Shown in pieces: positions 1-64,000 of a DNA stretch of 64,000 nt. The translations under genes were made by a program, and so were the position numbers. Numbering within the stretch: the first letter of the stretch is position 1; every line of letters begins with the position of its first letter. The notes beneath the pieces are model-generated. The model was not told the DNA's origin. It saw only the letters and a list, made by a program, of their open reading frames with translations, and searched no databases. The DNA is from Culicoidibacter larvae (lineage in GTDB: Bacteria > Bacillota_I > Bacilli_A > Culicoidibacterales > Culicoidibacteraceae): contig NZ_VBWP01000004.1 of the NCBI RefSeq assembly GCF_005771635.1, positions 62,001 through 126,000 of the forward strand. The letters are read 5' to 3'.

Positions 1-1
1 A

Positions 2-409
2 TCACTTGGTGATATGTATATTGCGACTTTAAAATCAGGACAAGAATATTTTAAACAGATTTTTAAACTGATGCTTGAAGATAAAAATGCAACAGTATTA
101 TTTCATTGCTCAGCCGGAAAAGACCGTACCGGTATGGTTGCGGCAATGTTATTGATGTTAGCCGGTGTTGAGGAACAAACGATTATTGAAGATTATGCTA
201 TCAGCGCCCGTTATTTATCTCCGATTATGGATCAATTTTCGGTTGAAAATGACGCCAGTTTGAGCCACTTTTTGAATTCAGATGCAGAAAATATCAAGAT
301 GTTTATTGATGCTATTAATAAAGATTATGGCGGAATTGAAGCATACCTGAAACTTTGTGGGCTTCGTGATGAAGAAATCACGAACTTACGCGCCAGTTTT
401 GTTGAGTAA
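2..409 (+). CDS. Tyrosine-protein phosphatase, C-terminal part (cut by window edge)
   Basis: The reading frame is open from the first bases, so the gene starts upstream of the window and only its C-terminal part is visible. The cysteine-loop signature HCSAGKDRTG, encoded at about 104-133, has the C-x5-R form of protein tyrosine phosphatases. Together with the surrounding helix (GMVAAMLL) it resembles the Y_phosphatase3 family of Firmicutes and Actinobacteria, which dephosphorylates phosphotyrosine or phosphoinositide-type substrates. The catalytic Cys and Arg are present. The general acid and N-terminal half cannot be judged. A separate promoter for efp follows, so the two genes are probably separate transcription units. 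Confidence 0.8.
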   Translation, partial: SLGDMYIATLKSGQEYFKQIFKLMLEDKNATVLFHCSAGKDRTGMVAAMLLMLAGVEEQTIIEDYAISARYLSPIMDQFSVENDASLSHFLNSDAENIKMFIDAINKDYGGIEAYLKLCGLRDEEITNLRASFVE

Positions 410-436
410 ATCCATATAGTAAAATAGATGATGTTA

Positions 437-445
437 TGGTATAAT
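437..445 (+). promoter_or_regulatory. Extended -10 promoter for efp
   Basis: TGG-TATAAT lies about 40 bp before the efp start codon and has the TGn extension. No good -35 hexamer is visible 17 bp upstream, which is tolerable for an extended -10 promoter. Confidence 0.55.
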
Positions 446-485
446 GGCTGAGTAGTAAATATCAAAATAACTAGGAGGAACCAAG

Positions 486-1043
486 ATGATTTCAGTTAAT
501 GATTTCAAAACCGGAGTAACAATTGAACTTGATGGAAATATTTTTAAAGTTCTTGAATTCCAACACGTAAAACCAGGTAAAGGAGCTGCCTTCGTTCGTT
601 CGAAATTACGTAACTTACGTAGTGGTGCAGTTATTGATCATACATTTAATGCCGGAATCAAAGTTGCCAAAGCGCATATTGATTACATTACCATGCAATA
701 TTCTTATGCAAGCGGCAGTGATTATGTTTTCATGAATATGGATTCATATGAAATGGTTGAAATTCCAGCTAAAGCACTTGAATGGGAGAAAAACTTCTTG
801 CTTGAAGGCATGGAAGTATCGGTAGAATCATATAATGGTGAAATTATCGGGGTTACTTTACCAGATAAAGTAACAATGGAAATTGTTGAATGCGATCCTG
901 CAGTTGCCGGAAATACAGCAACGAATGCAAATAAGAATGCAGTAGTTTCAACTGGATTGCAAGTAAAAGTGCCACTGTTTATTGAAAACGGTGAGCATAT
1001 TATTGTCAGCACTCAAGACGGACGCTACGTATCACGCAGCTAG
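486..1043 (+). CDS. efp: Elongation factor P
   Basis: EF-P binds between the P and E sites of the ribosome and relieves stalling at polyproline stretches. The 185-residue product has the family's usual length and its three beta-barrel domains. The KOW-like N-domain carries the loop KPGKGAAFVR, in which the second Lys is the residue modified in many bacteria (5-aminopentanol in Bacillus; the modification here is unknown). The next stretch, SKLRNLRSG, is also typical. A strong AGGAGG site at about 472-477 precedes ATG 486. An Asp23-family gene follows after 15 bp, so the two are probably co-transcribed. The product is unlikely to be the paralogue YeiP, given its close match to Firmicute EF-P. 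Confidence 0.97.
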   Translation: MISVNDFKTGVTIELDGNIFKVLEFQHVKPGKGAAFVRSKLRNLRSGAVIDHTFNAGIKVAKAHIDYITMQYSYASGSDYVFMNMDSYEMVEIPAKALEWEKNFLLEGMEVSVESYNGEIIGVTLPDKVTMEIVECDPAVAGNTATNANKNAVVSTGLQVKVPLFIENGEHIIVSTQDGRYVSRS

Positions 1044-1058
1044 AAAAGAGGAGCAATT

Positions 1059-1397
1059 ATGAAAAAAAGCGATTATTTTTATTTTGAAAATGATGAGGGT
1101 ATCGGTGCAGTTAATCGTGATGCCTTGATTTATGTTGCTTACCAAACTTCTTTGGAAATGCTTGATATGTATCAATTACTTCCTGAAGAGCAAGTGAAAA
1201 AACTGGCTCGTAAGAAAGTGATTTTATCGGAAGAAGACGGTAAAGTAAACTTACATATGTATATTCCGATGAAACGCAATGTCAATGCTCGCGAAGTGTG
1301 TGAGTTTATCCAGCATGAAGTACGCCGCGTTTTCTTACATATGTGGAATATTAAAATTCATCGTATTGATTTAACCATTGATATGATTGAGATTTAA
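1059..1397 (+). CDS. Asp23/Gls24 family protein (YqhY-like)
   Basis: This 112-residue acidic alpha/beta protein has the length and fold signature of Asp23/Gls24 proteins: an N-terminal strand-turn segment, then a central region (NAREVCEFIQHEV) and a C-terminal strand with a hydrophobic-polar pattern. In Bacillus, yqhY lies between accBC and nusB and influences acetyl-CoA carboxylase. Here it directly follows efp and no accB or accC is present, so its role may differ. An AAAGAGGAG ribosome site precedes ATG 1059. The gene ends in a shared bidirectional terminator. Confidence 0.75.
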   Translation: MKKSDYFYFENDEGIGAVNRDALIYVAYQTSLEMLDMYQLLPEEQVKKLARKKVILSEEDGKVNLHMYIPMKRNVNAREVCEFIQHEVRRVFLHMWNIKIHRIDLTIDMIEI

Positions 1398-1410
1398 ATG
1401 AAGGTTAAAA

Positions 1411-1440
1411 AAAGCAGAGCCCGAAGCTCTGCTTTTTTAT
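1411..1440. terminator. Bidirectional intrinsic terminator
   Basis: A 10-bp stem (1411-1420 with 1426-1435) encloses a 5-nt loop, with a T run on the plus side and an A run in front. It sits between two convergent genes and can serve both the efp-asp23 unit and the minus-strand acetyltransferase. Confidence 0.9.
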
Positions 1441-2003
1441 TTTATTTCTTTAACCATATGATAGTACTCATTGCCATACAATTGACGTTTATCAGCATCA
1501 CTGAATCCTTTGTTCAGGTATATTTGATGAGCTTTATTTTTGTTAATATCAACAATCAGGCTAAGTATTTTAAGATCACTGTTTCGAACTAAGTTTTCAA
1601 CTGATTCAAAGAGTAAACTGGCAATACCACGTCCTTGCGCGGCAGCATCTACGGCAATTGAGTCAAGGTAGAATTCATCGGCATTTGCTTCACTGGTACT
1701 GAAAACCTGAGTCTTGGCATAATTATGTTCTGCCAGCCAGGCTTCGATGTTTTTGTCGAAAAGCTTGATTCTGTTGTAGGGGTATGCAATTGCTATACCA
1801 AGGATAGTGTTGTTTTCTTCAAATACCAGAGTGTATTGATAGCTAATGAAAACATCCTCAAGGGTAAAAAGTTGTTCAATAATGGCAATAGCACGTTCTA
1901 TTGTAAAATCTGCTCCGAGAAATAATCGAATTGTTTCTCCGCTTGCTGAGTAGATAAGCGGAGCCACTTTTTTAGCGTCTTGCGGCGTCGCTTTTCTTAT
2001 CAT
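1437..2003 (-). CDS. GNAT family N-acetyltransferase
   Basis: This 188-residue protein has the GNAT fold. The acetyl-CoA pyrophosphate loop, QGRGIASLLF, lies near residue 122 and follows the strand EFYLDSIAV. The C-terminal AHQIYLNKGF segment is the usual motif B. The acceptor substrate cannot be predicted. It is the only minus-strand gene in the first 12 kb and lies between asp23 and the ABC exporter. In Bacillus those flanks would be followed directly by nusB, so it is part of an insert in that conserved order. An AAAGGA ribosome site lies 9 bp before the start. Confidence 0.85.
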   Translation of the reverse strand: MIRKATPQDAKKVAPLIYSASGETIRLFLGADFTIERAIAIIEQLFTLEDVFISYQYTLVFEENNTILGIAIAYPYNRIKLFDKNIEAWLAEHNYAKTQVFSTSEANADEFYLDSIAVDAAAQGRGIASLLFESVENLVRNSDLKILSLIVDINKNKAHQIYLNKGFSDADKRQLYGNEYYHMVKEIK

Positions 2004-2097
2004 GATATCAAATCCTTTCGTCTACTATTTTAACATGAATAACATAAAAAGCTTATGGGAAATACACGTATATCACCAAAACACACATAAACTTCAC

Positions 2098-2150
2098 TTG
2101 ACCCATGACAACCTGTCACTTATAATAAATCCATACATGACAAGGTGTCA
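2098..2150 (+). promoter_or_regulatory. Promoter with two palindromic operators for the exporter-TetR unit
   Basis: TTGACC (2098-2103) and TATAAT (2121-2126) are 17 bp apart. A perfect 13-bp inverted repeat, TGACA-n3-TGTCA, fills the spacer (2106-2118). A second copy with the same arms lies at 2138-2150, just after the expected start of transcription. The copies are 32 bp apart, about three helical turns. Because a TetR-family gene ends the operon, this is very probably its autoregulatory operator. That link is inferred from position. Confidence 0.85.
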
Positions 2151-2159
2151 TAAAAAAGG

Positions 2160-4145
2160 ATGGATAACATGCATTTATTAGAATTAAAAGATATCAACAA
2201 ATACTATAAAATTGCCGGAAACCAAAAGTTCCATGTGCTCAAAGATGTCAATGTCAGCTTTGATCGCGGGGAACTCATCTCTATAGTTGGTGAATCGGGG
2301 AGCGGTAAATCAACATTGATGAACTTAATTGGCGGTCTTGATTCAGATTTCAGTGGTCAGTTGCTTGTCGATGGTCAAAATATCGGTGAATTTTCTGTAA
2401 AAGAATTAGATCGTTATCGTAAAAACAAAGTCGGCTTTGTTTTTCAAAGTTTTAACTTAATATCGCATCTATCAGTACTTGATAACGTTACAATTGCTAT
2501 GACATTATCAAACGTTAGCAAAAAAGAGCGTGTAAAACGTGCCGAGCAAATTCTGACTGAAGTTGGCTTAAAGGATCATATGCATAAAAAGCCGAACCAG
2601 CTGAGTGGTGGGCAAAAACAACGGGTTGCGATTGCCCGGGCGTTGATTAATGATCCGGAAATCATCATTGCTGATGAACCGACCGGAGCATTAGATTCAG
2701 AAACAACTACGCAAGTACTTGACTTAATAACCAAAATTGCCCAAAAAGGGAAATTAGTTATTATGGTAACCCACTCGGAAAAAGTTGCTGCTCGTTCAAG
2801 CCGGATTGTGCGGATTGCAGACGGAGCAATTATTGAGGATAGTGAAGGTATTGATTTACCGGTCAATATTGAAGCAACTGCCGGTGTTGCTAAAGATAAA
2901 CAAAATCTTAGTTTCTTTTCGGCAATTAAGTTGGCACTTAATAACATGCGTGAGAAATTTGCGCGTAACTTATTAGTATCAATTGGTGGAAGTATCGGGA
3001 TTGCTAGCGTAGTATTGATGTTGGCGCTGGGAAATGGTCTGACTGGATACGTTAATGCTTCGCTTAACGATATGGTCAATCCATTAGTAGTAGAAGTAAA
3101 TATGCCGGCAGCCGAAGATGACAGCAATGATGCAAGTAATCCGGCGATGAATGCACCGGCCATGTCAATGCTTAAGCCAGCAGTTGCGTTTGAGCAAAAA
3201 GATATTGATACATTAACTGCAATTGACCATGTCGATAAAGTAGAAAAAGGCTACAGCTTGACTATGGGGGGCGGCAATTCTGCCAGTTATGGTGATAAAA
3301 GCAGCAGTATCATGATGTTCTCTACAATATCAGACAATGTTTCAGACAATATGATTGTTGCCGGAGATCGTCCTGGTAAAAACGAAATCATTATTAACAG
3401 TGGGTTAATTGATGGACTAGGTTTAACTGAAGAAAATGCCATCGGTAAAGAAATTGAAGTGGCAATTGTTGTTAACCAAGAAATTCTGAAACAACCATTC
3501 ACTATCAGCGGTATTTATGATACTGGTATGCAACAAATGAGTGCCATTGGAACCGCCTATGTCAATTATGATGACCTTGAACAAATGATGGCCGATAACG
3601 ATATTACCTTATCACCAACAACTTTATATCTAATTAGTGATGATGCAGCAAATACTGATGCAATAAAAGCAAAGGTAAAAGATTTAGGTTATAAAGGCTC
3701 AAATCAAGAAGCCATGCTTTCGCAATTTACTAATATTTTAGATATCTTAACCTATGTTTTAACTGCAATATCAGCAATTTCATTAATTGTTTCAGCAATT
3801 ATGATTTTGGTTGTATTATATATTAGTGTTGTAGAACGGACTCAAGAAATTGGGGTATTAAAAGCTATTGGTGCCCGTTCAAAAGATATTCGCCGAATAT
3901 TTACCTCAGAAGCATTTTTGATTGGTTTATTTAGCGGATTAATTGGTATCACTTTTGCCGGTGTTATCGCCTATTTTGTCAACATGGCATCTGATGCAAC
4001 ATTTGGTGCTGCCGTAGTAGGACTTACTTGGGAATATCTTGCCCTGGGATTAATCATTAGTATTATCATCAGTATGATTTCAGGATTGATTCCGGCGAGT
4101 ATGGCTGCAAGACTTGACCCGGTTGAGTCATTGCGCCACGAATAA
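2160..4145 (+). CDS. MacB-type ABC exporter: fused ATPase and FtsX-like permease
   Basis: The 661-residue protein fuses an ATP-binding domain (about 5-235) to a four-helix FtsX/MacB permease. The ATPase has Walker [10 protein letters not shown], signature LSGGQKQR and Walker [15 protein letters not shown]. The permease has a first membrane helix near 275-295, a large extracytoplasmic domain (about 300-530) and three C-terminal helices. Family members export peptides, antibiotics or lipids, or act mechanically on envelope enzymes. The extracytoplasmic loop is rich in Met, Asn and Ser and gives no substrate clue. The start at 2160 follows AAAAAAGG. The paired operators upstream and the TetR gene downstream suggest an inducible efflux system, possibly for an antimicrobial. 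Confidence 0.88.
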
Positions 4146-4155
4146 GAGAAGAATG

Positions 4156-4188
4156 GAACGACAGCAGCGGCAAGCCCTGCTGTCGTTC
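4156..4188 (+). other. Intercistronic hairpin between exporter and TetR gene
   Basis: A perfect 12-bp stem (4156-4167 with 4177-4188) closes a 9-nt loop with possible extra GG/CC pairing. An A-rich stretch and the TetR ribosome site follow, and there is no T run, so it is not an intrinsic terminator. It may protect or separate the two halves of the transcript, or lower regulator expression. Confidence 0.6.
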
Positions 4189-4208
4189 GAAAAAAGGAGC
4201 GATTGCTA

Positions 4209-4817
4209 ATGCCAACAGCAACATTTTATAATTTGCCAGCCGAAAAAAAGGCGGCAATCATTGCCAGTGCTGAACATGAGTTTAGTCAGTATAATTTTTA
4301 TGATGCCTCAATTAACCGGATAATAAAAAGTGCCGGTATTCCTCGTGGCAGTTTCTATATGTATTTTGAAAATAAAGAAGATTTATTCTTTTACTTATTG
4401 GCAAAGGTTCGAAATAAGTTGTTTATTCAGTTGGCTCCTTTGATAGTAAAGCGTCGTAATGACATTCTTGGTTTTTACTTAGAACTGTATGATATTGTTG
4501 TAGAACAAATATTTAGTTCGCGTCACAAGGAATTTTTACTGGGTGTTTTTATTAATATGAATGCAATGACTTTACGTCACCTTATGGATTTTGTGGTGAA
4601 TAATAAAGAAGCACCAAATGAAAAACCGATTATTGCGGCACAAAAATATTTTGTTCAGTTGCGTGCCCTGAATGACGAAGAATCGCTATGTGTTATTGAG
4701 TTTCTGCGTGATGCATTATTAAGCGGTATTGTTACTGTTTGTATGAACGAGATGAGTGTGACCGAAATGCGACGCAATTTGGAATTGAAAACACAATTGT
4801 TGGCAAAACTTTTGTGA
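4209..4817 (+). CDS. TetR/AcrR family transcriptional regulator
   Basis: This 202-residue protein has an N-terminal TetR helix-turn-helix (about 8-55, ending RGSFYMYFENKEDLF) and a variable all-helical ligand domain. The start is set at ATG 4209, 9 bp after AAGGAG. The upstream TTG at 4203 is too close to that site. The gene follows the ABC exporter and a hairpin, and its likely targets are the TGACA-n3-TGTCA dyads at 2106-2150. It probably represses its own operon until an exporter substrate binds. The ligand is unknown. Confidence 0.88.
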   Translation: MPTATFYNLPAEKKAAIIASAEHEFSQYNFYDASINRIIKSAGIPRGSFYMYFENKEDLFFYLLAKVRNKLFIQLAPLIVKRRNDILGFYLELYDIVVEQIFSSRHKEFLLGVFINMNAMTLRHLMDFVVNNKEAPNEKPIIAAQKYFVQLRALNDEESLCVIEFLRDALLSGIVTVCMNEMSVTEMRRNLELKTQLLAKLL

Positions 4818-4830
4818 GAATTTTTTTAAA

Positions 4831-4860
4831 AAGTTCGGGACCGAAGTCCCGAGCTTTTAT
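4831..4860 (+). terminator. Intrinsic terminator after the TetR gene
   Basis: A 10-bp stem with one G-U pair (4831-4840 with 4847-4856) has a 6-nt loop and is followed by T-rich sequence. Confidence 0.88.
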
Positions 4861-4888
4861 TGTTTTTTTCAATAACTTATGGTAAAAT
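4860..4888 (+). promoter_or_regulatory. Promoter for the nusB-recN run
   Basis: TTGTTT and TAAAAT are 17 bp apart. The -35 overlaps the T tail of the preceding terminator. A leader of about 75 nt precedes nusB. Confidence 0.5.
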
Positions 4889-4968
4889 AGAAGGGCTTTA
4901 TAAATAGAAAAAAACTATAAATTGGTTGCTATTTACAACAGAAAATGAAATTGGAGTGAGACTACCGC

Positions 4969-5412
4969 ATGCGAATTATTTCCCGCGAAAAAGCGATGAA
5001 GACATTATATCTTTTAGATGTGCTGGAGCAGATTGATGAACAAAAGGGTTCTGAGTACTGGAACATAGCATATTTAACCCCACAGTTGGCTAAGATTGAT
5101 GACTATTTATTGAATGAAAAAGATGATCAGGTTTATATCAAAAATTTAGTTGAAGGGGTTATTGCCAATAAAACTGACATTGATACTTTTATTGCTGAGC
5201 ACTTAAAGAGTGACTGGACATTAGAAACGCTAGGGTTTATTGAGCGTGCGATTTTGCGTGTTGGTGTATATGAAGTGCGTTATGATGAGTCATTATCTGA
5301 TACTATTGCAATCAATTCGGCGATTGAGCTTGCTAAGCAATTTGCCGATGAGTCAGCATATAAACTTATTAATGCAATACTTGATACTGCAGCTAAAACT
5401 AAAAACAAATAA
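4969..5412 (+). CDS. nusB: Transcription antitermination factor NusB
   Basis: NusB pairs with NusE/S10 on boxA RNA in rRNA antitermination. The 147-residue all-helical product has the usual length, the opening REKAMKTLYLLDV and the C-terminal hallmark ESAYKLINAILD. GGAGTGAG lies 8 bp before ATG 4969. In Bacillus, yqhY and folD flank nusB. Here the accessory exporter block precedes it and xseA follows after a weak hairpin. Confidence 0.93.
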   Translation: MRIISREKAMKTLYLLDVLEQIDEQKGSEYWNIAYLTPQLAKIDDYLLNEKDDQVYIKNLVEGVIANKTDIDTFIAEHLKSDWTLETLGFIERAILRVGVYEVRYDESLSDTIAINSAIELAKQFADESAYKLINAILDTAAKTKNK

Positions 5413-5445
5413 GCAAAGCGTTGAGAAGCGCTTTGCTGAGTAAGA
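5412..5445 (+). terminator. Weak terminator-like hairpin after nusB
   Basis: A perfect 9-bp stem (5412-5420 with 5429-5437) has an 8-nt loop but only a poor, interrupted T run. Part of the transcription probably reads through into xseA. Confidence 0.45.
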
Positions 5446-5478
5446 ATTTTTAATGTAACCTATTAAAAGGGTGGTTGT

Positions 5479-6756
5479 ATGGAAAAACCGGTATTAACTG
5501 TAAGTGCGTTAACAAAATATATAAAATTAAAATTTGATCGCGACATTCATTTGCGCGATATTTTATTACGCGGTGAAATTTCCAACTTCACCCATCATAG
5601 TCGCGGCCATATGTACTTTACCTTAAAGGATAATGAAACACGTATTGCCGCTGTTTGCTTTTCTAAAGCAGCAAGATTAGTGCCATTTACTCCGGAAAAC
5701 GGTATGAAGGTTATTGTTCGTGGTGAAGTTTCTGTATTTCCTACGACTGGTCAATATCAAATTTATGTTGATAGTATTGAAGAAGATGGTATTGGTGATT
5801 TAAGTGTTGCTTTTGAAAAGTTGAAAAAGCAACTTGATGCCGAGGGATTATTTGATGTTGCTCACAAGCAAACCTTGCCTGAGTTTCCCAAGGCAATTGG
5901 GATTGTCACTTCTAGTACCGGAGCCGCATTGCATGATATATTAAGCACCTTAAAGCGCCGTTATCCGATTGCTGATGTTTATATTTATCCGGCGATTGTT
6001 CAGGGTGAATTGGCTGCTGATTCAATTGTTAAACAAATAGAACGCGCGAATGCGGCTGAGTTAGTTGATGTGCTGATTGTCGGTCGAGGTGGTGGTTCAC
6101 TGGAAGACTTATGGGCTTTCAATGAAGAAAAGGTAGCACGTGCAATTTTTGCTTCCAAGCTGCCGATTGTTTCAGCAGTCGGGCATGAGGTTGACTTTTC
6201 AATAGCAGACTTTGTTGCTGATGTACGGGCGGCGACGCCGACTGCGGCGGTGGTTCTGGCCACGCCGGATGCGGTGCAGTTGCAAGCTTATGTTGAGCAG
6301 CAAGGTGCGAAGTTATATTTGATGATGCAGAGTAAACTTGAGCGTCATCAAAAACAGCTGAAACAAATTCAGGAACATGCAATTTTCCGTTATCCGGAAA
6401 GATTGTACCGTGGTTACCAGCAAAAGTTGGATTATATTGTCAGTCAATTGTTTCAGCGAACACCAAAATATCGCTTAGCTGGCGGTCAAGAACAATTGAA
6501 ACATTTACGGCTACGCTTATTGCAGAGCATGAGACAAAAGTTAACACAAACAAATTATCAGTTTGAACAACAACGGCGGACATTGAATGCCTTAAATCCG
6601 TTGGCTGTTATGGAACGCGGCTTTAGCGTAAGTTATAATGAAGCTAACCACATCATTCGTTCGAGTGATGATGTAAAAATAAATCAACAGATTAAAGTAA
6701 AAATTACTGACGCCACACTGGTTTGTCAAGTGAATGAGGTGGAGAAAAATGGCTAA
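5479..6756 (+). CDS. xseA: Exodeoxyribonuclease VII large subunit
   Basis: XseA is the catalytic subunit of exonuclease VII, which degrades single-stranded DNA from both ends. The 425-residue protein has an N-terminal OB fold (about 1-105, GEISNFTHHSRGHMYFTLKD). The catalytic domain follows (about 130-320) with GIVTSSTGAALHDI, the GRGGGSLEDLWAFN motif and AVGHEVDFSIAD. A coiled-coil tail follows that binds XseB. AAGGGTGG precedes ATG 5479. The stop codon lies 8 bp inside xseB, which indicates coupled translation of the two subunits. Confidence 0.96.
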   Translation: MEKPVLTVSALTKYIKLKFDRDIHLRDILLRGEISNFTHHSRGHMYFTLKDNETRIAAVCFSKAARLVPFTPENGMKVIVRGEVSVFPTTGQYQIYVDSIEEDGIGDLSVAFEKLKKQLDAEGLFDVAHKQTLPEFPKAIGIVTSSTGAALHDILSTLKRRYPIADVYIYPAIVQGELAADSIVKQIERANAAELVDVLIVGRGGGSLEDLWAFNEEKVARAIFASKLPIVSAVGHEVDFSIADFVADVRAATPTAAVVLATPDAVQLQAYVEQQGAKLYLMMQSKLERHQKQLKQIQEHAIFRYPERLYRGYQQKLDYIVSQLFQRTPKYRLAGGQEQLKHLRLRLLQSMRQKLTQTNYQFEQQRRTLNALNPLAVMERGFSVSYNEANHIIRSSDDVKINQQIKVKITDATLVCQVNEVEKNG

Positions 6757-6988
6757 AACTAAAAGTGTTGATACTGAACAAACATTTGAAAGTGCATTAA
6801 CTGAATTGGAAACGATTGTTAAAAAACTTGAAAATGGCGATATTGAACTGGAAGCGGCAATCGAACAATTTCAACTTGGAATTGAGCTTGCCGGGGTTTG
6901 TCATCAAAAGCTGGATGCAGCTGAGAAACGGATGACTAAAATCGTATCCGAGAATGGCGAACTTTTTGATTTTGAAATTGAGGAGTAA
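6749..6988 (+). CDS. xseB: Exodeoxyribonuclease VII small subunit
   Basis: This 79-residue helical hairpin protein coats the XseA coiled coil in the exonuclease VII holoenzyme. The diagnostic segment FESALTELETIVKKLENGD is followed by LEAAIEQFQLGIEL. AGGTGGAG lies 4 bp before ATG 6749, so this start is preferred to the in-frame ATG at 6734. It overlaps xseA by 8 bp and is 6 bp from ispA. Confidence 0.94.
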   Translation: MAKTKSVDTEQTFESALTELETIVKKLENGDIELEAAIEQFQLGIELAGVCHQKLDAAEKRMTKIVSENGELFDFEIEE

Positions 6989-6994
6989 GTTGTT

Positions 6995-7861
6995 ATGGAT
7001 GAGCAAATTGTAAAGGATAAGCGCGCATTTGAAGTCTATTTGGCTGAAAGAATGGAATCAATTGAAGCGCCAGATACCTTAAAGCAAGCAATGAGTTACT
7101 CCTTGCTTGCTGATGGTAAAAAAATGCGGCCGCTTTTTGCTATAGCAACGGCAAGAACATTAGGACTTGAAATTGAGACTGTTTTTCCATTAGCAATGGC
7201 GATTGAAATGATTCATACATATTCGTTGATTCATGATGATTTGCCGGCAATGGATGATGATGATTTGCGTCGTGGCCGACCGACTAACCATATTGTGTAT
7301 GGTGAAGCAATGGCAATATTGGCTGGTGATGCCTTGCTGACTCAGAGTTTTGAAGTTTTACTTGATACTCCGGCGGAAGCAGAGATAAAGCTTGAACTTG
7401 TTCGGATGTTGAGTATTGCTGCCGGCAGCAATGGTATGATTGCTGGTCAAGTGCTAGATGTTGAAGGTGAAGGCAAAGCTTTACTTGAAACTGATTTAAC
7501 GATTATGCATCAAAAGAAAACCGGTTGCTTACTGGTTGCGCCGATAGTAGGTGCGGCTACTATCGCCGGAGTTTCAACTGATAATTATCAATTACTGAAA
7601 CGTTTCGGCGAATGCATTGGCTTAGCATTTCAAATTCAGGATGATATTTTAGATGTTCGTTCAACAAGTGAAGTGCTTGGTAAATCTGCGAGTGATGCTG
7701 AAAATGATAAAAGTACATATGTAAGCATTTTAGGAATGGAAGCAAGCCAACAAAGATTTAACGATTTAATTACGGAAGCTATGGAAATATTAGAAGGATT
7801 AGCATATCCGGCGACATATTTACGTCTGCTAGTTGATTCAATGGTAAGTCGTCAAAAGTAG
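6995..7861 (+). CDS. ispA: Polyprenyl (farnesyl) diphosphate synthase
   Basis: The enzyme condenses isopentenyl diphosphate with dimethylallyl and geranyl diphosphates to make farnesyl diphosphate, the precursor of undecaprenyl phosphate and quinone tails. Both aspartate-rich motifs are present: DDLPAMDDDD with the RRGRPT tail near residues 83-98, and QDDILD near 216. The length (288) and the short-chain first motif suit IspA rather than a long-chain synthase. GAGGAG lies just before the start. It sits between xseB and dxs, an isoprenoid pairing conserved in Firmicutes. Confidence 0.93.
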   Translation: MDEQIVKDKRAFEVYLAERMESIEAPDTLKQAMSYSLLADGKKMRPLFAIATARTLGLEIETVFPLAMAIEMIHTYSLIHDDLPAMDDDDLRRGRPTNHIVYGEAMAILAGDALLTQSFEVLLDTPAEAEIKLELVRMLSIAAGSNGMIAGQVLDVEGEGKALLETDLTIMHQKKTGCLLVAPIVGAATIAGVSTDNYQLLKRFGECIGLAFQIQDDILDVRSTSEVLGKSASDAENDKSTYVSILGMEASQQRFNDLITEAMEILEGLAYPATYLRLLVDSMVSRQK

Positions 7862-7873
7862 GGAGCTGTGACA

Positions 7874-9787
7874 ATGTCAGAGTTTAATAATTTATATGCA
7901 ATTCAGTCACCAAAGTTTTTAAAGGTGTTATCTGTCAATGAATTAGATCATTTAGCCGGCGAAATCCGACGCTTTTTAGTTGATAGTTTGAGTAAGACCG
8001 GTGGACATATTGCTCCAAATCTGGGAGTTGTGGAGCTTACAATTGCCATGCATTATGCTTTTGATTCGCCAACTGATAAGTTCTTATGGGATGTTGGGCA
8101 TCAAAGTTATATTCATAAAATTTTGACCGGACGTGCAAAAGATTTTGTAAATCTGCGAAAATATAAAGGGTTGAGTGGTTTTCCGCGACGTGAAGAAAGT
8201 GAACATGATGTTTGGGAAACCGGACATGCTTCAACTTCACTTTCAGCGGCACTTGGTATGGCGGTAACCCGTGATGCAATGGGTGCTGATTATCACATTG
8301 TTCCGGTTATTGGTGATGGTGCCTTAAGCGGTGGTATGGCTTTAGAGGCATTAAACCATATTGGCTATGAACAGCGGCGAATGATTATTATTTTAAATGA
8401 TAATGATATGTCGATTTCTAATAATGTCGGCGCGATTAAAAAACATTTAGAGCGCATGCGTATGACCAGAAGTTATCATAATGTTAAACAGAGAACTAAA
8501 AGTGTTGTAAAACAAGTGCCAATGATTGGTTCGCGGGTTGAAAACTGGATTTCTCAATTAAAAGCTAATACCCGAAAGTTATTTTTCGATGGGAAAGCCA
8601 GTTTCTTTGAAGATTTAGGTTTAGGTTATATTGGCCCGATTAATGGTCACGACATTTCATTGCTTATTGAAGTATTTGAAGTTGCTAAAGAATTGGATCA
8701 TCCGGTCGTTTTACATGTGAGTACTGAGAAGGGTCGCGGGTACAATCCGGCGGCAGCCGATAATCGTGGCAGCTGGCATGGTATTGGTCCTTTTGATATT
8801 ATTAATGGTAAGAAAATCCGAGCGCCGAAGCATGAGGATGATCGGGCGTGGAGTGGTATTGTTTCGCAAACGTTGGAACGGCTGGCAGCTCGTGATGAGA
8901 AAATCATTGCCGTCACACCGGCGATGATTAAAGGCTCTAAACTGGAGTTTTTCCAAGATAAATTTGCTGATCGTTTATTTGATGTTGGTATTGCTGAGGA
9001 GCATGCTGCTACCTTTGCCGGAGCAATGAGTATTGATAATTTCCATCCGTTCTTGGCAATTTATTCAACCTTTTTACAGCGTTCTTATGATCAGATTCTT
9101 CATGATATTGCCAGACAAAATCTGCATACCGTTATTGGCGTCGATCGATGCGGCTTTGCAACCGGCGATGGTGATACCCATCATGGTATTTATGATATTA
9201 GTTTCTTGCGCGGTATTCCAAATATGACGATTTGCATGCCTAAAGATGATTGCGAAGCGCAAAATATGCTGTATAGTGCTTTTTATGCTTACAGCGGCCC
9301 AATTGCCATGCGTTACCCACGCGGTTATCACCGTTTTAAGGAAGTTGAATCATTTACGATTATTCCGTATGCAAGCTGGGAAGTTGTAAAAGAAGGTAAT
9401 GATGGAGTTATCTTGGCATTCGGGCCACAGTTAAAACGGGCAATTACTATTGCTGAACGTTTAGCGGCTGAACATGGCACTGATTATGCGGTTGTTAATG
9501 CAAGGTTTATTAAGCCTATGGATGAGCAATTATTGCATCAACTTTTTGAAAAGTATCCACAGTTGGTTACGATTGAGGAAGGGGCTCGGATTGGCGGCTT
9601 CGGCAGTGCTGTTCTTGAGTTTGCCAATAAATATAATTATCATAATCAAATCCGGATTTTTGCTATTGAGGATACATTTATTGCTCAGGGTGATATTGAG
9701 AACTTATATAAAGAAGCAAAGATTGATACTGAGTATATTGTCCGTGAGTTGAGTACACAAGGAGATAGTTATGAAGGAACGGATTGA
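7874..9787 (+). CDS. dxs: 1-deoxy-D-xylulose-5-phosphate synthase
   Basis: DXS joins pyruvate and glyceraldehyde-3-phosphate in the first step of the MEP isoprenoid pathway, using thiamine diphosphate. The 637-residue protein carries WDVGHQSYIHKIL, the thiamine-binding GDGALSGGMALEALN stretch with NDNDMSISNNVG, and the central transketolase domain motif DVGIAEEHA. The C-terminal transketolase domain begins near residue 510. ATG 7874 is 8 bp after GGGAG and is preferred to GTG 7868. Its last 17 bp overlap tlyA. The gene shows that isoprenoids are made by the MEP route here. Confidence 0.96.
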   Translation: MSEFNNLYAIQSPKFLKVLSVNELDHLAGEIRRFLVDSLSKTGGHIAPNLGVVELTIAMHYAFDSPTDKFLWDVGHQSYIHKILTGRAKDFVNLRKYKGLSGFPRREESEHDVWETGHASTSLSAALGMAVTRDAMGADYHIVPVIGDGALSGGMALEALNHIGYEQRRMIIILNDNDMSISNNVGAIKKHLERMRMTRSYHNVKQRTKSVVKQVPMIGSRVENWISQLKANTRKLFFDGKASFFEDLGLGYIGPINGHDISLLIEVFEVAKELDHPVVLHVSTEKGRGYNPAAADNRGSWHGIGPFDIINGKKIRAPKHEDDRAWSGIVSQTLERLAARDEKIIAVTPAMIKGSKLEFFQDKFADRLFDVGIAEEHAATFAGAMSIDNFHPFLAIYSTFLQRSYDQILHDIARQNLHTVIGVDRCGFATGDGDTHHGIYDISFLRGIPNMTICMPKDDCEAQNMLYSAFYAYSGPIAMRYPRGYHRFKEVESFTIIPYASWEVVKEGNDGVILAFGPQLKRAITIAERLAAEHGTDYAVVNARFIKPMDEQLLHQLFEKYPQLVTIEEGARIGGFGSAVLEFANKYNYHNQIRIFAIEDTFIAQGDIENLYKEAKIDTEYIVRELSTQGDSYEGTD

Positions 9788-10580
9788 TATTTTACTAGTA
9801 GAAGGCGGCTTTTTCCCGACGCGAGAGAAAGCAAAGCGTGCGGTTATGGCCGGGATTGTTTTTGCTAACGAAGAGCGCATTGATAAGCCTGGTGAGAAAG
9901 TTGCCAGAGATAAAGTGCTGCGAGTGAAGGGACGCGATTGTCCGTATGTAAGTCGTGGTGGCTACAAACTTGAAAAGGCACTGAATACTTTTGAAATTGA
10001 TCTGCATGATGCAGTTGTTGTTGATATCGGCGCATCAACTGGCGGTTTTACTGATTGTGCACTGCAACATGGGGCTAAATTGGTTTATGCAATTGATGTT
10101 GGTACCAATCAGCTAGTATGGAGTATGCGAAGTCACCCGCAGGTTATTTCAATTGAGAAGTGTAATTTTCGCTATGCTACGACTGATTTATTTGAACAAG
10201 ATAAGCCAAATTTCGCAGTTATTGACGTTTCATTTATTTCATTACGTTTGATTTTGCCACCATTACTTGATATTTTAGAAAATGGTGATAAGGTTGTAGC
10301 CTTGATTAAGCCGCAATTTGAGGCTGGTCGTGAAATGGTTGGGAAAAAGGGGATTGTACGTGAACGCAAGGTCCACGTACAAGTCATCCGTGACTTGTTT
10401 ACTTACTTCTCAAACCAGAATTGGCAAGTGAATGGGTTGACGTTTTCGCCGATAACCGGCGGTTCAGGAAATATTGAATTCTTAGTTTATTTAGAGAAGA
10501 CAGAAGCTGGAAGTGCTTTAGCAACTACAGTTAATATTGACAATGTTGTTGATGAAGCCTATCAGAGTTTTAAGGAGTGA
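9771..10580 (+). CDS. TlyA-family rRNA 2'-O-methyltransferase (YqxC)
   Basis: This 269-residue protein has an N-terminal S4 RNA-binding domain (about 1-60, RIDILLVEGGFFPTREKAKR) and an FtsJ-like Rossmann methyltransferase. S-adenosylmethionine is bound by VVDIGASTGGFTDCAL, and the expected catalytic residues are seen in AVIDVSFIS, ALIKPQFE and GNIEFL. TlyA enzymes methylate ribose in 16S and/or 23S rRNA and affect capreomycin sensitivity. The older haemolysin name is misleading. The gene starts 17 bp inside dxs. In Bacillus, ahrC separates yqxC from recN, but here recN follows directly. Confidence 0.9.
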   Translation: MKERIDILLVEGGFFPTREKAKRAVMAGIVFANEERIDKPGEKVARDKVLRVKGRDCPYVSRGGYKLEKALNTFEIDLHDAVVVDIGASTGGFTDCALQHGAKLVYAIDVGTNQLVWSMRSHPQVISIEKCNFRYATTDLFEQDKPNFAVIDVSFISLRLILPPLLDILENGDKVVALIKPQFEAGREMVGKKGIVRERKVHVQVIRDLFTYFSNQNWQVNGLTFSPITGGSGNIEFLVYLEKTEAGSALATTVNIDNVVDEAYQSFKE

Positions 10581-10593
10581 AAGGGGATCATTT

Positions 10594-12243
10594 ATGCTGA
10601 CACATTTAACGATTCGTAATTTTGCTATTATTCATGCAGTAGATATTGATTTTAGTGACGGAATGACTGTTTTGTGCGGTGAAACCGGTGCAGGTAAGTC
10701 GATTATTATTGATGCTATTGAATTATTATGCGGTGGACGTGGTTCTGCTGAATATGTTCAGCACGGCTTTGATAAATGCATGATTGAAGGATTATTTTAT
10801 CCTTCAAAGAATAGTTCAGTTTGGCAGTTGCTTACTGATTATGATATTGATGCTGAAGAAAACAGCATTATTTTAGCGCGTTCAATCAGCAGTGATGGCA
10901 AGAGTGTTTGTCGAATTAATGGGAAGATGATGCCAGTTACCGTTGCTCGGTTGATTGGTAATGAACTTGTTGATATTCATTCGCAGCACGAAAATCAATT
11001 TTTACTGGAGAGTAAGAATTATATTCCGATTTTAGATCGTTTGGCGGGTCTTGGAACTCAGTTAAATGATTATAAGTCAGCATATAATCATTATTTGGAA
11101 GCCAAGCAGACTTATGATGCTTTTATTGAAAATAGCGATGATGTCAGTCAGCTTGATTATTTTCAATTTCAGTTAGAACAACTGCAGAATGCAAATATCA
11201 AAGAAAATGAAATTGAAGAGCTTGAAATTCAATTACGTCGTTTACAACAAAGTGATAAGTTAATTCAACAATTGCATGTTGCACATGATGCCTTGCAAAA
11301 TGATGGTGGTGCATTGACTGGTATTTATCAGGCGCGCAGAGCTTTAGAGCAAATCAGCAACATTGATGAGGCATATAGTAATTGGTTCAGCAAACTTGAA
11401 TCAGTTTATTATGATTTAGAAGATAGCGCGGCTGAGCTTGAAGCTGAGTTAGAAAAATTCGAGCAAAGCGGTGCCGAACTTGTTCAAGTTGAAGAACGAT
11501 TATCGGATTTATATACGCTGCAACGTAAAGTTGGCAATGACTTATTTGCAGCTCAACATGATTTAAGTCAGAAGGTACAGCAACTGCTTGACTTTGATAG
11601 TTATAAGGCAGAATTAGAGCAGCAAGTTGAACTTGCTAAAAAAGAAGCCTATGCCTGTGGCGAGGTTTTATCAACTGCACGTATGTCGGTTGCTAAAAAT
11701 CTTGAAGCAGAAGTTATGGCACAGCTTACTGATTTATATATGCCTAATGTTACCTTTGAGATCGCAATCAGCAATGGTGAACTGCAAACAAATGGTATTG
11801 ATAAGGTTGAATTTTTAATTGCAACCAATAAAGGTGAGTTGCTGAAGCCAATTGCGAAAGTGGCCTCAGGCGGCGAACTTTCGCGGATTATGTTGGCGCT
11901 TAAAGTTATATTTACCAAATATACCAGTATTGATACAATTATATTTGATGAAATTGATACCGGTGTTAGTGGTAAAGTAGCTGAAAGTATTGCCCGTAAA
12001 ATGCATATTTTGGGTGAGCAGATGCAAGTCTTGGCGATTACTCACTTGCCGCAAGTTGTTGCTATGAGTGATAATCAGATTCATGTTTCCAAAACAACAA
12101 CCGAAAACGGTGTATTGGTAGCGACTAAGATTTTGAATGATAGCCAAAAAGAAAATGAAGTAGCACAAATGCTTTCGGGGACACATGTTACAGAAGCAGC
12201 GATGGATAATGCCAGAGCATTAATCTCGCATATGAAACAATAA
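10594..12243 (+). CDS. recN: DNA repair protein RecN
   Basis: RecN is an SMC-like ATPase that acts early in double-strand break repair. The 549-residue protein begins LTIRNFAIIHAVDIDF with Walker A GETGAGKS near residue 30. Long coiled coils occupy about 160-370. The C-terminal ABC signature ASGGELSRIMLALK and Walker B IIFDEIDTGVSG follow. ATG 10594 is preceded by AAAGGGGA. An in-frame start at 10537 would add a non-homologous extension inside tlyA. The gene ends 12 bp before a GNAT gene. Confidence 0.95.
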   Translation: MLTHLTIRNFAIIHAVDIDFSDGMTVLCGETGAGKSIIIDAIELLCGGRGSAEYVQHGFDKCMIEGLFYPSKNSSVWQLLTDYDIDAEENSIILARSISSDGKSVCRINGKMMPVTVARLIGNELVDIHSQHENQFLLESKNYIPILDRLAGLGTQLNDYKSAYNHYLEAKQTYDAFIENSDDVSQLDYFQFQLEQLQNANIKENEIEELEIQLRRLQQSDKLIQQLHVAHDALQNDGGALTGIYQARRALEQISNIDEAYSNWFSKLESVYYDLEDSAAELEAELEKFEQSGAELVQVEERLSDLYTLQRKVGNDLFAAQHDLSQKVQQLLDFDSYKAELEQQVELAKKEAYACGEVLSTARMSVAKNLEAEVMAQLTDLYMPNVTFEIAISNGELQTNGIDKVEFLIATNKGELLKPIAKVASGGELSRIMLALKVIFTKYTSIDTIIFDEIDTGVSGKVAESIARKMHILGEQMQVLAITHLPQVVAMSDNQIHVSKTTTENGVLVATKILNDSQKENEVAQMLSGTHVTEAAMDNARALISHMKQ

Positions 12244-12255
12244 GGTGGTATTGAT

Positions 12256-12735
12256 ATGGATAAACAATTATTGATTAGAGAAGCGGTTATTGATGATAGT
12301 CAGCTTATTGTTGACTACATAAAGAAATTAGCAATTTATGAAAAAATGGAAGACGATGCTGTTGCTACAGCTGAACAAATTCGCAAAACGGTTTTTGAAC
12401 AGAAGTACGCACATGTTTTGATTGCTGAATGTGACAATCAGCCAATTGGCTTTGTTTTGTATTTCTTTAACTATTCCACATTTGCCGGCAGTCCCGGCTT
12501 ATATTTAGAAGACTTATTTTTGGATGAAGCTTACCGAGGATATGGATTTGGCAAGCAGTTAATGAAGAAACTAGCACGAATTGCGCTTGAAAATGGTTGT
12601 TCACGCTTTGAGTGGACTTGCCTTGACTGGAACGAACCATCACTTGCATTCTACCGAAAAATCGGAGCTGTGGCCATGGATGAGTGGACTGTACAGCGAC
12701 TTGATGGCGAAGCTTTGAGAAATTTGGCTGAATAA
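12256..12735 (+). CDS. GNAT acetyltransferase, spermidine/diamine N-acetyltransferase-like
   Basis: The 159-residue protein matches the compact SSAT/thialysine acetyltransferase type: LAIYEKMEDDAVATAEQI near residues 25-42, the strand LYLEDLFLDEAYRGYGFGKQL with the acetyl-CoA loop, and WTCLDWNEPSLAFYRKIGA. Relatives acetylate polyamines, thialysine or similar small amines. The exact substrate cannot be read from sequence. It lies 12 bp after recN and ends in a strong terminator, so it is probably the last gene of the nusB run. Confidence 0.85.
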   Translation: MDKQLLIREAVIDDSQLIVDYIKKLAIYEKMEDDAVATAEQIRKTVFEQKYAHVLIAECDNQPIGFVLYFFNYSTFAGSPGLYLEDLFLDEAYRGYGFGKQLMKKLARIALENGCSRFEWTCLDWNEPSLAFYRKIGAVAMDEWTVQRLDGEALRNLAE

Positions 12736-12741
12736 ATGATA

Positions 12742-12774
12742 AAAGCAGAAGTAGTTGCTACTTCTGCTTTTTTA
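12742..12774 (+). terminator. Strong intrinsic terminator ending the recN-GNAT unit
   Basis: A perfect 13-bp stem (12742-12754 with 12758-12770) encloses a 3-nt loop and is followed by T's. It lies between convergent genes and could also act weakly on the minus strand. Confidence 0.92.
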
Positions 12775-12781
12775 AGTTTCT

Positions 12782-12910
12782 TTATTGACCAGTACTGATA
12801 TATAATATTAAGGTAATAACGCTCATAAATGCGCCGCCGATGATTAATGCAACCATTGCCAGTGATACAACTCTTTGGACAAGCGGCGTCTTCCTTGCTT
12901 CTTTCGACAT
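12782..12910 (-). CDS. 42-residue single-pass membrane protein (DUF4044-like)
   Basis: This short minus-strand frame encodes a basic N-terminus (MSKEARKTPLVQR), one hydrophobic segment of about 24 residues (VSLAMVALIIGGAFMSVITL) and a short polar tail. AAGGA lies 7 bp before ATG (minus-strand position 12910), and the stop falls just before the shared terminator. The composition resembles DUF4044 small membrane proteins of Bacilli. That assignment is tentative and the function is unknown. It faces away from dinB. Confidence 0.6.
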   Translation of the reverse strand: MSKEARKTPLVQRVVSLAMVALIIGGAFMSVITLILYISTGQ

Positions 12911-13000
12911 GTGGTTATCCTTCTTTCTTTTTCTAGCTAGTTAAGCTATAATAATTGTAGTAGAATTTGCCAACTTTTTCAAGAAGGAGGCACTGAAAGT

Positions 13001-14200
13001 ATGCAAAATCGAATTATTTTTCATATAGATATGAATAGTTTCTTTGCTTCGTGTGAGGTTGCTAATCACCCTGAATTAGTTGGCAAACCGGTTGTTGTTG
13101 GCGGTGCCAGCCGGCGATCAGTAGTATTGGCAGCAACTTATGAGGCAAGAAAATTTGGTATTCATTCGGGAATGCCAATGTATCAGGCGCTGCGACGTTG
13201 TCCGCATTTAGTCATTCAATCATCACATTTTCAATTATATCGTGATTATTCAAAACGTTTAATGAAGTTGCTGCAAACCTATGAGGTGCCAATTGAACAA
13301 GCCTCAATTGATGAAGCGTATGTTGATTTTACTGCCAAACAAGTTGAACTTGGTAATATTGAAACATTTGCCAAGACTTTACAACAACGAATTTATGATG
13401 AATTGGGATTGCCGAATAGTATTGGTATTTCTTATAATAAATTTTTGGCGAAAATGGCTTCTGATATGAAAAAGCCGATGGGCATTACAGTTATTCGCCG
13501 CAAAGATATTCCAACTAAAATATGGCCTTTAGAGATAGGGGAGATGTTTGGTGTTGGCAAGAAGAGTGCCGCTAAACTAAGAACATTAGGTATAAAGACA
13601 ATTGGTGATTTTGCGCAGATTGATGCGAAGAAATTAGAAATTGCCTTTTCCGATATGACTATTAGCCAACAGGCATATGCCAGAGGTGAAGATAGTCGTA
13701 TTGTTGATGGAGAACGTCATAAAGCGCAATCAATCGGGCATTCAATTACTTTTGAAAGTGATAAAGATAATGAAGATGAGTTGCTTGAAGTTATGGAACG
13801 ATTGTTGGATCAAGTACTCGCTCGTATGGAAAAACAAGACCAAAAAGCAAAAACTATTCAAATCACAATCCGTAATAGCTATTTTAAAACTCAAAATCGT
13901 TCGTATACTTTACATGAGTATAGCAATAATAAAAAGGAAATTTGGGAAGTTGTTAGTCGGCTATTCTTTAATGCCTGGGACGGTGAACCATTACGACTGA
14001 TTGGTGTTGCGCTGACGCAGTTTATTGCTAAAGAAGAGGCGACTGAGCAAATGAATTTGTTTTATCAGCCGGAAGGGATTGAACAAATTGAAAAACGCAA
14101 TAAAGTGCTGCATAAGTTACAAAACAAGTTTGGTGATGAAACAATAACCACAGCAAGAAAATTGAAAGGACGAAAAAAAGATGACACTAGTAGAGACTAA
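13001..14200 (+). CDS. dinB: DNA polymerase IV (Y-family)
   Basis: This 399-residue translesion polymerase has the palm motifs HIDMNSFFASCEVA near residue 8 and ASIDEAYVDFT near 103, which supply the catalytic acidic residues. A little-finger domain follows at about 240-350. AGAAGGAGG precedes ATG 13001. A TATAAT lies at 12947-12952, but I see no LexA-type box. The last 20 bp overlap the Nudix gene. B. subtilis has two such enzymes, and one of the YqjH/YqjW type is the nearest comparison. Confidence 0.93.
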   Translation: MQNRIIFHIDMNSFFASCEVANHPELVGKPVVVGGASRRSVVLAATYEARKFGIHSGMPMYQALRRCPHLVIQSSHFQLYRDYSKRLMKLLQTYEVPIEQASIDEAYVDFTAKQVELGNIETFAKTLQQRIYDELGLPNSIGISYNKFLAKMASDMKKPMGITVIRRKDIPTKIWPLEIGEMFGVGKKSAAKLRTLGIKTIGDFAQIDAKKLEIAFSDMTISQQAYARGEDSRIVDGERHKAQSIGHSITFESDKDNEDELLEVMERLLDQVLARMEKQDQKAKTIQITIRNSYFKTQNRSYTLHEYSNNKKEIWEVVSRLFFNAWDGEPLRLIGVALTQFIAKEEATEQMNLFYQPEGIEQIEKRNKVLHKLQNKFGDETITTARKLKGRKKDDTSRD

Positions 14201-14717
14201 AATAGATTCGAAACCAATTTATAATGGTAATATCATTACCGTAAGTGTTGATACTGTAATGCTTCCGAATGGTGATAAAGCAGAACGCGAAGTTGCCAGA
14301 CATAATGGCGGTGTTTGTGTATTAGCAGTAACTGCTGAAAATAAGGTAGTTCTAGTAAAGCAATTCCGTTATGTAACCGGAGAAGAGCTTTTTGAAATTC
14401 CGGCTGGAAAACGTGATTCAAAGGATGAAGATCCATATAGTGGTGCTATGCGTGAATTAGAAGAAGAAACACCATATTTTGCTGAGCGCTTGGAACTGTT
14501 GTATCGATTTTATCCGGCGCCTGGTTTTTGTGATGAAGAATTGCATTTATATCAGGCAATTGGATTACAACTTGGCAGTACACGTGAATTAGATGATGAT
14601 GAATTCATTGAAGTTTATGAGTTTACTAAGGAAGAAGTGCTTGAACTATTGAATAATGACAAGATTCATGATGGTAAGACCATCATCGCATTGCAATACT
14701 GGCTGAATAAGGAATGA
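14181..14717 (+). CDS. Nudix hydrolase, ADP-ribose pyrophosphatase-like
   Basis: The 178-residue protein has the ADP-ribose pyrophosphatase layout: an N-terminal strand domain (VSVDTVMLPNG), then VVLVKQFRY and FEIPAGK, then the Nudix helix RELEEET. The Nudix box is unusual. One extra residue lies between the Gly and the first Glu (GKRDSKDE), and the conserved Gly after EET is Pro. The catalytic REL-EE core is intact, so activity is likely. B. subtilis nudF is the nearest analogue by context, because xerD follows after 4 bp. Confidence 0.82.
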   Translation: MTLVETKIDSKPIYNGNIITVSVDTVMLPNGDKAEREVARHNGGVCVLAVTAENKVVLVKQFRYVTGEELFEIPAGKRDSKDEDPYSGAMRELEEETPYFAERLELLYRFYPAPGFCDEELHLYQAIGLQLGSTRELDDDEFIEVYEFTKEEVLELLNNDKIHDGKTIIALQYWLNKE

Positions 14718-14721
14718 TAAT

Positions 14722-15612
14722 ATGGATAATGCAATCATATTGTATTTAAACTATATAACGGTTGAAAAGGGATTAGCGGCAAATACTCGCGAGAGCTATG
14801 GCCGTGATTTGAAAACTTATGCAGCTTTTTTAAAAAAGCAGTTCGATGTAACTGAGCCAACGGCAATTACTAATGAAGAAGCAACAGCTTTCTTCGAGTT
14901 TTTAAGTAAGAGCGGCAAAAGTAAAGCGACCAGCGCACGAATTTTGACAACCTTAAGAAACTTCCATAAGTTTTTACTTGTAGAAAAGATGTCTGATCAT
15001 AATCCGGTTGCTCACTTGGATATGCCTAAAAAAAGTAAAAGTCTGCCAAAATATCTTAGTATTCAAGAAGTTGATCGCCTGCTTGAAGTGCCGATTCGTG
15101 ATGGCCATGAAGCAATTGATTTTCGTAATCGAACAATGTTGGAAGTACTGTATGCAACCGGTATGCGGGTAAGTGAGCTGCTGTCAATTACGATAGATGA
15201 CTTAAATTTATTAATGGGTTTTATCCGTGTATTTGGGAAAGGTTCGAAAGAACGAATTGTACCGCTCGGTGATGCTGCTATTGAATACATCAAAGCTTAT
15301 TTAGAATATTATCGACCATATCTGGATACCAAGCAGTTGCCTTATTTATTTTTGAACAATTCCGGCAACCAAATGTCACGGCAAGGCTTTTTTAAAATTA
15401 TCAAACAACTTAGTCAGGCTGCGGGGATAACGCGCTCGGTATCACCGCATATTCTTCGTCACTCATTCGCCACGCACTTACTTGAAAATGGTGCAGACTT
15501 GCGTTCGGTGCAGGAATTACTTGGTCATAGTGATATTTCTACCACCCAAATATACACGCATGTAAGCAAACAAAGATTGAAAGAAATGTATAAACATCAT
15601 CCGCGAGCATAG
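14722..15612 (+). CDS. xerD: Tyrosine recombinase XerD
   Basis: XerD, with XerC, resolves chromosome dimers at dif. The 296-residue protein has an N-terminal SAM-like core-binding domain (about 1-90) and a catalytic domain with all expected residues: Arg in GMRVSELL, Lys in GKGSKER, His and Arg in HILRHSFATHLLENG, His in LGHSDISTT and the nucleophile Tyr in IYTHVSK. The nudF-xerD order supports XerD over XerC, and nothing suggests a mobile-element integrase. FtsK, its usual activator, is encoded at 23965. Confidence 0.9.
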   Translation: MDNAIILYLNYITVEKGLAANTRESYGRDLKTYAAFLKKQFDVTEPTAITNEEATAFFEFLSKSGKSKATSARILTTLRNFHKFLLVEKMSDHNPVAHLDMPKKSKSLPKYLSIQEVDRLLEVPIRDGHEAIDFRNRTMLEVLYATGMRVSELLSITIDDLNLLMGFIRVFGKGSKERIVPLGDAAIEYIKAYLEYYRPYLDTKQLPYLFLNNSGNQMSRQGFFKIIKQLSQAAGITRSVSPHILRHSFATHLLENGADLRSVQELLGHSDISTTQIYTHVSKQRLKEMYKHHPRA

Positions 15613-15619
15613 TACATGG

Positions 15620-15648
15620 CGGGCATCATTTAATGGTGCCCGTTTTTA
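15620..15648 (+). terminator. Intrinsic terminator after xerD
   Basis: A 9-bp stem with one G-U pair (15620-15628 with 15634-15642) is followed by TTTTT. Confidence 0.85.
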
Positions 15649-15665
15649 TATTTATTTTGTGAATA

Positions 15666-15674
15666 TGTTATAAT
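15666..15674 (+). promoter_or_regulatory. Extended -10 promoter for the pullulanase gene
   Basis: TGT-TATAAT places the transcript start near 15681, directly at the ribosome site AAGGTGAG. This very short leader supports ATG 15693 rather than GTG 15684 as the start codon. Confidence 0.55.
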
Positions 15675-15692
15675 GGAGCTAAGGTGAGTTTT

Positions 15693-17816
15693 ATGGATAA
15701 ACATATTTTTGCATTTTGGGATGACTTTCAGAAAATAATCATTGAAGATTATCAGCAAAAAATAAATGATACTAATCAATTTATGCTTGTTGGTAATGAT
15801 GAACAAATTGAACTATTATTTGTAAGTGACTATTATGTTGGTGACGGCCATATATTTGAGTATACAATTAAACACGAACTCTTGTTTGGCAGTGAATATC
15901 GAGTGGTAAGCGATAATGGGATAAATGTCGTTCTTGAAAATCGCAATATTGTACGAACTGCGGAATTTGATAAGCGTTTTTATTATGATGGTGATGACTT
16001 AGGGGTACATTATTTGCCGACACAAACTGAATTTGCTGTGTGGACACCAATTGCAACTGAACTTTTACTTTGGGTAAAAAATGCTGATAAAACGCTCATC
16101 AAGCGCTTTACCAGAAGCGAAGCAGGGGTTTGGCGTCTGCAATTAAAAGGAGACTTTGAACTGAGTGAATACTTATTGCTTGTAAAAGTAAATGGTTTGT
16201 GGCAGGTGACAACAGATCCTTATGCGCGGGCAAGCACAGCGAATGCTGAACGCAGTGTTGTGGTGAATCCGGCATCAGTTCAAGTAGATGCACAAAAAAA
16301 CTTTTTACCGGCTTTTGATTTTCCTACCGATGCAATTATTTATGAAACCCACGTTCGTGATTTTTCAATTCAAGATGGGCAGGTGTTTGCTAACAAAGGT
16401 AAATTTTTAGGAATGAGCGAGCGTGGCTTAGCAAATGACGCCGGAGATAGTATAGGTATTGATTATTTAACTGAGCTTGGAGTCACTCATGTACAAGTGT
16501 TGCCTGTCTTCGATTTTGGTCGCAGCGATGAGTTAGCTGAATTGCCGGCATATAATTGGGGATATGATCCAATACAATATAATGTGCCTGAAGGAAGTTA
16601 TGCAACTGATGCCACTCAACCATATAGTCGGATTATTGAATTAAAGCAAATGATTGCTGCATTTCATATGCAGGGTATTCGTGTGAATATGGATGTTGTG
16701 TATAATCATGTATTTGAAGCCGGTCAGTTTGCTTATGGTGTTTTAGTTCCTGGATATTTATTTCGCTACGATGCCTTGAATCATTTGCTGGATGGGACTG
16801 GTTGCGGCAATGATGTTGCCAGCGAACGGAGGATGGTGCGTAAATTTATTGTAGAATCAATATGTTACTGGGCAACTGAGTATGGATTTGATGGTTTTCG
16901 TTTTGATTTAATGGGAATTTTGGATATAGATACTATGAATGCGATTCGTGAAGCAATAAATGATATTGATAGTTCAATGCTTATTTATGGTGAAGGCTGG
17001 AATATGGCGAGCGGTATTGAAGAGAAGGAAAAGGCTATGGCTGAGAATGCTCAGTCATTGCCGCAAATTGGCTTTTTTAATGCCGATTTTCGTGATGCTA
17101 TTAAGGGCAGTACTTTTCAGCATGATGCCCGCGGACTAGTTGCCAATGGTTTTGAACGGCTGCCGATCATTGCCAGCTTACTGGCAGGCAGTGTCTATCA
17201 AACCGGAATTGCCGTTCATTTTGAAGAGCCGTCGCAAAGTATTAATTATGTCAGTTGTCATGATAATTTGATTTTATTTGACCGTATTCTTAGAAGTGGT
17301 ATGTCAGACGGCATGTCACGAGTCTATACTTATCAACAATTAGCTTTGGCTTTAGTATTGGTAAGTCAAGGCATTCCGTTTCTGCATGCTGGAGATGAAT
17401 TCTTCCGCACTAAAAACGGGGTAGAAGATAGCTACAATGCACCAGATGCTATTAATATGATTGATTGGAATCGCCGTTCAGAATTTAAAACAACAGTTGA
17501 GTATATAAAAGGATTAATTGCTATTCGTAAAATGCATGGTGCCTTCAGAATGAAAAGTGCTCAGGAGATTTTTGAGCATGTGAAGATTACCAGCAATAAT
17601 TTGAATATTTACTATGATTTATTCAATGTTGGCTATTGTGGTGATTATAATGATATTAAAGTGATAATTAATTTAAGTGATGAAGAATTAGCTATTGATT
17701 TACCTTTAGAATGGCAATGTTTTGCTGAAAATTCATGGGCAAGCATAAGTGCTAAAACGAGAAAAAATGAGATAATTGAAGTAGCAGCGCATACTTTAGC
17801 AATTTATATGCGATAA
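15693..17816 (+). CDS. pulA: Type I pullulanase (glycogen/starch debranching)
   Basis: Pullulanase hydrolyses alpha-1,6 branches of glycogen, amylopectin and pullulan. The roughly 707-residue GH13 protein has an N-terminal region (1-100), a CBM48-like domain (about 100-185), and a catalytic barrel with YETHVRDFS, the type I signature YNWGYDP, DVVYNHV, GFRFDLMG (nucleophile Asp), IYGEGWN (acid/base Glu) and SCHDN. No signal peptide is seen, so it is cytoplasmic and probably works with GlgP on stored glycogen. The gene stands 26 kb from the glg cluster. No terminator follows before the tRNA gene. Confidence 0.93.
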   Translation: MDKHIFAFWDDFQKIIIEDYQQKINDTNQFMLVGNDEQIELLFVSDYYVGDGHIFEYTIKHELLFGSEYRVVSDNGINVVLENRNIVRTAEFDKRFYYDGDDLGVHYLPTQTEFAVWTPIATELLLWVKNADKTLIKRFTRSEAGVWRLQLKGDFELSEYLLLVKVNGLWQVTTDPYARASTANAERSVVVNPASVQVDAQKNFLPAFDFPTDAIIYETHVRDFSIQDGQVFANKGKFLGMSERGLANDAGDSIGIDYLTELGVTHVQVLPVFDFGRSDELAELPAYNWGYDPIQYNVPEGSYATDATQPYSRIIELKQMIAAFHMQGIRVNMDVVYNHVFEAGQFAYGVLVPGYLFRYDALNHLLDGTGCGNDVASERRMVRKFIVESICYWATEYGFDGFRFDLMGILDIDTMNAIREAINDIDSSMLIYGEGWNMASGIEEKEKAMAENAQSLPQIGFFNADFRDAIKGSTFQHDARGLVANGFERLPIIASLLAGSVYQTGIAVHFEEPSQSINYVSCHDNLILFDRILRSGMSDGMSRVYTYQQLALALVLVSQGIPFLHAGDEFFRTKNGVEDSYNAPDAINMIDWNRRSEFKTTVEYIKGLIAIRKMHGAFRMKSAQEIFEHVKITSNNLNIYYDLFNVGYCGDYNDIKVIINLSDEELAIDLPLEWQCFAENSWASISAKTRKNEIIEVAAHTLAIYMR

Positions 17817-17830
17817 AATACAAAAAAGAC

Positions 17831-17859
17831 TTATCAAAAGTATAATTTTAGTGTATTAT
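17831..17859 (+). promoter_or_regulatory. Promoter for tRNA-Arg
   Basis: TTATCA and TATTAT are 17 bp apart, about 28 bp upstream of the tRNA. Confidence 0.45.
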
Positions 17860-17887
17860 ATAAGAAGACGATTGTTTCGTCTTTTAT

Positions 17888-17964
17888 GCGCCCGTAGCTC
17901 AGCTGGATAGAGCGTTTGATTCCGGTTCAAAAGGTCGTGGGTTCGACTCCTGTCGGGCGCGCCA
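17888..17964 (+). tRNA. tRNA-Arg (anticodon CCG)
   Basis: The 77-nt sequence folds as a complete cloverleaf. The acceptor stem pairs GCGCCCG with CGGGCGC, the D stem GCTC with GAGC, and the anticodon stem TTTGA with TCAAA around the loop TTCCGGT. The T loop is TTCGACT, with several G-U pairs in the T stem. CCA is encoded. The anticodon CCG reads the Arg codon CGG. A strong terminator follows. Confidence 0.95.
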
Positions 17965-17977
17965 TATTAAAATTATT

Positions 17978-18018
17978 GTACCAAAGGTTTACTTAGTAAA
18001 CCTTTGGTACTTTTTTTT
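17978..18018 (+). terminator. Strong intrinsic terminator after tRNA-Arg
   Basis: A perfect 15-bp stem (17978-17992 with 17996-18010) has a TTA loop and eight T's. Confidence 0.95.
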
Positions 18019-18064
18019 GAAAAATGGTAAGAAATGGTAAAGCTTTGTTCCTCGTGGGATTAAA

Positions 18065-18093
18065 TTGAAAAACACGCTAAATTAAGGTATAAT
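18065..18093 (+). promoter_or_regulatory. Promoter for the first LPxTG protein
   Basis: TTGAAA (18065-18070) and TATAAT (18088-18093) are exactly 17 bp apart, 27 bp before the start codon. Confidence 0.75.
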
Positions 18094-18119
18094 TAAAATA
18101 ATTCTAGGGGGAATTGATA

Positions 18120-19361
18120 ATGAAACGAAAAATAGGTATTGCTCTTTTAGCAATTTTTTTAATGTGCGGTTTACAGACTAGTGTGTTTGCCGAGAGCACT
18201 GATGAAAAACAAATAACACCGACACTTAGGCTATTAAGTTATGAAACTGCAGATTTGAACGGTCGTGGTTCAGTCACTTTCTCAGGTTCAGCTATATATA
18301 ATAAGCCCTATAAGTATATTACAGTAACCAAAACAGTAACACTTACTAATACATCTAACACAACAATGAATGCACAATTATATTTGCCATTCTTATATAC
18401 ATATGGATTGTCAGAAACTGATAATACTTCATACGACTACATAGGTTACCCCTCAAAATGGGACAGCAGTGTTAATAAGTTTTTTTATAATGGATATGTA
18501 ACGAATGGTGGTTACGTTGGTGCAGTTGTCGGTGATGAAGTAACATTAAGCTACCCATTACGTAAGGATTTGAAAGATGCACAATATTTTATTAATGATA
18601 TAGTGTATAAACAAGCAGATCTTGCTGATTGGCGACCGGATATCCCGATTGTTCGCGAACTTGCTCAAGAGGGCGAAGATGAGACAATTATTGCTTTTGA
18701 CATGGGTGAATTAGCTCCAGGAGAAACGCGAACTTTCAGTTTTGACTTCAAAAATTATGGTATCCCGACATACGCTGGAGTGAGTGGTATTGATGTAGTT
18801 ACTTATTTACGTACAGAATATATTGCAAAGCCGGTAACAGTTCAATATCACGATGAGAATGGTGATGCCATTATTGCTGCTGATGTTATCAATGAAAACG
18901 GTGAGCAGTTGTTAGATGAACCTTATACAACAACACCTAAGGAAATTTCTGGTTATAGATTGGTTGCAACACCTGAAAATGCTAAAGGTATCCTCTCAGA
19001 AGAAGAACAAACGGTCGTTTATCGCTACCAGAAGATAACTGATGGTAATGTTATTGTTAATTATCTTGATGAATCCGGAAACGCTTTGACTGATGCAACG
19101 ATACTTACAGGTGAAGTCGGCAGCAATTACCAAACCGAGGCAAAAGCAATTAATGGTTGGGAATTAAAAAATACTGTTGGTAATGCCAGTGGAACTTATA
19201 ATGTTACTGACCAAACTGTCAATTATATTTATCAGCCAATTGCAATAGTTGATTCATTACCGAATACTGGTGAGAATCATGATGCTTATATTGCCATAGG
19301 GTTAGGAATTGTATTTGTTGCCGGTACGATGTTGACTATACTTAAGATTAAAAGGAAATAA
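18120..19361 (+). CDS. LPxTG-anchored surface protein with two MucBP-like repeats
   Basis: The 413-residue product has a signal peptide (about 1-24, cleavage after VFA) and an N-terminal domain of about 210 residues that I do not recognise. Two MucBP-like repeats follow, one beginning KPVTVQYHDENGDAI and one GNVIVNYLDESGNAL, each ending in the VVYRYQ or VNYIYQ pattern. The sorting signal LPNTG comes next, then a membrane helix and KIKRK. Sortase would attach it to peptidoglycan. MucBP repeats suggest contact with host mucin or other glycans, which is an inference. ATG 18120 lies 8 bp after AGGGGG. The gene has its own promoter and terminator. Confidence 0.85.
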   Translation: MKRKIGIALLAIFLMCGLQTSVFAESTDEKQITPTLRLLSYETADLNGRGSVTFSGSAIYNKPYKYITVTKTVTLTNTSNTTMNAQLYLPFLYTYGLSETDNTSYDYIGYPSKWDSSVNKFFYNGYVTNGGYVGAVVGDEVTLSYPLRKDLKDAQYFINDIVYKQADLADWRPDIPIVRELAQEGEDETIIAFDMGELAPGETRTFSFDFKNYGIPTYAGVSGIDVVTYLRTEYIAKPVTVQYHDENGDAIIAADVINENGEQLLDEPYTTTPKEISGYRLVATPENAKGILSEEEQTVVYRYQKITDGNVIVNYLDESGNALTDATILTGEVGSNYQTEAKAINGWELKNTVGNASGTYNVTDQTVNYIYQPIAIVDSLPNTGENHDAYIAIGLGIVFVAGTMLTILKIKRK

Positions 19362-19368
19362 TTTTGAT

Positions 19369-19407
19369 AAAAGCGGCTTTTAGAGAAGCCGCTTTTATTG
19401 TTTTTTC
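19369..19407 (+). terminator. Intrinsic terminator after the first LPxTG gene
   Basis: A perfect 11-bp stem (19369-19379 with 19386-19396) is followed by T-rich sequence. Confidence 0.88.
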
Positions 19408-19430
19408 ACATAAAAAGAAATGGTATAGTG

Positions 19431-19439
19431 TGCTATAAT
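19431..19439 (+). promoter_or_regulatory. Extended -10 promoter for hpt
   Basis: TGC-TATAAT lies 18 bp before the hpt start codon. No clear -35 is seen. Confidence 0.55.
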
Positions 19440-19456
19440 AGGCACGAGGTGTTTTT

Positions 19457-19990
19457 ATGAGTGATGTTAAGGTTTTGATTGATAAAGTAACGTTGGATGA
19501 GCGTTGTCAGGAGTTAGCGGCGGCAATTACTGCTGATTACCAAGCGAGCGAACGTCCATTAATGGTTGGTATTCTTAAAGGTGCGATTCCATTTATGAGT
19601 AAAGTGCTTGAATATGTTGATATTCCCAAAGCAGAAGTTGATTATATGCGCTTTTCAAGTTACGAGGGAACCACTTCAACCAATACGGTCCGCTTGTTGC
19701 TGGATTTAAGTACTAATATTGAAGATCGCGATGTTATTGTTTTTGAAGATATTATTGATACCGGGCAAACGCTGGAAAAACTTTTAGAATTGTTAAACAC
19801 ACGTAAACCGAAGTCTCTGAGGGTTGTCAGTTTGTTGGATAAGCCGGAGCGGCGCTTGGTACAGGTTGATGCAGATTATGTTGGTTTTGTCGTACCGGAT
19901 GTGTTTATTGTTGGTTTTGGCATTGATTATAACCAGCAGTATCGTACATTGGATTATGTTGGTATTTACCAAGGAAATGAGGAAGTATAA
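19457..19990 (+). CDS. hpt: Hypoxanthine phosphoribosyltransferase
   Basis: HPRT converts hypoxanthine and guanine to IMP and GMP using PRPP. The 177-residue protein has the family's length, the PRPP loop VIVFEDIIDTGQTL near residue 95, the early LMVGILKGAIPF segment with its Lys-Gly, and the C-terminal purine-binding VPDVFIVGFGIDYNQ. GAGGTG precedes ATG 19457. The last base of its stop is the first base of the next start, so the following membrane protein is translationally coupled. With xpt and the nucleoside transporter it forms a purine salvage set. Confidence 0.94.
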   Translation: MSDVKVLIDKVTLDERCQELAAAITADYQASERPLMVGILKGAIPFMSKVLEYVDIPKAEVDYMRFSSYEGTTSTNTVRLLLDLSTNIEDRDVIVFEDIIDTGQTLEKLLELLNTRKPKSLRVVSLLDKPERRLVQVDADYVGFVVPDVFIVGFGIDYNQQYRTLDYVGIYQGNEEV

Positions 19991-20355
19991 TGTTACCATT
20001 TGCAATTATTTCAATTACTTTGGCACTAGTCTTATATTCGGCCGGGGTTTGGGGCGAGCGGCTTAGCAAGAATTTGCGTGGCTGGCATGTTATTATTTTT
20101 TGGTGCGGTCTTGTCTTTGATATGATTGGAACAACTTTAATGGGGCAGATTGCTGGTAGTTTTAGTTTCAATTTGCATAGTGTAACCGGTGTAATAGCTA
20201 TTCTATTGATGCTGGTTCATGCTATTTGGGCGACCATTGTGTTATTTAAAGGCAGCGAACGCGCAAAAGCAAATTTTCATAAATTCAGTATTGTTGTCTG
20301 GGCGATTTGGTTGATTCCGTATTTTACCGGCATGTTTCTGGGGATGGGTAGATAA
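19990..20355 (+). CDS. Four-helix membrane protein, HsmA/TIGR03987-like
   Basis: The 121-residue protein has four predicted membrane helices (about 3-20, 33-55, 66-87 and 97-117) and conserved-looking His residues in LRGWHVIIFW, LHSVTG, VHAIWA and NFHKFS. It resembles the uncharacterised HsmA (TIGR03987) family, which I name from pattern recognition only. The histidines could bind haem or metal, which is speculation. Its start overlaps the hpt stop by one base. It ends in a strong terminator. Confidence 0.65.
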   Translation: MLPFAIISITLALVLYSAGVWGERLSKNLRGWHVIIFWCGLVFDMIGTTLMGQIAGSFSFNLHSVTGVIAILLMLVHAIWATIVLFKGSERAKANFHKFSIVVWAIWLIPYFTGMFLGMGR

Positions 20356-20365
20356 GGAAAGTTGG

Positions 20366-20400
20366 ATACCGGCGGCTGTAAACAGCCGCCGGTATTATTT
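20366..20400 (+). terminator. Intrinsic terminator after the hpt unit
   Basis: A perfect GC-rich 13-bp stem (20366-20378 with 20383-20395) has a TAAA loop. T-rich sequence follows. Confidence 0.9.
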
Positions 20401-20414
20401 TTATTACCAAAATA

Positions 20415-20423
20415 TGATATACT
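20415..20423 (+). promoter_or_regulatory. Extended -10 promoter for the hydrolase gene
   Basis: TGA-TATACT lies 33 bp upstream of the start codon. Confidence 0.45.
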
Positions 20424-20455
20424 GGTAAGAGAATTAGCAAGGAGTGTAATCAACT

Positions 20456-21436
20456 ATGTGGAAGAAAATTGTTTTAGGTGTTTTAGCAGCAATATTAGTT
20501 ATTAGCGGAATAGGCTTGTTTTTAGCAAGTAATTATTTTTATGGTGTAGCTATTGCTCGTAATGATAAGGGCTTTTTGGATGAAACTGCGGCAATAACGG
20601 TAAAAGATGAAGAAGAGCGCGAACAAATTCGTATTGAGCGCGAGGAGTGGTTAACTACTGTTGGCTACGAAGATTTATTTATGAATAGTCGTGATGGTTT
20701 GCAATTGCATGGTATATACATTCCCGGTAATGATTTGAATGTTGATAACGTGACCGTTGTTCTGGCACATGGTTATTCCGGTAATGCTAAAGGTATGATT
20801 AGTTTTGCACAATATTATCACAGCAGATATGGCTATAATATTTTAATGCCGGATGATCGCGGTCATGGTGAAAGTGAAGGCGATTATATAGGTATGGGCT
20901 GGCCTGATCGAATTGATTATCTTGATTGGATTAGTAAAATGATTGATCAAAACGGCAAAGACAGCCAGATAATTGTTCATGGTGTTTCTATGGGGGGTGC
21001 CACTGTTGCGATGCTAAGCGGTGAAACATTACCTGAACAAGTGAAGTTTTTGGTTGAAGATTGCGGTTACACTTCAGCCTGGGATATTTTTGAATACCAA
21101 TTAAATGATTTATATAGCTTGCCGGCATTCCCAATATTGAATGCTACAAGTGTTATGACTAAAATACGTGCCGGTTATCTTTTTGATGAAGCCAGCGCCG
21201 TTGAACAGGTAAAAAAAGCAACGCTGCCAATGATTTTTGTTCATGGCAGTGATGACACTTTTGTTCCAACTGAGATGGTTTATCAGTTATATGATGCTGC
21301 GCCAGTCGAAAAAGAGCTGTTGATTGTTGAAGGTGCACAGCATGGGAATGCTTTCTCGGTTGATCAAACTGGAACTTATAAACAATTAATCAATACTTAT
21401 ATTCAAGACTATATTGATCATCGTGGTCAAATGTAG
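20456..21436 (+). CDS. Membrane-anchored alpha/beta hydrolase
   Basis: The 326-residue protein has an uncleaved N-terminal helix (about 4-27). The alpha/beta hydrolase domain shows the oxyanion region LAHGYSGNAKG, DDRGHGESEGD, the nucleophile elbow GVSMGGA, the Asp in GSDDTFVP and the His in EGAQHGNAF. It resembles the Firmicute YqkD-like family and probably cleaves an ester or amide outside the membrane. No substrate can be assigned. AAGGAG lies 12 bp before ATG 20456. The gene is monocistronic. Confidence 0.85.
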   Translation: MWKKIVLGVLAAILVISGIGLFLASNYFYGVAIARNDKGFLDETAAITVKDEEEREQIRIEREEWLTTVGYEDLFMNSRDGLQLHGIYIPGNDLNVDNVTVVLAHGYSGNAKGMISFAQYYHSRYGYNILMPDDRGHGESEGDYIGMGWPDRIDYLDWISKMIDQNGKDSQIIVHGVSMGGATVAMLSGETLPEQVKFLVEDCGYTSAWDIFEYQLNDLYSLPAFPILNATSVMTKIRAGYLFDEASAVEQVKKATLPMIFVHGSDDTFVPTEMVYQLYDAAPVEKELLIVEGAQHGNAFSVDQTGTYKQLINTYIQDYIDHRGQM

Positions 21437-21479
21437 ATATAATTACTAGTTAAATAAATAAAATAGTTCAGTATTTTCA

Positions 21480-21520
21480 AACCCCAGGTGTCTGTGTTTT
21501 TGACACTTGGGGTTGTTTTG
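21480..21520 (+). terminator. Intrinsic terminator after the hydrolase gene
   Basis: A 13-bp stem with one G-U pair (21480-21492 with 21502-21514) is followed by GTTTTG. Confidence 0.82.
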
Positions 21521-21654
21521 TCAAAAGTATGAATAATTGATTCCCATTCCCAAATATTTATGTTAAAGTAAGTTGAAAATTTAAAAAGGGGGCCTTTTAA
21601 AATTAGCTACTATATATAATTTGAGATGAAATAGAAAAACGGGGGAAAATAATC

Positions 21655-23682
21655 GTGAAAAAAATTTATAAAGTACTTTTTACTATGCTGCTTATTGCTG
21701 GAATTTTTTCAGCTTTGGTAGTAAAAGCAAATGCTGTTATTGAAAATGGTGACAACATTTTCAGCAGTACAGGGAAATACAATGTTCAAACATTATCATC
21801 ACTTTCAAGGGATATTTATGGAAATACCGTAAAATCTAATGAATTTAAACCAATTACATATACCAAATCAACCGCAACGGCTACAGTCGCAAAAGCTTAC
21901 ATGGGCTTTATTACTGAGTCATTTAATCGTGCGAGTTTTGCACGTCATTATGCATCAATCATTCCGCCATATGATTATTATTCGGTTGATTATTCAAATA
22001 ATGGCGGTGCAACGAAAACCAATGTCGGAACTCAGGCAATTGACCGTTCAAATAGTGATTTTGAAAAAATAGTCACGCCACCTGCAGGTTATGAGTTAAC
22101 TCATTCAGACGCTTATTATCAAATGATTGATGTTACTGATATAGTAAATCAAAATGGTTCTGGCAACTATTATCTAAATGGCGCCAATGCATCAACAACT
22201 GGATTTACCCAAATGGGTGTCGTTTTTATGATTGTCATTGAAGAGGATGCTAGTTTTCCGTTGCGATATACGGCAATAAATGATTTCTTTTATTCAAATG
22301 ATGCTGATAAGAATGAATTGCTTGAATATACAGTAAATCTACCAAAAGAATATACTTTCGTTGAAAATTCGCCAATTAGCATTCATAATTTGGCTACGAC
22401 GATGGACTATTCAGTAAGTGGAGCAGAAGATAAAGTAACCGGATATGTTCAGCAATTTACTGATGGAATCGCAAATGGTAGTGAAGAAATGTTGCTTAAT
22501 TCGCAAGTTCCGGGTCCAGATGTTTTAAATACTAGCCTGACACACAGTCCGGATCGCTTCTTTAATGCAATGTCATGGAATAAATCAACTTTTCAGTCAA
22601 AAACAAATATTGATGGTTTAGCATTTAAACTTGATGTTAGACCTGCTCCTGGTACCGGGCCAATGAATAAAACCGAAGTAGCTGCATTTAATGTCATTTC
22701 TGCTGATGTTGTAAAAGATGTTGAATTAGTAAAAACGGTTGATAAAGCTAATGCTCAACCAGGTGATGAATTAACTTACACATTAAATGTTGCTAATGAT
22801 AGTGGCTTTACAGTCTATGATTACCAAGTAAGTGATATCCTTCAGGATTTGAATAAAGTAAACTATAAACTTGAATCTATTACTGTTGATGGCGTTGCTC
22901 AAACTGATGCTATTGATGGCGATCAGGCTAATTTCACTAACGGTAAGTTGACCGTTGACTATGCAAACTTACAAAATGGTCAAAAAAGTCAGATAATTTT
23001 CAAAGTAATTGTTCAAGAAGCAGCAATTGGCACAACGATTACTAATACTGCCTCAATTCAAGACACCACAGACCCGACAACGATTCGAGAGACTGACCCA
23101 GTCACAACAGATGTTATTGGCGTTGAACAAGCGTCAGTAATCAAAACAGTGGATAAAGCAACGGCTAAACCAGATGAGTTACTAACTTACACAATTACTG
23201 TTGCCAACACAGGACAAATAGATTTAAAGAATTATGTTATGACCGATGTGTTGCAAGACTTAAATAAAGTTGAGTATATTATTGATTCGATCAGTGTTGA
23301 TGGCACTGCTCAAACTGATGCTATTGATACTGATAACACAAGTTATGTAGCCGGAACTATTGCAGTGAAATACCCGGAATTATCAGTTGGTCAAACTAGT
23401 ACTATTACCTTTAAAGTGAAGGTGCTAAAAGGTGCTGAAAATTCAACTATTGAGAATATGGCTTCAATTGGTAATCCGGAGAGCCGGACACCAGAAATTA
23501 TTACACCACCAGTTGAAACCAAAGTTCCGGGAAATGCTCCTGAACCTAAGTCTGACTCAAATAACAATACGCCATTACTGCCAATTACTGGTTCTAATAA
23601 CTTCGAAATTCTGACTTTTGGAATCCTATTTTTGACTTTTGCTGGATACCTTATGTATAAAGCGCGAAAAAAGTTATTTTAA
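21655..23682 (+). CDS. LPxTG-anchored surface protein with two DUF11-type repeats
   Basis: The 675-residue product starts at GTG 21655, 8 bp after GGGGGA. It has a signal peptide (about 1-27, ending KANA) and an N-terminal domain of about 320 residues that I do not recognise. Two repeats of about 130 residues follow, of the DUF11 (conserved repeat) type. Each opens with a KTVDKA motif, passes LTYTxxVAN and DxLQDLNKV, and shares VDGxAQTDAID. Such repeats often carry isopeptide bonds and act as stalks. The C-terminus has LPITG, a membrane helix and RKKLF. An adhesin role is plausible but unproven. A TATAAT lies at 21615-21620. Confidence 0.83.
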   Translation: MKKIYKVLFTMLLIAGIFSALVVKANAVIENGDNIFSSTGKYNVQTLSSLSRDIYGNTVKSNEFKPITYTKSTATATVAKAYMGFITESFNRASFARHYASIIPPYDYYSVDYSNNGGATKTNVGTQAIDRSNSDFEKIVTPPAGYELTHSDAYYQMIDVTDIVNQNGSGNYYLNGANASTTGFTQMGVVFMIVIEEDASFPLRYTAINDFFYSNDADKNELLEYTVNLPKEYTFVENSPISIHNLATTMDYSVSGAEDKVTGYVQQFTDGIANGSEEMLLNSQVPGPDVLNTSLTHSPDRFFNAMSWNKSTFQSKTNIDGLAFKLDVRPAPGTGPMNKTEVAAFNVISADVVKDVELVKTVDKANAQPGDELTYTLNVANDSGFTVYDYQVSDILQDLNKVNYKLESITVDGVAQTDAIDGDQANFTNGKLTVDYANLQNGQKSQIIFKVIVQEAAIGTTITNTASIQDTTDPTTIRETDPVTTDVIGVEQASVIKTVDKATAKPDELLTYTITVANTGQIDLKNYVMTDVLQDLNKVEYIIDSISVDGTAQTDAIDTDNTSYVAGTIAVKYPELSVGQTSTITFKVKVLKGAENSTIENMASIGNPESRTPEIITPPVETKVPGNAPEPKSDSNNNTPLLPITGSNNFEILTFGILFLTFAGYLMYKARKKLF

Positions 23683-23726
23683 AAGTTATTGTATTTTTTC
23701 GATAAGACATTAGTATAAAAGAAAAT

Positions 23727-23765
23727 ATGGCAAGTCCTCAGGACTTGCCATGTTAAAATTTTTAG
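23727..23765 (+). terminator. Terminator-like hairpin after the second LPxTG gene
   Basis: A perfect 11-bp stem (23727-23737 with 23741-23751) has a 3-nt loop. The T run starts only 8 bases later, so termination may be partial. Confidence 0.6.
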
Positions 23766-23774
23766 GAACTTAAA

Positions 23775-23930
23775 CGTGGGTCAGAGTTGGAAGCAACTCG
23801 TCTTCGGTCGGATTGGTTGTAATTGAATAGGTGAAAAAGCTGACACCGAAAACTATTTTTCAAGGCCACGGAAGTACCTTCTCATTTACTAGATATAGAG
23901 ATTGAGCCGCTGAATAGTGGCTTTTCTTTT
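23775..23930 (+). ncRNA. Unassigned structured-RNA candidate upstream of ftsK
   Basis: This roughly 155-nt non-coding stretch can fold compactly. An outer stem pairs CGTGG (23775-23779) with CCACG (23866-23870), and an inner stem pairs GTCAG (23780-23784) with CTGAC (23840-23844). A 5-bp hairpin with a GAAG loop lies at 23785-23798. TCGGT (23804-23808) can pair with ACCGA (23845-23849), which would make a pseudoknot. A small hairpin at 23871-23881 and an intrinsic terminator (stem 23905-23911 with 23916-23922, then T's) follow. It matches no riboswitch, 6S, SRP or tmRNA pattern I know. It could be a small RNA or a leader. The promoter is unclear. Confidence 0.45.
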
Positions 23931-23941
23931 TGGTATTTTTT

Positions 23942-23950
23942 TGCTATAAT
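23942..23950 (+). promoter_or_regulatory. Extended -10 promoter for ftsK
   Basis: TGC-TATAAT lies directly after the upstream terminator's T run and 14 bp before the ftsK start codon. Confidence 0.55.
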
Positions 23951-23964
23951 TGGGAAGAGATTAT

Positions 23965-26331
23965 ATGAAGAAAGATGGTATGTTGCGCATGGCGGGAAAA
24001 TCCAAGCGTTTGAGCAAAAAACAAAAAAATCATTTATTTATTGAGATTATTGGTATCTTGCTGATCGGGTTTACAGTTTTATGTATTTTGGGGGAATTTG
24101 GCTGGACTGGTGTTTTTGGTGATTTCTTAATTCGAGCTATTGCATTTGCAGCCGGGTTTTTACGCTTTTTTGTTTATATTGTGTTATTATGGCTGGCTTT
24201 TCATTTGATTAAGAATCGTGAATTGCCACAGATGAGTTTAAAATATTTAGGCGCCGGACTGATTATTTTTTCTGTTCTGGTGTTTTGTTCTTTTGATTAT
24301 ACTACGGCGACATTTAATGATTACTTAACTCGTTTTTTTGCTGAGTTGAGTAAAACGCCGCTGCCAATATTGCCGCTCGGCGGCGGCATTATTGGCGTCA
24401 GTGTATTTGTGGCTTTAAACCAAATCGTTTCAAGTGCAGGGACATATGTAATTGTTGTAGCTTTATTCTTCATTGGATTAATTTTATTTTTACGACGTTC
24501 AGTTTATGATTTCTTTGAGCATTCAGCTAAAAAGACACAAGAACAGTTAGTGCAGGTAAAGGATCGAATTGCTGAGTCAGCACAAAATCGTCGTGATGCT
24601 AAAGCGTTTGATATTGAAGAAAGCGAAGCTAATTATGATGATGTTGAAATTTATGATCCGCAAAGTGATTGGCCGGAATTAATTACTGAAAATGAACCGG
24701 TTGTTGAGGAATTTGAATTACTGGGAGAACATGGTGATTCATTTGATTTAATTGAACCGGATTTTGATGAAGAAGAATATGGTATTGATGCTGACCATCA
24801 TGAGTATGCGGCAGCAGAAGCTATCGACTCAGCTACTCCGGAAAGTACTGATATTGAATGGCATGATGGTTCAGAATTACAAAGTGAGCAGGTTAATATG
24901 GATTTATATACTTTGCCGCCAATTCAATATTTAAAAAATGTGCCGAAGGCAAAAGGGAATACTGCTCATTCAGCAGCGCGCAATAATGCTGAACGTCTGC
25001 ATCAAACTTTTGAAAGTTTTGGTATTAAAGCTCGTGTTACTAATATTAATATCGGGCCGGCTGTTACTCAATACGAAATTACATTGGAGCCAGGAGTGAA
25101 GGTGAGCCGGATTGCCGGGCTTTCTGATGATATTGCATTAGCGCTTGCAGCTAAAGGGATTCGGATTGAAGCACCAATTCCTGGAAAATCTGCTGTCGGT
25201 ATTGAAGTGCCAAATGAAAGTATTCAAATGGTTGGCTTACGTGAAGTATTAGAGCCATCAATTCATGATTTAGAACAAAAGCTTTTAGTAGGGCTGGGGC
25301 GCGATATTGCCGGTGATGTTATTATGACTGCCTTAAATAAGGCGCCGCATTTGCTGGTTGCCGGAGCTACCGGTAGCGGTAAGAGTGTTTGTATCAATGG
25401 TATAATTACAAGTATTTTGATGCGAACTAAACCATCAGAAGTGAAGTTTTTGATGATTGATCCTAAGAAGGTTGAACTTAACGTATATAATGATATTCCG
25501 CATTTGTTGGCACCAGTTGTTACTGATCCGAAGAAAGCGGCAGTTGCTTTACGCAAAATTGTCGTTGAGATGGAAGAACGTTATGAAAAATTTGCCCGTG
25601 AAGGGGTTCGTAATCTTGAAGGCTTTAATGAATTACAAGTAGAAGAAGGCAATGTGCCGTTGCCATATATTGTTGTTATTATTGATGAGTTAGCAGACTT
25701 AATGGTTGTTGCTGCTAAGGACGTTGAGGATGCAATTATGCGTCTGGCACAAATGGCGCGGGCTGCCGGGATTCACATGATTGTAGCAACTCAGCGACCA
25801 AGTGTTGATGTTATCACCGGAGTTATTAAATCAAATATTCCTTCGCGGATTGCTTTTGCAGTTTCATCACAAATTGATTCAAGAACAATTTTAGACATGG
25901 GTGGTGCTGAGAAACTCGTAGGCCGCGGCGACATGCTTTATCTGCCTATGGGTGAATCTAAACCTATTCGGGTCCAAGGTGCATATGTTTCTGAACCTGA
26001 AATTGAGAAGGTAGTTAATTTTGTTAAGAAACAGCAGGCGGCAAATTTTGATGAGGCATTGACTCATTTAGAAGTGCAAGAAAGTGATAATAATGCTTTT
26101 GATGAAGTGGATAAAGATTTTGATGATGTAGTACAGTTTGTTATTGAAACCCAAAAAGCATCAGCATCATTGTTGCAAAGACGTTTCCGCTTCGGCTATA
26201 ACCGGGCAGCACGAATTGTTGATCAGATGGAAGAACGAGGTATTGTTGGACCAAGTGAAGGCAGCAAACCGCGTCAAGTTTTTTATACTGATTATGATCA
26301 GTGGCTGGAAAGCCAAAATATTCAAAGCTAG
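23965..26331 (+). CDS. ftsK: DNA translocase FtsK/SpoIIIE
   Basis: This hexameric motor pumps chromosomal DNA through the division septum. The 788-residue protein has an N-terminal domain with four or five membrane helices (about 25-180), an acidic linker (about 200-310), the alpha and beta motor domains with Walker A GATGSGKS near residue 466 and Walker [12 protein letters not shown], and a C-terminal winged-helix gamma domain (about 710-780) that reads polar DNA motifs. ATG 23965 follows GGGAAGAG. A TTG at 23950 lies inside the -10 element and is rejected. The partner recombinase gene xerD is at 14722. Confidence 0.93.
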
Positions 26332-26360
26332 TTTACTTTAGCAATGAAATTTGCTATACT
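26332..26360 (+). promoter_or_regulatory. Promoter for the xpt transcript
   Basis: TTTACT and TATACT are 17 bp apart, and TG stands in the extended -10 position. Transcription would start about 40 bp before the purine aptamer. Confidence 0.6.
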
Positions 26361-26408
26361 AGTTCTTAATTAAATATGTTTCAAATGTTGATACATTTGA
26401 GTGGTATT

Positions 26409-26479
26409 ACTTTGTATACTTCGATAATATGGTTCGAAAGGTCTCTAGCTGCTAACCTTGAATTAGCAGGCTACAAGGT
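26409..26479 (+). promoter_or_regulatory. Purine riboswitch aptamer, predicted guanine type
   Basis: The three-way junction is complete. P1 is 8 bp (26409-26416 with 26472-26479). P2 has an L2 with ATATGG. P3 (26449-26455 with 26463-26469) has L3 CCTTGAA, which keeps the two C's that pair with the GG of L2. J2/3 retains T49, C50, T51 and A52 in xpt numbering. The specificity base 74 is C (26471), which predicts guanine or hypoxanthine binding. Bases 53 and 73 are both G instead of C and A, and base 48 is C. Its position before xpt fits. Confidence 0.9.
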
Positions 26480-26505
26480 TAAACGCATATACTTTTAAAA
26501 GGGTT

Positions 26506-26548
26506 ATGCAGTTTTAGTTTGGAGACAACTAAAACTGCATTTTTTTTA
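26506..26548 (+). terminator. Riboswitch-controlled terminator of xpt
   Basis: A perfect 14-bp stem (26506-26519 with 26527-26540) is followed by eight T's, immediately before the xpt ribosome site. GCATA (26485-26489) can pair with TATGC at the foot of the stem (26505-26509), which could contribute to an antiterminator. Ligand binding would be expected to stop transcription. Confidence 0.93.
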
Positions 26549-26564
26549 TATAAGGAGATAAGAC

Positions 26565-27137
26565 ATGGAATTATTAAAACAACGAATTGAAACTGACGGA
26601 ATTGTTTTACATCCGGATATTTTAAAGGTAGATACTTTCTTAAATCATCAAATTGATGTAGCGCTTTTACAAGAAATCGGGGCAGAGTTTGCACGAATTT
26701 TTGCCGGTCAGGATATTAATAAGATTTTGACTGTTGAGAGTTCAGGAATTGCTTTTGCGGTTGCGACCTCGATGCAGATGGAAAATATTCCGGTAGTATT
26801 TGCCCGCAAGCAAACATCAAAAATTTTAAAAGATGATTTTTATGCTACACCAGTGCATTCATATACAAAAAATACAGAGTATAAGATGTGTATTGATAAA
26901 AGATTTTTAACCCAATCTGATCGAATATTGATTTTGGATGACTTTTTAGCCCATGGTCAGGCAGTGCTTGGTTTGATCCGATTAGCTGAAGCCGCAGGAG
27001 CGAAGGTCATCGGTGCGGGGATTGTCATCGAAAAGAGTTTTCAAAATGGTCGCTCGCTGATTGAAGAACATATTCCGGTTCATAGTTTGGCGAGAATCGA
27101 AAAGTTTGCTGATAATAAAGTATTTTTTGTCGAATAA
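26565..27137 (+). CDS. xpt: Xanthine phosphoribosyltransferase
   Basis: Xpt converts xanthine to XMP with PRPP. The 190-residue protein matches the Xpt family along its length: MELLKQRIETDGIVL at the start, ILTVESSGIAFA, VFARKQTSK, the PRPP loop RILILDDFLAHGQA near residue 122, and IEKSFQNGR. AAGGAG precedes ATG 26565. It is alone under the purine riboswitch. B. subtilis has pbuX after xpt, but here a nucleoside ABC transporter follows with its own promoter. Confidence 0.95.
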   Translation: MELLKQRIETDGIVLHPDILKVDTFLNHQIDVALLQEIGAEFARIFAGQDINKILTVESSGIAFAVATSMQMENIPVVFARKQTSKILKDDFYATPVHSYTKNTEYKMCIDKRFLTQSDRILILDDFLAHGQAVLGLIRLAEAAGAKVIGAGIVIEKSFQNGRSLIEEHIPVHSLARIEKFADNKVFFVE

Positions 27138-27177
27138 TCTGGGAAAACGTCCCACAAAATAAAGCGATTACATTTTT

Positions 27178-27193
27178 TTGAAAGCGTAATCAA
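27178..27193 (+). promoter_or_regulatory. Catabolite response element (cre) upstream of the nucleoside transporter
   Basis: TTGAAAGCGTAATCAA fits the CcpA consensus WTGNAARCGNWWWCAW at all 16 positions. It lies 20 bp upstream of the -35 of the next promoter, a position more usual for CcpA activation than repression. It could instead affect read-through from xpt. The ccpA gene is not in this window. Confidence 0.65.
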
Positions 27194-27212
27194 TAAAAAT
27201 GGTTGTATTTGG

Positions 27213-27241
27213 TTTACATTCAGTTTGAAAGCCAGTATAAT
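27213..27241 (+). promoter_or_regulatory. Promoter for the lipoprotein gene
   Basis: TTTACA and TATAAT are 17 bp apart. The leader is about 85 nt. Confidence 0.75.
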
Positions 27242-27332
27242 AAAAATGAAGATTATAGATAAGTTGCTATTTACTTCTTTTATAGTCTCAACAAAAGCCC
27301 TAATACAGGCTTAAATTTAGGAGGTATTTTCT

Positions 27333-28379
27333 ATGAAGAAGCTATTTGCTTTACTTTCAACGGCTTTAGCTGTTACGGTACTGCTTGCAGGATGTTCTGG
27401 TGGAGGAACAACAACTGACGGATTAAATGTTGGTATGGTTACCGATACTGGTGGGGTTAATGATAAGTCATTCAACCAAGGAACTTATGAAGGTATCGAA
27501 CGCTTTATTGAAGCTAACGGTGGAAAAGCAAGCTACATTGAGTCAAAAAGTGAGAATGATTTCATTCCTAACTTAAATGCAATGGCAGCTAAAAATGATG
27601 TTGTAGTTGCATCAGGATTCTTATTTGAAGAAGCGTTGAAAGACGCTACTGCTAAAAACCCTGATACAAAATTTGTTGGAATCGACGTTGCAATTGATGG
27701 TGTAAGTAACTTAAACTCAATTGTTTTCGCTGAAGAAGAAGCTGGATACCTTGCTGGTGTTACTGCTGCTTTAACAACAAAAACTGGTAAAATCGGATAT
27801 ATTGGTGGTATGGAAGTGCCTGCAGTTCAAAAATTCGGTTGGGGATTTGTTGCCGGAGCTTACGCGGTAAATCCTGATATCCAAATCACTTATGAATACA
27901 GCGGATCTTTCACTGACACTGCACTTGGTAAAACAAAAGCATCAGCAATGTTCCAATCTGGAATTGATATTATCTTTGCTGCTGCCGGAGGAACTGGTGT
28001 TGGTGTAATCAATGAAGGTAAAGAACGTGCTGAAGCTGGAGAAAACGTATGGGTTATCGGTGTTGACCGTGACCAATACGAAGATGGCGTTTATGGATCT
28101 GAAGGAAAATCAGTTATTTTAACTTCTGCAGTTAAAAAAGTTGATGTAGCTTCTGAAACAGCATTAAACGACATTAAAGCTGACAAATTCCAAGGTGGAG
28201 TTGTTACTCGTTTAACAATCGCTGACGATGCTGTTGGTTTACCTGCAGAAAATCCAAACGTTCCTGCAGATACTATGACTAAAGTAAATGAATACGTAGA
28301 AAAAGTTAAATCTGGAGAAGTTAAAGTTCCAGGTACAATTGAAGAAGTAAAAGTTTTCAAAGTAAACGGTACTTTATAA
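27333..28379 (+). CDS. BMP-family nucleoside-binding lipoprotein
   Basis: This is the extracellular substrate-binding component of a nucleoside ABC importer. The 348-residue protein has a lipoprotein signal with lipobox LLAGC (Cys near residue 21) and then a periplasmic-binding fold of the BMP/PnrA type: VGMVTDTGGVNDKSFNQG, the GWGFVAGAY segment and FAAAGGTGVGVI with VIGVDRDQYEDG. BMP proteins bind purine nucleosides such as guanosine and inosine. The ATPase and two permeases follow after a terminator. The separate promoter and internal terminator suit the higher level needed for a binding protein. Codon use is more C-ending than in neighbours, consistent with high expression. Confidence 0.93.
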   Translation: MKKLFALLSTALAVTVLLAGCSGGGTTTDGLNVGMVTDTGGVNDKSFNQGTYEGIERFIEANGGKASYIESKSENDFIPNLNAMAAKNDVVVASGFLFEEALKDATAKNPDTKFVGIDVAIDGVSNLNSIVFAEEEAGYLAGVTAALTTKTGKIGYIGGMEVPAVQKFGWGFVAGAYAVNPDIQITYEYSGSFTDTALGKTKASAMFQSGIDIIFAAAGGTGVGVINEGKERAEAGENVWVIGVDRDQYEDGVYGSEGKSVILTSAVKKVDVASETALNDIKADKFQGGVVTRLTIADDAVGLPAENPNVPADTMTKVNEYVEKVKSGEVKVPGTIEEVKVFKVNGTL

Positions 28380-28404
28380 AAATAGCAATTATATGAAGGA
28401 AACG

Positions 28405-28446
28405 AGCAGGGAAGTAAGGCTAAGTTACTTTCCTGCTTTTTCTTTT
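28405..28446 (+). terminator. Terminator between the binding-protein gene and the ATPase gene
   Basis: A 13-bp stem with one G-U pair (28405-28417 with 28425-28437) is followed by a T-rich tract. Confidence 0.85.
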
Positions 28447-28474
28447 TACAAAGAGACAGGTCTTTAGAATTCCC

Positions 28475-28504
28475 TTGCAAAACGCTTACAATTTTAGGTA
28501 TAAT
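28475..28504 (+). promoter_or_regulatory. Promoter for the transporter ATPase-permease genes
   Basis: TTGCAA and TATAAT are 18 bp apart, 32 bp before the ATPase start. Confidence 0.65.
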
Positions 28505-28536
28505 AAAGGTACATATATATGAAAAGAGGTAATGAT

Positions 28537-30060
28537 ATGGCATACGCTATTGAGATGCTTAATATTCGTAAAGAATTTGCCGGCATCGTTGCAAATGACG
28601 ATATTACCCTCAGAGTACAGCAAAATGAAATCCATGCACTATTGGGAGAAAATGGTGCAGGGAAGTCAACTTTGATGAGTGTGCTCTTTGGATTATATCA
28701 GCCGGAACAAGGTAAAATTTTGATCAACGAAAAAGAAGTAGCTATCACAAATCCGAATATTGCTAATGATTTAGGAATCGGAATGGTGCATCAGCATTTT
28801 AAATTAGTTGATAATTTTACAGTAACGCAGAATATTATTCTTGGTCGTGAAGCTACTAAAGGTGGCATTATCGATATCAAAAACTCGGCTAAGAAAATTG
28901 CTGAAATCTCAAAACAATATGGATTGGATGTAGATCCACATGCCAAAATCGAAGATATTAGCGTCGGGATGCAGCAACGTGTAGAGATCTTAAAGATGTT
29001 ATACCGTGATGCAGACATCCTTATCTTTGATGAACCTACTGCAGTTTTGACACCGCAGGAGATTGAAGAGTTAATTAACATTATGAAACGTCTTCAAGCT
29101 GAAGGGAAAACAATCATTCTTATCACACATAAACTTCGGGAAATTAAGGCAGTGGCGAATCGTTGTACGGTTATTCGCCGCGGACGTTACATTGACACTG
29201 TTGATGTAGACAAAGTTAATGAAGCTGAATTGGCAACATTAATGGTTGGACATGAGGTAAGCTTTAAAGTTGATAAGGCTCCGGCAAATATCGGAGACAC
29301 GGTATTAACAATTAAGGATCTTTGTGTAAAAGACAATCGTGATTATCAAAAAGTAAATAATTTAAGCCTGGAATTGAAAGAAGGCGAGATTCTTGGGATT
29401 GCCGGAGTTGATGGCAATGGCCAACAAGAATTTATTGAAGGCTTGGTTGGGCTTCGGCCAACAGTTAGTGGTGACATTAACTTCCTCGGCAAAGATTTAA
29501 ATGCTATGTCAATTCGTAAAAGAACCCAATCTGGTATTGGGCATATTCCCGAAGACCGCCATAAACATGGATTGGTTTTAGATTTTGTTCTTTATGAAAA
29601 TTATGCATTACAGGAATTTTATCGTTCACCATTCTCACATAATGGTATTTTAGATTATAAATACATGAAAGATTATGCTACCAAATTAGATAAAGACTTT
29701 GATGTACGTAGTGGTGAAGGAATTTATTCAATTGCACGTTCAATGTCTGGTGGGAATCAACAAAAAGCCATAGTTGCACGTGAAATTTCGCAATCACCAA
29801 AAATGTTGATTGCGGTACAACCGACTCGTGGTCTTGATGTAGGAGCAATTGAATTTATTCATAAGCAATTACTAGCTGAACGAGATAAAGGACATTCGAT
29901 TTTACTTGTTTCGTTTGAGCTTGATGAAATTTTAAATTTAAGTGACCGCGTTGCAGTAATGTACGAAGGGTCAATTATTAAAACTGTTGATGCTGATAAA
30001 ACCAATGCTAATGAGCTTGGCTTATTAATGGCTGGTGTCAATGAAGGAGGAGAAGCGTAA
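28537..30060 (+). CDS. Nucleoside ABC importer, double ATP-binding protein
   Basis: This 507-residue protein contains two ABC domains, as in sugar and nucleoside importers. The first has Walker [10 protein letters not shown] and [10 protein letters not shown] after Walker [10 protein letters not shown], with an atypical signature [10 protein letters not shown]. The second (from about residue 255) has [13 protein letters not shown] as a degenerate Walker [15 protein letters not shown], and [12 protein letters not shown] in place of Walker B DEPT. That asymmetry is typical of the family. ATG 28537 is preceded by AGAGGT and is preferred to ATG 28519. The protein is comparable to B. subtilis NupO. 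Confidence 0.92.
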
Positions 30061-30061
30061 T

Positions 30062-31144
30062 ATGGATGCAAAAACAAAACGCTTAAATGCGATTATTACG
30101 CCGATTATCGCGGTTGTATTAGCATTTGCAATCGGTAGTATTTTTATCCTCATTTCAGGGCATAACCCAATTGAAGGATTTCTTGCTCTATTAGAAGTAT
30201 TTTCTAATATTTATAATATTGGTGAGTGGTTCTCTACAGCTTCAATATTAATTTTAACTGGTACCGCAGTAGCGTTTGCATTCCGTACCGGAATGTTCAA
30301 CATTGGTGCTGAAGGACAATTCATGATGGGTGCGATTACCGGTATTGCTGTCGGATCGATTCAAGGATTGCCAATATTTATCCATTTACCATTAACAATT
30401 ATTGCAGCTGGTCTTGCTGGTGCTTTATGGGCCGGAATTCCAGGGATACTAAAAGCAGCTTTCAAAGTTCATGAGGTTGTAGTTTGTATCATGTTAAACT
30501 ACATTGCATTATTCTTCAGTAACTTCTTAGTTGAGAACTGGCTGAAAAATCCTAATGCAACAGCACAAACTATTGCTATTGAGCCAAGTGCTTCATTATC
30601 AATGGGGTGGTTATCAGACATCTTTAATGGTGCTCGGGTAAACTTAGGTATTTTTATTGCTCTTGGAGCGGTTATCTTATTCTGGTTCTTAATTAAGAAA
30701 ACAACATTTGGATATCAGTTACGGGCAGTTGGGTTAAACCAAGATGCAGCTAAATATGCTGGTATCAGTGTTAACCGTAATATTGTATTTTCAATGATGA
30801 TTGCCGGTGCCTTCGCAGGTCTTGCCGGAGTTATCTATTCAAACGGAATCTTTACTTACATTACCTCAACAAGTGGTTTCTTAAGTTTTGGTATGGATGG
30901 TATTGCCGTTGCCTTGCTTGGAAACAGCACTCCGTTCGGAACCTTGCTTTCTGCATTATTGTTTAGTTTCTTGCAAGCAGGGGCTAAGACAATGCAAGTT
31001 AGTGCCGGAATTCCAGCAGAGATTGTATCTATTATTACCGCATTAATCATCTTCTTTGTAGCTTCTAGTTATGCAATTCAATTTGTATTAAGAAAACTCA
31101 CAGAGAAAAAAGCTAAAAAAGGAGGTGCCCAAAATGCAGTTTGA
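30062..31144 (+). CDS. Nucleoside ABC importer permease 1
   Basis: This 360-residue integral membrane protein of the BPD_transp_2 family has about eight to ten helices. The FRTGMFNIGAEGQFMMGA stretch near residue 75 and the AGAFAGLAG segment near 243 are hallmarks of nucleoside and sugar importer permeases. GGAGGAG precedes ATG 30062. The in-frame ATG at 30035 lies inside the ATPase gene and is rejected. It is equivalent to NupP of B. subtilis and forms the channel with the next gene's product. Confidence 0.92.
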   Translation: MDAKTKRLNAIITPIIAVVLAFAIGSIFILISGHNPIEGFLALLEVFSNIYNIGEWFSTASILILTGTAVAFAFRTGMFNIGAEGQFMMGAITGIAVGSIQGLPIFIHLPLTIIAAGLAGALWAGIPGILKAAFKVHEVVVCIMLNYIALFFSNFLVENWLKNPNATAQTIAIEPSASLSMGWLSDIFNGARVNLGIFIALGAVILFWFLIKKTTFGYQLRAVGLNQDAAKYAGISVNRNIVFSMMIAGAFAGLAGVIYSNGIFTYITSTSGFLSFGMDGIAVALLGNSTPFGTLLSALLFSFLQAGAKTMQVSAGIPAEIVSIITALIIFFVASSYAIQFVLRKLTEKKAKKGGAQNAV

Positions 31145-32108
31145 TTTCGGAACATTTCAACAATTATTAGTTATTTTAATTCCAACAACACTTGCGGTTT
31201 CGGCGCCAATCATTATTACCGCAATCGGTGGCTTATACAGTGAACGTTCCGGTGTTGTTAACATCGGGCTTGAAGGTATGATGGTTATTGGTGCTTTCAC
31301 TTGTGCTTTGACAATTCTAGGATTAGAAAAGTCTTTAGGCATCTGGGCAGTTGTTATCGCACTTGTGCTTTCAGCAATTGCCGGAGCAATTTTAGCATTA
31401 TTCCATGCCTTTGCTTCAATTTCAATGCGTGCAAACCAAATTATTAGTGGTACAGCTATTAATATCATGGGTCTTGCCGGTGCGTTGTATGCATGTCGTG
31501 TTCTTTTCAACAGTAAAGAAACCGAGGCAATTGGCGTATCTGTTACTAAATTTGGGGTGCCATTCTTAAAAGATATTCCGTTCATCGGACCAATCTTATT
31601 TGATAGCTGGTACCCAACAATGTTTATTGTAATTGGCGTTGTATTATTTACTTGGTATTTATTGTACTATCGTCCGTTCGGGTACCATTTACGTGCCTGC
31701 GGTGAGCACCCTGGTGCAGCAGATTCAATGGGTATCAATGTAACTAAAATGCGTTATATCGGCGTTATCATTTCCGGAGTTCTTGCCGGACTTGGTGGTG
31801 CATTAGTTGTATTAACTATTTCAACTAAATTCTCTGAATTAACAATTGCCGGAATGGGCTTCTTGGCTCTAGCTGCATTGGTGTTCGGAAAATGGAATCC
31901 GTTTGGAGTCCTGGGAGCCGGGTTATTCTTTGGATTAACTAAAACACTGGGGATTATCTTCCCGGTAGTATTCCCGGATTTAAACATTCCTAATGTAGTA
32001 TTCCAAATATTCCCTTATGTGATGACAATACTGGCATTAGTCTTGTTCTCGCGAAAATCGGCAGGTCCAAAAGCTGCCGGAGTTGTTTACGACAAGGGAA
32101 GTCGTTAA
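31134..32108 (+). CDS. Nucleoside ABC importer permease 2
   Basis: This 324-residue multi-pass permease pairs with the preceding one. It shows the YSERSGVVNIGLEGMMVIGAF and SGVLAGLGGALVVL hallmarks. GGAGGTG lies 6 bp before ATG 31134, inside the end of the upstream gene, giving an 11-bp overlap and tight coupling. It is equivalent to NupQ. The operon ends in a good terminator. Confidence 0.92.
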   Translation: MQFDFGTFQQLLVILIPTTLAVSAPIIITAIGGLYSERSGVVNIGLEGMMVIGAFTCALTILGLEKSLGIWAVVIALVLSAIAGAILALFHAFASISMRANQIISGTAINIMGLAGALYACRVLFNSKETEAIGVSVTKFGVPFLKDIPFIGPILFDSWYPTMFIVIGVVLFTWYLLYYRPFGYHLRACGEHPGAADSMGINVTKMRYIGVIISGVLAGLGGALVVLTISTKFSELTIAGMGFLALAALVFGKWNPFGVLGAGLFFGLTKTLGIIFPVVFPDLNIPNVVFQIFPYVMTILALVLFSRKSAGPKAAGVVYDKGSR

Positions 32109-32115
32109 AAAGTTC

Positions 32116-32148
32116 AAAAAGATTGCTCTGTCGGAGCAATCTTTTTTT
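32116..32148 (+). terminator. Intrinsic terminator after the nucleoside transporter
   Basis: An 8-bp GC-containing stem (32121-32128 with 32134-32141) is extended by A/T pairs and followed by T's. Confidence 0.92.
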
Positions 32149-32259
32149 ATATTACAAATTTGTTCGCTAAAAGATAACGAATCAGGTTTGGTATTTGCTT
32201 TTAATCCTGTATAATAGAATTATATTGATTATTTAAGACTTAAGGAGTATTATCGGCTC

Positions 32260-34644
32260 ATGGATAAACAAGAAAAAATTGTACATTTAGAAACCGATAT
32301 AGTAACAGGATTAACTTCAGCTCAGGTTGAAGCGAAGATTGCTGCTAATCAAACCAATAAAACCGTTGATGTTCCCAGTCGAACAATCGGCGATATTATA
32401 AAAACCAATACGTTAACGTTATTTAATGCCTTGAATGCGATTTTGGCAATATTGGTTATTATTGCCGGGCAGCCAAGAAATGCCTTGTTTGCTTTCGTTA
32501 TTGTAGCCAATACTTTTATTGGTATTTTTCAAGAGTTACGAGCTAAGTACACATTAGAAAAATTATCAGTGCTGAATACTTTTCAAGTGCCGGTAGTTCG
32601 CGATAGCGAGGTTGTAACCATTGATACTGATGCAATTGTATTAGATGATGTTATGAAATTAAGTACCGGTATGCAGATTGCAGTTGATGCAATTGTTCGC
32701 AGCGGTGAAATTGAAGTGGATGAATCATTATTAACCGGGGAAGCTGATCCGGTTTTAAAACACGTTGGTGAAGAATTACTATCAGGTAGTTTTGTTGTAT
32801 CGGGCAGTTGTGATGCTCAGGCAATTCGTGTTGCTCAAGATATGTATGCCAGTAAATTATCGGCGGAGGCAAAACGCTTCTCGATGGTTGATTCAGAGTT
32901 GCGCAAATCAGTGAATCAAATTATTAAGATTGTTACTTATTTGATTTTGCCAGTTGGGGCGATGCTGATGTTTACCCAGCTCTTCTTTAACAATGGTACT
33001 TGGCAAGATGCTCTGGTTGGTGCGGTAGGTGGCATCATTGGTATGATTCCTGAGGGATTAGTGCTGCTAACGAGTGTTGCTTTAATGGTCGGGGTTATTC
33101 GCTTGGCTCAAAAGAAAACTTTAGTTCAAGAGATGCCGGCAATTGAGATGTTGGCCCGCGTTGATGTACTTTGTCTTGATAAAACCGGAACTATTACTGA
33201 GGGTAATTTAAATCTTGCAGAGATTGAATTGACCGGCGATAAAGATAAAATGAAAATTGATGATGCGCTGGCAGTATTAACCAGAACATTACCGGCAGCA
33301 AACCCGACACAGCTGGCGATTTATGACTATTACCAAGAAGCACCAAGTTGGGAAGTGACTGATACTGTAGCATTCTCTTCAGCACGAAAGTGGAGTGCTG
33401 CCAGCTTCAAAAATGAAGGTACATGGATTCTGGGGGCACCGGAGATGGTTCTTGGCAGTAATTATAGTTTATTCCAGGAGAAGGTTGAAGAACAAGCGCG
33501 GCTGGGCCGGCGTGTTCTTGTACTTGCTTATAGTGATGAAATAATTAAAGATGAACTGTTACCAGCGGATACAAAAGCAGAAGCATTCATTATGCTTGAA
33601 GATATTATTCGTGATCATGCTAATCAAACGCTGGCATATTTTGCCTCGCAAGGGGTGACGCTAAAGGTTATTTCCGGTGATAATCCAGTAACTGTTGCCG
33701 CAGTTGCAAAACGGGCCGGACTTGAAGGGGCAGAGCACTATTTAGATGCCAGAACCTTGCCGGATGATATTGAAAGTTTGCAAGAAATTGTTGCTAACAC
33801 CACTGTTTTTGGGCGGGTTTCACCACAACAAAAACAAAAGTTAGTACAAGCGTTACAAGCAAACGGACATACAGTTGCCATGACCGGTGATGGTGTTAAT
33901 GATGTATTAGCATTAAAAGAGTCGGATTGTGGGATTGCTATGGCGAACGGGAGCGAAGCAACCCGGTCGGTGGCACAGTTGGTGCTGTTGAACTCGGACT
34001 TTGCTTCACTACCGCAAGTTGTATCTGAGGGACGCCGGGTTATTAATAACATTGAGCGTGTTTCAAGCTTGTATCTGGTAAAAACTTTATATTCAATAAT
34101 TCTTTCAGTAGTATTTACTATATTGCTAAAACCATATCCATTCTTGCCATTACAACTGACTTTAATTGGTTCAGTGGCAACCGGTATTCCGTCGTTCTTC
34201 TTAGCGTTGGCACCGAATGATGAACGGGTAACCGGCGGTTTCTTGCGCAAGGTTGCGCAAGATACAATTCCCGGCGGAATTGCCGTAGCAATCGGAACAT
34301 TGATTATTTATGGTTTATCATCTTTTGTGCATTATGATGTTGAACAGCGACGGACGATGGCAATTCTTGTTGCCGGGGGCGTGCAGTTAGTTGTCTTATT
34401 ACGAGTGGCGCGTCCATGGAAAGCTTGGAATTTGGCACTTGTCGGCATTATGATTGTTGCGTTCTTTGCGACGTTCTTCTTACCGGTTATTTCGGCAATA
34501 TTCTATTTCGTACCAATGAACTGGTTTGATTATTTAATCGGTGGGGTATTAATTATTGCTTCATGGTGGTTTATGAATTTTGTCCAATGGATGATGCATA
34601 TAGTCTACGATTGGTGGCTGACTATTCGGAGGAAAGAAAGTTAA
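32260..34644 (+). CDS. P-type cation ATPase, CtpE/Exp7-like
   Basis: The 794-residue protein has the P-type order: two N-terminal helices (about 45-90), the actuator domain with LLTGEADPV, a helix pair with the intramembrane motif IPEGLVLL, phosphorylation site DKTGTITEG near residue 307, a small nucleotide domain, hinge MTGDGVNDVLALK, and six C-terminal helices. The PEGL motif and TGEADP loop resemble CtpE of Mycobacterium and pneumococcal Exp7, which are linked to Ca2+. The ion here is inferred. AAGGAG lies 13 bp before ATG 32260, a rather long spacing. The gene is monocistronic. Confidence 0.87.
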   Translation: MDKQEKIVHLETDIVTGLTSAQVEAKIAANQTNKTVDVPSRTIGDIIKTNTLTLFNALNAILAILVIIAGQPRNALFAFVIVANTFIGIFQELRAKYTLEKLSVLNTFQVPVVRDSEVVTIDTDAIVLDDVMKLSTGMQIAVDAIVRSGEIEVDESLLTGEADPVLKHVGEELLSGSFVVSGSCDAQAIRVAQDMYASKLSAEAKRFSMVDSELRKSVNQIIKIVTYLILPVGAMLMFTQLFFNNGTWQDALVGAVGGIIGMIPEGLVLLTSVALMVGVIRLAQKKTLVQEMPAIEMLARVDVLCLDKTGTITEGNLNLAEIELTGDKDKMKIDDALAVLTRTLPAANPTQLAIYDYYQEAPSWEVTDTVAFSSARKWSAASFKNEGTWILGAPEMVLGSNYSLFQEKVEEQARLGRRVLVLAYSDEIIKDELLPADTKAEAFIMLEDIIRDHANQTLAYFASQGVTLKVISGDNPVTVAAVAKRAGLEGAEHYLDARTLPDDIESLQEIVANTTVFGRVSPQQKQKLVQALQANGHTVAMTGDGVNDVLALKESDCGIAMANGSEATRSVAQLVLLNSDFASLPQVVSEGRRVINNIERVSSLYLVKTLYSIILSVVFTILLKPYPFLPLQLTLIGSVATGIPSFFLALAPNDERVTGGFLRKVAQDTIPGGIAVAIGTLIIYGLSSFVHYDVEQRRTMAILVAGGVQLVVLLRVARPWKAWNLALVGIMIVAFFATFFLPVISAIFYFVPMNWFDYLIGGVLIIASWWFMNFVQWMMHIVYDWWLTIRRKES

Positions 34645-34674
34645 AAACTGCGCTCTAGAGAGCGCAGTTTTTTT
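34643..34674 (+). terminator. Intrinsic terminator after the P-type ATPase gene
   Basis: A perfect 13-bp stem (34643-34655 with 34660-34672) has a TAGA loop and a T run. Confidence 0.93.
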
Positions 34675-34770
34675 ATGTTCTCTAAAATAATTATATTGTG
34701 AAAACCAAGCTGTATTGTGAAATAATGAGCTTCAATTGTCTTTAAAAGTGCTTTTATTAATAATTCATTG

Positions 34771-34779
34771 TGCTATAAT
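34771..34779 (+). promoter_or_regulatory. Extended -10 promoter for the activase-like gene
   Basis: TGC-TATAAT lies 47 bp upstream of the start codon. Confidence 0.55.
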
Positions 34780-34826
34780 AATAGTGTACGTTTTCACTGG
34801 GAAGGTACAAAAAACGGAGGATTAAA

Positions 34827-37800
34827 ATGAGTAAAAAAACACAATATAAGTTAGGAATTGATATCGGATCAACGACTGCTAAAGCAGTTTTGACAGATGA
34901 ATATAATAATATCGTTTATTCAAAATATGTCCGACACAATGCTAAAATTAACGAAACCTTAATAACTATATTAAAAGAAATAAAATCTCAAGTTGAAGGC
35001 CAATCAATTAGTATGGCCATAACCGGAACGGCGGGAATGGGTGTTGCTGAGAAAATTGGTCTTTTCTTTGTGCAGGAAGTTGTTGCTTCAGCTGAAGTAG
35101 TAAAAGCACTGTACCCAGAAGTAAAAACCTTAATTGATCTTGGTGGAGAGGATGCAAAGATTATTTTCTTTAATGATCTGTTGCGACCGGATATCAGGAT
35201 GAACGGAAACTGTGCCGGTGGAACCGGCGCTTTCATCGACCAGATGGCGAGTCTATTGAATATTGAACCCGGTGAATTAAACGAACTCGCTAAGAAAAGT
35301 CAAACTTACTATTCAATTGCTTCGCGTTGTGGTGTGTTTGCTAAAACTGATGTGCAAACTTTGCTTTCACGGGATACGCCAAGAGAAGATATTGCTGCTT
35401 CAATTTTCCAGGCGGTTGCCTTGCAAACAATTAATAGTTTAGCCCGCGGAACCGATATTAATCCAAAGATTATGTTTGTTGGTGGTCCACTAACATTCTT
35501 GCCAATGTTGCGTCAAGCATTTATTGAGCAAATGAAGGTTAGTGATGAAGATATCTTAATGCCTGAAAGTCCGGAATTATTCCCGGCTTTAGGTACGGCA
35601 ATTGTTAATGATGAAGGTCGTACGATTGCAACAATCGATGAAGTGCTTGAGCGTCTTGAAAATACTGATGGTCATGTAGCTTTATGGGAAGGTATGGATC
35701 CGCTATTTAATGATGATGCTGAATATCAAGAGTGGAAAGCTGAGAAAGCTAAAGCTCATGTTGAGGTATTACCAATTAAAAATGCAGATAATGCACCGAC
35801 CTTTTTAGGGATTGACTCTGGATCAACAACAACCAAAATCGTATTAATTAATGAAAATGGCGATTTAGTTTTCAATTATTACACGAATAATAATGGGAAC
35901 CCGGTTCAGGCTGTTTTAAATGGTTTAGAAGAGTTAAATGCCCAGGCAACAGCTGAAGGGGTAACACTTAATATTGCCCGCGGTGCTGTAACTGGTTATG
36001 GTGAAGATCTTATCAAAACCGCATTTAAGTTAGACGATGGTTTAGTAGAAACTATTGCTCATTATCGCGCAGCAAAACGCTTTAATCCTGAAGTAAGTTT
36101 TATTTTAGATATCGGTGGTCAGGATATGAAGGCGATTTTCATAAAAGATGGTGTTATTACCAACTTGGAAATCAACGAAGCATGTTCTTCAGGTGCAGGT
36201 TCTTTTATTGAAACTTTTGCGAAATCTTTGGGACACAATGTCCAAGACTTTGCTAATTATGGTGTGCAATCGAGAAGACCTTGTGATTTAGGAACACGTT
36301 GTACCGTTTTTATGAACTCTAAAGTAAAACAATCGTTCCGTGAAGGGGCACAAATTGAAGATATTTCAGCTGGACTTGCGTATTCAGTTATGCGTAACTG
36401 TTTCTTCAAACTTTTAAAAGTTTCTGATCCAAAAACACTTGGTGAAAACATTGTTGTTCAAGGTGGAACCTTTAAAAATGATGCTGTTTTACGGGCGATG
36501 GAAGTTTTGGTTGGCGGCAGTGTCGTGCGACCAAATATTGCTGAATTAATGGGTGCTTATGGTAGTGCCTTAATCGCTCAAGAAATGTACAACCGCAATC
36601 AAGCATATCAAACAACGTTTGTAGGTCTTACGGACATGCAAACGGCTACTCAATATACACGTCGTTCATTAACATGTAATGCATGCGATAACTTATGTAG
36701 TGTTCAACAATTAAAGTTTGACGGCAATGAAGTATTCTATACCGGTAATAAGTGTGAGAAAGTATTCTCTAATCAGGGCACCGCTAAAGTGAAAGGTGAT
36801 AATTTACCTGACTACAAATATCATTTATTATTTGACCGTGAATCGAATTTGGAAAACCCGAAATTATCGATTGGTATTCCAAGAACCCTGAATATGTATG
36901 AAAGTTATCCATATTGGCATACCTTATTTACTGAGTGTGGTATCAATGTTGTTTTATCTGATACTTCAACAATGGCATTAGCTCAAAAGGGTGCTGGAAC
37001 AGTTATGTCGGAAAATATTTGTTTCCCGGCTAAGATTGCTCACGGCCATATTGCTAACTTGGCAACTAAAGAGGTTGACCGTATTTTCTATCCAATGGTT
37101 CGTTATGAATCAACTGAGTATGAAGATGCCTTGAACTCATATAACTGCCCAGTAGTTACCGGATATCCGGATGTTATCAAAAGTGCAATGAATCCGAAAA
37201 AACGTTATGGCATTCCATTTGATAATCCAGTTATGACTTTCTCATCAAATGATTTACTTTCTAAATCATCATGGGAATATGTTAAAAAGCTTGGAATTGA
37301 TGAGGCAGTATTTAATCGTGCGTTTGATAAAGCAATTCAAGCTCAAAATGATTTTAAACAAGAATTAAATCGTAAAGCCGAAGAAATTATCAAAAAAGCG
37401 GATGCTGAGGGCCGAATGATTATTATGATTGTCGGTCGTCCATATCATGTCGATCCGCTGATTAATCATAAAATACCTGATATGATTGCTGCTCTTGGTG
37501 TTTCTGTAATTACTGAGGACTCAATTGATATTAAATCAAACGATAATCTTGATGAAGTTGATGTACTTACACAATGGTCATATCCAAACCGTATTTATAA
37601 CTCAGCATTATGGGCTGCTAAACGTAAAAACGTTGAAATGGTTCAGCTGAATTCATTCGGTTGCGGACCGGATGCAATTACTATTGATGAAGTTCGTTCA
37701 ATTGCCAACGATTACGGAAAAATCCATACTTTAGTGCGTATTGATGAGATTTCTAGTCCGGGTGCAATTAAATTGCGTCTGCGTTCATTAATTGAATCAG

Positions 37801-39137
37801 TTGAAATGCGCGGTGATGATTTCGTTCCAGAACTTCGCGAACGACAAAAAAATAAAGTATTTGAGAAAGCTGACCGTCATCGTAAGATTTTGGCACCAAC
37901 ATTCTCACCATTTTATACCGATGCAATTATTGCCGGGGTTGCCAGTGCCGGATTTGATATTGAAATCTTGCCAATGCCGGACCGAGCTTCAGTTGATGTT
38001 GGATTAAAATATACTAATAATGATATTTGTTATCCAGCAGTTATTGTTATTGGTGACTTAATCAAGGCATTGCAAAGCGGTAAATATGATACTCGTGACG
38101 TAGCTGTGGCAATCACCCAAACAGGTGGACAATGCCGGGCATCAAGTTATGTATCATTATTAAAACGTGGTTTAATCAATGCCGGTTATGCTGATGTACC
38201 GGTTGTAGCTATTTCTACTGGTTCAACCAGTGGTGCAAAAGGCTTGAATGAGCAACCGGGATTAAAATACAGCAGTACTAACATGATGATTGCCGGACTT
38301 TTAGGAATATTGTTTAGTGACTCAATGTCAAAATTATATCACTATACAGCAGTTCGTGAGCTAAACAAAGGTGATGCGATGCGAACTGTACAGAAGTATG
38401 TTAAGGAAAGTGCGAAGTACTTAACTATTTCTAAACAGGGCAAGCTTTTCAAATTGCTTGAAGAAGCGGTTGAAGAGTTTAAAGCAATTCCGATTGATAC
38501 CAGCAAAGATTATCCGCGGGTAGGTATTGTCGGTGAGATTTACGCAAAATATAACCCATTTGGAAATGGATTTGTTGTTGACTGGTTGATGGATCAGGGT
38601 ATTGAAGTTGATGTGCCACCAATCCTTGACTTCTTCTTAAAGCGTTTCATCAATGATGAGTTTAATGCTGGTAACAATGTTCAAGACAAAGGGAAATTGT
38701 ATCTAGCCGGGATGAAAGCAATTGAGAAAGTCGTTGAGAAATATATTGATCGTACTAATAATATTTTAAAAGGGTTCCATGTTTACCGACCATTCCATTA
38801 TATTCGCCATGCTAGTGATAAAGCCGAGCGTGTATTATCGCTCATCAATCAATTTGGTGAAAGTTGGTTACTGCCGGCAGAAATCGCTTTGTTTGCTGAT
38901 GAGGGGGTAAATGATATTGTTTGTATCCAACCATTTGGATGTATTGCTAACCATGTCATTGCCAAAGGAGCCGAAAAACGAATTAAAGACTTGTATCCTG
39001 ATGTAAATATTCTTTATATCGACATGGACCCAGGTATCAGTGAAGTAAACATTGCCAACCGTTTACGTTTCCTGGTAAATGGTGCTCATGAAACCTTAGC
39101 TCGCCAGCAAGAAGCTGAAGCGGCACAAGTTTTATAA
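34827..39137 (+). CDS. Giant 2-hydroxyacyl-CoA dehydratase activase-like protein (1436 residues)
   Basis: Two BadF/BcrA-type ATPase domains stand in tandem. The first (about 8-275) has GIDIGSTTAKAVL, IDLGGEDAKI and NGNCAGGTGAF. The second (about 328-590) has GIDSGSTTTKIVL, LDIGGQDMKA and NEACSSGAGSF. The Cys in each GA(F/S) loop corresponds to the activase cluster ligand. A Cys motif CNACDNLC follows near 615. A long DUF2229 and HgdB-like region (about 680-1420) has further conserved Cys (ENICFPAK, NDICYPAV). The fusion is widespread in anaerobic Firmicutes, but its reaction is unknown. It may be a radical or ATP-driven electron transfer enzyme. GGAGG precedes ATG 34827. Confidence 0.85.
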   Translation: MSKKTQYKLGIDIGSTTAKAVLTDEYNNIVYSKYVRHNAKINETLITILKEIKSQVEGQSISMAITGTAGMGVAEKIGLFFVQEVVASAEVVKALYPEVKTLIDLGGEDAKIIFFNDLLRPDIRMNGNCAGGTGAFIDQMASLLNIEPGELNELAKKSQTYYSIASRCGVFAKTDVQTLLSRDTPREDIAASIFQAVALQTINSLARGTDINPKIMFVGGPLTFLPMLRQAFIEQMKVSDEDILMPESPELFPALGTAIVNDEGRTIATIDEVLERLENTDGHVALWEGMDPLFNDDAEYQEWKAEKAKAHVEVLPIKNADNAPTFLGIDSGSTTTKIVLINENGDLVFNYYTNNNGNPVQAVLNGLEELNAQATAEGVTLNIARGAVTGYGEDLIKTAFKLDDGLVETIAHYRAAKRFNPEVSFILDIGGQDMKAIFIKDGVITNLEINEACSSGAGSFIETFAKSLGHNVQDFANYGVQSRRPCDLGTRCTVFMNSKVKQSFREGAQIEDISAGLAYSVMRNCFFKLLKVSDPKTLGENIVVQGGTFKNDAVLRAMEVLVGGSVVRPNIAELMGAYGSALIAQEMYNRNQAYQTTFVGLTDMQTATQYTRRSLTCNACDNLCSVQQLKFDGNEVFYTGNKCEKVFSNQGTAKVKGDNLPDYKYHLLFDRESNLENPKLSIGIPRTLNMYESYPYWHTLFTECGINVVLSDTSTMALAQKGAGTVMSENICFPAKIAHGHIANLATKEVDRIFYPMVRYESTEYEDALNSYNCPVVTGYPDVIKSAMNPKKRYGIPFDNPVMTFSSNDLLSKSSWEYVKKLGIDEAVFNRAFDKAIQAQNDFKQELNRKAEEIIKKADAEGRMIIMIVGRPYHVDPLINHKIPDMIAALGVSVITEDSIDIKSNDNLDEVDVLTQWSYPNRIYNSALWAAKRKNVEMVQLNSFGCGPDAITIDEVRSIANDYGKIHTLVRIDEISSPGAIKLRLRSLIESVEMRGDDFVPELRERQKNKVFEKADRHRKILAPTFSPFYTDAIIAGVASAGFDIEILPMPDRASVDVGLKYTNNDICYPAVIVIGDLIKALQSGKYDTRDVAVAITQTGGQCRASSYVSLLKRGLINAGYADVPVVAISTGSTSGAKGLNEQPGLKYSSTNMMIAGLLGILFSDSMSKLYHYTAVRELNKGDAMRTVQKYVKESAKYLTISKQGKLFKLLEEAVEEFKAIPIDTSKDYPRVGIVGEIYAKYNPFGNGFVVDWLMDQGIEVDVPPILDFFLKRFINDEFNAGNNVQDKGKLYLAGMKAIEKVVEKYIDRTNNILKGFHVYRPFHYIRHASDKAERVLSLINQFGESWLLPAEIALFADEGVNDIVCIQPFGCIANHVIAKGAEKRIKDLYPDVNILYIDMDPGISEVNIANRLRFLVNGAHETLARQQEAEAAQVL

Positions 39138-39144
39138 GAATTTG

Positions 39145-39185
39145 AATGTCTGATTGACGCAATGGTCAATCAGACATTTTCTTTT
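39145..39185 (+). terminator. Intrinsic terminator after the activase-like gene
   Basis: A perfect 14-bp stem (39145-39158 with 39165-39178) is followed by a T-rich tract. Confidence 0.9.
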
Positions 39186-39223
39186 AGCTAACAAAAATGT
39201 TATCTGCATCACAATATTTAAAG

Positions 39224-39232
39224 TGGTAAAAT
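39224..39232 (+). promoter_or_regulatory. Extended -10 promoter for the deacetylase gene
   Basis: TGG-TAAAAT lies 23 bp before the start codon. Confidence 0.4.
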
Positions 39233-39255
39233 AATATTGAGAAAGGCTGATAGTA

Positions 39256-40116
39256 ATGAAAGATAAAAAGCATAAGCGAAAGCTAAATAAAAAAAGAGCA
39301 ATCGTAGCGACTAGTGCAATGGTCACATCACTAATTCTGATTGTTGCGCTTACAATTGCTGGGTTTCAAGTGATGAATAGTCAAAATAATCCAGTAGTGC
39401 TATGTAATAGGGAACAGCACCATAATGAAGTAATTGAAAATAACCCTTGCTTAAGCAAAGATGAAATAACGGCTCTTAATCAAAGTGGCAAAACTGATAA
39501 AAGAATTGCTTTTCTCACGTTTGATGACGGACCGTCATCAAAAACCTCAGAGCTATTAGCAATTTTAGATAAATATAATGTTAATGGAAATTTCTTTCTT
39601 ATCGGCAATAATATTGATGGTAATGAGGAGGTTGTAAAAGCAATTGCAGCTCAGGGAAGTAAAGTCTTCGTCCATTCAACGACACATAACTATACAGACA
39701 TCTATGCCAATGTAGATGCGTTCCGAAATGATATTACTGCAACTGTCACCAAAATTAAACAGCTGGGTATTTCATCACCATATATGTATCGTTTTCCCGG
39801 TGGTTCAAATACTAGTTATATTGATAGCAAACAATTCACTGCATTTCAGCAAATCGTTCATGAAATTGGTATGGAGTATGTAGATTGGAATGTTGATTCC
39901 GGCGATGCCAGCGGCACCAGCCCGGATGCGAAAACAATTGTTGCGAATGTGATGGCACAGATTCAGAATAAAAACTATGTTAATATTCTTATGCACGATG
40001 CTGCCGATAAGGCGGCAACGCGGGCAGCGTTGCCGGAAATTATTGAGGCATTGCGGGCTAACGGTTTTATCATTTGTAAGTTGCCACGTGGTATTGCGAT
40101 TCCTCAGTTTAATTGA
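39256..40116 (+). CDS. Polysaccharide deacetylase (NodB domain), membrane-anchored
   Basis: The 286-residue product has a basic N-terminus and one membrane helix (about 17-39), followed by a NodB domain. The metal and catalytic motifs are seen: LTFDDGPSSKTS with the Asp pair, the His pair in VHSTTHNY, RFPGGSNT, and the final LMHDAA. Relatives such as PgdA remove acetyl groups from peptidoglycan GlcNAc and give lysozyme resistance. Chitin or other glycans are alternatives. It acts outside the membrane. GAGAAAGG precedes ATG 39256 at a longish spacing. Confidence 0.87.
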   Translation: MKDKKHKRKLNKKRAIVATSAMVTSLILIVALTIAGFQVMNSQNNPVVLCNREQHHNEVIENNPCLSKDEITALNQSGKTDKRIAFLTFDDGPSSKTSELLAILDKYNVNGNFFLIGNNIDGNEEVVKAIAAQGSKVFVHSTTHNYTDIYANVDAFRNDITATVTKIKQLGISSPYMYRFPGGSNTSYIDSKQFTAFQQIVHEIGMEYVDWNVDSGDASGTSPDAKTIVANVMAQIQNKNYVNILMHDAADKAATRAALPEIIEALRANGFIICKLPRGIAIPQFN

Positions 40117-40123
40117 TAAAGCG

Positions 40124-40156
40124 ATAATGAAGGTCATCACTGATGACCTTCATTAT
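40124..40156 (+). terminator. Long palindrome after the deacetylase gene
   Basis: Arms of 16 bp (40124-40139 with 40141-40156) form a near-perfect hairpin. No proper T run follows, so it is a terminator or mRNA-stabilising element of uncertain strength. Confidence 0.5.
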
Positions 40157-40218
40157 ATAATTCTTCTGATGTTCAAAAGCCGGATAATTTAGTATAATAG
40201 GATAAATGAGGTGTGACT

Positions 40219-41145
40219 ATGGAAAAGTTAAAAATTGGTATGGTTGGGCTGGGTTATATTGCGCAGTCAACATATTTGCCGTTGCTGGCTAATCATGCAA
40301 ATGTTGAATTTGTTGGGGCGTTTTCGCCGAATGCTGATGAGGCTAAGAAGCTTTGTGCCCAGTATCGGATTGATTACTATACAGATTTAACGTCACTTAT
40401 TGATATGGTTGATGCATTGTTTGTTCATAGCGCAACTAGCAGTCATTATGAGGTAGTTAAGGCTGCGTTGCTAAAGGGTAAAGCAGTGTATGTTGACAAG
40501 CCTTTAGCGGCTGAACTTGAGCAAGCAACTGAATTAGTTGAGTTGGCAGATAAGCAAAAAACGCCATTAATGGTTGGTTTTAATCGTCGTTTTGCACCAG
40601 CATACATTGATTTAAAAATGCGATTAGATAAACCAGCTTTCATTCATGTTGAGAAGCACCGAATTGATGAGGTTGGACATGATTTAGCGTTTACCTTGCT
40701 TGATGATTATATTCATATTATTGATACTCTTTATTGGTTGGCAGATGGTCAATTTGATAATGCAACCCAGTATTTGCAAGTAAATGCAGCCGGTGAATTA
40801 ATTTTTGGTCAGAGTCGTTATCAAAATAATGATGGCGTTTATTTGGCTAGTATGCATCGTGCTTCGGGAACCAGTTTGGAGAAAATTAGCGTTATCCAAA
40901 AAAATACATGTATGGAAGTGGTTGATATGCTGCAATTGCAGACTGTTGATCATGACACGCGGATTATGGCACCGGTAAATCTTCGCATTACTGCGCCGGC
41001 AAGACGTGGCTTTGATAATGCGGTTAATCATTTTATTGAGTCAGTGCTTGGTGCAACGACACCGATTATCAGTGGTTATGATGCGATAGCAGCTCAAACC
41101 ATTATTGAAAATATTATTGCTGACTATCGGAAGCAACAAAAATAA
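40219..41145 (+). CDS. Gfo/Idh/MocA family oxidoreductase
   Basis: The 308-residue protein has an N-terminal Rossmann domain (GMVGLGYIAQSTYLPLL) and the family motif VYVDKPLAAELEQATELVELA, which carries the catalytic Lys. Substrates in the family are sugars, inositols and other polyols, using NAD(P). Nothing nearby fixes the substrate. GAGGTG lies 5 bp before ATG 40219, which is preferred to the GTG at 40213. TATAAT lies at 40193-40198. mutY starts 32 bp downstream and is probably in the same transcript. Confidence 0.85.
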   Translation: MEKLKIGMVGLGYIAQSTYLPLLANHANVEFVGAFSPNADEAKKLCAQYRIDYYTDLTSLIDMVDALFVHSATSSHYEVVKAALLKGKAVYVDKPLAAELEQATELVELADKQKTPLMVGFNRRFAPAYIDLKMRLDKPAFIHVEKHRIDEVGHDLAFTLLDDYIHIIDTLYWLADGQFDNATQYLQVNAAGELIFGQSRYQNNDGVYLASMHRASGTSLEKISVIQKNTCMEVVDMLQLQTVDHDTRIMAPVNLRITAPARRGFDNAVNHFIESVLGATTPIISGYDAIAAQTIIENIIADYRKQQK

Positions 41146-41177
41146 CAAATACAACTTGAAGTGGTGAAAAGATAATA

Positions 41178-42194
41178 ATGAATCAAACATTTGAAAATAA
41201 AGTAATCAGTTGGTATCATGCCAATAAACGTGATTTACCATGGCGACATACAACTAATCCATACTATATTTGGGTTTCAGAGATTATGCTGCAGCAAACT
41301 CAGGCTGAGCGCGTGAAAGCATATTATAAGAGGTTTATTGAGTTGTTTCCAACAATTGCTGATTTGGCAACTGCTGAAGAAGCAGTTTTGCTGAAAGCTT
41401 GGGAGGGACTAGGTTATTATAGCCGGGTTCGTAATTTGCAAAAGGCAGCAATACAGATTGTTGAACTGCATGGCGGGGTTTTTCCGGATAAATTTGAAGA
41501 TGTGCTGGCACTGACTGGTATTGGTTCGTATACTGCAGGTGCAATTTGTTCAATTGCTTTTGGTATTCCTAAACCGGCAGTTGATGGTAATGTCTTGCGG
41601 GTTATGACCCGTGTACTTGCTGATGAGCGTGATATCAATCAGTTATCGACGAAGCGAGCAATCGAAGAGGAGGTAGCGGAGCATTTAAGCGCCAAGGATC
41701 CATCGGGATTCAATCAAGGACTTATTGAGTTGGGGGCAACTATTTGTACGCCTAGAAATCCAAAATGCGAAATATGTCCGATTGCCGGAGAGTGTCTTGC
41801 AAAACAGCTTGATACTCAAAGTCATTATCCGGTGAAAATTAAGAAAGTGAAACGTCAAGAATTATACTTTGATACGGTTATTATTCAAGATAGTGTCAAT
41901 AACTATTTATTGAGTGATATTCATGAAGATACTCTGCTTCAAAATATGTGGCGCTTCCCCCAGACCGAGAGTCTAGATGATGTTGAAGCTTTAGAACGCT
42001 GGATTTTCGAATGCTATCAGATAAAAGTAAGTTTGCAACATGTCGGTAATGCCAAACATGTTTTTAGTCACCGTACTTGGCATATGCAAGTATACTATGG
42101 TCGAATTGAACAGGCCGGCAATAAAAATTTCTATAGTTTAGATGAAGTGCCAATGGCAAATGCGCATCGTAATTTACTGACGTTATTTGAATAA
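41178..42194 (+). CDS. mutY: A/G-specific adenine DNA glycosylase
   Basis: MutY removes adenine mispaired with 8-oxoguanine. The 338-residue protein has the helix-hairpin-helix and catalytic region (EIMLQQTQAERV with the Glu, GIGSYTAGAI, and the Asp of VDGNVLRVM). The 4Fe-4S cluster ligands have the C-x6-C-x2-C-x5-C spacing near residues 193-209. A C-terminal Nudix-like domain (about 230-338) recognises 8-oxoguanine. The ribosome site is weak (GTGGTG). Confidence 0.94.
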   Translation: MNQTFENKVISWYHANKRDLPWRHTTNPYYIWVSEIMLQQTQAERVKAYYKRFIELFPTIADLATAEEAVLLKAWEGLGYYSRVRNLQKAAIQIVELHGGVFPDKFEDVLALTGIGSYTAGAICSIAFGIPKPAVDGNVLRVMTRVLADERDINQLSTKRAIEEEVAEHLSAKDPSGFNQGLIELGATICTPRNPKCEICPIAGECLAKQLDTQSHYPVKIKKVKRQELYFDTVIIQDSVNNYLLSDIHEDTLLQNMWRFPQTESLDDVEALERWIFECYQIKVSLQHVGNAKHVFSHRTWHMQVYYGRIEQAGNKNFYSLDEVPMANAHRNLLTLFE

Positions 42195-42201
42195 AATCCT
42201 G

Positions 42202-42246
42202 GAATCATGACCGCTCCCGATGAAAGCGGTCATGATTCTTTTTTTC
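42202..42246 (+). terminator. Strong intrinsic terminator after mutY
   Basis: A perfect 14-bp stem (42202-42215 with 42225-42238) is followed by seven T's. Confidence 0.94.
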
Positions 42247-42317
42247 TCTCAGAAAAGTTTATTACTGTATTGATTGACAGTAAAGTTTCTAACAAGTAAA
42301 ATTATCTGAAATATAGC

Positions 42318-42347
42318 TTGTTGTGGTATAGGTAAAAGTGCTATAAT
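42318..42347 (+). promoter_or_regulatory. Promoter for the glycogen cluster
   Basis: TTGTTG and TATAAT are 18 bp apart and TGC provides an extended -10. The leader is about 48 nt. Confidence 0.6.
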
Positions 42348-42402
42348 TAAGTTATAAGAAAGGGTTTTCATAAACCTGTTTTTAGGATATGGAGGTAATA
42401 GT

Positions 42403-43515
42403 ATGATAAAAAAAGAAATTGTGGCAATGTTGCTTGCCGGTGGTCAAGGAAGCCGGTTGCATGCGTTGACAAAGAAAACCGCAAAGCCGGCGGTGCCTTT
42501 TGGCGGGCGTTACCGGATTATTGATTTTACTTTGAGTAATTGTGCCAATTCCGGGATTGATACAGTTGGGGTTTTGACCCAATACCGCCCGTTTGAGTTG
42601 AACTCACATATTGCTGATGGTTCAGCGTGGGATTTGAATCGTATTGGCGGCGGTGTTTACATCTTGCCTCCTTATATGAATCAGAAGGAAGGAACATGGT
42701 ATCGAGGTACTGCTCATGCTATTTATCAGAATATTGATTTTGTTGATCGATATAATCCGGAGAATGTTATTATTTTATCCGGAGATCATATTTATAAAAT
42801 GGATTATAGCAAGATGCTTGATGCTCATAATGAAAAGAACGCAACTTGCACAATTGCGGTTATTGAAGTGCCTTGGGAAGAGGCTAGTCGTTTTGGTATT
42901 ATGAATACTGATCGCAACTATCGGATTGAAGAATTTGATGAGAAGCCGGAAAAGCCTAAAAGTAACTTAGCCTCTATGGGTGTTTATATATTTAATTGGC
43001 AGAAGTTACGCAGTTTAATGTTGGAATGTGCTGCCAATAAGGTTGAGTTTGATGATTTTGGTCAAAATATTATTCCTTTGATGCTTGAGCGTGGTGAAGC
43101 GATGTATGCTTATCCGTTTGGCGGTTATTGGAAAGATGTGGGGACTATCGAGAGTTATTGGGAAGCAAACCTTGAAATTATTGATCCTAATCATCCGCTT
43201 AAGTTACAAGACCGGAAGTGGGTTATTTATGGCGAGCCGCTTTTGTATCCACCACAATATATTTCTAAAACCGGACAGGTTGAAAATTCACTGGTTATGG
43301 ATGGCTGTAAAGTTCATGGACTAATCAATAATTCGGTTTTATTTCCAGGTTCAGTTGTTGGTAAAGGAGCAGTAGTCAAGGATTCAATTTTGATGGCAAA
43401 CTGTGTTATTGAACCAGGTGCCGTTATTGAAAAAGCAATTATTATGCCCGGGCTGACGGTTGAGAAAAAAGTGAAGGTTGGCGATGGAAAAACAATAAAG
43501 GTATTTGAAGGATAG
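42403..43515 (+). CDS. glgC: Glucose-1-phosphate adenylyltransferase, catalytic subunit
   Basis: GlgC makes ADP-glucose from ATP and glucose-1-phosphate, the committed step of glycogen synthesis. The 370-residue protein has the nucleotidyltransferase core with the intact [14 protein letters not shown] loop, [24 protein letters not shown] and [10 protein letters not shown], and a C-terminal left-handed beta-helix of hexapeptide repeats. GGAGGT precedes ATG 42403. glgD follows after 11 bp, as in Bacillus and Clostridium, and the two probably form a heterotetramer. Confidence 0.95.
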
Positions 43516-43526
43516 GAGGAACAAAG

Positions 43527-44642
43527 ATGTTAAAGAATGTATTAGGTGTTGTGTTAACAGCAAATGAAAACCCTGATTTATATAGTCTGACGGCTCATCG
43601 ACCATTGGCAATGGTGCCAATCGGTGGTCGTTATCGGGTAACTGATTTTATATTATCGAATTTAGTCAATGCCGGAATCAGCAATGTTTCCTTCTTTGCC
43701 TATCAACCTTATCAATCGTTGCTAAACTTTTTTAGTAATTCTAGAAGCTGGGATTTAGATCGCAAAAATGGTGGTTTGAAAATGTATTTTCAAAATACTA
43801 TGGAGCAGGGCTATACCGGCTCAGAGTTGATGCATATTTATCGGAATCTAGATCGATTAATTACACCTACTGTTGAATATGTTTTAGTGTCTCGGGTGGG
43901 CGTTATTTGTAATATTGATTTTGAAGAGATGGCTGACTTGCTTGAAGCAGACAGTAAGGCTGATGTTGTTTGTGCATATGCAAGACGACCAAGCAATTAT
44001 CATTACTGTACTGACCAGGTTATTTTCAAGCGTACCGGGAAAAGAATCACCAGTACCGGCGTGAATACTGAACGTTCAAGAATTGTTAATCTTGATATGG
44101 GTATGTATTTAATGAGCGTTGATGTTTTTAAGCGATTGATTATTGAAGGTGTTGAGGACTTGGAATGTAACACATTCCAACAATTTTTCTATCGCAGTTT
44201 GAGAAATCTTAATGTTATTGGCTATGAATACAATGGTTTTGTTAGTCCAATAACCAATTTAAGTAATTATTTCAAAGCCAATATGGCAATTTTAGATCCA
44301 ATTGCTTCTGAAGAGTTATTTTATGGTCCGAGAAAAATTTATACGGTTTCGCGTGATGAAGCGCCGACTTATTATAGTGAGCGTTCGCGAGTAGAAAATT
44401 CTTTCTTTGGTACTGGGTGTTCGATTGAAGGCCATATTAAAAATAGTGTAATTTCTCGGCGGGTGACTATTGAACCGGGTGCTATTGTTGAGAACTGTGT
44501 AATATTCAGTGATACAACGATTCGCAGTGGTGCCCGTTTGAAAAATGTTATTGTTGATACAAACTGTGAAATCAGTGAAAATAATGAGCTGGCAGGAAAT
44601 CCAGAAACACCGCTTATTATTCCGAAAAGAACAAGAATTTAA
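43527..44642 (+). CDS. glgD: Glucose-1-phosphate adenylyltransferase, GlgD subunit
   Basis: This 371-residue paralogue of GlgC keeps PIGGRYRVTDFILSNLVNAGI and the C-terminal beta-helix but has lost the GGxGxRL nucleotide loop (it reads LTANENPDLYSLT). It is therefore expected to be non-catalytic. In Firmicutes GlgD raises or tunes GlgC activity. The loss is normal for the family and does not indicate a pseudogene. AGGAGG precedes ATG 43527. glgA follows after 12 bp. Confidence 0.92.
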   Translation: MLKNVLGVVLTANENPDLYSLTAHRPLAMVPIGGRYRVTDFILSNLVNAGISNVSFFAYQPYQSLLNFFSNSRSWDLDRKNGGLKMYFQNTMEQGYTGSELMHIYRNLDRLITPTVEYVLVSRVGVICNIDFEEMADLLEADSKADVVCAYARRPSNYHYCTDQVIFKRTGKRITSTGVNTERSRIVNLDMGMYLMSVDVFKRLIIEGVEDLECNTFQQFFYRSLRNLNVIGYEYNGFVSPITNLSNYFKANMAILDPIASEELFYGPRKIYTVSRDEAPTYYSERSRVENSFFGTGCSIEGHIKNSVISRRVTIEPGAIVENCVIFSDTTIRSGARLKNVIVDTNCEISENNELAGNPETPLIIPKRTRI

Positions 44643-44654
44643 GGAGGAGCGGCT

Positions 44655-46088
44655 ATGCAAGTAGTTTTTGCAAGTAGTGAGTGTTTCCCGTTTATTAAGA
44701 CTGGTGGACTTGGTGACGTCGTATATGCGTTGCCGCGGAGTTTATCTAAAGCAGGTGTGGATGTCAGGGTAGTGTTACCGAAATCATCGTTGATACCAGA
44801 ACAATATTTAGAGCAGATGAATCTGGTGGCTGAAACTGTTGTGCGGGTTGGTTGGCGCGAACAATATTGTGGTATTTTTCAACTAGAGCTTGATGGGGTT
44901 ATTTATTATTTTGTTGATAATGAGTATTATTTTAAGCGTAATGAAGGCTATTATGGATATTTTGATGATGGTGAACGCTTTGCATTCTTTTCATGGGCTG
45001 TTGCTGCTGTTATTGAGAAGTTGGCACTTGAGCCGGCGGTCATTCATTTGAATGACTGGCATACTGCGATGGTTGCGCCAATCATACGCCATGCGTATGG
45101 TTGGAACCGGGTGATGAATAATTGCAAAATTGTTTTTACGATTCATAATTTGCGATTTCAGGGTGTGTTTGGTGAGAGCGTGCTGGAAGACTTTTTTGAG
45201 TTTTATCCTTGGGATGCGGTTCATGCCCATTGTATTTGGAATGAAGATGCCAACTTTATGAAGGCAGCAATCATATATGCTGATAGCATCACTACAGTAA
45301 GTCCGAATTATGCCAGAGAGATCCAGACCCGAGCTTATGGTGAGGGGCTGGATGGAATTTTGCGCGAGTACAGTGGTAAACTTTCGGGAATCTTAAATGG
45401 AATTGATACCGAGTTGTATAATCCGTTTAAAGATACTGCGCTGGTTGCGCCTTTCAATGCTCACCGAGTTAATACTCAGAAACCAATTAATAAGGTGGCT
45501 TTGCAGGAACAATTTGGTTTACCGGTTAATCCGGATATTCCGCTTATAGGTATTGTTTCAAGACTGGATCATCAAAAAGGATTTGATTTGGTTGGGGAAA
45601 GCTTGCATGGTATTTTGGATTTAGGTGTGCAATTGGTTCTTTTGGGAACTGGCGATCCGCATATTGAGCATGTTTTTAAACATTATGCTCATGCTCATAA
45701 AGATCAGGTTGCTTGTTTTATTGGCTTTGATGATATGCTGGCAAGACAGATTTATGCCGGCAGTGATATGTTTTTGATGCCTTCACGTTTTGAGCCCTGT
45801 GGTATTGGGCAGATGTTAGCAATGCGTTATGGTTCTATTCCTATTGTTCGTGAAACTGGCGGACTTGCTGATACGGTTCCGGCTTATAATCCAACTGATG
45901 AAAGTGGTAAAGGCTTTACTTTCTTGTTGTTTGAAGGGTATGAATTAGTTGATGCAATTGCGAGAAGTACTGATATATACTATAATAACAAGGTAGCATG
46001 GAAAAAAATTATTGGCCGGGCAATGCGTGATGATTACAGTTGGGCAACCTCGGCAAAGAACTACATTGAATTATATACAGAAAAGTGA
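44655..46088 (+). CDS. glgA: Glycogen (starch) synthase, ADP-glucose dependent
   Basis: GlgA extends alpha-1,4-glucan chains from ADP-glucose. The 477-residue GT5 protein has the N-terminal KTGGLGDVVYALP motif that binds ADP-glucose, HLNDWHTA, TVSPNYAREI and GIDTELYNP. The C-terminal Rossmann domain carries SRLDHQKGFDL and the acidic FEPCGIGQ loop. Its length is normal. AAGGAGGAG precedes ATG 44655. pgm follows after 21 bp. Confidence 0.95.
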   Translation: MQVVFASSECFPFIKTGGLGDVVYALPRSLSKAGVDVRVVLPKSSLIPEQYLEQMNLVAETVVRVGWREQYCGIFQLELDGVIYYFVDNEYYFKRNEGYYGYFDDGERFAFFSWAVAAVIEKLALEPAVIHLNDWHTAMVAPIIRHAYGWNRVMNNCKIVFTIHNLRFQGVFGESVLEDFFEFYPWDAVHAHCIWNEDANFMKAAIIYADSITTVSPNYAREIQTRAYGEGLDGILREYSGKLSGILNGIDTELYNPFKDTALVAPFNAHRVNTQKPINKVALQEQFGLPVNPDIPLIGIVSRLDHQKGFDLVGESLHGILDLGVQLVLLGTGDPHIEHVFKHYAHAHKDQVACFIGFDDMLARQIYAGSDMFLMPSRFEPCGIGQMLAMRYGSIPIVRETGGLADTVPAYNPTDESGKGFTFLLFEGYELVDAIARSTDIYYNNKVAWKKIIGRAMRDDYSWATSAKNYIELYTEK

Positions 46089-46109
46089 GCTTATTGGAGG
46101 AATTAATAC

Positions 46110-47840
46110 ATGAGTAAGACATGGCAAGAACTATTTGAACATTGGAACAACGATGCTAATCTGGAAGCAGATTTAAAAGCGGAATTACTGACAATGGATG
46201 ATGCCCAAAAAGAAGATGCTTTTTATACTAATTTGGAATTCGGTACCGCAGGTATGCGCGGAGTTATGGGTGCTGGTACGAATCGAATGAATATTTATAC
46301 AATTCGCAAAGCTAATGATGGTTTTGCCCGTTATATTGCTGCCCACGGTGAAGAGGCAAAAAAACGTGGTATTGTTATTGCTTATGATTGCCGCCACCAT
46401 TCAAAAGAATTTGCTCTTGAGTCAGCAAAAGTTATGGCTTCATATGGGGTGAAAGCATATGTATTTGAAGAATTGCGGCCAACTCCGGAATTATCATTTG
46501 CAGTGCGTCATTTGCATGCGTTCGCTGGAATTGTTATTACGGCCAGCCATAATCCTAAACAATACAATGGCTATAAAATTTATGACCAAACCGGTTGTCA
46601 GTGTATTCCAGAAGAAGCAGCAAAGGTGGTTGCTTTAGTGAATGAAGTTGAAGATGAGTTGACCTTAGAGGTTGATGAATTAGCAGTATACCAAGAACAA
46701 GGACTTATTGAATTTATTGGTGAAAATATTGATGCACCATACAATGAAGCGGTTGTTAATATTAAAATCAATGATGTACCTAAAGATGAAGTTGTAGTAG
46801 TCTTTTCACCGCAACATGGTACTGCGCATAAGCCGGTAATGCGGGCTTTGGAAACTTTAGGATATGCCCATATCCATGAAGTTGCCGAGCAGGCAGAACC
46901 AAATGGTGATTTTCCAACGGTAAAATTGCCAAATCCGGAAGACAAGGAAGCTTTTACTTTAGCTATTGAACTTGGTAAAAAAGTAAATGCTGATGTTTTA
47001 TTAGCAACAGACCCAGATGCTGACCGACTTGGCCTGGCAGTTCGCAACAATGAAGGTGAATATGAGTTGTTGAATGGGAATGTTACTGGTGCTTTAACGT
47101 TTTATTATATTGTTTCACAACGAAAAGCACATGGAACATTGCCAGTAAATCCGGTGATGTTTACTACTGTTGTTTCTAGTGACTTTGCTAAAGTTATTGC
47201 TGATAAATATGATGTTAGCACAGAACATACTTTGACTGGATTTAAATTTATCGGCGATCGTATTGCTCATTATGAACAAACCAGAACAAAAAACTTTGTC
47301 TTTGGTTTTGAAGAGAGTTATGGTTCATTGATAGATGCAACTATTGCTCGTGATAAAGATGCGCCCCAAGCTGTTGTTATGGCAGTTGAGATGGCAGCGT
47401 TTTATAAAGCTCAAGGTAAGTCGTTGTTAGATGTACTTGAAGACCTCTATCAGGAGTTTGGTTATTTCCGCGAGGATTTAATTAATATTAGTTTAGCCGG
47501 AATTGCCGGAGCCCAAAAAATTAAATCAATTATGGAGTATGTTGCGAATAATCACTTTACGACTATTGCAGATATGAATGTTGTCCAGGTTGATGACTTC
47601 ATCCAAAGTATAAGCTTTGCAGAGGGTAAACAAACGCCGATTACTTTGCCGAAAGCTGAAGTACTTAAGTTTTATCTGGAAGATGGTTCATGGTTCTGCT
47701 TGCGTCCAAGCGGTACTGAACCAAAAGCCAAAGTATATATCAGCGTGCGTTCGACAACCGAAGCTGAGGCGCAGGCGCTTATAAATGCAATTCGTAAAGA
47801 CGTTATGGCAATTGTACAACCGATTATTGACCAAGATTAG
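46110..47840 (+). CDS. Phosphoglucomutase/phosphomannomutase
   Basis: The enzyme interconverts glucose-1-phosphate and glucose-6-phosphate, and so links the cluster to central metabolism. The 576-residue alpha-D-phosphohexomutase has the phosphoserine loop TASHNPKQYNGYK near residue 145, the metal loop DPDADRLG near 305, the sugar loop GFEESYGSL and the phosphate loop RPSGTEPK. It resembles B. subtilis PgcA in length. GGAGG precedes ATG 46110. A terminator-like hairpin lies between it and glgB, so distal genes may be expressed less. Confidence 0.92.
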   Translation: MSKTWQELFEHWNNDANLEADLKAELLTMDDAQKEDAFYTNLEFGTAGMRGVMGAGTNRMNIYTIRKANDGFARYIAAHGEEAKKRGIVIAYDCRHHSKEFALESAKVMASYGVKAYVFEELRPTPELSFAVRHLHAFAGIVITASHNPKQYNGYKIYDQTGCQCIPEEAAKVVALVNEVEDELTLEVDELAVYQEQGLIEFIGENIDAPYNEAVVNIKINDVPKDEVVVVFSPQHGTAHKPVMRALETLGYAHIHEVAEQAEPNGDFPTVKLPNPEDKEAFTLAIELGKKVNADVLLATDPDADRLGLAVRNNEGEYELLNGNVTGALTFYYIVSQRKAHGTLPVNPVMFTTVVSSDFAKVIADKYDVSTEHTLTGFKFIGDRIAHYEQTRTKNFVFGFEESYGSLIDATIARDKDAPQAVVMAVEMAAFYKAQGKSLLDVLEDLYQEFGYFREDLINISLAGIAGAQKIKSIMEYVANNHFTTIADMNVVQVDDFIQSISFAEGKQTPITLPKAEVLKFYLEDGSWFCLRPSGTEPKAKVYISVRSTTEAEAQALINAIRKDVMAIVQPIIDQD

Positions 47841-47880
47841 CAGATTATATGCATTGCCGGAAAGAAGGCAGTGCTCAACA

Positions 47881-47921
47881 AAAGTCTTTATTTAAATGTA
47901 TTTTAAGTAAGGACTTTTTTT
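47881..47921 (+). terminator. Terminator between pgm and glgB
   Basis: A 10-bp stem with one G-U pair (47881-47890 with 47908-47917), plus possible inner TTTAA pairing, is followed by seven T's. It would cut the glg transcript in two unless bypassed. Confidence 0.75.
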
Positions 47922-47940
47922 CTAAAATGAGGTGTGGAAG

Positions 47941-49791
47941 ATGATTCGCAGATTATATGATGAAGATGTATATTTATTTCGCAACGGCACCCACCGAACG
48001 CTTTTTGAATTGTTTGGTGCCCACGTCGGCGAGATTGATGGCGTTGCCGGAGTAATGTTCCGGGTATGGGCAAAAACTGCTCAGGCGGTTCAGGTAATCG
48101 GCAGTTTCAATAATTGGGACCGTGAACATGGTTTTATGGATAAAGTGCATGAGCATGGTATTTTTGAGCTGTTCATTCCGAATGCTAAGGAATATGACGA
48201 GTATAAATATTTGATTACTGCTGCAAACGGTGAGCTCCTCGAAAAAAGCGATCCGTTTGCCTTCTTTAGCCAAAATCGTCCGGAGACTAACTCAATAGTT
48301 TTTGATATTGATAATTTTCGGTGGCAGGATCATAGTTGGCAAAAGCAACGATTGCCAAAAAATTATCAGCAGCCTATGAATATTTATGAGGTACACGCTG
48401 GTTCGTGGCGATATAGTGATAATGGTGAGTTGAGCAGTTATACTGTTTTGGCAGAGACATTAATTCCATATGTTAAGGAATACTATTATAATTTCATCGA
48501 ATTTATGCCGTTGATGGAGCATCCGCTTGATGAATCGTGGGGCTATCAGGTGAGCGGTTTTTATGCTGCTACCCATCGATACGGAACACCAAAACAACTA
48601 ATGGCATTTATCAACGAAGCTCATCAGCAGGATGTTGGCGTTATTTTGGATTGGGTGCCGGTGCATTTTTGTAAGGACGCAACTTTTATGGTTAAGTTTG
48701 ATGGCACACCGCTTTTTGAATATAAGGAACCACAAAACAGTGAAAATGAGTGGGGATCACTTAATTTTGATTTTAGTTCGCCAGAAGTGTGTTCGTTTTT
48801 AATTTCAAATGCATTGTTCTGGTTGCAATATTATCATGCCGATGGTTTACGTCTGGATGCTGTCGCTAACATTATTTATTGGCAGGGACGTAAGGACCGG
48901 GGAGAAAACCCATATGGAATTGCTTTCTTAAGAGCGCTTAATAAAGCAATTGCCGAAACAGTTCCGGCGGCGTTGATTACTGCTGAAGATTCAACTGATT
49001 ATCAAGCTGTTACAAAATCGCTTGAAGAAGGTGGCTTAGGCTTCGATTATAAATGGAATATGGGTTGGATGAATGATACTTTTAATTATATGCAAACACC
49101 GAGCGACGAACGTTACGAGGTGAATGATAAGCTGACTTTCTCTTTTCATTATATGTATAATGAGCGTTATATTTTACCATACTCACATGATGAGGTCGTG
49201 CATGGTAAGTTTTCTGTGCTTAATAAGATGCCGGGAAGTTATGAAGCGAAGTTTCCTCAGGCAAGAGCCTTGTTTGGCTTGATGTATGCTCATCCAGGTA
49301 AAAAGTTACAGTTTATGGGCAACGAGTTTGCTCAGGTTATTGAATTTGATGAAAAACGTGAACTTGATTGGTTGTTGTTAAAGTACCCATTGCATGACTC
49401 TTTTCATGAATATATGAAAAAGTTGCATCACATTTATTTGCATGAGTCAGCTTTCTGGTTTCATGATTATAGTTTTGATGGCTTTCGTTGGATAACCAAT
49501 GTTCCGGAGCAAAATGTTTTGGCTTTTGCTCGTTTTGGCAAAACTGCTAAAGATACGATTGTAATGATTTGCAATCTTTCGGATATTTATTTCAAGGAGT
49601 ACACCATAGGTGTACCGCAAGCGAAATATTATCAAGAAATTTTGAATAGTGATGATTTTTGTTTTTCCGGAAGTGGCGTGGTCAACGAGGGAAAAATTAA
49701 GGTTTTAAAAGAGCCGATGCATGAGCAACAACAAAGTATAACGTTTACACTGCCGCCGTTTACTACTATTTATTTTAAGGCAGGGAAATAA
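47941..49791 (+). CDS. glgB: 1,4-alpha-glucan branching enzyme
   Basis: GlgB introduces alpha-1,6 branches into glycogen. The 616-residue GH13 protein has a CBM48 domain (about 25-115, VIGSFNNWDRE), NIYEVHAGSWR, LDWVPVHF, the nucleophile Asp in GLRLDAVANI, the acid/base Glu in ITAEDST, and the third acidic residue in YSHDEVVHGK. GAGGTG lies 6 bp before ATG 47941, so the GTG at 47932 is rejected. No promoter with good hexamers is evident in the 100 bp upstream, so expression may depend on read-through. Confidence 0.93.
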   Translation: MIRRLYDEDVYLFRNGTHRTLFELFGAHVGEIDGVAGVMFRVWAKTAQAVQVIGSFNNWDREHGFMDKVHEHGIFELFIPNAKEYDEYKYLITAANGELLEKSDPFAFFSQNRPETNSIVFDIDNFRWQDHSWQKQRLPKNYQQPMNIYEVHAGSWRYSDNGELSSYTVLAETLIPYVKEYYYNFIEFMPLMEHPLDESWGYQVSGFYAATHRYGTPKQLMAFINEAHQQDVGVILDWVPVHFCKDATFMVKFDGTPLFEYKEPQNSENEWGSLNFDFSSPEVCSFLISNALFWLQYYHADGLRLDAVANIIYWQGRKDRGENPYGIAFLRALNKAIAETVPAALITAEDSTDYQAVTKSLEEGGLGFDYKWNMGWMNDTFNYMQTPSDERYEVNDKLTFSFHYMYNERYILPYSHDEVVHGKFSVLNKMPGSYEAKFPQARALFGLMYAHPGKKLQFMGNEFAQVIEFDEKRELDWLLLKYPLHDSFHEYMKKLHHIYLHESAFWFHDYSFDGFRWITNVPEQNVLAFARFGKTAKDTIVMICNLSDIYFKEYTIGVPQAKYYQEILNSDDFCFSGSGVVNEGKIKVLKEPMHEQQQSITFTLPPFTTIYFKAGK

Positions 49792-49805
49792 GCAGTTGAT
49801 TCTGC

Positions 49806-49834
49806 TTGCAAAAATGCGGCAATGAGCGCATAAT
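49806..49834 (+). promoter_or_regulatory. Possible promoter for glgP
   Basis: TTGCAA and CATAAT are 17 bp apart, 26 bp before the glgP start codon. Confidence 0.45.
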
Positions 49835-49860
49835 AATATCAACTAAGGAGATGAATACCT

Positions 49861-52296
49861 ATGGCAGAGATTTATAATTATAAACAGACTTTTGTTGATA
49901 CATTACAACAGTTATACGGTAAGGAACTTGAATATACTACTAATCGTGAGCGGTATAATGCTTTGGCGCGGATTATTCGGATTTATGCCGGTGATAATTG
50001 GCGCGAGAGCAAGGAAGCCATTATCCAGTCTAATCAAAAGCAGGTATATTATTTTTCCATGGAGTTTTTAATGGGCCGACTGCTAACTAATAACCTGATG
50101 AATCTTGGTATTTATAATGATGTTGCGGACTCTTTAGCTGAACTAGGTATCGATATTAATGATTTAGAAAATGCCGAAGATGATGCTGGTCTTGGTAATG
50201 GTGGCTTAGGTCGTCTTGCTGCATGTTTTCTAGATTCAATTGCATCTCTGGGGTATCCCGGACAAGGTAACAGTATTCGATATCAGTATGGTTTCTTTAA
50301 ACAAAATATTCGTGATGGCTATCAACAAGAAACAGTGGATCCATGGTTGCTTGATGGTAAATATGAATGGGAAATCAATCGTTATGATGAAGCAGTTGAG
50401 ATTGGGTATGGCGGATATACTTCAATTACCCATAACGAGGAAGGCAACGCCCAAGTAGAGTATGTACCTGAAACTAAGATTCTTGCGGTTCCATATGATG
50501 TGCCAGTTATCGGACAAGGCACTAAAACAACTAATACCTTACGCCTTTGGAAGGCTGAACCATTTTATGATTATCCAATTGCTGGCGGTAGTTTTGAAGA
50601 TTATGAACATGATACGCGTTCGATTACGAACTTTTTATACCCTGATGATTCAACTCATGAGGGGAGAAAACTGCGTTTAAAACAACAATATTTTTTCTCA
50701 AGTGCCGGAGTTCATTGGCTATTAGAAAGATTTTTGTATGAAAATACTAGCTTTGATACTTTGCCAGATAAGATTGTTATTCAAATCAATGATACTCATC
50801 CAACTTTAGTTATTCCGGAATTGATGCGTTTACTACTTGACGAGTACGGGTACACTTGGGAACGGGCATGGGATATTGTTTCAAATGCAGTCGCATATAC
50901 TAACCATACAATTCTAGCTGAAGCATTAGAATCTTGGCCAGTCGAATATGTCAGCGAACTGTTTCCGCGAGTATATCAAATCATTGAAGAAATTGATCGC
51001 CGTTTCCGGACACTGCTTTTTAATACTTATGGTGATGACCGTGATAAAATTGAACGTCTGGCAATTATCAGTGGTGGCCAAGTGCGCATGGCTTATTTAG
51101 CAATTGTCGGCAGTTTTAGTGTGAATGGAGTAGCTGCATTGCATACTGAGATATTAAAAAACCAGGAGATGCGCGACTTTTACGATTTATTTCCGGAAAA
51201 ATTCAACAACAAAACCAACGGCGTTACCCATCGCCGCTGGTTTGCCTATGCAAATCCCGAACTTGCCGCATTAGTTACCAGTAAAATAGGTGATGCATGG
51301 CTAAAACATCCTGAAGATGAATTTAAGAAACTGCTTAATTATAAAGATGATATTCAGTTCCGGAATGATTTTATGGCAATTAAAAAACAACATAAAGAGA
51401 AATTAGCAAAACATATTGAAGCTGTAACCGGTGTGGAAGTTGATGTTAACTCAATATTTGATATTCAAATCAAACGATTACATGCTTATAAGCGGCAGTT
51501 ACTAAACGTACTGCATATTATTTACTTGTATAATCGCTTAAAAACGGATTCAACTTTTAAAATGCAACCGCGAACATTTATTTTTGGTGCTAAATCGGCA
51601 CCATCATATGCATTTGCTAAACAAGTAATTAAACTAATTAATACAGTTGCAGAACGCGTTAATAATGATCCGGCAACCAACCATCTACTTAAAGTTGTCT
51701 TTCTCCCGAACTACAATGTTTCTCAAGCAGAATTATTGTTCCCGGCAGCTGATGTCAGCGAACAGATTTCTACTGCCGGAAAAGAGGCGAGTGGAACCGG
51801 CAATATGAAATTCATGATGAATGGTGCTTTGACAATCGGAACTCTTGATGGGGCAAATGTGGAAATTGATGAGTTAGTTGGCGATGATAATATTGTTATC
51901 TTTGGAATGACTGATGAAGAAGTTGATAAATTGCGTTCTTCAAACACCTATGTTTCATGGGATTATTATCATAATGATCCGCGTATCAAAGCAGTACTGG
52001 ACTTAATTGCTCAACCAAAAATTCTGGCTAACAATGATAAATTAAGCGATACTGAATTTAATTTGATTCTCGATGATTTGTTGATGCATAATGACTCATA
52101 TTTTGTTTTAAAAGATTTTGCCAGCTATATTGAAGCTCAAGAGCGAGTTGATCAACTCTATCAAGACCAAGAGACCTGGGCAAAAATATGTATTCATAAT
52201 ATTGCCATGAGCGGATTCTTCAGTAGTGATAGAACGATTGAAGACTATGTAAGAGATATTTGGCATATTGAACCGATTAAATTTAATCAGGATTAA
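49861..52296 (+). CDS. glgP: Glycogen/maltodextrin phosphorylase
   Basis: GlgP releases glucose-1-phosphate from non-reducing ends of glycogen or maltodextrin. The 811-residue GT35 protein has the full length of the family. GLGNGGLGRLAACFLDS lies near residue 105, QINDTHPTL near 303, and the pyridoxal phosphate site EASGTGNMKFMMNG near 640, with the Lys after the Met. AAGGAG precedes ATG 49861. A possible private promoter and a strong terminator suggest it can be expressed apart from the synthetic genes. The cytoplasmic pullulanase at 15693 would remove the branches it leaves. Confidence 0.95.
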   Translation: MAEIYNYKQTFVDTLQQLYGKELEYTTNRERYNALARIIRIYAGDNWRESKEAIIQSNQKQVYYFSMEFLMGRLLTNNLMNLGIYNDVADSLAELGIDINDLENAEDDAGLGNGGLGRLAACFLDSIASLGYPGQGNSIRYQYGFFKQNIRDGYQQETVDPWLLDGKYEWEINRYDEAVEIGYGGYTSITHNEEGNAQVEYVPETKILAVPYDVPVIGQGTKTTNTLRLWKAEPFYDYPIAGGSFEDYEHDTRSITNFLYPDDSTHEGRKLRLKQQYFFSSAGVHWLLERFLYENTSFDTLPDKIVIQINDTHPTLVIPELMRLLLDEYGYTWERAWDIVSNAVAYTNHTILAEALESWPVEYVSELFPRVYQIIEEIDRRFRTLLFNTYGDDRDKIERLAIISGGQVRMAYLAIVGSFSVNGVAALHTEILKNQEMRDFYDLFPEKFNNKTNGVTHRRWFAYANPELAALVTSKIGDAWLKHPEDEFKKLLNYKDDIQFRNDFMAIKKQHKEKLAKHIEAVTGVEVDVNSIFDIQIKRLHAYKRQLLNVLHIIYLYNRLKTDSTFKMQPRTFIFGAKSAPSYAFAKQVIKLINTVAERVNNDPATNHLLKVVFLPNYNVSQAELLFPAADVSEQISTAGKEASGTGNMKFMMNGALTIGTLDGANVEIDELVGDDNIVIFGMTDEEVDKLRSSNTYVSWDYYHNDPRIKAVLDLIAQPKILANNDKLSDTEFNLILDDLLMHNDSYFVLKDFASYIEAQERVDQLYQDQETWAKICIHNIAMSGFFSSDRTIEDYVRDIWHIEPIKFNQD

Positions 52297-52306
52297 GAGA
52301 AATTAT

Positions 52307-52339
52307 AAAAACGGATGAATAAAAATCATCCGTTTTTTT
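52307..52339 (+). terminator. Strong intrinsic terminator after glgP
   Basis: A perfect stem of at least 11 bp (52308-52318 with 52326-52336) is followed by T's. Confidence 0.93.
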
Positions 52340-52348
52340 ACAAAGTTA

Positions 52349-52396
52349 TTGACAATGAAACAATGTTTCGTTATCATATAAGTGTAACAATGTTAC
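52349..52396 (+). promoter_or_regulatory. Promoter with duplicated dyads for the DUF4004 regulator
   Basis: TTGACA (52349-52354) and TATCAT (52372-52377) are 17 bp apart. GAAAC-AAT-GTTTC (52357-52369) fills the spacer. GTAAC-AAT-GTTAC (52384-52396) lies just downstream, 27 bp away. Both share the core AACAATGTT. The arrangement looks like an autorepressed promoter. Confidence 0.8.
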
Positions 52397-52409
52397 GTGG
52401 AGGTTTGCA

Positions 52410-53042
52410 ATGAAGAAAACTGAAGAAGAAATTTCAAAAAAAGATTTGCTTCGTCTGACAAAAATTTCCTATGGACAACTATATCGGTGGAAGCGGCAAA
52501 AATTAATTCCTGATGTTTGGTTTGTTAAGAAATCAACCTTGAGCGGGCAAGAGACGTTCTTCCCCAAAGAAAAAATTCTTGAACGAATCAATGCAATATT
52601 AGAAATGAAAGAGACGCACTCATTTGATGAGATGAGCGATTTATTTTCGCCGGATGTTCAAAAACAAACATACCAGCTCGAAAATATTATTGCCGAGGCT
52701 ACACTATCAATAAAACATGTCGGAGCATTTATGCAATATACCGAAAGAACATCTTGTTCTTTCTTCGAATTACTATGTATTTATATTTCCAGCAAAGACG
52801 AGTTTGCAAAATACTTTTCAGAAGAGAAAAACCTAGAAACTTTTTATCGCTCGGTTGTTAATTGGCAAAAACAGGTCAAGAATACTTTGTTAGAATTATA
52901 TATGGGCGATGCTGATGGTCAAATTATCTATATATTGGCATCGGTTGATAATCAGATATTCTTTGATAACAATATGCAAATGATTGAGCGCATTTCACTT
53001 GATGAGTATGCTAAATCGCTGCAACTTTATTTAAAAGATTAG
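52410..53042 (+). CDS. DUF4004 (YhbD-like) MerR-type regulator
   Basis: The 210-residue protein begins with a MerR-like winged helix (about 10-70: ISKKDLLRLTKISYGQLYRWKRQKLIPD) and has a helical C-terminal region, as in YhbD/DUF4004. In B. subtilis yhbD precedes the bactofilin genes yhbE and yhbF. Here a bactofilin-like gene follows after about 15 bp, so the linkage is conserved. The duplicated AACAATGTT dyads over its promoter are the likely binding sites. GGAGGT precedes ATG 52410. No ligand is known. Confidence 0.8.
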   Translation: MKKTEEEISKKDLLRLTKISYGQLYRWKRQKLIPDVWFVKKSTLSGQETFFPKEKILERINAILEMKETHSFDEMSDLFSPDVQKQTYQLENIIAEATLSIKHVGAFMQYTERTSCSFFELLCIYISSKDEFAKYFSEEKNLETFYRSVVNWQKQVKNTLLELYMGDADGQIIYILASVDNQIFFDNNMQMIERISLDEYAKSLQLYLKD

Positions 53043-53056
53043 GAGAAATGAGTAAT

Positions 53057-53773
53057 ATGCAATCAAAAACGAATCAGTTTATCATTTCCGGTAAGGGTTT
53101 GATCCCCGAAGGAAACTTTGATTATGTAAAGGTGAATGGCAGCGGTAAGGCATTTAAACCGGTAACGATTAAATTACTTGAAATCAATGGTAATTTAACA
53201 GCAATGGCACCTATCATTGCAGAAGTTATCAATATTACCGGCACCGGGAAATTCCGCGAACTAACAAGTGAAAAGTTTTCGGTATATGGTGGAGCATCTA
53301 TTGACGGACCAAGTTCTATTGAACACTTAAATATTCGTGGTAACTTTAAATCAACCGGAAATATTTCCAGTAATCGTATTGATGTTTATGGAAAATTACG
53401 CTGTACTGGCGAAATAGAAGCAGAGAACGTTATGACTGAGGGAGCAATTGTTGCTGAACTAGTAAATGCTGAAAATATCACTATGAACGTCTGGCACCGG
53501 AGCACTATTTCAATTATCCAGGCAACATCAATTCAAGTATTCAAAAATCCATTACACAAAGTGAGTGAGTTTTTCTCAACTCGTGATGGCTTCTGTCTGG
53601 TAGTCAATGAAATTGAAGCTGATCGGATTAGTTTAGTTGCTACCAAAGCCCAAATTGTCCGTGGTGAAGATGTGACAATCGGTGAGGGATGCAATATTGA
53701 GTTGGTAGAATATACCGGTACATTAACAGTTGCTCCGGGAGCAATTGTAAAAAGTCAGGTGAAAGTAATATAA
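53057..53773 (+). CDS. Bactofilin-like polymer-forming protein (YhbE/YhbF-like)
   Basis: This protein of about 238 residues is made of short beta-helix-like repeats rich in Gly, Asn and Ile (VKVNGSGK, LEINGNLT, VYGGASI, LNIRGNFKSTG, VYGKLRCTGEIEA), as in bactofilins. It has a second beta segment near the C-terminus. Bactofilins polymerise without nucleotide and, as YhbEF/BacEF in Bacillus, help flagellar assembly. No flagellar gene is in this window. AGGAG is only 2 bp from ATG 53048 and 11 bp from ATG 53057, so the start is uncertain between the two. Confidence 0.75.
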   Translation: MQSKTNQFIISGKGLIPEGNFDYVKVNGSGKAFKPVTIKLLEINGNLTAMAPIIAEVINITGTGKFRELTSEKFSVYGGASIDGPSSIEHLNIRGNFKSTGNISSNRIDVYGKLRCTGEIEAENVMTEGAIVAELVNAENITMNVWHRSTISIIQATSIQVFKNPLHKVSEFFSTRDGFCLVVNEIEADRISLVATKAQIVRGEDVTIGEGCNIELVEYTGTLTVAPGAIVKSQVKVI

Positions 53774-53777
53774 AATT

Positions 53778-53810
53778 AAAAAAACTATAAGAATTCTTAT
53801 AGTTTTTTTC
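53778..53810. terminator. Intrinsic terminator after the bactofilin gene
   Basis: A perfect palindrome centred on GAATTC (53791-53796) has flanking A and T runs. Confidence 0.88.
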
Positions 53811-53838
53811 TGCTTTCGGTTTAAATTTCAGGAGTTTG

Positions 53839-53847
53839 TGCTATAAT
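53839..53847 (+). promoter_or_regulatory. Extended -10 promoter for argS
   Basis: TGC-TATAAT lies 35 bp before the argS start codon. No T-box leader is present. Confidence 0.55.
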
Positions 53848-53882
53848 AAATGATATATATAGCTATAAAAAGGAGTGAAACC

Positions 53883-55538
53883 ATGGAACGGTTACAAAAG
53901 CAAGTAAAAAACGAAATAATTGCTGCGTTAACAAAAGCCGGACTAAGCGATGGGCTTGATGTTAATCAAGTTGTTATTGAATATCCAAAAGATGGGAGTC
54001 ATGGTGATTTTTCTACCAATGTGGCGATGCAGTTAGCACGAAGTGCAAAACGCAACCCAAGGGATATTGCTCAAAGCATTATTGATAATTTCGAATTTAC
54101 CTGTATTGATCGAGCTGAGATTGCAGGTCCAGGTTTCATTAATGTTTTTGTTAAAGAAAATATCTTAAACGTTCATGTAAATGATATTTTGGCACAAGGA
54201 ACTAACTATGGAAATAGTGACTTTGGCAATAATAATTATATTAATGTTGAGTTTGTTTCAGCAAACCCAACCGGCGATTTACATTTAGGTCATGCCCGCG
54301 GTGCAGCCCTTGGTGATTCATTATCTAATATTTTAGAAGCAGCCGGACACCGGGTAACGCGTGAATATTATATTAATGATGCCGGGAATCAAATCAATAA
54401 CTTGGTGTATTCATTACAAGCACGTTATTATCAGCAATTAGGTGATACTGATTATCCGATGCCAGAAGATGGTTATCATGGTGAGGACATCGTTAACATT
54501 GCTAAGATTTTAATTGAACGTCATAAAACTGAATTCGATAATGCTGATGAAGAAGGCAAGTTAGCATTATTCCGGTCGTACGGAATTAAATATGAACTTG
54601 AGAAGTTGAAAACCGACCTTTTGAATTATCGGGTTGAATTTGACCAATGGAGTTCAGAACAAAGTATGTATGATACCGGTAAATTGGAAGCATCATTGGC
54701 TGAACTTAAAAAACGTGGAGCGACATACGAAAAAGATGGTGCGCTTTGGCTGCGTTCAACTGACTTTGGTGATGATAAAGACCGGGTACTTTTAAAGAGT
54801 GATGGAACTTATACATATATGGTTCCGGATATTGCCTATCATATTGAAAAATTATCACGTGGTGATAAGTTAATTGATATCTTAGGTGCAGACCACCATG
54901 GATACATTGCCCGGATGCAAGCTGCGTTAGCAGCACTTGGATACTTTGATGTGCTTGAAGTTGAAATTATTCAAATGGTACGTTTGATGCAAGGTGGTGT
55001 CGAAGTGAAAATGAGTAAGCGGACTGGTAAAGCAGTTGCTTTACGTGATTTGGTTGAAGAAGTCGGACTTGACGCAGTACGTTACTTCTTCGCAATGAGA
55101 GCTGCAAACTCACCACTTGATTTCGATATGGATTTAGCAAAAGAGCATGCCAATACTAACCCAGTGTATTATGCCCACTATGCGCATGCAAGAACTTGTT
55201 CAGTATTGCGTAATGCTGCTGAAAAAGGATTTGCTGCAGATAAAATAACGACTAGCGATTCATATACTTATGAAGAAAAAGATCGCCGACTGGTGAATAC
55301 ATTATTGATGTTCCCGGAAGTGATTATTCAATCAGCAATAAAACGTGAACCGCATTTAATCACTAACTATATTAATACTTTAGCTTCAAACTTCCATAGC
55401 TTCTATAATGACCACAAAGTTATTAATGAAGAGGATATGGTGACAAGCTACCACCGGTTAGCATTAGTTGATTCGGTGAGAATTACGCTTGCAAATGCTT
55501 TGAAACTTGTAGGCGTTTCAGCACCTGAAAAAATGTAA
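53883..55538 (+). CDS. argS: Arginyl-tRNA synthetase
   Basis: This class I synthetase charges tRNA-Arg. The 551-residue protein has an N-terminal Arg_tRNA_synt_N domain (about 1-85), the HIGH motif as HLGH in NPTGDLHLGHARG near residue 135, the KMSKS-type motif KMSKRTGKAV near 379, and a C-terminal DALR anticodon-binding domain (about 430-551). AGGAGTG lies 5 bp before ATG 53883. An in-frame ATG at 53850 has no ribosome site and is rejected. The tRNA-Arg(CCG) gene at 17888 is one of its substrates. Confidence 0.96.
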   Translation: MERLQKQVKNEIIAALTKAGLSDGLDVNQVVIEYPKDGSHGDFSTNVAMQLARSAKRNPRDIAQSIIDNFEFTCIDRAEIAGPGFINVFVKENILNVHVNDILAQGTNYGNSDFGNNNYINVEFVSANPTGDLHLGHARGAALGDSLSNILEAAGHRVTREYYINDAGNQINNLVYSLQARYYQQLGDTDYPMPEDGYHGEDIVNIAKILIERHKTEFDNADEEGKLALFRSYGIKYELEKLKTDLLNYRVEFDQWSSEQSMYDTGKLEASLAELKKRGATYEKDGALWLRSTDFGDDKDRVLLKSDGTYTYMVPDIAYHIEKLSRGDKLIDILGADHHGYIARMQAALAALGYFDVLEVEIIQMVRLMQGGVEVKMSKRTGKAVALRDLVEEVGLDAVRYFFAMRAANSPLDFDMDLAKEHANTNPVYYAHYAHARTCSVLRNAAEKGFAADKITTSDSYTYEEKDRRLVNTLLMFPEVIIQSAIKREPHLITNYINTLASNFHSFYNDHKVINEEDMVTSYHRLALVDSVRITLANALKLVGVSAPEKM

Positions 55539-55540
55539 TA

Positions 55541-55575
55541 AAAAGCCCCGCATCTGAAATACGGGGCTTTTTTTG
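55541..55575 (+). terminator. Intrinsic terminator after argS
   Basis: A GC-rich 10-bp stem (55541-55550 with 55562-55571) is followed by T's. Confidence 0.92.
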
Positions 55576-55678
55576 TGCTTACGAAAGCGTAAGTAAAAGT
55601 TATCCCATTGTTATCTGATTCGATTTTTAAATACTGTCACTGCCTGTATACTGGAGTAGTAAAAGGAGTGAAGTAAAA

Positions 55679-55960
55679 ATGAAAAAAATCATTTTAATTA
55701 TGAGTAGCCTGGTTGTACTGGCGATTGTTGGTTTTATTGGCTACCCATGGTTTGATAAAGAATATGGTAAGCATTGTGAGCCATATGTGGAGGGGCGCAT
55801 TAGCGACTTGAAACAGAATGGCGAAATGCTTTATTTCAAAGTTGATGATGAAATATATTTTGCCACCAAAGATGATCTTGTTAAACAAGTTAAGGCAAAT
55901 GATGGTAACTCATTAAAGTTACAATATATAAAAGAAACCGGTGAAATTTGTAATATATAA
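55679..55960 (+). CDS. Small exported or membrane-anchored protein, unknown function
   Basis: This 93-residue protein has a single N-terminal hydrophobic segment (about 3-24), then a short domain with two Cys (about residues 32 and 91) and a strand pattern (GRISDLKQNGEMLYFKVDDEIYFAT). I do not recognise the family. AAGGAGTG lies 7 bp before ATG 55679. TATACT at 55647-55652 may be the -10. It has its own promoter and a strong bidirectional terminator, which supports a real gene. The two Cys could form a disulfide outside the cell, which is an inference. Confidence 0.65.
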   Translation: MKKIILIMSSLVVLAIVGFIGYPWFDKEYGKHCEPYVEGRISDLKQNGEMLYFKVDDEIYFATKDDLVKQVKANDGNSLKLQYIKETGEICNI

Positions 55961-55990
55961 AAAAACTTCCCCACGTGGGGAAGTTTTTTA
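55961..55990. terminator. Bidirectional intrinsic terminator
   Basis: A perfect 12-bp stem (55961-55972 with 55977-55988) with an ACGT loop has A and T runs on either side. It serves the small exported protein gene and the convergent HAD gene. Confidence 0.94.
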
Positions 55991-56815
55991 TAAATTCAAC
56001 AGTTTGGCAAGGTGAACACCAACACCAGAATCAGCATTGCTGAATTCTGTTACTTCGTTGGCAATTGATTTTACATATTCATGTGCATTTTGCATTGCCA
56101 CACCAATGTTCGCATATTCAAGCATTTCAACATCGTTCATTTGATCGCCGAAGGCAATAATACGATCAGGTGCAATGCCATATTCTTTAGCCAATACTTC
56201 TAGCCCTGCGGCTTTGTTCGTGCGGGTAGAGTAAGCTTCAATCCAGAAGCTTACCAGGCCGGCAGTACCGCGGAAAGTAATTTCCGGTAAACCTAAGCTA
56301 TTTAGAACTGCTAAAGTTTCCTCACCATCAGCATTTTCAGTAAACATGTACATAGTAGGAACCTGTTCTAAAAGTGTATTGCCGAATTGTTCAACGACTT
56401 CATACCGGGCACCGGTATTACCAGGCATTTGATTTTCTAAAAAGTAAATCATTGATTTATCGTTTTTATCCAAGTAAGCTTTATTCGGTGTTTCTAACAT
56501 AGTCAGTAAAACTTTTTCCTTAACATATGGATGTTCAAGCACCGCCTGAACGCTTTTAGCTTCCATATGATTAATAATTTGCGAATTGCCATTTCGGTCA
56601 TTGATGATTGCACCATTAAGTGACAGACACGGAAGACTAAGGCCTAAGTCATTGTATACATATTCCGTTGAATAAAACTGGCGGCCGGTAGCAATGGTAA
56701 CTTGATGACCTTGTTCTTGAGCTTTAATCAAATATTCCTTCGTTAACGGGGCAATTTCATTTTCGCTTGCGAGTGCCGTCCCATCAAGATCGACAACAAT
56801 TAAACGTTGTTGCAT
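55988..56815 (-). CDS. Cof-type HAD phosphatase
   Basis: The 275-residue protein is a class IIB HAD hydrolase. Motif I is VVDLDGTALAS with the nucleophile Asp, motif II is the Thr/Ser in VTIATGRQF, the C2 cap lies between about residues 80 and 195, and motif IV is IIAFGDQMNDVEML. Family members dephosphorylate sugar phosphates, flavin or pyridoxal phosphates with broad specificity. The start (position 56815 on the minus strand) is preceded by GGAGGG. The gene is divergent from the CPBP operon. Confidence 0.9.
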   Translation of the reverse strand: MQQRLIVVDLDGTALASENEIAPLTKEYLIKAQEQGHQVTIATGRQFYSTEYVYNDLGLSLPCLSLNGAIINDRNGNSQIINHMEAKSVQAVLEHPYVKEKVLLTMLETPNKAYLDKNDKSMIYFLENQMPGNTGARYEVVEQFGNTLLEQVPTMYMFTENADGEETLAVLNSLGLPEITFRGTAGLVSFWIEAYSTRTNKAAGLEVLAKEYGIAPDRIIAFGDQMNDVEMLEYANIGVAMQNAHEYVKSIANEVTEFSNADSGVGVHLAKLLNL

Positions 56816-56900
56816 ATATATCCCTCCAAATTTCTATTAGTGTCATTATAACATAAAAACAAGTAACTAATGGCACTTTTTCAGTTTTTGGGAAAGTTTA

Positions 56901-56931
56901 AATATGCTTTTGCCTTGAGCAAAAGCATATT
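56901..56931. repeat. Perfect 13-bp inverted repeat between divergent genes
   Basis: The arms AATATGCTTTTGC (56901-56913) and its complement (56919-56931) enclose CTTGA. The right arm ends on the first two bases of the TTGACA -35 of the downstream operon. It could be a protein-binding site or a transcript hairpin for the minus-strand leader. Confidence 0.7.
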
Positions 56932-56969
56932 GACATTTTTTAACAAATACCGTATTATACATGTAATAC
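56930..56969 (+). promoter_or_regulatory. Promoter with 18-bp dyad for the CPBP-ABC operon
   Basis: TTGACA (56930-56935) and TATTAT (56953-56958) are 17 bp apart. A dyad, GTATTA-n6-TAATAC (56952-56969), covers the -10 and the start site. Such dyads resemble operators of GntR/YtrA-type regulators, which often control ABC export operons. No regulator gene is adjacent. Confidence 0.75.
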
Positions 56970-56986
56970 AGTTAGGAGATGGATGT

Positions 56987-57745
56987 ATGAAGTTTACTGT
57001 TAGAGAAACGATTGCATTGGTAAGTGCAGTGCTATGTTATTTTGTATTGCCAATAATTGTTGCGGTACCAGTGATGATGATTGGGATGATGCAGGGCGGA
57101 GCAATTGATCCTACTGAGCTTGCAATGCCTGCATGGACACTTAATGCGATAATGATTGTTTCATTTGCTTTTTTAATTGTTTTAGCAATTGTTTTATTGA
57201 TTGTTTATCGCCGCTTTTTAATTGATGAATGGAAAAAAGTTATTGCTAAGCCACTTCGATTTGTTCTTATTAGTATAATTGGTATTATCGTTTTTGTTGG
57301 TTTCCAATATATAATCGGCTTTTTTATTCCCGAAAGTGGAGCTAATCAACAATTGATTGAAGATATTAATCAACAAATGCCATGGCTGATGGGTATTCAA
57401 GCTGTTATTTTAGCGCCATTTGTGGAAGAGATGATTTTTAGAAAGGTCTTGTATATGCATTTAAAAGGGAAAGGACAACTTTCTATTGATGCTTTTAAGA
57501 CTAAAACTACTGCTAAAGGCGGAGCATTGATTCGGGTTATTGCCTTGATGATAAGTTCATCATTATTGTTTGGACTGATGCATTTTGGTTTTGGAACAGA
57601 TCCATGGTTTATGATTATTCCATACTTCACAATGGGATTATTATTGGTAATTAGTTATGAAGTATCACAGATGTTTTATGTACCAGTTATTATTCACTTC
57701 GCTAACAATTTATTATCAGTGTTAATGATGCTATTTTTACATTAA
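56987..57745 (+). CDS. CPBP family intramembrane metalloprotease
   Basis: The 252-residue protein has about six to seven membrane helices and the three CPBP/Abi motifs: EEMIFRKVLY (Glu-Glu-x3-Arg), FGLMHFGF with its His, and HFANNLLS with the His-x3-Asn arrangement. Relatives process prenylated proteins in eukaryotes, and in bacteria they act in bacteriocin maturation or self-immunity. AGGAG precedes ATG 56987, and an upstream in-frame start at 56870 lies in the promoter and is rejected. It is the first gene of a five-gene operon ending in a MacB-like exporter. Confidence 0.87.
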   Translation: MKFTVRETIALVSAVLCYFVLPIIVAVPVMMIGMMQGGAIDPTELAMPAWTLNAIMIVSFAFLIVLAIVLLIVYRRFLIDEWKKVIAKPLRFVLISIIGIIVFVGFQYIIGFFIPESGANQQLIEDINQQMPWLMGIQAVILAPFVEEMIFRKVLYMHLKGKGQLSIDAFKTKTTAKGGALIRVIALMISSSLLFGLMHFGFGTDPWFMIIPYFTMGLLLVISYEVSQMFYVPVIIHFANNLLSVLMMLFLH

Positions 57746-57760
57746 GAGGGAGGAATATAT

Positions 57761-58417
57761 ATGAGTTTATTATGGACATTACTTTCAAGTCCGGCAAAAG
57801 CTTTTCAGCAAATTGGTGCAGAGAAGAAAACGAAGGGGTTTTTAGCAATTTTGCTTGCTTGGGTTCTTGTTGCAGCACTTGGCATGGTGACGGTACCGGC
57901 AGTTGTTGCTGAGAGTATGACTTTGGTTGAAAACCAGGTGCAAGGGATGGATATGAGTTCACTCATGCCGATGATGGTTGTAACAACAATTATTTTTGCT
58001 CTTATTGGTATGGTGCTTGGCATTTTCTTACTTGCTTGTTTGTATTTGTTTTTGGCTTTTATTTTCCGCGATCGTGTCGAGGGAACGGCAATTACTTTCA
58101 AAAAGGCTTTACAACTTGCTTTTATTGTTAATCTACCGGCACAATTAGGTGCAGCGCTATATTCAATAGTAATTTACTCAATTGCTATTCCCGGTTTACC
58201 ACAAGTTATTTTGCAATATCTAAATCCATTCTATCTGATTACGTTTATTTGGTTGTTCTTTGCTGCTAAATATACGATGAAGTTAACTCAGGCAAAAGCA
58301 TTGATTGTAGTTGCAATAGCAGTTGCGATTCACTTTGCCTTTGCAGGTTATCAAATATACTCTACTGTTAATTATACCGTACCAACGGTTGAACAGAGTA
58401 TCAATATTAATATTTAA
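57761..58417 (+). CDS. Yip1-family-like membrane protein
   Basis: This 218-residue protein has an amphipathic start (LLWTLLSSPAKAFQQIG, typical of bacterial Yip1-domain proteins) and five predicted membrane helices (about 27-50, 70-100, 120-145, 150-172 and 178-197). Its biochemical role is unknown. GGGAGG precedes ATG 57761. It sits between the CPBP protease and the HlyD-like adaptor, so it may be a subunit or cofactor of the exporter. Confidence 0.7.
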   Translation: MSLLWTLLSSPAKAFQQIGAEKKTKGFLAILLAWVLVAALGMVTVPAVVAESMTLVENQVQGMDMSSLMPMMVVTTIIFALIGMVLGIFLLACLYLFLAFIFRDRVEGTAITFKKALQLAFIVNLPAQLGAALYSIVIYSIAIPGLPQVILQYLNPFYLITFIWLFFAAKYTMKLTQAKALIVVAIAVAIHFAFAGYQIYSTVNYTVPTVEQSININI

Positions 58418-58432
58418 GGAGCGATTACTACT

Positions 58433-59344
58433 ATGAAATCAAAAGGAATAATTATCGGAGTAGTTGCAATTGCATTTATTGCTTTTGCAGGAATTATTGC
58501 ATATTTTGCAATGCAAGGCGGTGTGGCAACTTCAGGGGTGCCAACAGTTGCAACGACTACTGTAGTAAAACAGACTAACGGAATTACTGTAAGTGGAACC
58601 GTTGAATCAAAAGAAACTTATTCGTTATACAATCCCGGAACCAAAGGGGATGTTGTTAAAGCATTAGTCGGTGTTGGTGACATTGTTTCCAAAGATGACA
58701 AGTTAATTGAATTTGATTATGGTTATTTATATGCTGAAGAAGATGGACGTATTCTGGATATTAATTTAGATGCTTCAAGCAGCAGTGCCTTGACAGCGAC
58801 AACAACGGCTACGCCAAGTGCTATGGTAACAATGGGCAGCAAAGAATATGTTATTCTTGCCGATGTAACAGAATATGATTTAGCAAATATTCCGGATAGC
58901 CCAAAGGTGAGTTATGTTGTACGTAACAATGATCTTGATAAAAAATATGCTGCACACCTTGATCGTTTGCCACAAATGCCACAAACACCAAGCGCGGCAT
59001 CAGCAACTGCAAGCTCACAAATTACTAACTATACATTAAAAGTATTTTTGGATGATCAACCAGAAAACATTTTACGTGATGGATATCATGTTAATGTATC
59101 AATAACCGGGGAAAACAGCGAAAGCTTAACTTTAGCTTCTAGTGCAGTTATCAATCAAGATGGAGTACTAAGTGTTTTTGTTGTAAAAGATACTAATGGT
59201 GTAAAAACATTGGAGAAGAGAACTATTGAAGCGACTTTAAAAGAGAGTAATTATATTATTACCAGTGGTCTTGATGGCAACGAAGTGATTGTAAATAATC
59301 CAGCTGCTGACCTGACTGAGGGAATGGAAGTGAATGTACAATGA
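58433..59344 (+). CDS. HlyD/RND-type efflux adaptor subunit
   Basis: The 303-residue protein has an N-terminal membrane anchor (about 5-27), then a lipoyl-like beta hairpin region (VSGTVESKETYSLYNPGTKGDVVKALVGVGDIVSKDDKLIEF split by a short turn) and a beta-barrel C-terminal part (about 210-303). The long alpha hairpin of Gram-negative adaptors is missing and a Ser/Thr/Ala-rich loop (about 115-135) takes its place, as in Firmicute YknX-like adaptors. The last four bases overlap the ATPase start. It probably couples the MacB-like permease to extracellular substrate. Confidence 0.8.
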   Translation: MKSKGIIIGVVAIAFIAFAGIIAYFAMQGGVATSGVPTVATTTVVKQTNGITVSGTVESKETYSLYNPGTKGDVVKALVGVGDIVSKDDKLIEFDYGYLYAEEDGRILDINLDASSSSALTATTTATPSAMVTMGSKEYVILADVTEYDLANIPDSPKVSYVVRNNDLDKKYAAHLDRLPQMPQTPSAASATASSQITNYTLKVFLDDQPENILRDGYHVNVSITGENSESLTLASSAVINQDGVLSVFVVKDTNGVKTLEKRTIEATLKESNYIITSGLDGNEVIVNNPAADLTEGMEVNVQ

Positions 59345-60081
59345 TAGACCTTATCAATGTGGTAAAAGACTTTAAAAATGGAGACGTCTCGGTTCGAGCG
59401 CTTCAAGAAATAAACTTACACATCGATCAAGGCGAATTTGTTGCAATCATGGGTCCATCCGGTTCTGGTAAATCAACATTGATGAATATATTAGGTTTAC
59501 TTGATATTGTCAGTGAAGGTGAATATATATTAAATGATAATAACATCAAAAAGATGAGCGAGGCACAATTTGCTATTCTTCGGAATAAGGAAATCGGCTT
59601 TGTCTTCCAATCATTTAACTTATTACCAAAATTAACTGCTTTCAGAAATGTAGAATTACCATTGGTATATTCTGGATTAAGCAAAAAAGAACGGCGCGAA
59701 CGAGTGATTGCTGCCTTGGAACGAGTAGGTTTAGCTGATCGTATGGATCATAAACCAAATCAACTATCGGGTGGGCAATCGCAAAGGGTTGCGATTGCCC
59801 GGGCCTTGGTAACTAATCCTAGTTTTTTACTTGGTGATGAGCCAACCGGTGCGCTGGATTCTAAGACCGGCGAAATGATTATGGACTTGTTCTGTCAATT
59901 ACATGAAGAAGGCAGAACGGTCATCTTAGTTACTCATGATGAACATGTGGCAAGTTATGCTGACCGGGTTATTCGGATTCTTGATGGTAAGATATTGAGT
60001 GATGAGTTGAACTTGAAGGTTGATACTCGCTCATTGTCAGATGATTCACGCAGCATGATTGAGGAGGAGGTGCGGATATGA
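59341..60081 (+). CDS. MacB-like ABC exporter ATP-binding protein
   Basis: The 246-residue ATPase has Walker A GPSGSGKST near residue 40, the Q-loop [13 protein letters not shown], signature LSGGQSQR, Walker [17 protein letters not shown] and the switch His in VTHDEHVA. It belongs to the LolD/MacB/YknY type. ATGA overlaps (4 bp) at both ends link it to the adaptor and the permease. Its closest functional comparison is the YknWXYZ system of B. subtilis, which protects against the SdpC toxin. A Yip1-domain protein, YknW, also belongs to that system. Confidence 0.93.
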   Translation: MIDLINVVKDFKNGDVSVRALQEINLHIDQGEFVAIMGPSGSGKSTLMNILGLLDIVSEGEYILNDNNIKKMSEAQFAILRNKEIGFVFQSFNLLPKLTAFRNVELPLVYSGLSKKERRERVIAALERVGLADRMDHKPNQLSGGQSQRVAIARALVTNPSFLLGDEPTGALDSKTGEMIMDLFCQLHEEGRTVILVTHDEHVASYADRVIRILDGKILSDELNLKVDTRSLSDDSRSMIEEEVRI

Positions 60082-61292
60082 GCATAATTGAAAATATACG
60101 CATGGCCTTGATTTCGTTGCGTGATAACAAGATGCGAACTTTTTTGACAATGATAAGTATTATCATTGGTTTGGCGTCAGTTATCGCAATTGTATCCATT
60201 GGACGCGGTGCCAGTGACAATATCACTAACTCAGTATTGAGCAGCGTGGGAACCGGGTTAAGCATTCAGTATTCTACGAATGATGATAGTAATTCTGCAA
60301 TGTTTAGTATTGGTCAAAATGAAGATAAGCCATTTACTAGTCGTGAATTACATTTATTGGAGCAAGTTCCTGGAGTTGCCAGTGTTATTCCGAAAAATAC
60401 TGAATTTGTTAATTTGAATTATTTGGATAAGAACCAGTCAGTTATTATGGAATCATTAGATTCTCAAATGGAGTTTGATCAGACTGAAAATATTATTTTA
60501 AGTGGTCGTGGTTTTACTGATACTGAATTCGAACAGGCACAATCAAATATTTTGATTAGTGATGGATTGGCTAAGGCGTTGTTTACTAATAGTAATGATG
60601 CAGTTGGTCAAAGTGTTGTTTTGAAAAATCGTTTATATACAATTATCGGGACATATGGCAGCAGTGGTGGCAACATGTTCTCGATGTTCGGTGATAAAAC
60701 CATGTACTTACCGTTTTCATCATGGGAATTATATAGCGGTGAAGAGCAAATTGGCCAGGTAACAGTTATTCCTGCTGAAGGAGCTGATGTTGCTGTATTA
60801 GGACAAAATATTGAGCAGACCTTAAATAGTAATAAAGTTGTCAGTGGCGACTATAAAGTGCAAAACCTTGAGAAAATCGGTGAGCAAGTGTCAAATGTAT
60901 TTTCAATTATGACGACATTTATCGCTTTTATTGCCGGCATTTCGCTATTTGTTGGTGGCCTTGGGGTAACTAATATTATGTATGTTTCAGTTGTTGAGCG
61001 AACTCATGAAATTGGGTTACGGAAGGCCTTGGGGGCAACGCCTTCAAGAATTCTTTCGCAGTTTTTGATTGAAGCAATGATTATTACTACTTTAGGTGGC
61101 ATTATTGGCATTATTTTTGGCTTATTGATTTCCTACATTGCCAGTATATTTGTTGGCTTTGCGGCAGTCTTGAGTCCGGATATAATTATTATCGGTACTT
61201 TATTCTCAATGCTTATCGGTGCCGTTTTTGGAACCTTCCCGGCAAGGAAGGCATCAAAAATGCAACCTATTGATGCATTACGTAGTTTATAG
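60078..61292 (+). CDS. MacB-like ABC exporter permease (FtsX domain)
   Basis: The 404-residue permease has one N-terminal helix (about 22-45, MRTFLTMISIIIGLASVIAI), a large extracytoplasmic MacB_PCD domain (about 48-270) and three C-terminal helices with the FtsX motif VVERTHEIGLRKALGA. The start overlaps the ATPase gene by 4 bp. With the adaptor and ATPase it would form a complete YknXYZ-like exporter. A good terminator closes the operon. Confidence 0.93.
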   Translation: MSIIENIRMALISLRDNKMRTFLTMISIIIGLASVIAIVSIGRGASDNITNSVLSSVGTGLSIQYSTNDDSNSAMFSIGQNEDKPFTSRELHLLEQVPGVASVIPKNTEFVNLNYLDKNQSVIMESLDSQMEFDQTENIILSGRGFTDTEFEQAQSNILISDGLAKALFTNSNDAVGQSVVLKNRLYTIIGTYGSSGGNMFSMFGDKTMYLPFSSWELYSGEEQIGQVTVIPAEGADVAVLGQNIEQTLNSNKVVSGDYKVQNLEKIGEQVSNVFSIMTTFIAFIAGISLFVGGLGVTNIMYVSVVERTHEIGLRKALGATPSRILSQFLIEAMIITTLGGIIGIIFGLLISYIASIFVGFAAVLSPDIIIIGTLFSMLIGAVFGTFPARKASKMQPIDALRSL

Positions 61293-61293
61293 A

Positions 61294-61325
61294 AAAAAAG
61301 ATGTTCATTTGAACATCTTTTTTAT
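61294..61325. terminator. Intrinsic terminator after the ABC operon
   Basis: A perfect 13-bp stem (61294-61306 with 61311-61323) has A and T flanks. Confidence 0.92.
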
Positions 61326-61359
61326 ATACTTATTTTGCATTTACTAGGGGTGGATTCTG

Positions 61360-61368
61360 TGTTATGAT
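61360..61368 (+). promoter_or_regulatory. Extended -10 promoter
   Basis: TGT-TATGAT lies about 32 bp before the next gene's start. Confidence 0.4.
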
Positions 61369-61400
61369 ATATAAGAATATAGAATCCAGAGGTGAAATTT

Positions 61401-61997
61401 GTGCCGGACGCATTACGTATTATCTTAAATAATCAACTATATGTAGCAATTATTGCAATTGCTTTATTTGTTGTTGGTACAGTTATTTTAATCTTATTGC
61501 GTCAAAAGCCGAAACCGCAAAACGAGACTGCATTCGAAACTGCTGAGTTTGATTCATCAGCACAAACGGCATCAATTGATTTGCCAGAATTATCTGATTT
61601 TGAAGAAACTGCTGAGTTTCCAGAATCAGTTGTTCTGCCAAGTGATGTTGGTGATGTTTCAGAGACTGAACCTGGTTTTGCCAAGGAACAAATTATACCA
61701 GCTCCGATTGCAGCGGTTAATAACGCAGCGGCTATTGATGTACGTGAATCGTTAAAAGATTACGATGTATATGCAGCATCGGCTGCACACGGGACTAAAA
61801 CACCGGAATATCTTTATTCATTTGGCAATATTTGCCGGACTATTATTCAGCGTTTTTACCATGTTAAACGCTGGTCTGGGAACGAATTGCATTATGATCA
61901 AGTAATTCGCCGGGTTGAAGATGTCAACACACGAATTGAATCCTTAAATAAACAATTTGAACCTGATACATACAATGACGTTAGAAACAATTTTTAA
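61401..61997 (+). CDS. Single-pass membrane protein of unknown function upstream of cdaA
   Basis: This roughly 198-residue protein has a membrane helix (about 12-35), an acidic Pro/Glu/Ser-rich linker (about 40-110) and a C-terminal domain (about 115-198) with a Tyr-rich segment and a helix (NTRIESLNKQF). I do not recognise it. Helix placement and charge suggest that the C-terminal domain is cytoplasmic. AGAGGTGA lies 5 bp before GTG 61401, and the in-frame GTG at 61392 lies within that site. cdaA follows after 97 bp with its own promoter. Confidence 0.6.
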   Translation: MPDALRIILNNQLYVAIIAIALFVVGTVILILLRQKPKPQNETAFETAEFDSSAQTASIDLPELSDFEETAEFPESVVLPSDVGDVSETEPGFAKEQIIPAPIAAVNNAAAIDVRESLKDYDVYAASAAHGTKTPEYLYSFGNICRTIIQRFYHVKRWSGNELHYDQVIRRVEDVNTRIESLNKQFEPDTYNDVRNNF

Positions 61998-62034
61998 GTA
62001 AAATGAGGTATTGTTTTCAATATCTTATTTTGTT

Positions 62035-62062
62035 TTGTTGTTTTTTTATTCTATGGTATACT
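62035..62062 (+). promoter_or_regulatory. Promoter for cdaA-cdaR
   Basis: TTGTTG and TATACT are 16 bp apart and TGG gives an extended -10. Confidence 0.5.
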
Positions 62063-62094
62063 GACAAAGTCTTTAAAAAAGGGAGTGAAAGTTA

Positions 62095-62940
62095 ATGGAT
62101 ATCATACAACAGATTCTCAATTTCTTTACACAATTATTAAGTGAGTTGAATTATGTTGAATTAATCCGTTCGATTATTGAAATTGGTCTTTTATGGTTGA
62201 TTATCTACGGACTTGTTCGCGTAGTACGTTTAAATGTGCGGATGATTCAAATTTTAAAAGGTATCGTAATAATTGTCGTTTTACAATTTTTGAGTCAATG
62301 GCTCGGCTTTACGACAATCAGCTGGGTTTTAGGCCAATTTATTAATTGGGGATTCCTATTTATTATTATTATCTTCCAGCCGGAAATCCGAAGTGGCCTC
62401 GAACATTTAGGACGACGCAGTACTTTTATTCGCCGGCAATTAACTTTGGATGAACGTGAAATGATTATTCGCGAGCTTTCAAATGCGGTGGAATATTTAT
62501 CAAAACGCCATATTGGTGCTTTGATTACCATAGAGCGTAATGTTGCAATGAATGACTTTGTCTCTCAGGCAATTAAAGTTCAATCGCAATTATCAGCACA
62601 ATTATTAACGACGATATTTACTCCCAATACTCCATTACACGATGGTGCAGTAATTATTCAGGGAACGCAAATTGCTTGTGCCGGAGCATTATTCCCGACA
62701 ACTACTCAGGATAATTTACCGCCAGATTTAGGTACTCGGCACCGGGCCGCACTTGGAATCAGTGAAATTACAGACAGTATGACATTAGTTGTTTCAGAAG
62801 AAACCGGACTTATTTCGATTGCTGTTGGTGGAGAACTTATTCGTGGCTTACAAAAAGAAGATTTAGTAGAAATTTTAAAAGATGGACTTAATATTATCGC
62901 CTCAGAAGAAGTCGATGGAGGAGGTGGATTAAGTGAGTAA
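62095..62940 (+). CDS. cdaA: Diadenylate cyclase CdaA
   Basis: CdaA makes c-di-AMP from two ATP. This second messenger controls potassium and osmolyte uptake and cell-wall homeostasis. The 281-residue protein has three N-terminal membrane helices (about 20-100) and a DAC domain with the catalytic DGA motif in LHDGAVII and the RHR motif in GTRHRAALGIS. The last 8 bp overlap cdaR. A glmM gene would be expected further downstream, beyond the window. AAGGGAGTG precedes ATG 62095. Confidence 0.96.
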   Translation: MDIIQQILNFFTQLLSELNYVELIRSIIEIGLLWLIIYGLVRVVRLNVRMIQILKGIVIIVVLQFLSQWLGFTTISWVLGQFINWGFLFIIIIFQPEIRSGLEHLGRRSTFIRRQLTLDEREMIIRELSNAVEYLSKRHIGALITIERNVAMNDFVSQAIKVQSQLSAQLLTTIFTPNTPLHDGAVIIQGTQIACAGALFPTTTQDNLPPDLGTRHRAALGISEITDSMTLVVSEETGLISIAVGGELIRGLQKEDLVEILKDGLNIIASEEVDGGGGLSE

Positions 62941-64000
62941 TAATGATCTTAATCAAAAATATCCTACCGGTGAAGGGCAAAACGAGGAGCAGAATCCTGC
63001 AACTAATCCTTCAAAGGCTAAAAAAGTGAAAAAAGAAAAACAGAAAAAACAAGTACGTGAAAAAGCTACAAAAGTAAAAACTAAAGCAAAGGCAGCCAAT
63101 AAGCGCACTGTTGATGGCTACCGTAAACGGATGAGTCAACGATTCTTCGCAATTTTGCGTTCAATCAGCGATAAGTTTGAACAATTATTTATTAATAATA
63201 AGTTTGCAGTTATCATTTCTTTAGTTGCTGCTCTGGTATTATTCTTTACAGCTAATCAATTTGGTTACCTGGGAATATTCAACAAATCTGGTGAGATAAT
63301 TACTGATATACCGGTTACTCAAAACTACGACAAAGAAAACTATGTGGTTGAAGGGCTGCCGGATTATGCAGATATGACATTAATAGGGGATGATTCAGTC
63401 ATTTCGATGACTAAATCACTTCATGAATATGATGTTTATGTAAACCTGGAAGGTCTTACTCCAGGGGAACATACAGTTGACTTGCAAGTTAAGAATATTA
63501 ATGCTAATTTAACTGCTCAATTAAATCCGGCAAGGGTTAAGGTTACAATAATGCCTAAGGTTTCAGCAACCTTCCCGATAAGTTCGCAGATTATTAATGA
63601 GCAAAATCTTGAATCCGGTAAAACACTTGATAATGTTGTATTAGCTCAAAATGATATAACCTTACGCGGGGCCCAAAAAGATTTAGATACGATTGCATAT
63701 GTAAAAGCTATGGTCGATGCTAATGATGTAAATGCATCAGTAGAAGAAAACCAAAGTAAAGAGATCGATGGCCGTGCCAAGATTGTTGCCTTTGATGCAA
63801 ACGGTAATGCGATTACTAGCGTAGTTGCAACACCTACAAGCGTTGACTATACCGCAACATTGGCTTCAGTACCAACAAAATATGTGGATGTGAAGGTGGT
63901 CTTTACCGGAACACCTGCAGATGGTAAAGCTATTGAATCATATGAACTTGATAAGCAATCAGTAACTGTCGTCGGCAGCGACCGGGAAGCATTGAATAAA
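62933..64000 (+). CDS. cdaR: CdaR-like regulator with YbbR domains (runs off the window)
   Basis: The frame opens at GTG 62933, behind GGAGGAGGTGG, and stays open to the window end (at least 356 codons), so the C-terminus is missing. The product has an unusually long, very basic, Lys-rich cytoplasmic N-terminus (about 1-80), one membrane helix (about 90-110) and YbbR repeats outside (for example VYVNLEGLTPGEHTVDLQV and VSATFPISSQI). CdaR binds CdaA and modulates c-di-AMP synthesis. The 8-bp overlap with cdaA indicates coupled translation. Confidence 0.88.
   Translation, partial: MSNNDLNQKYPTGEGQNEEQNPATNPSKAKKVKKEKQKKQVREKATKVKTKAKAANKRTVDGYRKRMSQRFFAILRSISDKFEQLFINNKFAVIISLVAALVLFFTANQFGYLGIFNKSGEIITDIPVTQNYDKENYVVEGLPDYADMTLIGDDSVISMTKSLHEYDVYVNLEGLTPGEHTVDLQVKNINANLTAQLNPARVKVTIMPKVSATFPISSQIINEQNLESGKTLDNVVLAQNDITLRGAQKDLDTIAYVKAMVDANDVNASVEENQSKEIDGRAKIVAFDANGNAITSVVATPTSVDYTATLASVPTKYVDVKVVFTGTPADGKAIESYELDKQSVTVVGSDREALNK

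Follow-up and report, generated by a model that had tools for sequence, protein, structure and literature searches.

The minus strand of the gap between an LPXTG-type surface protein gene and ftsK in Culicoidibacter larvae may encode a small, standalone noncoding RNA that would end near position 23717, a tentative reading that draws on folding models and to which we give a probability of about 0.4. Positions are those of the window, i.e., the whole 64,000-nt stretch of contig NZ_VBWP01000004.1 that was analyzed. From left to right, the gap holds a perfect hairpin, a core block, a + strand terminator and an extended -10 element, and the G+C content of the core block is 0.43 compared to 0.28 and 0.32 in its flanks. 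The features are as follows:

21655-23682, + strand: gene of an LPXTG-type surface protein with DUF11 repeats, upstream neighbor of the gap
23717-23751, minus strand: perfect hairpin (23727-23751) ATGGCAAGTCC-TGA-GGACTTGCCAT with the tail ATTTTCTTTT, putative terminator for the minus-strand RNA, from its T-rich minus tail
23763-23880, minus strand: candidate RNA core, a three-way junction, from the minimum free energy structure (identical to the drawn one), z-score and ensemble diversity
23879-23877/23766-23764, 23875-23872/23771-23768 and 23870-23866/23779-23775, minus strand: closing helix P1
23799-23784, minus strand: 6-bp hairpin P2
23853-23845/23808-23800, minus strand: P3, 9 bp including one U.G pair, with a 36-nt loop
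23904-23931, + strand: intrinsic terminator AGCCGC/GTGGCT (stem 23904-23923) with a T tail, by pattern
23942-23950, + strand: extended -10 element TGCTATAAT of the probable ftsK promoter, from the promoter scan
23960-23965, minus strand: TATAAT, possible -10 element of the minus-strand RNA, paired with a weak -35 (TGCGCA) 18 nt away
23989-26331, + strand: ftsK, with ATG 23989 (MAGKSK...) as the likely start and 23965 and 23980 as alternative starts

The minus-strand RNA would fold into the three-way junction of P1, P2 and P3 and leave the C/A/U-rich loop of P3 open. Compared to dinucleotide shuffles of the core, the minus strand folds moderately better (z = -2.28, 4 of 200 shuffles being as good), with a single structure making up 43% of the ensemble. 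P3 is complete on this strand only, as its U.G pair becomes a C.A mismatch on the + strand. For a core with bounds fitted to its own closing helix, and with two strands and several statistics examined, the ensemble diversity was 0.022 per nt against a shuffle mean of 0.212, and none of 150 shuffles was as low. With the best of several offsets allowed, the diversity lay below that of 900 out of 900 shuffles, and it ranked second lowest among 25,552 windows of 118 nt taken in 5-nt steps on both strands. This measure fails to single out known RNAs, the values being 0.184 for a tRNA window and 0.382 for a purine riboswitch window, neither of which was trimmed to its closing helix.

The hairpin 23727-23751, followed by its T-tail, would form the end of the minus-strand RNA. 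Its stem is longer on the + strand (14 pairs compared to 11), while the better T-tail is found on the minus strand (ATTTTCTTTT on minus vs. AAAATTTTTA on +). Among 12 hairpins of at least 11 pairs that follow genes, only two have more T in the minus tail than in the + tail, namely this one (7 vs. 5) and the one at 52307 (5 vs. 4). The RNA would start at some point right of 23880, possibly around 23953 if transcribed from the TATAAT at 23965-23960, the only candidate to the right of the core in a promoter scan that found no strong minus-strand promoter; it is quite possible that this TATAAT is a chance occurrence in AT-rich sequence. Since no minus-strand gene lies downstream, the product would act as an RNA, and the simplest action would be antisense pairing, be it in trans via the open loop or with the convergent LPXTG mRNA, whose 3′ flank it would overlap. 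When this loop was matched to 47 translation starts in the window, two of them alternative starts of ftsK, it paired no better than expected, with 69 of 100 shuffled loops doing as well. An anti-Shine-Dalgarno action of the loop found no support.

About equally likely is an ordinary spacer, in which the LPXTG gene is followed by two serial terminator hairpins in its 3′ flank and then by the ftsK promoter, and the minus-strand fold is a matter of luck. In line with this, the fold energy of the whole gap including both hairpins (z = -3.4 on the + and -3.7 on the minus strand) is typical of the 23 gaps of at least 90 bp in the window; the gap-wide significance is due to the two flanking hairpins and appears only when these are included. 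Moreover, the low diversity of the minus-strand core is nearly equaled by a coding-gene window (0.024), and neither a homolog nor an Rfam match was found for the gap. On the other hand, a central block that combines a G+C content above the gap average with a low-diversity fold speaks against a mere spacer. So does the first hairpin, which lies 42 nt past the stop codon of the LPXTG gene and has a poor + tail. In 9 of the 11 other listed cases, the distance from the stop codon to the first hairpin of at least 11 pairs is 1-25 nt; the two exceptions (162 and 175 nt) come after a tRNA and a purine riboswitch.

The homology searches covered the gap at several levels. As in the preliminary description, the gap is unassigned: a search with Rfam 15 gave no match at the gathering score and a permissive search gave 15 weak matches far under their thresholds. 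A tRNA scan found none, and none of the titles seen in a literature search dealt with an RNA before ftsK. DNA searches revealed neither a second copy of the block in its own genome nor a homolog in 60 relatives, plasmids, phages and E. coli genomes. The best DNA match in a relative (genome G001, E = 9.3e-6) was merely a promoter-like TTTTTTTGCTATAAT before another gene and was rejected. A covariance model (R1), built from one sequence and run with strict filters so that distant homologs would be missed, gave only chance-level matches in the 60 relatives and in 395 genomes from its class (E per genome 0.72 in G001, 0.78 in G037 and 0.048 in G093), of which those in G001 and G093 lie inside long protein genes. 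In viral contigs, a 14-base pattern matched at least 120 times, which is chance level, and a 24-base pattern had no match. In the comparison sample, the genus is represented by a single genome, the family by one other (G001, 78% complete) and the order by two more. A scan of the genome contigs for FtsK gave 80 loci, mostly of Bacillaceae and Enterococcus and none from a near relative. In seven of the eight relatives shown, the text before ftsK resembles the closing part of an RNase J gene; hence, the LPXTG neighbor and the block look lineage-specific.

An RNA of the + strand was the original proposal, with a start after or within the first hairpin, a pseudoknot and an end at the terminator 23904-23931. 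All of the elements named for it are in the sequence: the nested stems CGTGG/CCACG (23775-23779/23866-23870) and GTCAG/CTGAC (23780-23784/23840-23844), the GAAG-loop hairpin GAGTTG-GAAG-CAACTC (23784-23799) and the complementarity of TTCGGT (23803-23808) to ACCGAA (23845-23850), which crosses GTCAG/CTGAC. The final terminator is also good by pattern and specific to the + strand, its G.U pair becoming an A.C mismatch on minus, and the exact four-part topology was reached by none of 1000 core shuffles and 1 of 1000 whole-gap shuffles, counts that are post hoc and not p-values as the test was written after the topology had been seen. However, these elements mostly amount to no more than chance on the + strand, where the core folds no better than its shuffles: its free energy was -27.7 kcal/mol, while the shuffles averaged -25.3 (z = -0.74) and 49 of 200 did as well, the strand comparison gave z = -0.72 (40 of 200), and three choices of ends gave z-scores from -0.7 to +0.3. 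The core contains four GC-rich 5-bp stems against a shuffle mean of 1.5, a count reached by 99 of 1000 shuffles. Its + strand ensemble is ill-defined, with a lower or equal diversity in 68 of 150 shuffles and, in a second test, in 254 of 300. The putative pseudoknot, proposed from a 5-bp complementarity, is unsupported. Furthermore, the promoter scan detected no convincing + strand promoter between 23683 and 23763. Each strand carries some evidence of an intrinsic terminator of its own (23751-23717 on minus and 23904-23931 on +), as would be looked for in a small RNA, and the + strand terminator probably ends transcripts arriving from the LPXTG gene ahead of ftsK. A + strand RNA is unlikely, and the minus strand, with its well-defined predicted fold, is a moderate candidate. 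More generally, stems found by hand should be tested on both strands, as G.U pairs and T-tails may indicate the opposite one.

The pairing proposed for the pseudoknot survives on the minus strand, with GUCAG directly after P3 and UGAC directly between P2 and P1. An elaborate form of the minus-strand RNA would be lineage-specific, with the P3 loop pseudoknotted to the linker between P2 and P1 and with a promoter placed head-on over that of ftsK, so that transcription of the two would be mutually exclusive. We regard this form as quite improbable. With P2 and P3 formed, no unpaired linkers are left, and full formation of the pseudoknot thus looks strained.

Even less probable is a small protein or leader peptide encoded before the + strand terminator by a 24-codon ORF (GTG 23831 to TGA 23905), the stop codon of which abuts the terminator, given its GTG start, its lack of a clear ribosome-binding site and a codon score that only reaches the 1.6th percentile when ranked among real coding pieces. 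In line with the earlier view, no convincing ORF fits the gap, as the three frames that overlap the core (21-35 aa) score below at least 98% of 24-codon pieces taken from real genes. A housekeeping RNA in divergent copy (6S, tmRNA or SRP) would suit the size and isolated position of the block and nothing more, and has a negligible chance of being correct, as 6S, tmRNA and SRP RNA are all found above their family cut-offs elsewhere in the genome and none matches the gap.

Orphan intergenic small RNAs are known in Firmicutes, as are cis-antisense RNAs that overlap a 3′ UTR. The minus-strand candidate resembles the former in its isolated gap, raised G+C content, defined fold, own terminator and lack of an ORF, but differs in being known from sequence alone and without relatives. 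Similar to the latter, it would overlap the convergent LPXTG mRNA in its 3′ flank, although its end, some 35 nt past the stop codon, would leave the coding sequence free. It shares a standalone position and a similar length with 6S RNA (RF00013), whereas its fold is a three-way junction and the 6S RNA of this genome sits at G000:C2:132650-132834. A small RNA beside ftsK may be a fairly ordinary case; should the block be transcribed, it would add another species-restricted small RNA to a lineage of Firmicutes that has been poorly sampled.

The preliminary description had placed the ftsK promoter after the terminator, which is probable from the extended -10 element, although the best -35 matches at only three of six bases. 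An identical TGCTATAAT precedes ftsK in loci L036 and L039. In the only genome of the same family, TTTTTTTGCTATAATAGGGTAGAG lies before an unrelated gene (G001:C58, L024, minus strand, approximately 2065-2035) and is near-identical to the -10 region of ftsK; the two probably represent a shared type of extended -10 promoter.

Elsewhere in the window, two genes of LPXTG-type surface proteins, both on the + strand, are found upstream of ftsK, one with MucBP (18114-19361) and the other being the DUF11 gene (21655-23682). A purine riboswitch (RF00167; 26392-26493, +) and, after it, a terminator-like hairpin (26506-26540) precede a phosphoribosyltransferase gene. The gap of 449 nt between argS and the gene of a HAD-type hydrolase holds a small ORF (55679-55960, +; MKKIILIMSSLVVLAIVGFIGYPWFDKEYG..., about 94 aa as read by eye), which resembles a small secreted or membrane protein and is flanked on both sides by terminator-like hairpins.
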